Origin: Thermodesulfobacteriota bacterium
GTDB taxonomy: Bacteria > Desulfobacterota_D > UBA1144 > Nemesobacterales > CSP1-2
Direction of reading: 5' to 3'
Assembly (NCBI GenBank): GCA_035559815.1
Contig: DATMAT010000024.1
Coordinates: 1-35,453 of the forward strand
DNA: 35,453 nucleotides
Both the position numbers and the translations under genes were made by a program. The notes under the pieces were generated by a model, which was given only the letters and a program-made list of their open reading frames with translations, ran no database searches and was not told the origin of the DNA. The stretch's first letter is position 1; each line of letters begins with the position of its first letter. This document shows positions 1 to 35,453 of the stretch, piece after piece.

Positions 1-26
1 TGCTTGGATATATCCGAGATAATACG

Positions 27-788
27 CTAGAGTCGGATAAGAGGAATGAGCGGGAACCCGCCTGCGTAGACAACCCTTCTAATCAGAGACCAATTCTTGG
101 AGCGGGCTGAAGCAAATACTCTCCCGTTAAGAAACTGCACCACCGTCCAGGATGAGAGTAAGGAAATATTCATATGGTTTGTCTTGGCAGCGGGTTCTAG
201 ATAGATTTCGAAGCCCCTCGAGCGTAAATCCCAGTGCATAATACTCTCGGATTCAAGCATGGACTCAAGCTCAGGACCGTAGCCGAGCAGAATTTCCCGC
301 TTGTAGCTGGAGTTGTGCCCGGGTAGATGAGAGGCTTTTCCTGAAGGGGCGGGGTCTAACCAGGGCCCGTATTCAATGAGAAGATTTGCACAACTGATAG
401 CGCATTGGGGATTGGCATTTCTCATAACTGGCCCGACTGCTGCCCATGGCTTATCATGTGCTCTGATTAGAGCCTCGGCCCAACTCGGGTCGGGGTACGA
501 ATGGTCTTCCGTAAGTGCGACGATTGGGGCACTAGCATGTCTAATACCGGTTGCTCTGGCTCGAGCATGTGAGTTAATCTCGCCGACCTCGACCACTCGA
601 AACCGGAAGAATTCCTGTAATTCCGACTCATTCAGGTTAAGTGTTTTCTCCGAAGGAGCCACAATCACGATTTCCAGCTTCTCTCTGACCGTCTGTGCCC
701 GTAGGTGATTTATAGTCTTGCGGATAGTCTGGTAGTCATCTGGCGTGACAAGAATGACTGACATCTCAGGATTAGAAAAATCATTCAT
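27..788 (-). CDS. GT2 family glycosyltransferase, probably truncated at its C terminus
   Basis: This is a GT-A fold glycosyltransferase that should transfer a sugar from a nucleotide sugar to a glycan or lipid acceptor at the cytoplasmic membrane face. The opening strand MSVILVTPDDYQTIRKTI fits GT2. An acidic EDH motif (ALTEDHSYPDPSW) stands where the DXD metal site is expected, and HWDLRSRGFEIYLEP followed by NHMN is the usual acceptor-side region. The product is 253 residues and ends at GGFPLIPLIRL with a TAG at 27-29. The same frame stays open to the window edge and reads RIISDISK, which looks like the continuation expected in this family before C-terminal membrane helices. The TAG may therefore be a nonsense mutation, for example from TGG. 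It lies 169 bp downstream of the intact Gfo/Idh/MocA gene. The family call is firm; whether the protein works is uncertain. Confidence 0.8.
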   Translation of the reverse strand: MNDFSNPEMSVILVTPDDYQTIRKTINHLRAQTVREKLEIVIVAPSEKTLNLNESELQEFFRFRVVEVGEINSHARARATGIRHASAPIVALTEDHSYPDPSWAEALIRAHDKPWAAVGPVMRNANPQCAISCANLLIEYGPWLDPAPSGKASHLPGHNSSYKREILLGYGPELESMLESESIMHWDLRSRGFEIYLEPAAKTNHMNISLLSSWTVVQFLNGRVFASARSKNWSLIRRVVYAGGFPLIPLIRL

Positions 789-957
789 GATTCATCTCTA
801 CTCACTTATTAGGGTTCGAATAATGCAGGGAACACAGATTTGCGTTCTCTAAAGCCATGGCCGTGATAATAGACTGTTGTGGTGTTTGATTTTAGCTTAA
901 TTCCCAAAAGTAATAAACCACTCTTCATAAGAAGTTGAAAAAAAGTTGGGGCTATCT

Positions 958-2067
958 TCAGATTTGAATCCTCAGATCTGACCTTACCGTTCTGATTTCC
1001 CTGGGCGCTTGGGTAACTTTGACCGGCATTCCCAGAGAGGCCGACTGGGCAGTAGCAAGAGCGATTTTGACTGCGGCCATTCCATCCTGAAGAGTGCAAT
1101 CCACCGGGGTGTTGTTCTTTATGGACAAGAGAAAATTCTCCCATTCGGCCCGAAAGGAAGCCATGAACTCTCCACCTCGGCGCATCGTGGTGACGGCCTG
1201 GTGCAAATTTGAGACAGTTTTCGCCGCTTTCTTAGCCCTTGCCGAGATTGCTCCAGGCGTACGCAGTATCGGTTGAAATTCCAGGCCGTCGAAGCGGTAG
1301 CAGGATATTAAAAGGCTGCCTTTTCGCCCGTGAATTTCTATCTCGTTGTTGTTGCTGGTTAGCTCTGAGAAAAATGAGGAAACAATAGCTCCATTGGCCA
1401 TTCGGGCATTTACCGCGGCGATTTGGTCATCCCATTCCAAAGAACGGGTCAAAGCATAAACCTCTTCCACTTCACTCTCTAATAGAAATCGCCAGAGGTC
1501 GAAGTGGTGTATGGCAATCTCAATAAGCGTTCCGCCTCCCTCTTCCCGTTTATTTCTCCACGCGGGCATGTTCCGGTAATGGCGGACATCGCTGGTCCAG
1601 GTACTCCGTATTGATTCGATTTTACCGAGAGCCCCCTCCCGGATCATTTTTCGGGCCTCTCTGACCAGGCGATGACAGCGGAGGTTAAAGCCCACTGTGG
1701 CCTGGCCAGGGGAGACGTTAGCCTTTTCTATAAGGAGTTCTATCTCCCCCATGGTGAGGGCGAGAGGTTTCTCGATGAAGGTATGTTTCCCGGCATCGAG
1801 GGCAGCAATAGCAATCTCCGCATGTGATTTTGCCGGTACACACACGGCAACAACCTCTACTTCATTATTTTTTAAGAGCTCCATAAAGTCGGTATATCGG
1901 TTTTTAATGCCGTGCTCATTTCCAACCTGACTCAAACGGTGTTGGTCTATATCCGCTATCGCCACTACCTCGGCATAGGGCAGGGATTTCAGCGCTGGAA
2001 GATGCAGTGTCCCTCCTGCCCATCCACATCCGATTATACCTACCTTTATCGGAACGTTTTTATTCAC
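958..2067 (-). CDS. Gfo/Idh/MocA family NAD(P)-dependent oxidoreductase
   Basis: This is a cytoplasmic sugar or cyclitol dehydrogenase-type enzyme of 369 residues. An N-terminal Rossmann fold carries GCGWAG at residues 13-18. The diagnostic EKP motif (FIEKPLAL) lies at 99-101 and contains the conserved lysine. The C-terminal sheet domain contains EGGGTLIEIAIHHFDLW, matching the conserved GGG..D..xHxxD region with the catalytic-type histidine. The start is GTG at 2067 and overlaps the end of the upstream GT2 gene by 8 bp, suggesting translational coupling. In glycan clusters these enzymes commonly oxidise or reduce nucleotide sugars; the substrate cannot be read from the sequence. It is an intact counterpart of the broken family member at 9046-10121, although the two are only distantly similar, so one is not a simple copy of the other. 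Confidence 0.9.
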   Translation of the reverse strand: MNKNVPIKVGIIGCGWAGGTLHLPALKSLPYAEVVAIADIDQHRLSQVGNEHGIKNRYTDFMELLKNNEVEVVAVCVPAKSHAEIAIAALDAGKHTFIEKPLALTMGEIELLIEKANVSPGQATVGFNLRCHRLVREARKMIREGALGKIESIRSTWTSDVRHYRNMPAWRNKREEGGGTLIEIAIHHFDLWRFLLESEVEEVYALTRSLEWDDQIAAVNARMANGAIVSSFFSELTSNNNEIEIHGRKGSLLISCYRFDGLEFQPILRTPGAISARAKKAAKTVSNLHQAVTTMRRGGEFMASFRAEWENFLLSIKNNTPVDCTLQDGMAAVKIALATAQSASLGMPVKVTQAPREIRTVRSDLRIQI

Positions 2068-2995
2068 GGTGACTTAAACCTTTAAGTGCCAGCTTATAGT
2101 TGTCCTTTATTCTCCTATAAAAACTTTCGTACAAGAAGCCGGCGGCGTTGGCTATTTGTGATATCACCAGTAAAACCGCAACAAAAAACGCTTCCCGTTT
2201 TTCAAACTTGGAGAACGGATAGTGTATCAAATTTAGATAAAAGAATAAAGGCTCGATCCGGATGCCTTTGCTGTGTCGGCGGGCGCGCGCCTGGTGATAA
2301 TAGAAAGCTCCACGCCCATAGTTGAAATGCTGGTGTAGGAAACTGCCAAAGGTGAGAAAATGAGAGTGATATACTACCGCATTCGGTATATAGTACATTT
2401 TATAACCGTGATAAAGCCAACGGTCGCAAAGCTCGCGGTCCTCGGCAGTAGCCCGTAAGGTAGTTACGTCGAAACCGCCTAGGTCTCTGAAAAGAACAGC
2501 CGACAGTGCCATATTGTTTGAAGTGAAAAAGCGTGATTGGTCAAATCTATCGTTATAGTAAGTGTACAGGTAGTGAACCAGGGTCTGGCTGGATGTTGAA
2601 AATAGGTTTTCGGGAAGAGCGTTAACAGTATATCCACCGATCAAACAGGTCGGGTTTTCGATTAGTGCATCAGCTAATTCTTTCAGCCAATTTGAAGAGG
2701 CCATGCAGTCATCATCGATGAAGGACAGGAATTCTCCCTTAGCATTGATGGCACCTAGGTTTCGAGCCGAAGCCGGGCCTGTATTCTTCTGGGTAACTAG
2801 TTTTATATCCAGTTGGCCGTCAAACATTTCGACTAAATCTTTAAGAGATACCGAGCCGCCGTCATCAACTACGATTACCTCAAAACGATTGCGTGGATAG
2901 TCTAGACCAGCAATTGAGCGGAGACAGGCTTTTAACTGTTCAGGGCGATTGTAGGTCGGGATGATTATCGAGAAAAATAATGATTTTTCTGACAT
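2060..2995 (-). CDS. GT2 family glycosyltransferase
   Basis: This 311-residue GT-A transferase opens with FSIIIPTYNRPEQLKACL and has VIVVDDGG in the nucleotide-binding region. FIDDDCMAS is the DXD-type metal site, and TAEDRELCDRWLYHGYKMYY is the ED-type acceptor/catalytic region. A hydrophobic stretch near the C terminus (AFFVAVLLVISQIANAAGFLY) could be a membrane anchor. It follows the NodZ-like gene by 15 bp and overlaps the downstream Gfo/Idh/MocA gene by 8 bp, so it belongs to the same transcription unit. No clear Shine-Dalgarno sequence precedes the ATG. Donor and acceptor are unknown. Confidence 0.9.
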   Translation of the reverse strand: MSEKSLFFSIIIPTYNRPEQLKACLRSIAGLDYPRNRFEVIVVDDGGSVSLKDLVEMFDGQLDIKLVTQKNTGPASARNLGAINAKGEFLSFIDDDCMASSNWLKELADALIENPTCLIGGYTVNALPENLFSTSSQTLVHYLYTYYNDRFDQSRFFTSNNMALSAVLFRDLGGFDVTTLRATAEDRELCDRWLYHGYKMYYIPNAVVYHSHFLTFGSFLHQHFNYGRGAFYYHQARARRHSKGIRIEPLFFYLNLIHYPFSKFEKREAFFVAVLLVISQIANAAGFLYESFYRRIKDNYKLALKGLSHRE

Positions 2996-3010
2996 AATCT
3001 TGTAATCAAC

Positions 3011-4027
3011 TTACTTGGCAAGTCCTAATTTCCTTAAACTCCATTGAAGCCTGATTTTGAGTGACCAGATTTGATGTCTCACTTCCGGCGGTATCATATG
3101 GCCTAGTTGTACATTGAATATGTTTGAATTTGGTGTATTGGTTATTAGGCTGGCTACGTAGGAAAAGGATGAGCTCTCATCCAGGATCAAATAATCGCAC
3201 GACGCCAGTAAATACAGGTCAACCAGGGCTTCGATCCCGTGCATCAGTCGGTCCGGCGATTCCGGATTACGGTGCATGGATTTTCCGGATGATGGATACC
3301 ACTTCTCCGTGCTGATTACATTCCGGTATCTATCGAGGAATATATTCTCTATTTCTTTGTTGTCTGTTGCCAGAAAGATTTGCAGATTGGGTTCACGTCT
3401 GATTAGGGTTTCGAGCCTGCCCAAGATGGCTGAGATCCGGGCCTTTTTATCCATGTAACGAACATGCACGCCAACCGTCTTTTGATTGAACCTCTTTAAC
3501 TTGAATTGTTTCACCCGTTCTTGAATCAAGGAATGGGGCTTTAAATTTTTCTGAAGTATGCTTCTCAGTATGGCTTTTGTGCTTAGCCTACTTAGTTCTT
3601 GGTAAGAGCCCTTGAAATGTCTTCTCATTATGTATACCTGCTCGACGTATGACCACATAACTAAAACATCCTCCGGGTAGTCCAGCCGGGACAGGTCTAC
3701 TGAGAATGCGCGCCATGTTTCCGGATAGCGCAAAGAGGCTTCCGGATAAAGCAGAATCATATCTAGCGCGGACTGGTGCAAGTGGCCTCGCCATATGCCT
3801 GGTCTTACCGAGTCTGTAGCTGGAATCTCATCCATCTGGCCGGTCAATGGGCACTGAAATAAGCTGCTAAAGACATTGGAACCGTCGTTAGAATAGGCAT
3901 CGTCACTCCAGTCGACAATCAATCTGCGCCCGGTAAGCCGCGCATATAGAATTGCCGACAGGAGGCAAAGTATTCGGTTGCCCAAGCCGGCCCTGCCTTT
4001 GACCAACAAAAATTTATCTTCACTCAT
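3011..4027 (-). CDS. NodZ-like fucosyltransferase family protein (GT23-type)
   Basis: This 338-residue protein resembles the alpha-1,6-fucosyltransferase fold of rhizobial NodZ and eukaryotic FUT8, which move fucose from GDP-fucose to N-acetylglucosamine. The N terminus has RAGLGNRILCLLSAILYA then GRRLIVDW, a typical NodZ opening. HVRYMD at residues 188-193 matches the HxRxxD donor-binding motif. IFLATDN near 217-223 and the C-terminal block LYLLASCDYLILDESSSFSY are also NodZ-like. The ATG overlaps the stop of the flippase gene as ATGA, indicating translational coupling. Fucose or a related deoxysugar in the glycan is an inference from the family; the window has no GDP-fucose synthesis genes. 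Confidence 0.8.
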   Translation of the reverse strand: MSEDKFLLVKGRAGLGNRILCLLSAILYARLTGRRLIVDWSDDAYSNDGSNVFSSLFQCPLTGQMDEIPATDSVRPGIWRGHLHQSALDMILLYPEASLRYPETWRAFSVDLSRLDYPEDVLVMWSYVEQVYIMRRHFKGSYQELSRLSTKAILRSILQKNLKPHSLIQERVKQFKLKRFNQKTVGVHVRYMDKKARISAILGRLETLIRREPNLQIFLATDNKEIENIFLDRYRNVISTEKWYPSSGKSMHRNPESPDRLMHGIEALVDLYLLASCDYLILDESSSFSYVASLITNTPNSNIFNVQLGHMIPPEVRHQIWSLKIRLQWSLRKLGLAK

Positions 4028-5502
4028 TTTGGCAATGAAGGATTCTGCTTGGGCTGTAATTGGGAGCTAAAGAAGGACCGCAAGAACTCCCGTTCGCTGC
4101 TGTTGAATTCTCCCAGCATTCTGTATCCCAGGGTGATCACTGTGGTTATTGCCAGAAGCTTTAGAATTACCAAGGCACCAGGGGTCTGCCAGAAGGTCGC
4201 TGCTGAATAGGCTAGCGCCGAGAGAAAAAGGGTCCTTGCCACCGTGCCCAGACGAGGATAGACCCTCCATAATGAGTACACTGCGACCATGGCGGCCAGG
4301 GCACCTCCGGAGGCAACTAAAGTGGTGACTAAGGCTGCTCCTAAAGCCCCGTATTCCGGAATCATCAATAAATGACCTATCCCAGCTATTATCAGTACCG
4401 GGCCGCCGATGGCTAAAGTCCATCCTGGCCGCTCAGCCGATATCATGATGATGGCGGCGACGGTTATGATTACGATTGCCACTTTGGCAAATATCAATAA
4501 AGATAGCAAAGGGGCTGTGGCGGCGAAGGCTTGACCGAAGACTAAAGCCACAACCTCCCGGGCGGCCCCGGAAGCCATGGCGGCAAATGGGAGCATGCAT
4601 AAAATCAACCGCATGGCGTCGCCGCCCATCTTCCGAGCAGTTTTTATTTGCTCTGATTTTATCAAATGACCTAGTGAAGAAAGCAGGAGAGGGGAAAAAG
4701 AAGTGGCGAAGATAGTGGGAATTATAGAAAGGTTTTGTGCCGCACCGTAGATGCCGGCGTCATTTGCTGTCCCGCCCAGGGCCTTCAGGGCAAATACGTC
4801 TATACTGCTGAAGAGCTGCATGAAGATCGCAAAGAAGAGCAGTGGGGGAGCATAGCTCAAGAGTTTTCTCACCGGGAAAACCGATTTAGAGAGCAAGGAT
4901 GGACGGACGTATAATCGATAGACGAAAAGCTCGACCACGGTAGCGCCTATACTGCCGAGTATAGCACCGGACACGGAGAGACCCATTTCCACGAACAATA
5001 CAATCAAAAACAGCCTGGCCGGCCAGCGAATGGCGCTGGCCACAGCCCTGTCCCGAAAATGTCCTATACCGATGATAATACTGCGATGGGCCTGAACCAG
5101 GCTAAGGACTAACACTTCAAACGCGAATAGCTTCAAGTAGGTCTCGAGCTTGGGCTCGTCTAAGAATGAGGCAATAAGTTTAGACAATGACCAAAATAAA
5201 ATAGCGGTACACACTCCGGTGATTAAGTGTAAGCGAAGGGAGGCGGTGGCAACCTGCCGCCAATCATTTGTCTCACTGACGAATTTTATAGTCGAGCGAG
5301 TGAACAAGGAATTTGCGAACACCGACGCCCAAAGGAATAACGTGATGGACAGTGTGAATAGGCCATATCCCCCCGGGCCTAGCGTACGCGTCAGAAAGAC
5401 CGTGGTTATAAAACCGGTAGGAAGGATTAATGCCTCGGCTAAAAAGAGCCTAACCGTCCCGTCCGCTAAATGACGAAATGGATTACCGAATGATTTACCC
5501 AT
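4024..5502 (-). CDS. Wzx-type oligosaccharide flippase (MOP superfamily)
   Basis: This 492-residue integral membrane protein has about a dozen hydrophobic segments and the usual opening of the polysaccharide biosynthesis/lipopolysaccharide flippase family (LPTGFITTVFLTRTLGPGGYGLF). The family moves undecaprenyl-linked oligosaccharides from the inner to the outer leaflet of the cytoplasmic membrane. The length is normal and no break is visible. It lies 48 bp downstream of the GT87-type gene and couples through ATGA to the NodZ-like gene. It is the only export component seen, so the glycan is probably built as a lipid-linked unit in the cytoplasm. No Wzy polymerase is recognised in the window. 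The ATG has no obvious ribosome site. Confidence 0.9.
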   Translation of the reverse strand: MGKSFGNPFRHLADGTVRLFLAEALILPTGFITTVFLTRTLGPGGYGLFTLSITLFLWASVFANSLFTRSTIKFVSETNDWRQVATASLRLHLITGVCTAILFWSLSKLIASFLDEPKLETYLKLFAFEVLVLSLVQAHRSIIIGIGHFRDRAVASAIRWPARLFLIVLFVEMGLSVSGAILGSIGATVVELFVYRLYVRPSLLSKSVFPVRKLLSYAPPLLFFAIFMQLFSSIDVFALKALGGTANDAGIYGAAQNLSIIPTIFATSFSPLLLSSLGHLIKSEQIKTARKMGGDAMRLILCMLPFAAMASGAAREVVALVFGQAFAATAPLLSLLIFAKVAIVIITVAAIIMISAERPGWTLAIGGPVLIIAGIGHLLMIPEYGALGAALVTTLVASGGALAAMVAVYSLWRVYPRLGTVARTLFLSALAYSAATFWQTPGALVILKLLAITTVITLGYRMLGEFNSSEREFLRSFFSSQLQPKQNPSLPK

Positions 5503-5550
5503 CTAGAGATAAGAGACGAATCCAAGTCTCATTTTGATTTTCGTGCTTAT

Positions 5551-6792
5551 TTAGAACGCATGAGCTATGTCTGAAGATTGTCCTGTTTTTTCCAGTCTGG
5601 CTTGATATAGGAGAAAAATCAGCATTAGTCCCCAGATGATTGCCTGTCCGGTCATCATCGGCCCGTCCCAGGGCGGCGTGACCAGTAGGCGTAGAGGGGC
5701 AAGGACAGAACACCATGCCATTATCAGCAACCCTACGGCGAGGACGTCACTCCCATCCGGATAAGGCCCTCGCTTGGCGATTCGAAAAAGGGTGATCATG
5801 GGAAGAATAATCAGTAGGTCGTCATACCATCGATGATAGGTCCAGATGCGAGCCATGATGGCTGATACACCTATCAAAAGCCATATATCGACGCGGCGAT
5901 AGAGATATACCCAGATTCCCAGTCCTCCTAGAGCAATCAGAGAGACCCATTTATTTATGTTTAATCTCAAGAATTCGTTTGTTCCAAAGAGGGCTACCCA
6001 GCTATGCAGGTTTGAATACCCTCCGCTCACCGCACCCCATGCCGACCCGCTTTGGCCTATACTTATCCATCTTGCGATTAATGACAGCGTAGAACCGTCT
6101 TGAAACCAGGAAGCTATAAGGGTAAGAGTGAGATAAATCAGCACGACTAATACAGCCGCCCTTATCCTGCCGGGGACAAAGAGAACGATCCAAAAAAAGG
6201 GTGCGGTTATGCTCGGACTCACCAGAGCTATCGCTATCAGAAATGAACCCAATAAATCCTGACGCCATTTTCCCTCACGCTTTATCCAGAATAGTCCGGT
6301 CAAGAGTACGGGCAGAATGTGTAGTATAAGCTGGCCGTTGCCAATAGCTATGCCGGTGGCATACATGGACAAGGGGAGAAGTGCAATGAAGGCCTGCTCC
6401 AGCTTTGTTTTTGCCAGGCTTTCCCGTAGGAGTATGTAAACAAGCCATCCCAGCATGAATACCGAGGTTATGGCCCAAAGCCACCGCACCTCTTTGAAAG
6501 GCAGCCATCCGACTAAAGGCCATAATATGGTGTGTGAGGCAGGGGGATAAACTGCATGGGTTAATAGGCCGTAAACGGGTTCTCCGGCAAACCAGAATTT
6601 TACCTCCCAATAGCGATAGCGGAGGTCTATGGCTGATTTGAGGCCCTTATGCAGGGTTAAGCGATAGAACTCGTTTTCAAGCCTGATAAAGGAAGCGGCT
6701 AGCATGAGTGCTACCGCCAGCAAAAATAGCTTTGTACGGTGGTTTATCCACCAGTCACGGACTATCTGAACGTTTTTTTGACCTAGAATCAC
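5551..6792 (-). CDS. GT87-type (DUF2029) membrane glycosyltransferase
   Basis: This 413-residue polytopic protein is of the GT-C class, which uses polyprenyl-phosphate sugars outside the cytoplasmic membrane. An aspartate in the first extracytoplasmic loop (SAIDLRYRYW, D56) is the expected catalytic acid/base position. VYPPASH near residue 81 and WYDDLL in the C-terminal half are characteristic of the family, whose best-known members are mycobacterial PimE-like mannosyltransferases. The start is GTG at 6792, supported by AAAAGG seven bases upstream. It follows the sulfatase-fold gene after about 110 bp and precedes the flippase gene. It probably adds a late sugar to the exported unit; the sugar is unknown. 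Confidence 0.75.
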   Translation of the reverse strand: MILGQKNVQIVRDWWINHRTKLFLLAVALMLAASFIRLENEFYRLTLHKGLKSAIDLRYRYWEVKFWFAGEPVYGLLTHAVYPPASHTILWPLVGWLPFKEVRWLWAITSVFMLGWLVYILLRESLAKTKLEQAFIALLPLSMYATGIAIGNGQLILHILPVLLTGLFWIKREGKWRQDLLGSFLIAIALVSPSITAPFFWIVLFVPGRIRAAVLVVLIYLTLTLIASWFQDGSTLSLIARWISIGQSGSAWGAVSGGYSNLHSWVALFGTNEFLRLNINKWVSLIALGGLGIWVYLYRRVDIWLLIGVSAIMARIWTYHRWYDDLLIILPMITLFRIAKRGPYPDGSDVLAVGLLIMAWCSVLAPLRLLVTPPWDGPMMTGQAIIWGLMLIFLLYQARLEKTGQSSDIAHAF

Positions 6793-6901
6793 TTACACGC
6801 CTTTTAGTATCGATTCCAAACCTAAGAAGCCGACGAACCGATTTAAGCATTGGGTATCTACGGTTACTATGGAAAAATGAGAAAATAGTATTTTGGCCGG
6901 T

Positions 6902-8899
6902 TTACTGAACGTATCCCAGCGATCTCAGTTTTCTTATTGTTTCCTCCGAGGGTTCGTGCCGCTCGTTGGGGTATTTCGCTCGATTATTCGATGTGCTGTT
7001 ACTAATTTCGTTCATTATGTCCATCAGCTCAGAAGCTTTTCCCCCCTCGTTCTGGATTTGATTGTTGAGTTCCTTTGGGTCTTCCGCAATTTTGTAATAC
7101 TCCAAGGATGTGTCTCCGAGGTCGGGGTCGATGAGTTTCCCCTCAACTGACTGAATCGACCGGCCGAATATTATTCGTGTATGTGGAAATTCGCTGAAAG
7201 CCATTCGTCCCCAGTCTTCGTCGTTAGTCTGAGCTTGGCGAGGAGAGCTTAGCTCTGGGGCCTTGGTGTCTTCTTTTTTCACCATCGGCAGGAGGGAGGC
7301 TCCTCTTAATCCTGCTTTATCGTATTCAACTTCGACCAGGTCGAGGATTGTGGGCATTAAGTCTACGGTTCTCACCAGTTCCTTTACCGTTTTACCTTTA
7401 GGGAGACGGTTTGGCGCATGTATGATTAAGGGTACATGCAGCAACTCATTATAAAGAGAGTTGCCATGCTCCCATAACCCGTGCTCCCAGAAACCCTCGC
7501 CGTGGTCGGATAATAAGATAACGATAGAATCATTGTCTAGGTTTAATCTCCGGATCTCTTTGAGGATAAGTCCGACAACATCATCGGCTAGTTTTACCTC
7601 TCCGTCGTACATGTTTATAACATATTGCCTGTTTTCGGAACTGACCTCATATGTGCCCCGCCCGAAGTAATTGTCGTAGGGTGATGGTGGTTCGTAGGGC
7701 TGATGAGGATATATCAAATGGACGTAGGTGAATAACGGGTTTCCCTGACGTCCTTCCAGCAGGGTGTTTAGTTGTGCCAGTATCTTTTCGGCATCGGTCT
7801 CCCGCCACCCCACCCAGGGCCCATCGACATAGTATAATGCGGAGAAGATATCAAAGCCCTGGCCGAAACGCCTGTACGTCACTCCGGGATGGTCGGATGC
7901 CGCCACGGCGAAGTATCCATTGGCGGACAGAATCTCAGCCAACGCATCGACACCGGACGGAAGGGCTTGCCTTATGGCTACTTTGTGACGGCTTGGTTCC
8001 CACACATCCGAGGGATAAAGACCGGTGAAAAGGGTGAGTATTGAAGGGTCCGTCCAGGGAGCTTGTGAGAAGGCCTTTTCAAACCGAACCCCTTCAAGAG
8101 CCAGCCTGTCTATGTTTGGGCTGGTGGAGCGTTCATATCCATAACAGCCGAGATGGTCGGGCCTCAAGGTGTCCACCAATATGATGAATATGTTCGGCCG
8201 GTTAGTCGAGTTGGTGATAAAGAGGTCGCTCCAGTAGGCTTTGACGGATTGGTCGGTTGTCGCGCTCTTTTCCTTGCTGGAGTGTTCCGTAGTAACATCG
8301 AACTTAAGATTAACCTCTTGACCGGCAAAGGCGCTCAGGTCAAGTGAGACGTTCTTCCATCCGATGTGCTCGGTGGGCAGCCGAAGGTCTAGGAGGTTTT
8401 CTCTACCGGATTTGTTTGACACCTGAACGCTAAACTTTAAATCAGCGGCAATTGTATGATCGCGCTCTTGGTTAATTCCAAACCAAAGATGGCCGTCTTT
8501 AGGAACAAACAGTCGATAAGAGAAGTTAAAGGGTGCGATGCCGGTGATTGCATTTCGCTGCTGTCCGTCAAGATTAACCGACGTCTTGATGATTTGATGT
8601 TCGGTATCGGTTTTAAATTCCATATCCAGCAGCCTCACCGGTAACCCTTTTTGGTTGGAACCTCCTTTACCTCCGGTTGTTGAGGAATAATGCAATATAA
8701 CGGGCTTATATTCGGTGATGCTTCGTTGTCTCGGTTTCTTCTCGATGAAAAACTGCCTGTATAGGCTATAGGTCTGGCGCATCATCCTTTTAGTTTTGAC
8801 CGGCTCCAGATAACTAAAACCAATGGCAAAAAACGAAAACAATAAAATTAGCGAAACGGTCAAAATAGCAGACTTTCTAAGCGGGCTAAACTTCATCAT
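6902..8899 (-). CDS. Membrane-anchored sulfatase/alkaline-phosphatase-fold enzyme without the formylglycine motif
   Basis: This 665-residue protein has one N-terminal membrane segment (about residues 11-29), so the catalytic part should face the periplasm. Residues about 60-230 look like a beta-sandwich accessory domain (LPVRLLDMEF, VSLDLSAFAGQEVNLKF). The sulfatase domain starts at IFIILVDTLRPDHLGCYGY with metal ligand D243; SDHGEGFWEHG (D465, H466) is the second metal site. Classical sulfatases carry C/S-x-P-x-R as the formylglycine site. Here the block reads APWTDPSILTLFTGLYPS, with Thr283 in that position and no following Arg. Thr nucleophiles are known in phosphoethanolamine and glycerol-phosphate transferases of the same superfamily, so phospho-group transfer or hydrolysis is more likely than sulfate ester cleavage. 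The fold is certain; the reaction is not. Confidence 0.8.
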   Translation of the reverse strand: MMKFSPLRKSAILTVSLILLFSFFAIGFSYLEPVKTKRMMRQTYSLYRQFFIEKKPRQRSITEYKPVILHYSSTTGGKGGSNQKGLPVRLLDMEFKTDTEHQIIKTSVNLDGQQRNAITGIAPFNFSYRLFVPKDGHLWFGINQERDHTIAADLKFSVQVSNKSGRENLLDLRLPTEHIGWKNVSLDLSAFAGQEVNLKFDVTTEHSSKEKSATTDQSVKAYWSDLFITNSTNRPNIFIILVDTLRPDHLGCYGYERSTSPNIDRLALEGVRFEKAFSQAPWTDPSILTLFTGLYPSDVWEPSRHKVAIRQALPSGVDALAEILSANGYFAVAASDHPGVTYRRFGQGFDIFSALYYVDGPWVGWRETDAEKILAQLNTLLEGRQGNPLFTYVHLIYPHQPYEPPSPYDNYFGRGTYEVSSENRQYVINMYDGEVKLADDVVGLILKEIRRLNLDNDSIVILLSDHGEGFWEHGLWEHGNSLYNELLHVPLIIHAPNRLPKGKTVKELVRTVDLMPTILDLVEVEYDKAGLRGASLLPMVKKEDTKAPELSSPRQAQTNDEDWGRMAFSEFPHTRIIFGRSIQSVEGKLIDPDLGDTSLEYYKIAEDPKELNNQIQNEGGKASELMDIMNEISNSTSNNRAKYPNERHEPSEETIRKLRSLGYVQ

Positions 8900-9045
8900 A
8901 ACGGTGCTGCTACCAGATTAACTATGGGGGTTTTAACAATAATTACCAATTTTACAACTTTCTTAGCATTTATCTCATTATTGTTTATTCTTTGGTCTGT
9001 TTGAATATCAGGTGTTCATTGATCTGGAGCTTGGCGGTTACAGGT

Positions 9046-10121
9046 TCAATCTGCTATCGAAGCTTTGGGATGGATATCGCCCGGCAATTGGTAATTATAT
9101 AAGGGAGAGACCGACTCTCCAGCCAGTGCAGATCTCTCCATTGCCTCGATTACCGCAAGACTGCGATATGCATCCTCAATGTCCGGATGAATGCCCGGGT
9201 TTCCCGATTTTGCTGCTGAAACAAATGAATTTGAAGCAAGCAGGAATGACGGTTCCCCCATAGGACGAATGACTCGTTTAAAGCCTGAGAGTATATAACT
9301 GAGCCCGGGTTTTATTTGTTCGACGCGGCCATATTCGTAAGTTGGCGCCGTTAACTTGAAATCGGCAGAATACCGGTCTAACAGGGGCTTCCCGGATTGA
9401 CCATAGATTTCAAGACGATCCTCATCTGCGGCGCTGAGTGAGAAGAAGGACTGCACCGGTAAGCCTCTAGCTAGTCGCATTTCTACTACAGCGCTGTCAT
9501 CTTCGCTCAGTTGCGACCACAACTTCACCGAGACCTCGATGATTTCTTCTTCAAAGAGAAAATAAATCATATGTACGTGATGAGAAGCCCGGTCAAGCAA
9601 TACGCCCCCTCCGCTTTGCCTAGTCCTTGTCCACAAGGGCAATTCACGCGCTGCCGAGGAAAAGACGGTTCGAACACAAGCTAAATTTCCCAGCCGTCCG
9701 GATTAAATATGCTTTTTTGTGGTCGTATGGAGCAGGCTGAAACGGTAATTAAATCCAATCATCCCAACTGTTCCGGCTTTTCCCAGGCTCTCAAAACTAG
9801 AAGAGCATCGGCAGTACCGTTAGCAATTAGCTTCTTCAGGTAAACGTGTTTACCGGCCTCGAAAGCAGCTATGGCGGACTGAGCTTGTAGAGCATGGGGA
9901 AGACAGATAATGATAGCTTCCATTTCCTTCATTTTTAGGAGGTGGTGATAATCATCAAAAATAGCCGCTTTTGGCGCAAGCCTTCTGGCTTCTTCCCGAC
10001 GTGTCGGGTCTGACTTGGCAATCCGGACAAATTCTGCTCCGGGGAAACCAGCCAAGTTGTTAAGATGCACTAACTGGGCGATGCGCCCAAAGCCAAGAAG
10101 TCCTATCCTTAGGACGGACAT
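9046..10121 (-). pseudogene. Decayed Gfo/Idh/MocA oxidoreductase with a frameshift and a nonsense codon
   Basis: Two reading-frame fragments together make one Gfo/Idh/MocA protein of about 358 residues. The first (from the ATG at 10121) has the Rossmann motif GFGRIA at 10-15 but runs to a stop at 9759. A single-base loss in the A-run read from 9778-9781 explains this: the next frame continues as AGTVGMIGFNYRF, the family's conserved segment. In that frame a TAA at 9703-9705 follows KKHI and is immediately followed by SGRLGNLACVRTVFSS, then GGGVLLDRASHHVH and a full C-terminal domain ending at 9046. The catalytic EKP motif has also become KKL (VYLKKLIA). Two disabling lesions plus loss of the active-site motif make a sequencing error an unlikely full explanation. 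Confidence 0.88.
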
Positions 10122-10339
10122 TAGTCGTTATCTTGCCTCGTGGTTTTTAAATATATTAAAATTATCAAATTGTTCATATATCGGGCCTTATGATTAGACT
10201 TAAAGGTGGCGGTACACTATCCATAACAATTGCTCGGGTTCTGAAATCAAGGTGCTTTCCCATTTGCCTTTTAATGGACTGCTAAACTGAGGATACGAGA
10301 AAGAATATGGGTGAATGAAAATTATAGGTATTTTATCAA

Positions 10340-11401
10340 TTACCTACTATCGAGCCGAGGTTTTGTACGGCTCTCGGTCAAATTAGTCCACTTGGTATGA
10401 AGAGCGCCCCAGAGAAATCCCAGTTTATTGGAAATCTCGAATAAAAACATAAAGGGAAGATAAAGTATGAATTCGCCCGCTGTACTAGTTTGTCGAGCTC
10501 TCCAGAATGCATCCAGCATTACTGATAACTTTCCCTTAATTCCCAAAATAGCTAAATGGGATAATCCAACGGAACTATTTGAGTACTTATTGTAATAGTT
10601 CCAGCCATGGCGCCCGCTCATAAAACACTTATAGGCAGTAGAAAGAATGCCCTGGCTATACCGGTGTTTTATCTGATGGTAGGGATAATAATATACTGGC
10701 ACTCCCTTTTCACGGAGGCGCCTGGTCATGTCTGTATCCTCTCCCCTCATCAGGGATTCATCAAAAAATCCTACGATTCGGAAAACTTCCTTCCTGAAAG
10801 CGGCACCTCCAGCTGCTTCTAACTCATGTCGTGTGGTTATTCTTTCCTCAGTTACGGGAAGCCTTTGCCATCTTTTTTTCAAGGATGCCAGCCGGCTTTC
10901 CTCTGTAGTTTCTTCGACGTTCAGGCGCCTTCTCACACTGACGTCGTAATAGAAGTGGCATACTCTGCTAGCGAAATCATAATCAGCGGCTACGATTTTG
11001 AAACGCACAACCATGGCTGCCGGTTTTTCCCTAAAGAATCTGATTATAGTTTCTGCATAATCCGGCGCCAGGAGGTAGTCATCAGCCACGATCGCTACTA
11101 TATCTCCAGAGGAAGCGGCAATACCTCTGTTTCTCGCCGCCGGAATTCCCTTATGAGCTTGTCTGCAGTATCTTAAGCCCGGGTGCTTCTGGGAAATATC
11201 TTTGACGATAGCATCAGTACCATCTGTCGAGCCATCATCCACGACTATAATCTCTAGATCTTCGCTCCTGATTGTCTGCGAAAACAGGGAATCCAGGCAG
11301 TCAAGAAGTAAATCTTTACGGTTGTAAGTCAGTACGATGATGGATAAAAGCGCTGATTTTTCATATGTTGTTTTCGAATCTATTCTGGAGAAATTACCCA
11401 T
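10340..11401 (-). CDS. GT2 family glycosyltransferase
   Basis: This GT-A transferase has LLSIIVLTYNRKDLLLDC, IIVVDDGSTDGTD, an ADD variant of the DXD site (IVADDYLLAPDY) and LMRGEDTDMTRRL as the ED motif. The C terminus (FILYLPFMFLFEISNKLGFLWG) is hydrophobic and may bind the membrane. The start is uncertain. I use the ATG at 11401, which leaves about 18 residues before the first strand and has a weak GAGTGG upstream. A TTG at 11461, overlapping the stop of the preceding GT2 gene, would add 20 residues and is possible through translational coupling. It is the last gene before the pseudogene, with about 220 bp of AT-rich DNA between them. The donor sugar is unknown. Confidence 0.88.
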   Translation of the reverse strand: MGNFSRIDSKTTYEKSALLSIIVLTYNRKDLLLDCLDSLFSQTIRSEDLEIIVVDDGSTDGTDAIVKDISQKHPGLRYCRQAHKGIPAARNRGIAASSGDIVAIVADDYLLAPDYAETIIRFFREKPAAMVVRFKIVAADYDFASRVCHFYYDVSVRRRLNVEETTEESRLASLKKRWQRLPVTEERITTRHELEAAGGAAFRKEVFRIVGFFDESLMRGEDTDMTRRLREKGVPVYYYPYHQIKHRYSQGILSTAYKCFMSGRHGWNYYNKYSNSSVGLSHLAILGIKGKLSVMLDAFWRARQTSTAGEFILYLPFMFLFEISNKLGFLWGALHTKWTNLTESRTKPRLDSR

Positions 11402-11457
11402 CAGTACAGGCCACTCAAACTTGTCTATATTTGCACGATAAAGGCAGAGCGTTTGTA

Positions 11458-12324
11458 TCAATAGGGACTGATTTTACTGACCCTATCTCTTAGCTTCCAG
11501 TATTTCATGCTGAGGCGCCAAACGAGCCCGAGCAAGATTGCCAGGTAAGGATAGTCCTGCCTTATATCAAGTCTATGTGCTTCCTGGTCGGCAATAATAA
11601 GTTCCAAATTATGTTTTTTCCTTAAATAATACTCACCCTTGCTATACCATATTCTCTGCTTTATAAAACTAACCAGCGAATCCCGACAGTCGTAATGGGC
11701 GACGATATCATCGGATTTATAAATGTCGATCTTCTTTTCTCTGAAACGGAGGTAAAGGTCATAATCCTCTCTCGATGGAAGAGATTGGTCAAAGATGGGA
11801 TTTATTTTTTTTAAGAGCGTTCTCTTAATCGAAAAGTTGCCGGATGATAACCTATTTACTCTATAGAATTTGCAGCCTTTCCGGTTAAATGCAGCATTGT
11901 AGTTGTAGAACCAGAAGTTGGACAGATAACTGTCCCTCAGTTTTTTAAGATTGCCGTTGACCACCAAAGCCTCAGGGTGCTCTTTATGTACTCTAATAGT
12001 TTCCAGGACATAATTCGGTTCGAGTATGCAATCATCATCCAGAAAAACGATAATTTCGCCGGTACATCGACTCAATCCATAATTTCTGGCGAAGCTTGGC
12101 CCCCGGTTTCTCTCTAACCAAAAAAACTTGAGGAAAGAATACTCGTCTCTGTCCCAAAGATTCCGAATTCTGTCCACCACTGCCTGCTGGCTATGATCAT
12201 CGACGACCAATATTTCGACGCTATTTTCGAGAAGGTTCTTTCGGACTTGAGGAACCAAGGAATTCAATAAACTGGTCAGCTTGTCCGACCGGTTATAGGT
12301 GGGAATAACGATCGAAATCATCAT
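11458..12324 (-). CDS. GT2 family glycosyltransferase
   Basis: This is a 288-residue GT-A transferase. The start ATG at 12324 overlaps the upstream stop codon as ATGA and places the first residues (MMISIVIPTYNRSDKL) exactly at the first GT2 strand. The longer open frame further upstream lies inside the methyltransferase-DUF3048 gene and does not look like a GT2 N terminus. ILVVDDHS, FLDDDCILEPNY (DXD site) and LPSREDYDLYLRFREKKIDI (ED motif) are clear. The gene is probably translated by reinitiation after the upstream gene. Its stop is followed within a few bases by a possible TTG start of the next GT2. Function: transfer of one sugar of the repeat unit; donor and acceptor unknown. Confidence 0.9.
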   Translation of the reverse strand: MMISIVIPTYNRSDKLTSLLNSLVPQVRKNLLENSVEILVVDDHSQQAVVDRIRNLWDRDEYSFLKFFWLERNRGPSFARNYGLSRCTGEIIVFLDDDCILEPNYVLETIRVHKEHPEALVVNGNLKKLRDSYLSNFWFYNYNAAFNRKGCKFYRVNRLSSGNFSIKRTLLKKINPIFDQSLPSREDYDLYLRFREKKIDIYKSDDIVAHYDCRDSLVSFIKQRIWYSKGEYYLRKKHNLELIIADQEAHRLDIRQDYPYLAILLGLVWRLSMKYWKLRDRVSKISPY

Positions 12325-14348
12325 GAGTTCATCACACTGACTATGGCCTCTTCGGGAAGAGCGTAAATCCAGGTGAGTCCACGGCGCAGGATAAAGGGAT
12401 TCCCGAATATGTCTCGAAATTGAAGTGGGCCCCCGCTGTGGATTTTGTGCCAAGTGGCTTCCTCTGGATGAGGGCCACACCAGACCTGGGCTGGTCCTTC
12501 TCCACAAGTATTGATTCGCAATCTCCCTTTGACGTCTCCGGGTATTCTGGTGGTGGGAACCCAGACCAAAACCAAATTGGTGATGATGAGATTTGGGTCT
12601 CGTGTAGCGTCCTCACCCATAGGCGTATTTAGAACGGAGCGTCTAAATCCCTTTACTTTTTTGTCCCAGTCAAATTGTTCGGGATAGGGAGCTCCGGGAT
12701 GCGAATGAATTAGAACTCGGACTCCCTTAGAAATCTCCTCATTATGGGCGGGTTCATCGCGGAAGGAGGGCTGGAGTTCAGGGCAGTAATGGGATAGCGA
12801 ATCCGGGTCATTTATTCTTGATTCCTCAAGACTCTGGGGAAGATTAAGCTTAAGCTCATAGAGCTTGTCGAAGATCCTTCTCGGCAAGACAAATATATGG
12901 TGGGGAGGAGTTCTCCCGTCTTCTGTCACCAGTATGGGTGCATTCTGAATAACCTCAGGCTGCCCTGTTTCGTGCTGACGGTAGAGGCATTCGAGGTCTA
13001 TCACCTGCTCCGGATGTTCAAGACGGATCCGGGCCTCAGGACTTCCTCCACAGTGGACAAAGAATGGCTGGAAGGCTTCTGCCCAGTCTATAAAGTATGG
13101 ACGGGCACTCCGTACCGGTCCGACAACGCTATTAAAGTCTCGAGAAAAGACGGGCATAAGACGTGTCAAGCCTCCTTCGACGGGTGCCCCGATCACCAGT
13201 GATGCAGATGCTAATCCTCTTTGCGGATGCGAGCGACCCGAATTATCTAACATTACGGCCACTGGCCTACGTCCCCGATTCTCCTCAGAAACGGGCAATC
13301 CGCACCAGGGATCTGTTTCACCTTTATCGCTCACAACCTTGGCTTTCTTTGTTATTACCGATATGGATGCGCCGTGTGTTTCCGGGAGTATCCAGTCAAA
13401 CGCTGCGCTGAAGGCGAAGGTTTCAGGCAACCAGCGATCGGCAAGCCGGTGATATTCCATGAGTAAAAGGTATAAAGGCCGGTATAGCAAACGCGACTTG
13501 AGAGCCATTTTGCATCCGAGTAAGTAAAGACGAAGTGCCAAGGACTTTCGGCCAAGTTCGTTGTTGAACATCCAAAGAGCCGTCACCGGCTGGAGCAAGC
13601 TACTCTTGTTGACCGCGACTGTTTCGTTCTCCACAAAACCTTCACGCTGGAGCAAGAACTTAGTGTAGCGGAGCGAGCGAAGCCCGTGGTGCCCCACGGC
13701 ATCTACATGGTGGCGGGCATAGAGTTCTGGGAATTGTTTTGCCCAGCGAAGAATCGGTTTGGATGAGTCCAGGTCTGTGAAGAAGATCAAACGCCCTCCC
13801 GGCCGCAATATGCGCCGTACCTCGCGCAAAGTAGCGACAAATTGCCTTTCGGGAAGGTGCTCGAACAGCCATATACTAACCACCACGTCCGCAGAATTGT
13901 CGGCAAAAGGCAGCTTGTCCACCGATGAAAGGATGACTCGATCGTATAGAGATGCAGCGCTCTTCAGAGCTGCGGTACGGTAATCCACTCCGGTTACATG
14001 CCCAAAGCCGGTTAAAAACTCCCAGCCTCCTCCACAGCCCAGGTCGACGATTTGTAATGGGTAACGCCCGGGCCGTGCCAGCATCGGTCGTAAAAGGTGG
14101 GGTATGCCCCAGTGGGAATTTCTGCGTATAACCCATCCCCACGGCTCCCAGCCATTCCACTCACGGCATGGCGATATCCAACGGTTTTCATGGGAAAGAG
14201 CACTCGCTGTGAACCGGACAATTCCGTTTTCCACCGGCCACGGCCCATGACCGGCAATGCATGCTAGTGCTCCCTGGTCATCTTTCACATCAAATACTAT
14301 GACATCGTGACAATCGGGACAGACCAGGTCGTCTGTTTGAAATGGCAT
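12321..14348 (-). CDS. Fusion of a SAM methyltransferase and a DUF3048 (YerB-like) domain
   Basis: This 675-residue protein has two parts. Residues 1 to about 335 are a class I methyltransferase. They include a small Trm112-like zinc-binding start (CPDC at 10-13, further Cys at 30), SAM motif I VDLGCGGGWE at 101-110, WLFEHLP near 160-166 and ILRPGGRLIFF at 180-190. Residues from about 361 to the end match DUF3048: RPVAVMLDNSGRSHPQRGL, EGGLTRLMPVF, VGPVRSARPYF and HCGGSPEA, with a C-terminal GLTWIYALPEE. DUF3048 proteins such as Bacillus YerB are normally separate secreted lipoproteins, but no signal peptide or clear membrane helix separates the two parts here. The frame is open throughout and the gene couples through ATGA to the next GT2. 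The joint function is unknown; glycan methylation is an inference from context. Confidence 0.85.
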   Translation of the reverse strand: MPFQTDDLVCPDCHDVIVFDVKDDQGALACIAGHGPWPVENGIVRFTASALSHENRWISPCREWNGWEPWGWVIRRNSHWGIPHLLRPMLARPGRYPLQIVDLGCGGGWEFLTGFGHVTGVDYRTAALKSAASLYDRVILSSVDKLPFADNSADVVVSIWLFEHLPERQFVATLREVRRILRPGGRLIFFTDLDSSKPILRWAKQFPELYARHHVDAVGHHGLRSLRYTKFLLQREGFVENETVAVNKSSLLQPVTALWMFNNELGRKSLALRLYLLGCKMALKSRLLYRPLYLLLMEYHRLADRWLPETFAFSAAFDWILPETHGASISVITKKAKVVSDKGETDPWCGLPVSEENRGRRPVAVMLDNSGRSHPQRGLASASLVIGAPVEGGLTRLMPVFSRDFNSVVGPVRSARPYFIDWAEAFQPFFVHCGGSPEARIRLEHPEQVIDLECLYRQHETGQPEVIQNAPILVTEDGRTPPHHIFVLPRRIFDKLYELKLNLPQSLEESRINDPDSLSHYCPELQPSFRDEPAHNEEISKGVRVLIHSHPGAPYPEQFDWDKKVKGFRRSVLNTPMGEDATRDPNLIITNLVLVWVPTTRIPGDVKGRLRINTCGEGPAQVWCGPHPEEATWHKIHSGGPLQFRDIFGNPFILRRGLTWIYALPEEAIVSVMNS

Positions 14349-14380
14349 AGTGTGTATACCGACTTTAGTTTTTAAATTTT

Positions 14381-15139
14381 TTACTTTACTGCTCTGACCG
14401 CAATTAATACCTCATAGTCCGGGTCGATATAATCGAGTTCATTCTGGTCTAGCTCCTCTGCAGCTAGTCCGTGTAGTGAGGCAATTGCTGAGAGAACATT
14501 TCCATAAACTTCGATCTTGATATTTGTACTCGGAAAACATTCTTGAAATAGTAGATTTGCCGATTGGGTCGTCAGGCGCCAGTATTCTCCCCAAGGGTCA
14601 ATACCCTCACGTCTGCCTATCTTACTAATACCATGAGATGTTACCAAAAGAACTCCTCCTGGTTTCAGAATGCGCCGAAGGTGCTTTAGTGCTGCGCGAA
14701 TATCGTAGATCATTTGAAGAGTTTGGGTGCAGATAATGCAGTCAAAACTATCCGGGGCTATATCGTCGGCATTGGTTAAATCGGCTACGATAGTAGCCTC
14801 TGGGTTCCCTTCGACTAGATGAAGTACATCGCTCGTAGTAACCCGATCACCACCATATTTTTTTGTATAAAAACGGTCTCCCACCTCTAACACCCGTCCC
14901 CGTATGTCGGAGGCATTGGCAGATAGAAAGTGCTCGATGTAATAGCGATCTATGGGCAGGCCTCGATTTAATCCAAATATACGGCTTATGGGTGTCAACC
15001 GCCAAAGGTTATTCTGCTTTATGGCCCCTACTCGCGGCCACTGCAATCGGAATTTTTGTTGTTTTGCGCGCAACCAGTGACGCAGGTGGAATGGTAATAA
15101 GGCTGATGTGGTTGCTCTAATCCAGTCGTTAAGCAACAA
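14381..15139 (-). CDS. Class I SAM-dependent methyltransferase
   Basis: This 252-residue protein begins with a basic amphipathic stretch (residues 1-40) followed by a Methyltransf_11-type domain. Motif I is RGRVLEVGDRFYTKKYGG (81-97), a variant common in methyltransferases of polysaccharide loci, with FDCIICTQTLQMIYDI and LKPGGVLLVTSHG as later motifs. The frame has no early ATG; the first codons are TTG TTG, preceded by GAGAGGG, so a TTG start is likely. It sits 19 bp downstream of the CmoA-like gene and 32 bp upstream of the methyltransferase-DUF3048 fusion, so three SAM-dependent enzymes stand in a row. The likely role is O-methylation of a sugar or acyl group; the target is unknown. Confidence 0.85.
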   Translation of the reverse strand: MLLNDWIRATTSALLPFHLRHWLRAKQQKFRLQWPRVGAIKQNNLWRLTPISRIFGLNRGLPIDRYYIEHFLSANASDIRGRVLEVGDRFYTKKYGGDRVTTSDVLHLVEGNPEATIVADLTNADDIAPDSFDCIICTQTLQMIYDIRAALKHLRRILKPGGVLLVTSHGISKIGRREGIDPWGEYWRLTTQSANLLFQECFPSTNIKIEVYGNVLSAIASLHGLAAEELDQNELDYIDPDYEVLIAVRAVK

Positions 15140-15158
15140 ACCCTCTCTTTTACCTTAT

Positions 15159-15902
15159 CTATACTGGTTTCTTCACGCAGAGGAAACCGGCAAAGTTGTA
15201 CCATTGAAAGAAGGTCTCTACGATCTCAAAACCGTTTCGCCGAAAAAGGTCAAGATTCTCATCAATGCGGTATGGGACAAGCACGTTTTCCAGTGATTCA
15301 CGCTTTCGCATGATTTCATTTTCGGAGTAGCCATTACGCCTTTTGAAATCATAGTAAAAGTCTATGAAGAACCGATTCATGTGCGTTGTGTTTGTGAGTA
15401 TTTTCTCCGTTACCACCAGCACACCGTCTTCAACTAGCGAGCTGTAGATTTTCTTGATCAAATTGTCCCTTTTTAGAGGGCGGATAAATTGAAGAGTAAA
15501 GCACATAGTGATTACGCTTGCGTTTTCGATGGCTAGATTTGATAGGTCTGCATTTAAATCACCATATCGCACCTCAATTCTATTCTCCAAGCCGTTCTCC
15601 TTGATCTTATACTTTGCCTGTTCGAGCATAGGAATGGAGTTATCGTATCCGATGAAGAACCCCGGTCCCTCTATCTCTCGACACAGGTTTATAAGGGTTG
15701 TGGCGGTTGAGCATCCCAGGTCATAAACATTTGTATTTGGAATCCAGAACTTCTTGCCAATCTCTTTTATCATTAATTGTTGTTCGAGATAAAAAGGTAC
15801 ACTTCTGACGATCATATCATCGAACACATCGGCAACCTCGGTGTTAAACACAAAATCGCTGGCCCGTGCAGAACTTATGAGGAAAACTTGGTCTCTTTTC
15901 AT
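15159..15902 (-). CDS. cmoA: CmoA-like carboxy-SAM synthase homologue
   Basis: This 247-residue protein aligns along its whole length with the family of E. coli CmoA, which converts SAM and prephenate to carboxy-SAM (used by CmoB for tRNA wobble uridine modification). Shared blocks are VFDDMIVRSVPFY (CmoA VFPDMIQRSVPGY), VYDLGCSTATTL at 59-70 (SAM motif I), GYDNSIPML, FTLQFIRP, YYDFKRRNGYSENEI and KRESLENV. The Arg at residue 201 in this last block corresponds to E. coli Arg199, reported to contact the extra carboxylate. CmoB is absent, and the neighbours are an acyltransferase and methyltransferases, so a role in glycan or lipid tailoring is possible. A misplaced tRNA gene or a plain methyltransferase are alternatives. 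The gene has the best ribosome site in the window. Confidence 0.85.
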   Translation of the reverse strand: MKRDQVFLISSARASDFVFNTEVADVFDDMIVRSVPFYLEQQLMIKEIGKKFWIPNTNVYDLGCSTATTLINLCREIEGPGFFIGYDNSIPMLEQAKYKIKENGLENRIEVRYGDLNADLSNLAIENASVITMCFTLQFIRPLKRDNLIKKIYSSLVEDGVLVVTEKILTNTTHMNRFFIDFYYDFKRRNGYSENEIMRKRESLENVLVPYRIDENLDLFRRNGFEIVETFFQWYNFAGFLCVKKPV

Positions 15903-15904
15903 CT

Positions 15905-15915
15905 AATCACCTCCT
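15905..15915 (-). promoter_or_regulatory. Strong Shine-Dalgarno site of the CmoA-like gene
   Basis: On the coding strand this reads AGGAGGTGATT, two bases before the ATG. Its core GGAGGTGAT is an extended match to the 3' end of 16S rRNA, and the usual GGAGG core is at normal spacing. It fixes the start at 15902 and suggests efficient translation compared with neighbours that have weak sites. Confidence 0.8.
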
Positions 15916-15922
15916 CATAAAT

Positions 15923-16870
15923 TTATGATAAGTTGTTAGGCACCTTGCCGACCAAGTGCCAATTTCTATACTGCTCGGGGTAAAGTTTTATATAAGTTTC
16001 CAACATACCTGCATATATAGAAACACAATTTTCCAAAGCACCTTTCCTATCTTTATCTATATCAGCATTAATTGGGTGTTCGATATTCAAGGTTGTCTTG
16101 CCACTTCCCTCCTTGATGCAGAATACAGGTAGAATGGGGGCTCCGGATAATTTTGACATACTGACCATACCGGTCGGGAAAAACTCGGTTTGACCGAGGA
16201 ATCTGAGGGGAATAAATTTATGTCCGCCCTTACCATCTCCACTGATACATACTATTCCGTTTTCTTTCAATAGACTTAAAAGAGTCCTGCTGAAGGCAAG
16301 AGAATTTGAACTGGGCAAGTAGATAATCCCTGCAACAATTTTCATTTCACAGTTTTCGAAAAAGGGTCTAATCATTGAGAGCTTAACCCTGGTTGCAGCG
16401 TTTTCATTCGTCAAAAATCCTCCTAGATCATTTGCACCATGCAACTGATATATGGAAAATCCTAGACCGTGTAGGATACGTTTAGCCAAAATTCTCTTCC
16501 CAAATCCGCTACTTTCCCATAATATGACACCCATTCCTTTTTCGAGGGCTTTGTGTAAATGCTCTATACCCTTAAGTTCCGCTTCTTTCACTGCAGAGAG
16601 GTCTTCCTTTGACGGTAACCAGGAAAGAATGTATAGCCAGAATTCACGGAAGGAAGCTTTAACGATTCCTTGTCGCTGTTCAGTGGTGAGACTCCTGCCG
16701 TAGGCTAATGAGATATTTTTTTCCATCAGTCTTCTCTTTGTTCTTGAAAATGTAAATGCAGTGGAGGCAAGGATGCTAGCTAATAATTCCCGTAATCTAT
16801 TTGAGGAAGACCAGCTAACTATTTTGATTAGAACAATTACAAATAGATGATAAAAATCTTTTACCGTCAT
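15923..16870 (-). CDS. LpxL/HtrB-type lysophospholipid acyltransferase homologue
   Basis: This 315-residue protein has a hydrophobic N terminus (residues about 5-40) and the layout of the lipid A acyltransferase family: RRLMEKNISLAYG, GVILWESSGFGKR near 112-126, ISGDGKGGHKFIPLRFLG, GAPILPVFCI and the closing YIKLYPEQYRNWH. The family transfers acyl chains from ACP or CoA to a glycolipid at the inner membrane face. The usual HxxxxE/D catalytic motif is not evident: where HFGNWE-like residues are expected the protein has WESSGFG. It may belong to a divergent branch with altered chemistry. It lies 21 bp after the acyl ligase gene and just upstream of the CmoA-like gene. With the ligase and ACP it forms a plausible acyl activation and transfer set. 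Confidence 0.82.
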   Translation of the reverse strand: MTVKDFYHLFVIVLIKIVSWSSSNRLRELLASILASTAFTFSRTKRRLMEKNISLAYGRSLTTEQRQGIVKASFREFWLYILSWLPSKEDLSAVKEAELKGIEHLHKALEKGMGVILWESSGFGKRILAKRILHGLGFSIYQLHGANDLGGFLTNENAATRVKLSMIRPFFENCEMKIVAGIIYLPSSNSLAFSRTLLSLLKENGIVCISGDGKGGHKFIPLRFLGQTEFFPTGMVSMSKLSGAPILPVFCIKEGSGKTTLNIEHPINADIDKDRKGALENCVSIYAGMLETYIKLYPEQYRNWHLVGKVPNNLS

Positions 16871-16891
16871 CTTTTTGTTGAACTCTCTGTT

Positions 16892-18370
16892 TTAGACCAG
16901 CATCTGTCTTCGGATTTTGCCCGTTGGACTCTTCGGGAGGCTATCCCTGAATTCAACCACGCTTGGGATCTTGAAATCAGCGATTTTTCCCCGGCAGTAC
17001 TCGACTATTTCACTCTCGGTGCAGGCGGAGTTGGAAACTATCACTGCCTTCACCTTTTCGTCTCCATAAGCGGTCGGGGAGCCGACCACCACTACCTCCT
17101 CTACTTTGGGATGGCCTTCCAGCAACTCCTCTATTTCCTGCGGGTTAATTTTGTAACCTCCTTTGTTGATGAAGAACTTCTTTCTGCCCACCAGGTAAAG
17201 AAGCCCGTCCTGCCCCCGCACCCCTAAATCTCCGGTGTAGAAATATCCGTTACGAAATACCTCTTTATTCACTTCGTCCAAGCCCTCATATCCTTTGATT
17301 GCCGCCGGGCTTTTCACAGCCAATTCTCCCATCTCGCCTGGATTGGCGACCCGCCCTTCGTCTGTGAATATCTCTACTTCTACCCCGAGAATAGGTGTAC
17401 CCACCGACTCTAATGATTCTTCCGCATTAGGACTTAAATTTACGCTTATTGTTCCAGTCTCGGTCGAGCCGTAAAGTTGTCTGACGTAAATTCCAAAATT
17501 CGCATAGAATTCCTGGTTGAGTTTTTTAGGCATGGGGGCGCTTGCGGAAACACAGAGACGAAGGGATGAAAAGTCTGGACGCCGGCGAAAATTGGCCTGG
17601 GCAAGTATGCTGAACATGAAGGGCACGGCGATAAATATGCTTATTTTATTCTTTTCTATCACATCGGCGACCGTCCTGCGCTCGAATTTAGGAACGGGAT
17701 AAAGGGTTGCCCCCGCCCTCATGCAGGCCATCATGGTGCGCATCAGTCCGTTTACGTGTGAGAATGGTGCTACACCTAGGAAGCGGTCTTCGTTGGTTAA
17801 GCTTAGGGTTTGAATGAGACTGTCGAGCTCAAAAATCAAATTGGCATGGGTACGGGCAATCTGCTTTGGCCTTCCGGTTGAACCGGATGAGAACTGGTAC
17901 ATTGCCGGAGTGTCCGGGTCAATTTCCATTCCAAACTGGGTAATCGACTCAGGCTCTCTTTGGGGCGTCGTCAGGTCATCCTCGACGAACAGTAATCTGC
18001 TTGGAGAATCTTGCATCGAGAGCACTTTACTACATAGCTTCTCGAAGTCTTTTGAAGTAACCACTACTGAAACGCCGCATACCTCGAGGAAATAAAGAAG
18101 CTCGTTTTCCTGGTAGTGGTCGTTCAGGGGAACGACGATTGCTCCCAGGGTGGAGATGGCGAAATAGCTCTTCACAAAGTCCAAGCTATTCGGCAGTAGC
18201 ATGGCCACACGGTCACCTTGACGAACTCCTATGCTTCGTAATTTCGCTGCCAGTGAGGCTATACTTTTTTCCAATTGGGAATAACTGACTGTTTTATTCC
18301 CCTCCACAACGGCTACTCGTCTGCTATTTTGTCTGGCGACGTCCGCAAACATCTCTGGCAGTGTTTTCAT
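16892..18370 (-). CDS. AMP-dependent acyl-CoA/acyl-ACP synthetase (ANL superfamily)
   Basis: This 492-residue enzyme should activate a carboxylic acid as an acyl-adenylate and load it on CoA or on a phosphopantetheine carrier. The core motifs are intact: SSGSTGRPK at 161-169 (phosphate-binding loop), YGSTE at 300-304, TGD at 379-381, GRKKFFINKGG at 395-405 (hinge) and the C-terminal lysine in SPTGK at 481-485. A strong ribosome site (AGGAGGAGGT, seven bases from the ATG) marks the start and it is the first gene after the 459-bp gap, so it may head a sub-operon. The ACP gene just upstream makes acyl-ACP formation likely, but acyl-CoA is equally possible. The acid cannot be predicted reliably. 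Confidence 0.92.
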   Translation of the reverse strand: MKTLPEMFADVARQNSRRVAVVEGNKTVSYSQLEKSIASLAAKLRSIGVRQGDRVAMLLPNSLDFVKSYFAISTLGAIVVPLNDHYQENELLYFLEVCGVSVVVTSKDFEKLCSKVLSMQDSPSRLLFVEDDLTTPQREPESITQFGMEIDPDTPAMYQFSSGSTGRPKQIARTHANLIFELDSLIQTLSLTNEDRFLGVAPFSHVNGLMRTMMACMRAGATLYPVPKFERRTVADVIEKNKISIFIAVPFMFSILAQANFRRRPDFSSLRLCVSASAPMPKKLNQEFYANFGIYVRQLYGSTETGTISVNLSPNAEESLESVGTPILGVEVEIFTDEGRVANPGEMGELAVKSPAAIKGYEGLDEVNKEVFRNGYFYTGDLGVRGQDGLLYLVGRKKFFINKGGYKINPQEIEELLEGHPKVEEVVVVGSPTAYGDEKVKAVIVSNSACTESEIVEYCRGKIADFKIPSVVEFRDSLPKSPTGKIRRQMLV

Positions 18371-18377
18371 TTGATTT

Positions 18378-18387
18378 ACCTCCTCCT
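18378..18387 (-). promoter_or_regulatory. Shine-Dalgarno site of the acyl ligase gene
   Basis: The coding strand reads AGGAGGAGGT with seven bases to the ATG at 18370. This is a near-ideal ribosome site and decides the start. Confidence 0.8.
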
Positions 18388-18454
18388 CAGAGACTAATGT
18401 TGGTTATTTGAACGCTTAATTGCTGCAAAGATGAGTGGGCAATCATTAGGTAAG

Positions 18455-18489
18455 CCCGTTCACCCTTCGACTGCGCTCAGGATGAGCGG
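18455..18489. repeat. Palindromic intergenic repeat (CCCTTCGAC..GCTCAGG type)
   Basis: The core CCCTTCGACTGCGCTCAGG is flanked by imperfect inverted arms: CCGTTCACCCT at the left against CCGCTCATCCT read from the right, 9 of 11 matching. Related copies lie at 34197-34235 and 34273-34310. Such elements are dispersed in many bacterial genomes; no function is established from this sequence. Confidence 0.75.
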
Positions 18490-18565
18490 ATTTGCATCCG
18501 CTAGGAATGATGATAACAGGGAAAGAACTCAACCTACCGAAAATCCGGGAAAATAAATATATTGG

Positions 18566-18596
18566 TTGTCATTTCGAATACAGCGGAGAGAAATCA
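18566..18596. repeat. Second repeat-like element (GTCATTTCGA..GAGAAATC)
   Basis: TTGTCATTTCGAATACAGC is followed by GGAGAGAAATCA, so ATTTC and GAAAT form the ends of an inverted pair. It resembles the TGTCATTTCGAnnnnnGAGAAATC family common in metagenome-derived genomes. There is only one copy here, so the call rests on recognition alone. Confidence 0.45.
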
Positions 18597-18829
18597 TAAA
18601 CGAGCAGTAAATTTTCTTTGCACGTAGCGCAGCTAATGTGCTCAGAGCAGGCTCTTGGGTATAGAAACTTCCTCTTGAATTAGCCAAGAAGGGTTCGCAG
18701 ATAACCAAGTGCGATGTAGACTGTTCCTTCAATAAAATTTAACAAGACGCGGCTGTTTGATTAAATCTTGATTAGTACAAGTTTTAATGCCTTCGGGTAT
18801 AAGCTTTACCGGGCACCCAGACAAGGCTT

Positions 18830-19111
18830 CTAACCCGTGGTTTTTTTCAAAACGTGCTCAGTCAACGTGCCGATGCTCTTCACCAGGTCCACGGTCAATT
18901 CGTTATCGCTGATTTCGATATCGAACTCTTTTTCAATTGCTGCCACCAGGGCCATAGCTTCTATAGAGTCAAGGCCGATGCCTCGTCCTAGGAGTGGGGT
19001 ATCCGGGCTTATATCTGTGAGCAGAGCGGGTTTAATTTCGAATTTGGAGATTAAAATCTTTTTAATTTTTTCTTCTATCGTGTATAGCTTTTCTTTCATC
19101 ATTTTGTCCAT
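18830..19111 (-). CDS. Acyl carrier protein
   Basis: This 93-residue acidic protein has the four-helix carrier fold layout and the phosphopantetheine attachment motif GLDSIEAM, with the modified serine at residue 49. DIEISDNEL and the following LTVDLVKSIGTLTEHV are typical of helix III-IV. It would carry acyl or aminoacyl groups as thioesters in the cytoplasm after modification by a holo-ACP synthase, which is not in this window. The ATG at 19111 has no clear ribosome site; ATGs at codons 4 and 5 are alternatives. No fatty acid synthesis gene accompanies it, so it is probably a dedicated carrier that works with the acyl ligase 459 bp downstream and the LPLAT enzyme. Confidence 0.92.
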   Translation of the reverse strand: MDKMMKEKLYTIEEKIKKILISKFEIKPALLTDISPDTPLLGRGIGLDSIEAMALVAAIEKEFDIEISDNELTVDLVKSIGTLTEHVLKKTTG

Positions 19112-19166
19112 CAGGTAAGGGAAGTTGAGCCAGAAGCTAACGATTTAAATATTATTTAGAGGTCCT

Positions 19167-20417
19167 TTACTGTATTTCAATAACCTGCGGCCTTCGGTTA
19201 ACTGAGATCTCTTTAATCAAGCTCAAATAATGCCTTAGATGAGCTTCGGCCGTAAATCTGCTCTGAAAAGCCTCGTAACCGGAGATACCTAAATTGCTTC
19301 TATACGATGGCTCCATCAGCAGGCGGTCCATGGATGTCATCAACTCTTCTTCTGTATTATAGGCTATACCACCGCCGCTCTCCTCAACAATTTCTGTCAT
19401 CCCGCCAATATCCCTGACTATAACCGGCGTCTGCTGGCTGAAAGCCTCTATGATCACTAGAGGGAAAACCTCAAAGCATATCGAGGGAACTATTAGAGCC
19501 ACTGCGTTTCGGTATAGAGGTCGCAACTCTCTTTGGGATAAATGGCCTAGAAATTGGATGTTAGTAGCATTCCCGGCTAATTTTCGCAAATTAGGCTCAT
19601 AACTACCCTTGCCCACTATCAACAACTGTGCCTTCTTGTAGCGCCGGAAGATGGGAATGAGCGTCTGTAGCCCTTTGAGTTTTTCTAACCTTCCTACAAA
19701 CAAAAAATAAGGCTGATTTAATGTCTGTCCGATAGACTCTTCAGCTATCGGTAATATAGATTCTGTCCAGTAAGGAAAAGGAGGCAGGCTTACAATAGGA
19801 ATTTTAAAACCCATTTGATAGTGTATCTCTCTGCTGAAATTACTCATGGTAATAAAGGCGTCTACCTTTTTTGCTGCGGATTCCAATAGACTTGAATATC
19901 GCCACCATTGTGGAGGGCGCTTGTAGGTCAGGGTACAAAAGAAGCAATGCGGCTTTAAACAGGCCTTTCTGTTGAATCGGAATAACACGTGCGTGGGGCA
20001 GACAAGCCAGTACTCGTGCATTGTGTAGAGCTTGATACCATGGCCGTATTCCAGGATTTTCGGCCCACCGACCAGGGAGATATTGTGATAATGAATCACG
20101 TCGAAGCCCTTTTCCAAGATCCGTTTGAGCTGGCCAGACTTGAATAACGGGCATCCGGTCTGTTGAGTGGCCAGCGGAGAGAGAAAACCAAAGCGGCTCT
20201 TCAAGCCATGCACGGTCACGTTTGGATGGTCATTGTAGTTGCTCGTCGGTTCGTGATTTGCCAAGAGTCGGTATGAATCTATACAATGTATGACATCTAC
20301 ATAATGGCCCCGCTTGGCAAGCTCATTGGACAATTGGTGAACAAAAATTCCATCACCTCCAAAGTTGTAAGGCGGGTAGAAAGTTGTGATCATGCAAAAC
20401 CGAAGCGTTCTATCCAT
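19167..20417 (-). CDS. GT4 family glycosyltransferase
   Basis: This 416-residue GT-B retaining transferase has the N-terminal FYPPYNFGGDGIFVHQLSNELAKRGH acceptor-domain start. In the C-terminal domain it has FLFVGRLEKLKGL and the E(x7)E donor motif at E316 and E324 (CFEVFPLVIIEAF). A cysteine group at residues 153-161 (CLKPHCFFC) follows the HEYWLVCP segment, an arrangement seen in a subset of GT4 enzymes. It lies 13 bp downstream of the second of two tandem GT4 genes but is clearly more divergent than they are from each other. It precedes the ACP gene by 55 bp. It adds a sugar at the cytoplasmic face; the donor is unknown. Confidence 0.9.
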   Translation of the reverse strand: MDRTLRFCMITTFYPPYNFGGDGIFVHQLSNELAKRGHYVDVIHCIDSYRLLANHEPTSNYNDHPNVTVHGLKSRFGFLSPLATQQTGCPLFKSGQLKRILEKGFDVIHYHNISLVGGPKILEYGHGIKLYTMHEYWLVCPTHVLFRFNRKACLKPHCFFCTLTYKRPPQWWRYSSLLESAAKKVDAFITMSNFSREIHYQMGFKIPIVSLPPFPYWTESILPIAEESIGQTLNQPYFLFVGRLEKLKGLQTLIPIFRRYKKAQLLIVGKGSYEPNLRKLAGNATNIQFLGHLSQRELRPLYRNAVALIVPSICFEVFPLVIIEAFSQQTPVIVRDIGGMTEIVEESGGGIAYNTEEELMTSMDRLLMEPSYRSNLGISGYEAFQSRFTAEAHLRHYLSLIKEISVNRRPQVIEIQ

Positions 20418-20430
20418 TATTTCTTCTTAA

Positions 20431-21588
20431 TTATGTGCTGGAACTGCATACCTCGCTTAAAGCCTTTTCGGTGGCTTCAACCATTTTTTCGATGCTGAAG
20501 CGACTCACGATTCGCTGGCGAAGTTCGAGTGGATTTATGCCGTGAAGCCGATGCAGCATGGTTTTTAACCCATCGGCCAGCATCTGTGGGTTGCCGGGTG
20601 GGACTACGATGCCCTTATCCCCCACGATCTTGGCCGAATCTCCCACGTCTGTTGCCACACATGGCACGCCGCAAGCCATAGCTTCCGCAACAGTCAGGCC
20701 GAAGCCTTCGCTGTCAGAAGAGGAGCAGAGAATATCCAGCGCATTGTAGACGGCAGGCATATCTGGTCTTGCTCCCGCCCAAATCAGATGCTCGGTCAAG
20801 CCTAATTCTTGGCTTAGCAACTGAAGCTGTCTTTTATAGCTTTTAGGCCCGTCGCCAGCGATAACAAAACGTACGTCTTTTCTTTCTTTGGATAATAAGG
20901 CGGCTGCCTCGAGGAAAATAGGATACCCCTTATCCGGTGCCAATCGGGCAATCCGTCCGATCAGCTTCTGGTCCTCAGGGACGCCCCATTCCGAACGTAT
21001 TCGCACACGCGATTGAGAGTCCGGTAGAAACCGATCTGTATCTATCCCATAGAATATGACAATCTGCTTAGGGCAAGAATACCCTTTGGCTTTGCGAGAG
21101 ATATATCCAGCGTCCGAGCCTGAGACCATTAGCTGAACGGATGCCGAAACCCATTTGCACAAATAGAACGGTAGAGACTCTCTCCAATCGTTGATTGATA
21201 AAGTATTTCTTTGACCAGACCCCTGGATGCCCCATATCAATTTGGCATTGGGTATCCCACGAGTAGCTAACCAGGCGACAAATCTGGCGATATCCCCCTG
21301 ATAACTGTATAGCACCTGGATGTCTTCCCCTTTTATCATATTCCAGAGTTGAATAGTAGCCTTGATTAACTGTAGACCGGAGGACAAGACACCCGAAGAT
21401 GGCTTTAGGAGAAATGACTTTACTGGAATGGAATCGATCTCCCAGATCGAGCTCCAGTTTTGGTCTGTGGTATACAAAGCTACGACGGAGACGTCATGAC
21501 CTCGACGGGCTAGGTGACCTGACAGTAAGGAGAGCTGACGTACCGCCCCGCCCATTCCCAGGCTTTGGATCAGAAAAAGGATTTTCAT
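20431..21588 (-). CDS. GT4 family glycosyltransferase, tandem copy B
   Basis: This 385-residue GT-B enzyme starts IQSLGMGGAVRQLSLLSGHL and has the donor-site block SEGFGLTVAEAMACGVP with the E(x7)E pair. It is a paralogue of the gene at 21631-22791. From the segment RSEWGVPEDQKLIGRI to the end the two proteins are almost the same, whereas residues about 45-190 (acceptor side) differ heavily. This suggests duplication with continuing gene conversion of the donor half, or selection for a new acceptor with the same nucleotide sugar. The gap to copy A is 42 bp and to the next GT4 13 bp, so all three are cotranscribed. Confidence 0.92.
   Translation of the reverse strand: MKILFLIQSLGMGGAVRQLSLLSGHLARRGHDVSVVALYTTDQNWSSIWEIDSIPVKSFLLKPSSGVLSSGLQLIKATIQLWNMIKGEDIQVLYSYQGDIARFVAWLATRGIPNAKLIWGIQGSGQRNTLSINDWRESLPFYLCKWVSASVQLMVSGSDAGYISRKAKGYSCPKQIVIFYGIDTDRFLPDSQSRVRIRSEWGVPEDQKLIGRIARLAPDKGYPIFLEAAALLSKERKDVRFVIAGDGPKSYKRQLQLLSQELGLTEHLIWAGARPDMPAVYNALDILCSSSDSEGFGLTVAEAMACGVPCVATDVGDSAKIVGDKGIVVPPGNPQMLADGLKTMLHRLHGINPLELRQRIVSRFSIEKMVEATEKALSEVCSSST
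20458..21005. repeat. Direct repeat, copy B (GT4 donor-domain coding DNA)
   Basis: The 3' half of the gene at 20431-21588 repeats the 3' half of its neighbour (about 21655-22205) with long identical stretches, for example around ATGGCACGCCGCAAGCCAT on the plus strand. The similarity drops sharply on the 5' side of both genes. Boundaries are estimated by eye from the protein and DNA match. Confidence 0.75.
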
Positions 21589-21630
21589 TGTTGAGAATTA
21601 TTTTTTCTGGGGTGAGTTCATTTTTTTTCT

Positions 21631-22791
21631 TTACTTAGGGGTGGCGTATACTTCGACCAAGGCTTTCTCGGTAGATTCGACCATTTTTTCGATGCTGAAG
21701 CGGCTCACAATTCGCTCTCGAAGTTCGAGTGGGTTTATGCCGTGGAGTCGATGCAGCAAGGTTGTTAACCCATCAGCAAGCATCTGTGGGTTGCCGGGTG
21801 GAACTACGATGCCCTTATCCTCCACGATCTTGGCTGAATCCCCTACGTCTGTTGCCACGCATGGCACGCCGCAAGCCATGGCTTCTCCAATTGTGTTTGG
21901 AAACCCTTCACCGTGGGAAGAAGAGGAGCAGAGAATATCCAGCGCGTTGTAGACGGCGGGCATATCTGGTCTTGCTCCGGCCCATATCAGGCGTTCGGCC
22001 AAGCCTAGTTCTTGGCTTAAAAGCCGAAGCTGTCTTCTATAGCTATCAGGCCCATCGCCAACGATAACAAAACGTACGTCTTTTCTTTCTCTGGATAATA
22101 AGGCGGCTGCCTCGAGGAAATCGGGATACCCCTTCATCGGAGCCAATCGTCCGATTCGTCCGATCAGTTTCTGGTCCTCAGGGATGCCCCATTCAGAGCG
22201 CATTCGTACGCGCGCCTGGGGGTCCGGTTTAAATTTTTCTACATCGAACCCATTGGCTATGACCAATTCTTTCCGGCAGCGGTAACCTCTGGCTTTATTA
22301 TAGTTATATCCAGCCTCTGAATTTGATATCATGAGAGGAACGGATGCCGAAACCCATTTACACAAATTGAATAGCAAAGATAGCTTCCAATTTCTGTGGT
22401 ACAAATCCGTATTGCCTCCGGATGTTCGCGTCCCCCATATCAACTTGGTATCAGGCATGCCGCGAGTGGCCAGCCAGGAGATAAATCTGGCGGTGTGACC
22501 CAGATAACCATAAAGAATTTGGATGTTTTCCCTTTTTAGAAAGTCCCTTAGTTCTAGAGTTGCCTTAATTAATCCTGCACCTCCGGCTAAAACGCCTGTG
22601 GGTTCGTTCAAAAGAAGCGAGCGCGTATCCATAGAATCTAATTGCCAAAACAATTTCCAATTTTGGTCTGTGGTATACAAGGCCAAGACTGAGACAGTAT
22701 GACCTCGACGGGCTAAATGACCCGACAGTATGGAGAGCTGACGATCTGCTCCGCCCATTCCCAGACTCTGGATGAAAAAAAGAATTCTCAT
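21631..22791 (-). CDS. GT4 family glycosyltransferase, tandem copy A
   Basis: This 386-residue GT-B retaining transferase opens IQSLGMGGADRQLSILSGHL and has LIGRIGRLAPMKGYPDFLEA and the donor motif GEGFPNTIGEAMACGVP with two glutamates eight residues apart. It is the upstream member of a tandem pair with the gene at 20431-21588. It follows the PaaK-like gene by 28 bp. Because the donor-binding halves of the pair are nearly identical, both likely use the same sugar nucleotide and add consecutive or alternative residues of the same sugar (inference). Confidence 0.92.
   Translation of the reverse strand: MRILFFIQSLGMGGADRQLSILSGHLARRGHTVSVLALYTTDQNWKLFWQLDSMDTRSLLLNEPTGVLAGGAGLIKATLELRDFLKRENIQILYGYLGHTARFISWLATRGMPDTKLIWGTRTSGGNTDLYHRNWKLSLLFNLCKWVSASVPLMISNSEAGYNYNKARGYRCRKELVIANGFDVEKFKPDPQARVRMRSEWGIPEDQKLIGRIGRLAPMKGYPDFLEAAALLSRERKDVRFVIVGDGPDSYRRQLRLLSQELGLAERLIWAGARPDMPAVYNALDILCSSSSHGEGFPNTIGEAMACGVPCVATDVGDSAKIVEDKGIVVPPGNPQMLADGLTTLLHRLHGINPLELRERIVSRFSIEKMVESTEKALVEVYATPK
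21655..22205. repeat. Direct repeat, copy A (GT4 donor-domain coding DNA)
   Basis: This is the partner of the repeat at about 20458-21005, in the same orientation and roughly 1.2 kb apart. Identical direct repeats of this size could recombine to delete or fuse the two genes into a single hybrid transferase. Confidence 0.75.
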
Positions 22792-22819
22792 TGTGTAGGA
22801 ATATCTCTCGGATGTGAGA

Positions 22820-24397
22820 TCATCTTTTCTGAAGTATGTGCAAAGGGAGAATTTTGGCCGAACCCGTGGAGTATGGCTCTCTCCGCAGTACGCGCAGGGT
22901 TTGTCCCTGTCGCCATTTGTCAGACATAATCTCTCCCCCGGGGTATCGGTGTAGAACCTGAAACGCTAAAGCTACTACTTCTTCTTCATTCACATTACCC
23001 ACACGCGGGCTCACAATAACGTTCACCCTGGGCAGTCCCCCATCCTCCTCTTCTAGTAACTGGTAGTCCGTGGGATAACCTCCAAATCTCGCCGGCAAGA
23101 CCTCCTCAACCAGTCGTAGCAGCTCGGTCCCGAGAAACGTCACTCCGTCGCTGGTCAACTTCTCGTAGCTACGAATGCGTGAAAGATGCTTGGTGAATCC
23201 GAGTTCTCCGAAAGGACAGCTGCACGTTCGGTCCTCAAGGACACCGTAATCGTCACTCTCTACGTTGAGCATAAGCTTAGGGCAACTGGGCAGGACGGTT
23301 GTATAGACCAGAGCTTCTACGGTGAGCCCACCGGCACCTACAGATTTAGGACGCTGTATCACCGCGACTTTGTCACTGAGCAGGTGGACATCATCAAGTT
23401 CCGGGGGTGCAGTGCAGGCGGTGCCGACCGTGCCGATTTCCGACATGGAGTAATGGCACACAGCTCGACATCCTGTATCGGCTAACACCTGGGCTTTTGC
23501 CGGGGTGTAAGGTTCGCCTCCCAGCCGGAAAAGGCTTCCGGAGATGTCCAGGCTGTTTTCTTTAGCGGCGAGGCAGACCCTCACCGCCGAGCTTGGATTA
23601 GTGTCCAGGGTGGCAGGCTTCCCATTCCCTTTCTTGAAAGATAGCCAATGTGCCACCTTGGAGGCTTCTTCCAGGGGCACGTATTCGGGCACGGGCAATT
23701 GTCTACCTAAAATTCTGCTTGTGTATAAGGTGTAGTTCGTGAAAATAGCAAATTTCAGGTCTTTCGGGCTTGATGATAATTTGCTCTGAGCAAACCACCT
23801 TTCCACAGACTTTCCCAGCCTAGCGTAGCGAAGGAGTAGCTTCATGCCTGCCGCTACCGGCGGGACCTCATGCCATGCCCCGATTGGCGTTTCCGCCAGG
23901 CCAAAGGCGGCCAAAATGTGATGAAAGTAAGCTGCCTCGTGGGTCAAAAGGTCGAAATCAATGATGATGCGTGTTCCTACGCCTCGCGAACCCCCGGTCC
24001 GGGCTTCGTAATGTTTTACTAAAAAGGGATTATCAAAATCCTTAGGGTGTACTATGATTTGTAGTCCTGGACGCTCGATTGAACGACGCCCTTTGAACTC
24101 GTTAAGTGTAACGTAAACTCCAGCATCGTAAAGCTTTACCAGTGCACCCTCTACGCCATATCGCCTCACCAACTCGACGACGTCGGCAAATTCAACTCCG
24201 GCATGAAGGAGCAGTTTTCGGTAAGGGCTTCCTGGATTGGCGTAAATGCCCCGTTCCAGGATACGCAAAAAAGACTCTTCTCTGGCGTCTAACTGACGGA
24301 CGAGCATACAGCGGCACTCTTCTGGGGTTAGCGTATGGCGGAGGTAACTGTTAAGCCCACGGGCATACCTGGCGAACATTCTCAGGTCGTTTAGCAT
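22820..24397 (-). CDS. PaaK/CapK-like adenylate-forming enzyme, copy 2
   Basis: This 525-residue protein belongs to the phenylacetate-CoA ligase/CapK branch of adenylate-forming enzymes. RTGGSRGVGTRI (133-144) stands for the phosphate-binding loop, YSMSEIGTVG (316-325) for the adenine/metal motif, CSCPFGELG (392-400) for the Cys-containing PaaK segment, RSYEKLTSDGVTF for the hinge and GSAKILPLH (512-520) for the C-terminal lysine region. The N-terminal 130 residues, with GVYVTLNEFKGR, are shared with the paralogue at 29735-31369 and are not part of classical PaaK as I know it. It lies 9 bp after the PhyH-type gene, so the dioxygenase may act on its product or substrate. The acid activated is unknown. 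Confidence 0.82.
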   Translation of the reverse strand: MLNDLRMFARYARGLNSYLRHTLTPEECRCMLVRQLDAREESFLRILERGIYANPGSPYRKLLLHAGVEFADVVELVRRYGVEGALVKLYDAGVYVTLNEFKGRRSIERPGLQIIVHPKDFDNPFLVKHYEARTGGSRGVGTRIIIDFDLLTHEAAYFHHILAAFGLAETPIGAWHEVPPVAAGMKLLLRYARLGKSVERWFAQSKLSSSPKDLKFAIFTNYTLYTSRILGRQLPVPEYVPLEEASKVAHWLSFKKGNGKPATLDTNPSSAVRVCLAAKENSLDISGSLFRLGGEPYTPAKAQVLADTGCRAVCHYSMSEIGTVGTACTAPPELDDVHLLSDKVAVIQRPKSVGAGGLTVEALVYTTVLPSCPKLMLNVESDDYGVLEDRTCSCPFGELGFTKHLSRIRSYEKLTSDGVTFLGTELLRLVEEVLPARFGGYPTDYQLLEEEDGGLPRVNVIVSPRVGNVNEEEVVALAFQVLHRYPGGEIMSDKWRQGQTLRVLRREPYSTGSAKILPLHILQKR

Positions 24398-24406
24398 CTA
24401 AGAGTC

Positions 24407-25399
24407 TCAATACATGAATTCTCTATTTAGCACCATTTTCCTCAAACGGGAGTCGCTATCGCGGGTCGGATATGTTTTCCGGGCCAGCAGCACCTCGCCA
24501 AAATCCGTCCTGCAGGGGGATACATAAGCGTACATCATAAGATAACGAGGTTTCACCGCATTCCGGCTTCCGTAATGAAAGCATTTGCTGTTGTCCAGGA
24601 ACAAAACGGACCCTGCAGGATAACAAAACTTAATTAACTCGCTTTCCGGGACAATCGAGTACATCTCCTCATCGGTCACGCGGTGACGTCTTCCTCTAGT
24701 CCGGTAATTGAGTGCTTCGGAGGCTTTCTTGGATACGGATTCAGGCAGGATGCAGAAGGGTCCATTTTCCATATTCCCCTCCCTGATCAGTACAAGAGCG
24801 TAGGCCATTGGGGAATCATGATAATCGAGATGAAATAGCTGGCTTGAACGAAATGGGACGTTCGGCGAGCTCTCGTGTTTAGCCCAAGATTCATTAAACC
24901 TGATCCCGGGGGGCAGAGCCGCTGAGAAAGTGGGGATGAAGCCCAGGTAATTACAGACGGTCGAGAGTATATCGGAGGAGGTGCCGAAGTCCAGGATGGA
25001 CGGATATTTGACCAATAGGTCGTCAATCGGAATTTCTTGGAAGTATGGCCTTCCGAAATCTGTCCGTTTTACGCCTCCGCGCTCTTTTATAATCTCCTCT
25101 GCGTCCTTCAGTAACTCTTGCAGGTGCGGTAGTTTTCCGGAGGTGTCTAGCGCCCAGCCGTCTTTTATTTCGTTGGGCGTAGAGACCGGCAACCCGTTCT
25201 CACGGATCAATTCGTCGAAATGATGGAGATACTGGTTTTTCCTAAATTCAAGATACCGGCCGTACTTAAGGCGGTTGTAAGCTCGGGCAACTTTCATGGT
25301 ATTGTTGACGCCCAAAGGTTGCATGGGTTTAGCGTCATAGTTGTATTGCAAAAACCTGACTATAGGTTTCATTGCGGTGTCGAGAATTTCACTCAGCAT
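24407..25399 (-). CDS. PhyH-type Fe(II)/2-oxoglutarate-dependent dioxygenase
   Basis: This 330-residue protein matches the phytanoyl-CoA dioxygenase family. The facial triad is visible as H190-x-D192 (QLFHLDYHD) and H275 (KCFHYGSRN), with R285 (KPRYLMM) as the likely 2-oxoglutarate carboxylate ligand. The family hydroxylates unactivated carbons, often on CoA- or carrier-bound acids or amino acids. A strong ribosome site (GAGGGAGGT, seven bases away) fixes the start. About 210 bp of AT-rich DNA with a possible promoter precede it, so it may head the block PhyH, PaaK-like, three GT4 and ACP. Hydroxylation of the acyl group carried by this module is an inference. Confidence 0.85.
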   Translation of the reverse strand: MLSEILDTAMKPIVRFLQYNYDAKPMQPLGVNNTMKVARAYNRLKYGRYLEFRKNQYLHHFDELIRENGLPVSTPNEIKDGWALDTSGKLPHLQELLKDAEEIIKERGGVKRTDFGRPYFQEIPIDDLLVKYPSILDFGTSSDILSTVCNYLGFIPTFSAALPPGIRFNESWAKHESSPNVPFRSSQLFHLDYHDSPMAYALVLIREGNMENGPFCILPESVSKKASEALNYRTRGRRHRVTDEEMYSIVPESELIKFCYPAGSVLFLDNSKCFHYGSRNAVKPRYLMMYAYVSPCRTDFGEVLLARKTYPTRDSDSRLRKMVLNREFMY

Positions 25400-25406
25400 G
25401 TTTTTT

Positions 25407-25415
25407 ACCTCCCTC
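25407..25415 (-). promoter_or_regulatory. Shine-Dalgarno site of the PhyH-type gene
   Basis: The coding strand reads GAGGGAGGT seven bases before the ATG at 25399, which decides the start. Confidence 0.75.
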
Positions 25416-25543
25416 AGCTTATATTCAGCAGAAGTACATCCATCAAATTTAATTTGGCCAACCGCTAGCTCTTAAAATGTTGCTATTATTTCCCGTAGTA
25501 AAGACTCATTTTCCTGGAGAGCTTCGTTTAACCTACACTATTT

Positions 25544-25571
25544 ATCGTATTATGTGAACAAATCTTGTAAA
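25544..25571 (-). promoter_or_regulatory. Possible sigma70-type promoter upstream of the PhyH-type gene
   Basis: On the minus strand TTTACA (25566-25571) and TACGAT (25544-25549) are separated by 16 bases in an AT-rich intergenic region, about 145 bp before the start codon. The -10 box matches the consensus at only four of six positions, so this is weak and could be chance. Confidence 0.25.
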
Positions 25572-25610
25572 AATCGATTAGATAAGTTATCAATACTCTT
25601 TTTTAAAAGA

Positions 25611-27203
25611 TCACATATTCGTATTTGCCCTCAAATCGTAAACCACGACGAATCTATTACTCAATACCTTTTTGTAACGGCTGTCGAGGTATTTTTTGAA
25701 TGTGGTGTGGGATTCGAGGAAATCCAGGTCACTAGGAGGCAAAATTCGTCGTCCAAACAACTGAAGAAAGCTCTCGGATGCAATCTGCCGATTCATATCT
25801 AATTTAACCGGTGCCACAAAATAAGAAGCACCTTCGGTGCGCCTTTTTTCTAATATAGAGACACTCCATGTTCGTACTCGATCATTATCGGTCTTGAAGC
25901 CCGGGAAATGCCACCCTCGTCGTTTGCTTGACTGTATAAGTACAGGATTATTCCAATCTGCGGCCAATATGAGAGCATTCGCCGGTACTATGGATTGTAC
26001 TGACAACCCACCTTCGTGAAGGATTTTATCGATAGAAGAATGGTATCGCGTCTCAACCAGTGCTAAGGATGAAACCAGGAATCCCACGACCAGGCAGATT
26101 ACAATAACGGTTTGTAAGCCCGGTTTCAGAATCCATGATTTGAATACACCTCTATGTTTGATGAACTCATCACAGAACAAGGCAGCGAACAGGGATGCTC
26201 CGGGTAATAACTGCAACTGATAATATTCGTGCTTTTGTCCCGGGAATCCGATGATAAAGAAGACAAAAAAGCCTGCTACCCACCAGTGAAAGAGATAAGT
26301 GCCAGGTTTATTCCATGCAGTTATAATTGCACCGACTATGGACATTATTAGGCCCACAGGGGTGACCAAAAAGGCGGCCAATCTTACGAACACTTTCTTC
26401 AATAATGCTGCCTCTAGAAAGGTCCCGAACCCGGTATACCAGACCCAATTTTCTTCTCCAAACATGACGAATGGGTAATTATTCCTGGCCAACGTAAATG
26501 CATGCACATACCAAAGAATAGATGGAATTACCACCATAAATCCAAAGACCCAAAGTCTAATCATTCTTAGAAACGACCATCCGAATTTATTCCAGGCTAA
26601 GTATGCAATTGGCAGTCCAATGATTGCAGCGGGAATTTTCACCAGTAGTGCAAATATAGCGAAAATGAGAGATAGGGCGAAATGCAGTGTTTTTTCATTT
26701 CTCGTCCATTGAGAAAAAAAGTATATAGCCCCTATGGAGAAACATAGCATCGCATTATCCGAAATCAGGGTTCTGGAGAAAAATACACTAAGCGGAGAGA
26801 AGAGGAAAAAAAATAAACTAATTAAAGCAGCTCGTTTGGTGAAATAGCTCCTGACTAATAGATAAAAATAGTAGGCTGATAGAGCACAAAAGCTGATAGA
26901 GAGAAGGCGGCCAAGAAATAGATGTTCGCCGAATAAAGCATATAGCAAAGCCATCAGGTAAGGCACGAGTGGGAACTCCATTCCAATATATCCGGGAAAG
27001 GGCCCGGCCCAATCGATTTGAGGGTGAAAGATGTCAAAGCCGTTACTATAAAAGTTTGAAGCAATCATGGCAACATCCGCTTGGCGCCAGCTATGGGATT
27101 CTACTAATCCCGAAGTGAGATGCCTGAAGCGAAGGAGAACGCCAATTACCAAAACTAAAAAGAACAATATATTCTCGTTGTTCAGACGTTTAACTAATCT
27201 CAA
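25611..27203 (-). CDS. GT39/ArnT-like GT-C membrane glycosyltransferase
   Basis: This 530-residue protein has about ten to twelve hydrophobic segments and a soluble C-terminal part, the layout of dolichyl- or undecaprenyl-phosphate sugar transferases of the PMT/ArnT class. The first external loop has LVESHSWRQADVAMIASNFY, with the acidic residue expected at the active site, followed by the GMEFPLVPYLMALLY loop. It would transfer a sugar from a polyprenyl-phosphate carrier to a glycan or lipid outside the cytoplasm. The frame starts with TTG at 27203, as no ATG occurs near the N terminus. It comes 30 bp after the NMT1-like gene. Donor and acceptor are unknown. Confidence 0.85.
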   Translation of the reverse strand: MRLVKRLNNENILFFLVLVIGVLLRFRHLTSGLVESHSWRQADVAMIASNFYSNGFDIFHPQIDWAGPFPGYIGMEFPLVPYLMALLYALFGEHLFLGRLLSISFCALSAYYFYLLVRSYFTKRAALISLFFFLFSPLSVFFSRTLISDNAMLCFSIGAIYFFSQWTRNEKTLHFALSLIFAIFALLVKIPAAIIGLPIAYLAWNKFGWSFLRMIRLWVFGFMVVIPSILWYVHAFTLARNNYPFVMFGEENWVWYTGFGTFLEAALLKKVFVRLAAFLVTPVGLIMSIVGAIITAWNKPGTYLFHWWVAGFFVFFIIGFPGQKHEYYQLQLLPGASLFAALFCDEFIKHRGVFKSWILKPGLQTVIVICLVVGFLVSSLALVETRYHSSIDKILHEGGLSVQSIVPANALILAADWNNPVLIQSSKRRGWHFPGFKTDNDRVRTWSVSILEKRRTEGASYFVAPVKLDMNRQIASESFLQLFGRRILPPSDLDFLESHTTFKKYLDSRYKKVLSNRFVVVYDLRANTNM

Positions 27204-27233
27204 TTCTTTATTTAAGTAGAAATTGCGTCGAAA

Positions 27234-28100
27234 TTACCTTAACTTAAGGTCTTTCGTTGCCTCATCAAGAAATGTTAAGTCACTGAAATTTGTGGGAATC
27301 TTCCGAATGTAGCCCAGTTTCATCATGAGAGAAAGTACCCTTTCCATGGCTCCTTTGTTTCTAACTGCATTCATATCGGGCCTATTTACATTCAGGGCTT
27401 TCCGAATGAAGCCGGTATTGACGCCGATGTAGCGGGAGGCTATTTGGGCGGACTCGTCCGGACTTTCATTGACAAATTTAATCCCACGTGCAAATGCCCT
27501 GACCACCTTTTGCGTCAGGTGGGGAGAAGTCTCTTTTAGCTCCATGGTTGTTGTTAAAGAGCATCCGGGGGCCCCTTTCCATACATCTCCCGTTCTTTTT
27601 ACGACGGTTCCGACACCCAATGCTTCCATCATCGTCGCGTAGGGCTCGACCATCGAAGCAGCATCCGCTCCTTGGCCAAATAAAGATATAATTGCCCCAT
27701 CGCCGGAAGGTAGTCTTATAAGATCGACGTCCTTCCATCCCAAGCTCTCAATGAGCCCCATCGCCGTTAAATCTTTCATGCCCCCTCGCAACGGGACGGC
27801 GACTTTTTTCACCTCTGATGGGTTTATTTCCTTCCGAACAACTATGGCCGCTTCTTCAAAGCCGGAGCCGCAAATCAACACCAGCGGTATATCTTTATCT
27901 TCCGCGGCGGCAACCCTGGTCCAAGGAATAACTGCAAATTGACTTTCGCCGTTCACCAGTTTGTGTGGAACCATCCATGCAGTAGGTTCGATGTTTAAAT
28001 TTGCATCAAGACCTTCGTCTTGAAAAAATCCCTTTTCGTACGCAACGTACGCCGGTATCTGACAGACGCCTCTCAAAAGAGAAAAAGAGACCTTGTTCAC
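27234..28100 (-). CDS. NMT1/THI5-like substrate-binding protein without a signal peptide
   Basis: This is a 288-residue periplasmic-binding-protein fold of the NMT1/SsuA type: FSLLRGVCQIPAYVAYEKGFF opens lobe 1, followed by GESQFAVIPW, AVPLRGGMKDLTAM and GQGADAASMVEPYA. Most homologues are secreted ABC-transporter receptors, but this one starts directly with lobe 1, has no leader or lipobox, and no permease or ATPase gene is nearby. GTG at 28100 is chosen because AAGGAGG lies eight bases before it; a longer frame from the ATG at 28139 would place that site inside the coding region. A cytoplasmic role like that of THI5 or the Mqn enzymes, or as a small-molecule sensor, is possible; the real function is unknown. 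Confidence 0.78.
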   Translation of the reverse strand: MNKVSFSLLRGVCQIPAYVAYEKGFFQDEGLDANLNIEPTAWMVPHKLVNGESQFAVIPWTRVAAAEDKDIPLVLICGSGFEEAAIVVRKEINPSEVKKVAVPLRGGMKDLTAMGLIESLGWKDVDLIRLPSGDGAIISLFGQGADAASMVEPYATMMEALGVGTVVKRTGDVWKGAPGCSLTTTMELKETSPHLTQKVVRAFARGIKFVNESPDESAQIASRYIGVNTGFIRKALNVNRPDMNAVRNKGAMERVLSLMMKLGYIRKIPTNFSDLTFLDEATKDLKLR

Positions 28101-28108
28101 TGATGAAT

Positions 28109-28115
28109 CCTCCTT
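28109..28115 (-). promoter_or_regulatory. Shine-Dalgarno site deciding the GTG start of the NMT1-like gene
   Basis: AAGGAGG on the coding strand sits eight bases before GTG at 28100, inside the longer open frame that begins at 28139. It supports the shorter protein. Confidence 0.7.
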
Positions 28116-28157
28116 CTTTATTTGCTCACGTAATCTCAAAATCCTCTGTTTGTTTCG

Positions 28158-28919
28158 CTATATTTTGTGCGCTACCACAATAAAGTTTCCTCCCAACCGG
28201 TGACTTATATTGTATTTGTTCAAACGCTCGCAATATATTGCCAACGGCTTGGGCGGAATCATCAAATCTCCCACGTTGAGAAAAAAATTGTAGAACCTGA
28301 CATCAATAACCCTGAGACCGGCCTTCTCGAGTTTATCCACTACCTCCGCACAAGCATAAACTCTGTATTGACCATCGCTATGGGCCGGTCTTCTAATCAT
28401 ATACGACGCCTTATTCAAACACCAATTTATCTTAATCAGTAGACTGGCCCGGTTTGTGAATGTAATAATGGCAAAACCGTTTTTGCGGAGAACCCGATGA
28501 GCCTCTCGGAAGAACTCGTCTGGAGATGATAGGCAACCCGCCAGAGAGACAGCTACTACACCGTCTGTCGTGTCATCGTCAAAAGGAAGGGAATCCGCTT
28601 TGGCCGTTATGAATACCGGCCTATTCGTCATACGATGGTCCAGGAAACGCTCGTTAGCGAATTCTATCATCTCTATATCATGGTCCACTCCGATTACGGA
28701 TAAACCCATCTCGGACAATCTTGCCGACAAATATCCAGTACCACAGCCAATATCAAGCCACAACTCATTTGGCCGGCTTACTCTAGAGCATATATCTTCT
28801 ACAAGTTCGTTACCATGCTTGAATGTAAAATCTTTGTTGCTTTTTCTCGAGGAGTCGTAAATATCGCTCCATTTCCCCGGGTCGAATTTTTCTTTGAATC
28901 CTGAGGCTTGACCGGACAT
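28158..28919 (-). CDS. Class I SAM-dependent methyltransferase
   Basis: This 253-residue Methyltransf_11/25-type enzyme has motif I LWLDIGCGTGYLSARL (53-68), VIGVDHDIEMIEFANE (motif II region), ADSLPFDDDTTDGVVAVSLAGCL and HRVLRKNGFAIITF. All the usual SAM-binding parts are present. It lies between the polysaccharide deacetylase and the NMT1-like gene with short gaps of 47 and 57 bp. It probably methylates a precursor or sugar of the glycan; oxygen, nitrogen or carbon as target cannot be told apart from the sequence. Confidence 0.87.
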   Translation of the reverse strand: MSGQASGFKEKFDPGKWSDIYDSSRKSNKDFTFKHGNELVEDICSRVSRPNELWLDIGCGTGYLSARLSEMGLSVIGVDHDIEMIEFANERFLDHRMTNRPVFITAKADSLPFDDDTTDGVVAVSLAGCLSSPDEFFREAHRVLRKNGFAIITFTNRASLLIKINWCLNKASYMIRRPAHSDGQYRVYACAEVVDKLEKAGLRVIDVRFYNFFLNVGDLMIPPKPLAIYCERLNKYNISHRLGGNFIVVAHKI

Positions 28920-28966
28920 GTGTTGTTATTCCGTTGTATTTGTATGACGCTAGATAAAAAGAATTT

Positions 28967-29725
28967 TCATAAACTGAGTTTGACTGCGCGTCGAATCTGG
29001 CGAGGGATGCTGCACGCCCGGATGTACCAGGGAAATAGGTTTGTCAACATTATATCGAAAAGCCGCTCGCTTCTTAGATAATAGGCTTCCACCCTCTCCA
29101 GCGCGTAAAGGTTGCTACCAGAAGAGGCAAGGCCAAGCCTGTCTGAACAGGCAAAGGAAAAGTGTTTTTTCACTATTTCTAAGATTCGTTCATCATACCG
29201 CCCGAAGGGATATGCAAAACAGGAAACAGGCGCACTCAGTGTATCCTCGATTATGACCTTAGAATCAAGGATTTCAGATTGGGCATGCTCGAAAGGTAAG
29301 CGAGTGAGGTCTGGGTGGGTAAGGGTATGGGCCCCAAAATCAATTCCGTACTGATGCATCTCCATTATCTCTTTCCAGCATAGCATCTGGCGCTTTCCAA
29401 GGGAAGGGAGCCTGCCGTTGAGTCCTGAATTGCTCTTTTCCCCCACCGTGAGAAAAACCGTGGCAGTCATATTGTACCGCAGTAGCACTGGAAAGGCTTC
29501 ATCAAATACGCTTCGATACCCATCGTCGAAGGTTATAACAATGGACCGATCTGGGAAAGGCTTTCCTTCTTCCAGATAACTTACAACCTCGGCTAACCTT
29601 AGGGTTTTGTATCCATTCTCATGAAGCCTAGCAATGCCGTGACGAAACACTCGCGGCGAGAATGAGGTTACCGAGGGTCGATCATCAAGGGCATGGAATG
29701 TTAAAATGGGTAGAGAAGAAGGCAT
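28967..29725 (-). CDS. Polysaccharide deacetylase (NodB homology domain)
   Basis: This 252-residue CE4-type hydrolase removes N- or O-acetyl groups from sugars with the help of a divalent metal. Motif 1 is VITFDDGYRS with D67 and D68, motif 2 is HTLTH with the metal-binding H133 and H137, and motif 3 is AYPFGRYDE (171-179). No signal peptide is seen, so it may act in the cytoplasm on a lipid-linked sugar, such as freeing an amine for later acylation (inference). It starts 9 bp after the PaaK-like copy 1 gene. A free amino sugar would be a natural acceptor for the acyl groups activated by the neighbouring ligases. Confidence 0.92.
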   Translation of the reverse strand: MPSSLPILTFHALDDRPSVTSFSPRVFRHGIARLHENGYKTLRLAEVVSYLEEGKPFPDRSIVITFDDGYRSVFDEAFPVLLRYNMTATVFLTVGEKSNSGLNGRLPSLGKRQMLCWKEIMEMHQYGIDFGAHTLTHPDLTRLPFEHAQSEILDSKVIIEDTLSAPVSCFAYPFGRYDERILEIVKKHFSFACSDRLGLASSGSNLYALERVEAYYLRSERLFDIMLTNLFPWYIRACSIPRQIRRAVKLSL

Positions 29726-29734
29726 GGTGGTGGA

Positions 29735-31369
29735 TTACCTACTTTTGTTTATTGACTGCCCAAGATGCAAATGAAGAATCTTGCCGGAACGGGTAGTAAA
29801 AGGGGCTTGGCGCTCTACACGGAGTAGACTGGCATCGCGCCACATGAACTCCATCATTCTTTCTACTGGAGATCCGGAGCCAATAGTGCTGAGAAAGACT
29901 TCTGATAAAGCATTGGTATCAAGCGGCCCGAGTTTTGGATGCACGAGTAACCGCAGAATGGGCTGGCCATCTTCAGTCTCATCTTCTAGGAGTTGGTAAT
30001 CTGTGGCTGACCCGCCAAAGCGGGCCGGCAAATCCTCTTCGAGAATGCGGATTACATCCGTATCCAAAAAGGTCATCCCTCCTCCGGTAAGCTTTTCGTA
30101 ACTGCGTATGTTGTGCAGGTGCGTAGTCCAACCAAGTTCCTCCAGCGCACAGCCACATTTCCGTCTGGAAATAACAGCTTGGTCGCCCATAGAGACATTA
30201 AGCAGGGTAAAAGGCGATGCGGGATGGAGTGACGTAATTAGGAGAGCATTTTGAGGTAGTCTGGGGAGCGTTTCATCTGATTCCGGTTGAATGAGCGCAT
30301 GGAGGTCGTGTAGTAAATGAACATCGTCAGAGGCTGCCGGGGCAAGGCAGCCGTAGCCAATGGGTCCGCACTCCATACTCCCATAACGGGGCAGAGCCTC
30401 GGCACCGGCACGGCGTATTACATCTAGGCGGGCACTTGTAATGGGCTCTCCCGCTAATAGGAACTGGGCATCTCGGAGTTCAATTCCGTTTTCCAATGCC
30501 GCCAGGCAAAGACGCACTGCAGAGCTGGGGAATGTAAAAAGATGAGGGGTGTCGCCAGACTGTAAAACCTCGGTCATCCATTTAGCTATAGGAAGCGGGT
30601 CACCAAGAGAGACGTATAATGGGCGCGGCAAGGGAACACCAGCTAGCCGGCTTCCCCATCTCATAGCACGTTCGCTCCAACGGAAGATAGAGTCCAGCCC
30701 GGGTGCAGCCGGGTCTACCTGTGAGAACCAGCGAACCGGCGGATTACCGAAGCTGCTAAACTTGAGAAGCCGGAACCTAGCCCCAGCACCGGGGGTTTCC
30801 CAGGTCGCTTTATGCCACTTGGACCCTCCCCTTGCTTCGAGGAATAGGGAGGTATTAACACCACAGCCCTTGACGAAATCCAGGTCAATAAGTACAGGTG
30901 TCCCCGAACTCCGACTTCCGCCGCTTCGGGCGGGGATGTGAAAGACCGCGAGCGGGTTACGTAGTAGTTCATGGCCTAGAGATATCGTTGTGCTTCCCCT
31001 TATAGCTGGCTGTCGACCCTTGAACTCATCGACGGTGAGGTATACTCCTTGACGATAAAGCATTTGAAGGGCCGCCTCAATACCTTCTTTTTTTACCGAC
31101 TCTTCTAAGTCTCCGTATTCGCAGCCGGCTAGCTTTAAAAGTTGCCGGTATGGGCTTTCCGGGTACTCATAGACAGACTGTTTAAGAGTGGCCAAGAAGG
31201 AATTCTCTCTCTGCTCAAAGCGACGGCGCAGGATAGCTCTCGCTTCCTGTAGACCGATTTTGTGATGGAGGAACGAAGGGAGCTTGCTTAGAAAACGGGC
31301 TCCGATTATCACATTATCAAATGAACTCCAGGAACTAGGGCTTTTGGTTATGGACTGGTGCTGGTTCAT
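29735..31369 (-). CDS. PaaK/CapK-like adenylate-forming enzyme, copy 1
   Basis: This 544-residue paralogue of the protein at 22820-24397 has the same parts in order: GVYLTVDEFKGR near 108-119, RSGGSRSSGTPV (148-159) as phosphate loop, LAGEPIT, YGSMECGPIG, the Cys pair in KCGCALEELG, RSYEKLTGGGMTF and SGKILHLH with a lysine near residue 530. The two are clearly related but well diverged, so they probably activate different acids or serve different carriers. The family makes acyl-adenylates and usually CoA thioesters; CapK-type members occur in capsule loci with poorly known roles. It stands between the VOC-like gene and the deacetylase. No carrier protein is adjacent to this copy. Confidence 0.82.
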   Translation of the reverse strand: MNQHQSITKSPSSWSSFDNVIIGARFLSKLPSFLHHKIGLQEARAILRRRFEQRENSFLATLKQSVYEYPESPYRQLLKLAGCEYGDLEESVKKEGIEAALQMLYRQGVYLTVDEFKGRQPAIRGSTTISLGHELLRNPLAVFHIPARSGGSRSSGTPVLIDLDFVKGCGVNTSLFLEARGGSKWHKATWETPGAGARFRLLKFSSFGNPPVRWFSQVDPAAPGLDSIFRWSERAMRWGSRLAGVPLPRPLYVSLGDPLPIAKWMTEVLQSGDTPHLFTFPSSAVRLCLAALENGIELRDAQFLLAGEPITSARLDVIRRAGAEALPRYGSMECGPIGYGCLAPAASDDVHLLHDLHALIQPESDETLPRLPQNALLITSLHPASPFTLLNVSMGDQAVISRRKCGCALEELGWTTHLHNIRSYEKLTGGGMTFLDTDVIRILEEDLPARFGGSATDYQLLEDETEDGQPILRLLVHPKLGPLDTNALSEVFLSTIGSGSPVERMMEFMWRDASLLRVERQAPFTTRSGKILHLHLGQSINKSR

Positions 31370-31468
31370 AATACTTTCTACAGTTTTAAGCCTATCTTTG
31401 ATAAACTATTCGGCAAGACCGTTTACAAATGCCGACTAAGAGAACCGTACTAATTCATAGCGGTATGG

Positions 31469-31939
31469 TCACTGAGACTGCCGGGATGACAGGCGGTGGC
31501 AAAGATCGATCAGTTCGAGAGGTGCCTGTACCAGTTCTATCAGAACACCCTCGCCTCCCATCTTCGGGTGAATAAAGCATACATCATGACCCGCTGCTCC
31601 CCGGCGAATTCCTCTAGGGGTGAAAACCAAACCTTGCGACGACAACCACTCCACGGCAGCATGTAAATCATCGACCCAGAGCCCAATGTGGTTAAGAGGC
31701 GGTTTATGGGCCTGTGGGCTTTTCTCCGGGTTTATCGGTTGCAAAAGGTTAACATCTACATGAAAGGGACCAAATCCTGCAACTGCAATCTCCCCATACA
31801 CGTTCTCGGTATCGTTCTGGAAAGTTATGGTCGGGGTAAGGCCGAGAGTGTCAACCCACAGCTTTCGAAGAGTCTTAAGGTCTAGACCCCCGACGGCGAT
31901 TTGCTGGATACCAAGTACTTTGAATGGCCTCTCCTTCAT
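31469..31939 (-). CDS. VOC family protein, methylmalonyl-CoA-epimerase-like
   Basis: This 156-residue protein has two glyoxalase-type beta-alpha-beta-beta-beta modules. The second module ends with [17 protein letters not shown], very like the end of methylmalonyl-CoA epimerases. The metal ligands H84 ([10 protein letters not shown]) and E135 (LIELVQ) are present, but the first expected ligand is Gln13 (IQQIAVGG) instead of His. A ribosome site CGGAGG lies ten bases before the ATG, 24 bp after the dehydrogenase gene. A role in epimerising or rearranging a thioester or keto acid is possible but unproven. The last residues (LSSRQSQ) are encoded by TGTCATCCCGGCAGTC, which resembles a dispersed intergenic repeat. 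Confidence 0.75.
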
Positions 31940-31963
31940 TTTCTGTCAACCTCCGTTCATTTT

Positions 31964-33202
31964 TTAAAAGGATTTTTCGTACTTGGTGAGGGATATATTA
32001 GATACCTGTGGAGAATTATTGAATTCACAAATCGATTTCTCGAAGTAAGGGAGGGAAAGGGAGGAAACTACCCGGCCCGGGATCCATCCGCGACGGTATA
32101 GCTCTAGTCCGGCTCCGAATAGCCAGTCGCCCAGTCGAGGACGTTCAGACTTTTTCTGTACTTGACGGAAGCGATGAAGTGCCATAGGCACGGCAATCTC
32201 GCTTGGCATTACTCCCTGTCTGTTCGCTTCGTTGATTAGCCAGGCTATGCTGGTGCTCATGCGGCGTTCGATAAAGTCGGCAATTTTTTCTCTGTCTATG
32301 GATGCGAACTCCATCGTCCCCCCCAGCACTCCACCCGAATTGGTCACGAAATCCGGGAGGCACATGACCCCGCGGTTGAATAAGATACGCTCTGCTTCGG
32401 GTGTCACCGGATTGTTGGCGCCGGCGCAGATAATAAGGGCTTTGACGCGATCGACGTTTCCAAGATGAATGCTATGATGGCGGGCGCAAGGGCTAAGCAG
32501 GTCCACTGGCAATTCGAGCAGTTCCGATTTATCAATATGCTCTGCCCTGGGGTAAAGGTTCACCAAATGGCTCCCCGCTTGGCCATATAGTTTGCGGAGT
32601 AGCTCTACATCGAGTCCATCAGAATTATAGATTGCTCCACGGGAGGTAGATATAGCCACAACACGGGATTTAGCTTGGTAGAAAAGCCCTGCCAGTTCAC
32701 TTCCTACGCTCCCAAAACCCTCTATTGCTATACTGCTTTTATGTATGTCGATAGCGAAATGATTAAGAGCCTCTTTAGCAGCGGCAAAAACGGTGAGCGC
32801 AGTGTAATAGCCTGAGGAAATACCACGCAATTCACGCGCTTTAACCTCTACGCCGACCGCTTTAAGCATAAGTCGGATGTCAGAATTATTAGTACCCATG
32901 TCAGCGGCCGGGATATAGATGCGTTTACGCAAAATGGAGGATATAGCTTGCCCGAACCTTGCTAGGCGTTCTTGTCGCTCTGTTATTGGCGCTTCCGGGT
33001 CGTAAATCACACCGGCTTTCGCACCGCCTTGGGGCAGCCCTAAAAATCCGTACTTAAGTGTCATAGCCCGTGCCAGACCGGTCATTTCTTCTTTGTCGAT
33101 ATCCGGCAACATACGCAGTCCGCCGCGGGAGCGGTTATTTACGGTTGAGTCAACGGCAACGTAACCTAATACTTCTGGGCCCTCGGATACGGTTATTAGC
33201 AT
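31964..33202 (-). CDS. Glu/Leu/Phe/Val dehydrogenase family protein
   Basis: This 412-residue NAD(P)-dependent enzyme carries the amino-acid dehydrogenase signature: RGGLRMLPDIDKEEM, K50 in AMTLKYGF, catalytic-type K62 in LPQGGAKAGV and D101 in IPAADMGTN. The nucleotide-binding domain has IEGFGSVGSELAG (GxGxxG at 162-167), then AGANNPVTPEAERIL and PDFVTNSGGVLGGTMEF. The family oxidatively deaminates an amino acid or reductively aminates a 2-oxo acid. Substrate-pocket residues differ from textbook glutamate dehydrogenase, so glutamate, a branched or aromatic amino acid, or an unusual one are all possible. Placement beside the VOC and PaaK-like genes suggests provision of a building block rather than general nitrogen metabolism (inference). 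Confidence 0.88.
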   Translation of the reverse strand: MLITVSEGPEVLGYVAVDSTVNNRSRGGLRMLPDIDKEEMTGLARAMTLKYGFLGLPQGGAKAGVIYDPEAPITERQERLARFGQAISSILRKRIYIPAADMGTNNSDIRLMLKAVGVEVKARELRGISSGYYTALTVFAAAKEALNHFAIDIHKSSIAIEGFGSVGSELAGLFYQAKSRVVAISTSRGAIYNSDGLDVELLRKLYGQAGSHLVNLYPRAEHIDKSELLELPVDLLSPCARHHSIHLGNVDRVKALIICAGANNPVTPEAERILFNRGVMCLPDFVTNSGGVLGGTMEFASIDREKIADFIERRMSTSIAWLINEANRQGVMPSEIAVPMALHRFRQVQKKSERPRLGDWLFGAGLELYRRGWIPGRVVSSLSLPYFEKSICEFNNSPQVSNISLTKYEKSF

Positions 33203-33316
33203 TTGAAATTAATTCCCCAACAAAACTCATGTCCGGTTATAAGTTTCATCCGAATGATGATCCGGGCAACGACGGATTCAACAGGGTAGCGGATCGGTCA
33301 AAAGTTAATATCTATA

Positions 33317-34150
33317 TTAGCCTATTTTTTCTCCGGGGAGATCAAAGGAACTACCCGCAAATTTCTTTTTAATCGCTCTCACCGCTACAAAATAACCGGT
33401 CAGAAATCGTGTTGGCCAGCGGGATAAACGTTCAAATGACATCAAAAGGTTCAAGAACCCTTCTTGTACTTTCAGCCCGGAATGACCCTCCAGAACACGG
33501 GACATGGCCATAGCCAAGATTCTGGGAAAGTGCATCACGGCGCTGACGTCTATGACCATTAAGCCCAGGCACTCCAGATGGTCGCGGAGACGGTTCGGGC
33601 CGAGAGTAGCTCCAACAAAGTAAGGTACTATTTTCAAGCGGTTTAGCAGGCGAAAAGGTAACACTGAGCGTAGAGCGATGACCGGATTCTCCAGGTTGTC
33701 CAGGGTGAGGAGCAGTTGCCCTCCCGGCTTAAGCACCCGGAGAAGTTCACCCAGGCTATCTATGATTTCATCAGATGATTCAAAATGGTCCAGTGTGGAA
33801 TTGGATACTATAATGTCGAAAACACCGTCGGCGAAGGGAAGGCGGCGGACGTCCCCTCCTACTACTGCAAAGCCGGGATGACGAGATTTAGCCGAACGAG
33901 AAGTCAAAACGGATATATCCATCCCGATTACTCTTGTGGCGTGCAATTCCAGCAAGGGGTATAATCCCTTGCCCAGTGACTCATCGAATAAATCGGTTTT
34001 GAGAAGAAAATCTACCTTATGATTAGGCAGCCAATGGCCGAATAAGGCAGTATTGACCGCGTCGTTATATGCCCGCCAGAGCGTCTGCGGGCTTGCTTCC
34101 TGCCAGGTCTTGGCGACTGTATCCCAGTAGCGTGATTTTTCCTGAGTCAA
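33317..34150 (-). CDS. Methyltransferase-fold protein with an atypical motif I
   Basis: This 277-residue protein has a class I methyltransferase layout: VIGMDIS (end of strand 2, D78), VGGDVRRLPFADGVFDIIVSNSTLDHF, and LLRVLKPGGQLLLTLDN. The first SAM loop reads KTDLFDESLGKGL (51-63) instead of the usual D-x-G-x-G-x-G, so glycines are scarce there. Similar loops occur in a family of methyltransferases of surface polysaccharide loci, so activity is still likely. The C-terminal 80 residues (FPRILAMAMSRVLEG and following) are family specific. It precedes the dehydrogenase gene by 114 bp and follows the repeat-bearing gap after the radical SAM gene. The target is unknown. Confidence 0.82.
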   Translation of the reverse strand: MTQEKSRYWDTVAKTWQEASPQTLWRAYNDAVNTALFGHWLPNHKVDFLLKTDLFDESLGKGLYPLLELHATRVIGMDISVLTSRSAKSRHPGFAVVGGDVRRLPFADGVFDIIVSNSTLDHFESSDEIIDSLGELLRVLKPGGQLLLTLDNLENPVIALRSVLPFRLLNRLKIVPYFVGATLGPNRLRDHLECLGLMVIDVSAVMHFPRILAMAMSRVLEGHSGLKVQEGFLNLLMSFERLSRWPTRFLTGYFVAVRAIKKKFAGSSFDLPGEKIG

Positions 34151-34196
34151 AGTATGAGCTTGTTAAGAGAGCTAGGGGAATTTATCTCTATTAATA

Positions 34197-34235
34197 CCGT
34201 TCGGAGCCTGTCCCGAGTACAACGAAGGAATGAGC
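34197..34235. repeat. Degenerate copy of the palindromic intergenic repeat
   Basis: The stretch CCGTTCGGAGCCTGTCCC continues as GAGTACAACGAAGGAATGAGC. It resembles the reverse complement of the element at 18455-18489 (TCCTGAG, then CGAAGG) with several mismatches and one gap. Confidence 0.5.
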
Positions 34236-34272
34236 CGCGTGCATGCACCCGCTGGTGATGAGAAATAAAAAA

Positions 34273-34310
34273 CCGTTCGCCCTGAGCTACGCCGAAGGGT
34301 CGAAGGACGG
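34273..34310. repeat. Palindromic intergenic repeat (minus-strand copy)
   Basis: Read on the minus strand it contains CCCTTCGGCGTAGCTCAGG followed by GCGAACGG. Over 27 bases it matches the element at 18455-18489 at 20 positions. It sits in the 278-bp gap between the radical SAM and methyltransferase genes; nothing else is recognised in that gap. Confidence 0.7.
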
Positions 34311-34428
34311 TCACCACTAGATTCGAATCGTCCACTTTTCAGCTAAAGCTAAAGCATTTACCAGCTTATACAGTTATCGGAGATGAGCCTACAATTGTGC
34401 ATTTACTGATGGGGTAGCGGGGGGAATT

Positions 34429-35453
34429 TTAATCCTGCCGTCCAAACAAACCTAGAGCTTTAACTACCTTGGTCTCGATAGGGAAGCGCACATCTAAATG
34501 CTTGATGCGATACATCGCTATGGGATGGTATAGCCTTCCTAACGCAACCACCATAGGGTTTGTCTTTTTGTAAGGGATAACGAAATGTCCTTTTCCCAGA
34601 AACATCAACGGAAAATCCAATCCCTCGATCAGTTTTCTTGTCTCCGGTGGCACCCATGGAGCATCTAGGGCTAAACGTCGATAGTTAAAACTTGCCCAGT
34701 CCTCCAACCGCTCAGGTTCCTTGAGTCCGTATTGAAGCGCCACGTGGTAAAGTTCAGTTCCGGGATAGGGGGTATAGATATTAAAACTCTTACATGCTCG
34801 CGGATTTTCATCCACTAGTTGTTCGGCTAAACGAATGCTATCAGCAAGTTCGTCTGGAGTCTCGGTGGGCATACCCATCATGAACAGATAAACGGGAACT
34901 ATGGGATACGGTATCAGTTTCCGGCTGGCCTCAATTACTTCTTCAAGGTAGATGTCCTTTTTTATCAAGTCGAGCATTCTTTGAGACCCGGATTCTACTC
35001 CAATTGTGAGGCGTTTGACGCCGGCCCTGACCAACAACTGAAGAAAGTCATCATCCATCCTGCATATTGTATCCGCCCGGATGTGGAGCTTACCGATGGT
35101 TATGTTGAGACCGGTTCGAACGATTTCCTCCATAATACCGTAAGCCCTTTTCATGTCGATAAAGAAATGATCGTCAGTGAAGTTAAAACCGCGTATTTCG
35201 TAATCATCTACTATCTGCTTCAGGTGATTCACCACGGTCTTGGGCTTCATGGCCCTCCATTTCCTCTTGTGCAGCACCGGGTCCCAACAGAAGCTGCAAC
35301 GAAACGTGCAGCCGCGGCTGGAATTGAAGCTAAATACGTCGGCCTCGAAGAGAGTCCGGCGGTAGTGGTTCATGTTCACCAGATGATAGGATAGAGGCGG
35401 CTGTTCATCGAGGCTTACGAAGGGACGTTCACCGGTCCAGCGGACTTTATAAT
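34429..35453 (-). CDS. Radical SAM protein, 5' part beyond the window (probably B12-binding type)
   Basis: The frame is open to the right edge: upstream of a GTG at 35379 it still reads WTGERPFVSLDEQPPLSY, so the true start lies outside and the GTG should not be used. The [4Fe-4S] cluster motif C-x3-C-x2-C is CTFRCSFC (35287-35310), followed by GFNFTDDHFFID, RADTICRMDD and RLTIGVESGSQRMLDLI, all standard in the Elp3/MiaB/B12-type radical SAM class. The visible linker before the cluster is like that joining an N-terminal cobalamin-binding domain in many such enzymes, but that domain cannot be seen here. Likely roles are C-methylation or another radical modification of a glycan or lipid precursor. 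Confidence 0.88.
   Translation of the reverse strand, partial: YKVRWTGERPFVSLDEQPPLSYHLVNMNHYRRTLFEADVFSFNSSRGCTFRCSFCWDPVLHKRKWRAMKPKTVVNHLKQIVDDYEIRGFNFTDDHFFIDMKRAYGIMEEIVRTGLNITIGKLHIRADTICRMDDDFLQLLVRAGVKRLTIGVESGSQRMLDLIKKDIYLEEVIEASRKLIPYPIVPVYLFMMGMPTETPDELADSIRLAEQLVDENPRACKSFNIYTPYPGTELYHVALQYGLKEPERLEDWASFNYRRLALDAPWVPPETRKLIEGLDFPLMFLGKGHFVIPYKKTNPMVVALGRLYHPIAMYRIKHLDVRFPIETKVVKALGLFGRQD

Follow-up and report, generated by a model that had tools for sequence, protein, structure and literature searches.

A methyltransferase of cytoplasmic type and a complete YerB-like DUF3048 domain are joined here in one protein of 675 amino acids, and the gene that encodes it appears, from its sequence, to be genuine. 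The architecture is exceptional. We think it about an even bet that this is a lineage-specific fusion in a glycan or glycolipid operon, in which a cytoplasmic glycan-tailoring methyltransferase has been extended by a horizontally acquired, signal-less YerB-like accessory domain; that reading builds on what is observed of the frame, both domains, the absent export signals, the operon context, the divergence of the second half and the residues it has lost. The window is the whole of a 35,453-base contig, in a genome assembly of 79 contigs. An earlier note on this DNA had described the fusion and had proposed that it might help to reveal what DUF3048 does. Its description holds in almost all particulars, while its inference about the domain finds only partial support. 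How did such a protein arise, and how much can it tell us about its family?

The Fusion Gene

Read on the minus strand, the gene runs from an ATG at 14348 to a TGA at 12323–12321, uninterrupted by a stop, and the methyltransferase is followed in the same frame by a full DUF3048 region, with every Pfam domain over its curated cut-off.

12321 to 14348, minus strand: fusion gene, methyltransferase plus DUF3048, 675 amino acids (single open frame; Pfam)
13335 to 14348, minus strand: methyltransferase half, residues 1–338 (Pfam Methyltransf_11; motif I)
14247 to 14321, minus strand: possible zinc-ribbon start, C10-x2-C13 ... C30-x3-H34 (sequence pattern)
13302 to 13334, minus strand: short linker, residues 339–349, without signal peptide, lipobox or transmembrane helix (hydropathy; other-frame check; codon-position composition)
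12873 to 13301, minus strand: DUF3048 N-terminal domain, residues 350–492 (Pfam PF11258; EGGLTR and GPVRSAR motifs present)
12366 to 12680, minus strand: DUF3048 C-terminal domain, residues 557–661 (Pfam PF17479, E 1.7e-10)

By its motifs, the first half is a predicted class I SAM methyltransferase with a Rossmann SAM-binding domain. Its Methyltransf_11 (PF08241) core, residues 101–189 (13782–14048), scores 64.4 bits against a cut-off of 21.2 (E 1.6e-17); SAM motif I can be read off directly as VDLGCGGGWEF; and the half ends in GASISVITKK, which reads like the final strand of a class I methyltransferase. A zinc-binding start had also been suggested, and the C10–C13 and C30–H34 pairs are indeed present in the sequence, but the Pfam scan of the protein gave no match to the Trm112 family. 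Among 100 relatives sampled, there was no close full-length homologue of this half.

The second half matches PF11258 with 110.2 bits (E 1.3e-31) and PF17479 (DUF3048_C) with 41.7 bits, each against a curated cut-off of 25. A profile of 21 DUF3048 domains, the fusion's among them, covers residues 15–302 of Bacillus subtilis YerB (PDB 2psb), so that the C-terminal half amounts to a whole YerB-like unit; its limits, which we place at residues 350–665, lie close to the 361–668 proposed earlier. The fusion thus has in common with the YerB/DUF3048 lipoproteins the complete two-part domain (PF11258 plus PF17479) and the motifs EGGxTR, GPVRSxR, VHxGGS, PH and the C-terminal W residues. It differs from them in having no signal peptide, lipobox or transmembrane anchor, in sitting behind a methyltransferase, in being only about 30% identical at best and in having lost several near-invariant residues. 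A structure prediction for the whole protein, made from a three-row alignment, gave no usable model (mean pLDDT 31, pTM 0.22).

Could two separate genes have been joined in silico, by an assembly or frame error? Two facts speak for an error: the assembly consists of 79 contigs, and apparent frameshifts occur in a gene close by. After a frame error, however, the missing signal peptide or linker should persist in one of the other frames, and a search for such a hidden signal peptide found none within about 200–350 bases of the junction. The junction peptide is ITKKAKVVSDKGETDPWCGLPVSEENRGRRPVAV; the DUF3048 half opens at the usual family start, DPWCGLPVSEENRGRRPVAV, and the family boundary GLPV...RRPVAV is the exact beginning of the domain in the fusion. 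With the domain beginning at GLPV and the usual export signal absent, a simple frame error is unlikely, and it is improbable that a chimera would happen to fall in frame at the two domain boundaries. Codon-position base composition is unbroken across the junction. The contig as a whole matches its genome: its tetranucleotide profile has a median correlation of 0.73 with 19 other stretches, near the top of the 0.55–0.74 range and as good a match as the genome gives with itself, which rules out a misbinned contig. We therefore regard an in silico join as very improbable. The view that the protein carries no signal peptide or membrane helix likewise stands, for no typical hydrophobic segment occurs anywhere in it (the highest 19-residue Kyte–Doolittle mean is 1.11, with 0.75 at the N terminus).

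The Gene Cluster

The fusion lies in a run of genes from 18370 to 10340, all on the minus strand and separated by gaps of at most 32 bases. In the order of the run, with the fusion between the second methyltransferase and the first GT2 gene, its neighbors are the following.

16892 to 18370, minus strand: acyl-CoA ligase (Pfam PF00501, E 3.5e-84)
15923 to 16870, minus strand: LpxL/HtrB-like acyltransferase (Pfam PF03279, E 4.3e-16)
15159 to 15902, minus strand: CmoA-like carboxy-SAM synthase (TIGR00740, 238.9 bits against a cut-off of 193.3)
14381 to 15139, minus strand: second methyltransferase, directly upstream of the fusion (Pfam Methyltransf_11, E 2.9e-9)
12321 to 12324, minus strand: ATGA overlap of fusion stop and GT2 start (sequence)
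11458 to 12324, minus strand: GT2 glycosyltransferase coupled to the fusion (Pfam PF00535, E 2.8e-25; start revised to 12324)
10340 to 11461, minus strand: second GT2 glycosyltransferase, with a 4-base overlap with the first (Pfam PF00535, E 1.1e-31)

The overlap between fusion and GT2 reads ...AACTCATGATG..., the ATG of the GT2 gene at 12324 sharing four bases with the fusion's stop, which bears out the proposed translational coupling. Elsewhere on the contig are three GT4 genes, a Wzx-type flippase, a NodZ-like transferase, a deacetylase and a sulfatase. Judged by these gene contents, the fusion belongs to a polysaccharide, glycan or glycolipid biosynthesis cluster that is clearly glycan-related, and it has the core domain, SAM motif and type of gene neighborhood of the Methyltransf_11 enzymes of surface-polysaccharide clusters, from which it differs in its additional 325-residue C-terminal DUF3048. 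Within the cluster, three long open reading frames of 525, 330 and 544 amino acids (22820–25399 and 29735–31369, minus strand) have no Pfam match. A Gfo/Idh/MocA oxidoreductase gene at 9046–10121 (minus strand) is broken into an N-terminal piece at 9759–10121 and a C-terminal piece at 9046–9642 in different frames, and reflects either a pseudogene in decay or sequence errors on the contig.

The CmoA-like gene, two genes upstream of the fusion, raises a different idea of the chemistry. It is the genome's only CmoA homologue, and no CmoB (TIGR00452) exceeds the cut-off in the whole genome (the best match has 45 bits against 275); the fusion protein is absent from the six weak CmoB matches. A sole CmoA with no CmoB over the cut-off means that carboxy-SAM may serve something other than tRNA, and there is a precedent in a phage CmoA that, without CmoB, supplies a DNA carboxymethyltransferase (PMC12783734). 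The methyltransferase half might then use CmoA-made carboxy-SAM to carboxymethylate a glycan or lipid, with the core arginines of the DUF3048 half helping to bind the acidic product. In favor, the run of genes that contains the fusion also includes a CmoA homologue scoring above the cut-off of its family, and this homologue retains the equivalent of Arg199, the carboxylate-binding residue; in Escherichia coli CmoA, an arginine contacts the carboxyl group (PMC3663124). Against it, the SAM-binding Asn132 of E. coli CmoA is replaced by Cys, no carboxy-SAM-binding residue was found in the fusion, proximity is the fusion's sole tie to carboxy-SAM, and the second methyltransferase (14381–15139) is an equally good recipient. 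We consider this route improbable. A broader version, and a long shot, is that the CmoA-like enzyme, with no CmoB, feeds carboxy-SAM to either the fusion or its neighbor, that a glycan or lipid-linked intermediate is carboxymethylated and that the YerB-like domain was recruited to bind the acidic product; if true, carboxy-SAM would have a use beyond nucleic acids, and DUF3048 would have a cytoplasmic role.

DUF3048 in Other Genomes

The source genome has one copy of DUF3048, and none of 57 other genomes of its phylum has any. The domain is common elsewhere: in a Patescibacteria-like phylum with genomes of about 1 Mb, with which a named Peregrinibacteria protein groups in the tree, it occurs in 232 of 332 genomes, and in five further phyla it is present in 30/40, 30/43, 105/181, 174/398 and 46/50. 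In the first of these, the phylum of genome G116, the roughly 70% of sampled genomes that have DUF3048 usually carry one membrane-anchored copy, and DUF3048 is there a near-core protein of small-genome bacteria.

Per-phylum surveys and one broad sample together covered about 618 other DUF3048-bearing genomes, and among the proteins inspected from them there was no second methyltransferase fusion. Of the 145 DUF3048 open reading frames that we read individually, 137 were not cut at the 5' end, and 132 of these have a strong hydrophobic segment ahead of the domain, in agreement with the usual picture of DUF3048 as secreted; among the other five, three show segments that resemble a signal less strongly, a lipobox being present in two of the three, and the remaining two are apparently truncated or misaligned. 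The same two-domain architecture, for which the earlier note had wished to see a search, was not found again among the proteins inspected, and what the note had named as grounds for refutation—homologues that stand as genes of their own and carry a signal peptide—describes nearly every relative inspected. On the evidence above, the gene still appears to be real; it has no export signals and sits in a polysaccharide/glycolipid cluster. With the relatives nearly all separate and signal bearing, we have a lineage-specific fusion and not a conserved architecture.

The largest DUF3048 frames, examined by Pfam or by direct reading, were rejected as methyltransferase fusions, since they have extracellular-type partners (PEGA, FG-GAP, SdrD_B or FecR), nothing recognized or stop-to-stop frames that extend beyond the true start. 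The longest in the phylum of genome G383 (649) proved to be a lipoprotein, its stop-to-stop frame reaching past the start of the gene. The proteins L170, L171, L174 and L178 show how varied the family's extracellular architectures are: all are large and exported, and they combine DUF3048 with FG-GAP, with SdrD_B/FecR or with four repeats of PEGA. In such proteins, as in the fusion, DUF3048 is a module of something longer; their partners are extracellular-type domains, whereas the partner in the fusion is a cytoplasmic enzyme.

The surroundings of DUF3048 elsewhere offer little in common with those seen here. Across 20 other loci (99 neighbor proteins), there is no enrichment of glycosyltransferases and no common partner gene, the commonest neighbor being a PitA-type phosphate transporter (3 of the 20). 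The placement of DUF3048 in glycan biosynthesis thus holds for the fusion's own cluster but does not extend to these loci. A literature search on DUF3048/YerB found no function; in the papers, YerB figures only as a putative lipoprotein whose role is unknown and which is linked to lists of sporulation genes.

State of the DUF3048 Half

The fusion's DUF3048 is far from all of its relatives, the nearest of which reach only about 30% identity. A search of genome contigs for homologues gave as its sole close match a Peregrinibacteria DUF3048 protein (29%), viral contigs held no close homologue of the fusion and plasmids yielded single-domain matches only. In a tree of 111 DUF3048 domains, the fusion's copy has the longest end branch, at 2.42 changes per site, and because of that long branch it has no supported position. 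It was probably acquired horizontally.

Of 71 conserved DUF3048 positions, the fusion retains 47 (66%, where the median of relatives is 83%), including A382, E391, R396, G410-P411, R413-S414, R416, H432, H483, R570, D580, G618, W633 and W660. Most of the residues conserved at 97–100% are kept (A382, E391, R396, G410, P411, R413, S414, R416, D580, G618 and W633), and R396, G410, R413, S414, R416, G618 and W633 are 99–100% conserved in the family. Missing are R374, E387, R475, N484 and G626, each conserved in 88–99% of other relatives. The retained core counts against pure decay, and the lost near-invariant residues count against an unchanged ancestral function.

With its long branch and its losses, the DUF3048 half could be decaying, and our main rival explanation holds that it is a passenger without function, a fragment gained by horizontal transfer that drifts on a working methyltransferase. 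Its branch is the longest in the tree, residues found in 88–99% of relatives are gone, the fusion was seen in no other genome surveyed and a neighboring gene is broken. The open frame of this part, however, spans about 325 codons without a stop or frameshift, and retention of most of the 97–100% conserved residues is not expected after drift over 2.4 changes per site. A passenger is unlikely in our judgment, while still deserving to be taken seriously. The opposite extreme is that the two halves form one enzyme, in which DUF3048 would catalyze its ancestral reaction on a cytoplasmic glycan intermediate, and the fusion would reveal the family's function. The retained arginine, histidine and glutamate core and the glycan operon suit this idea, but near-invariant residues are lost, and the relatives are exported or anchored and, in the 20 sampled loci, outside glycan operons; we find it quite improbable.

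Discussion

The reading that we prefer is the accessory-domain fusion. A cytoplasmic SAM-dependent methyltransferase would tailor, by methylation, a glycan or lipid-linked intermediate, and at its C terminus it would have gained by horizontal transfer a DUF3048 domain stripped of its export signal. The methyltransferase half would perform the chemistry; the DUF3048 half would be a cytoplasmic accessory domain that binds or positions either the glycan or the translationally coupled partner GT2, presumably through its retained charged core (E391, R396, GPVRSAR, H432 and H483). Since the fusion is a single known instance, there is no conservation to show that selection maintains it.

The hope that the fusion would serve as a guide to the function of the family has not fared well. 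It is the sole DUF3048 in its phylum, the most divergent in the tree and short of near-invariant residues; as a single, highly diverged case it is a weak clue to DUF3048 function and weak evidence on what the domain normally does. Its use may lie elsewhere. DUF3048 is widespread: about 70% of the genomes sampled from the Patescibacteria-like phylum have it, as do 44% of those from the phylum of G383, and this cytoplasmic, enzyme-fused copy may offer a soluble construct for testing the binding of ligands by the conserved arginine core.
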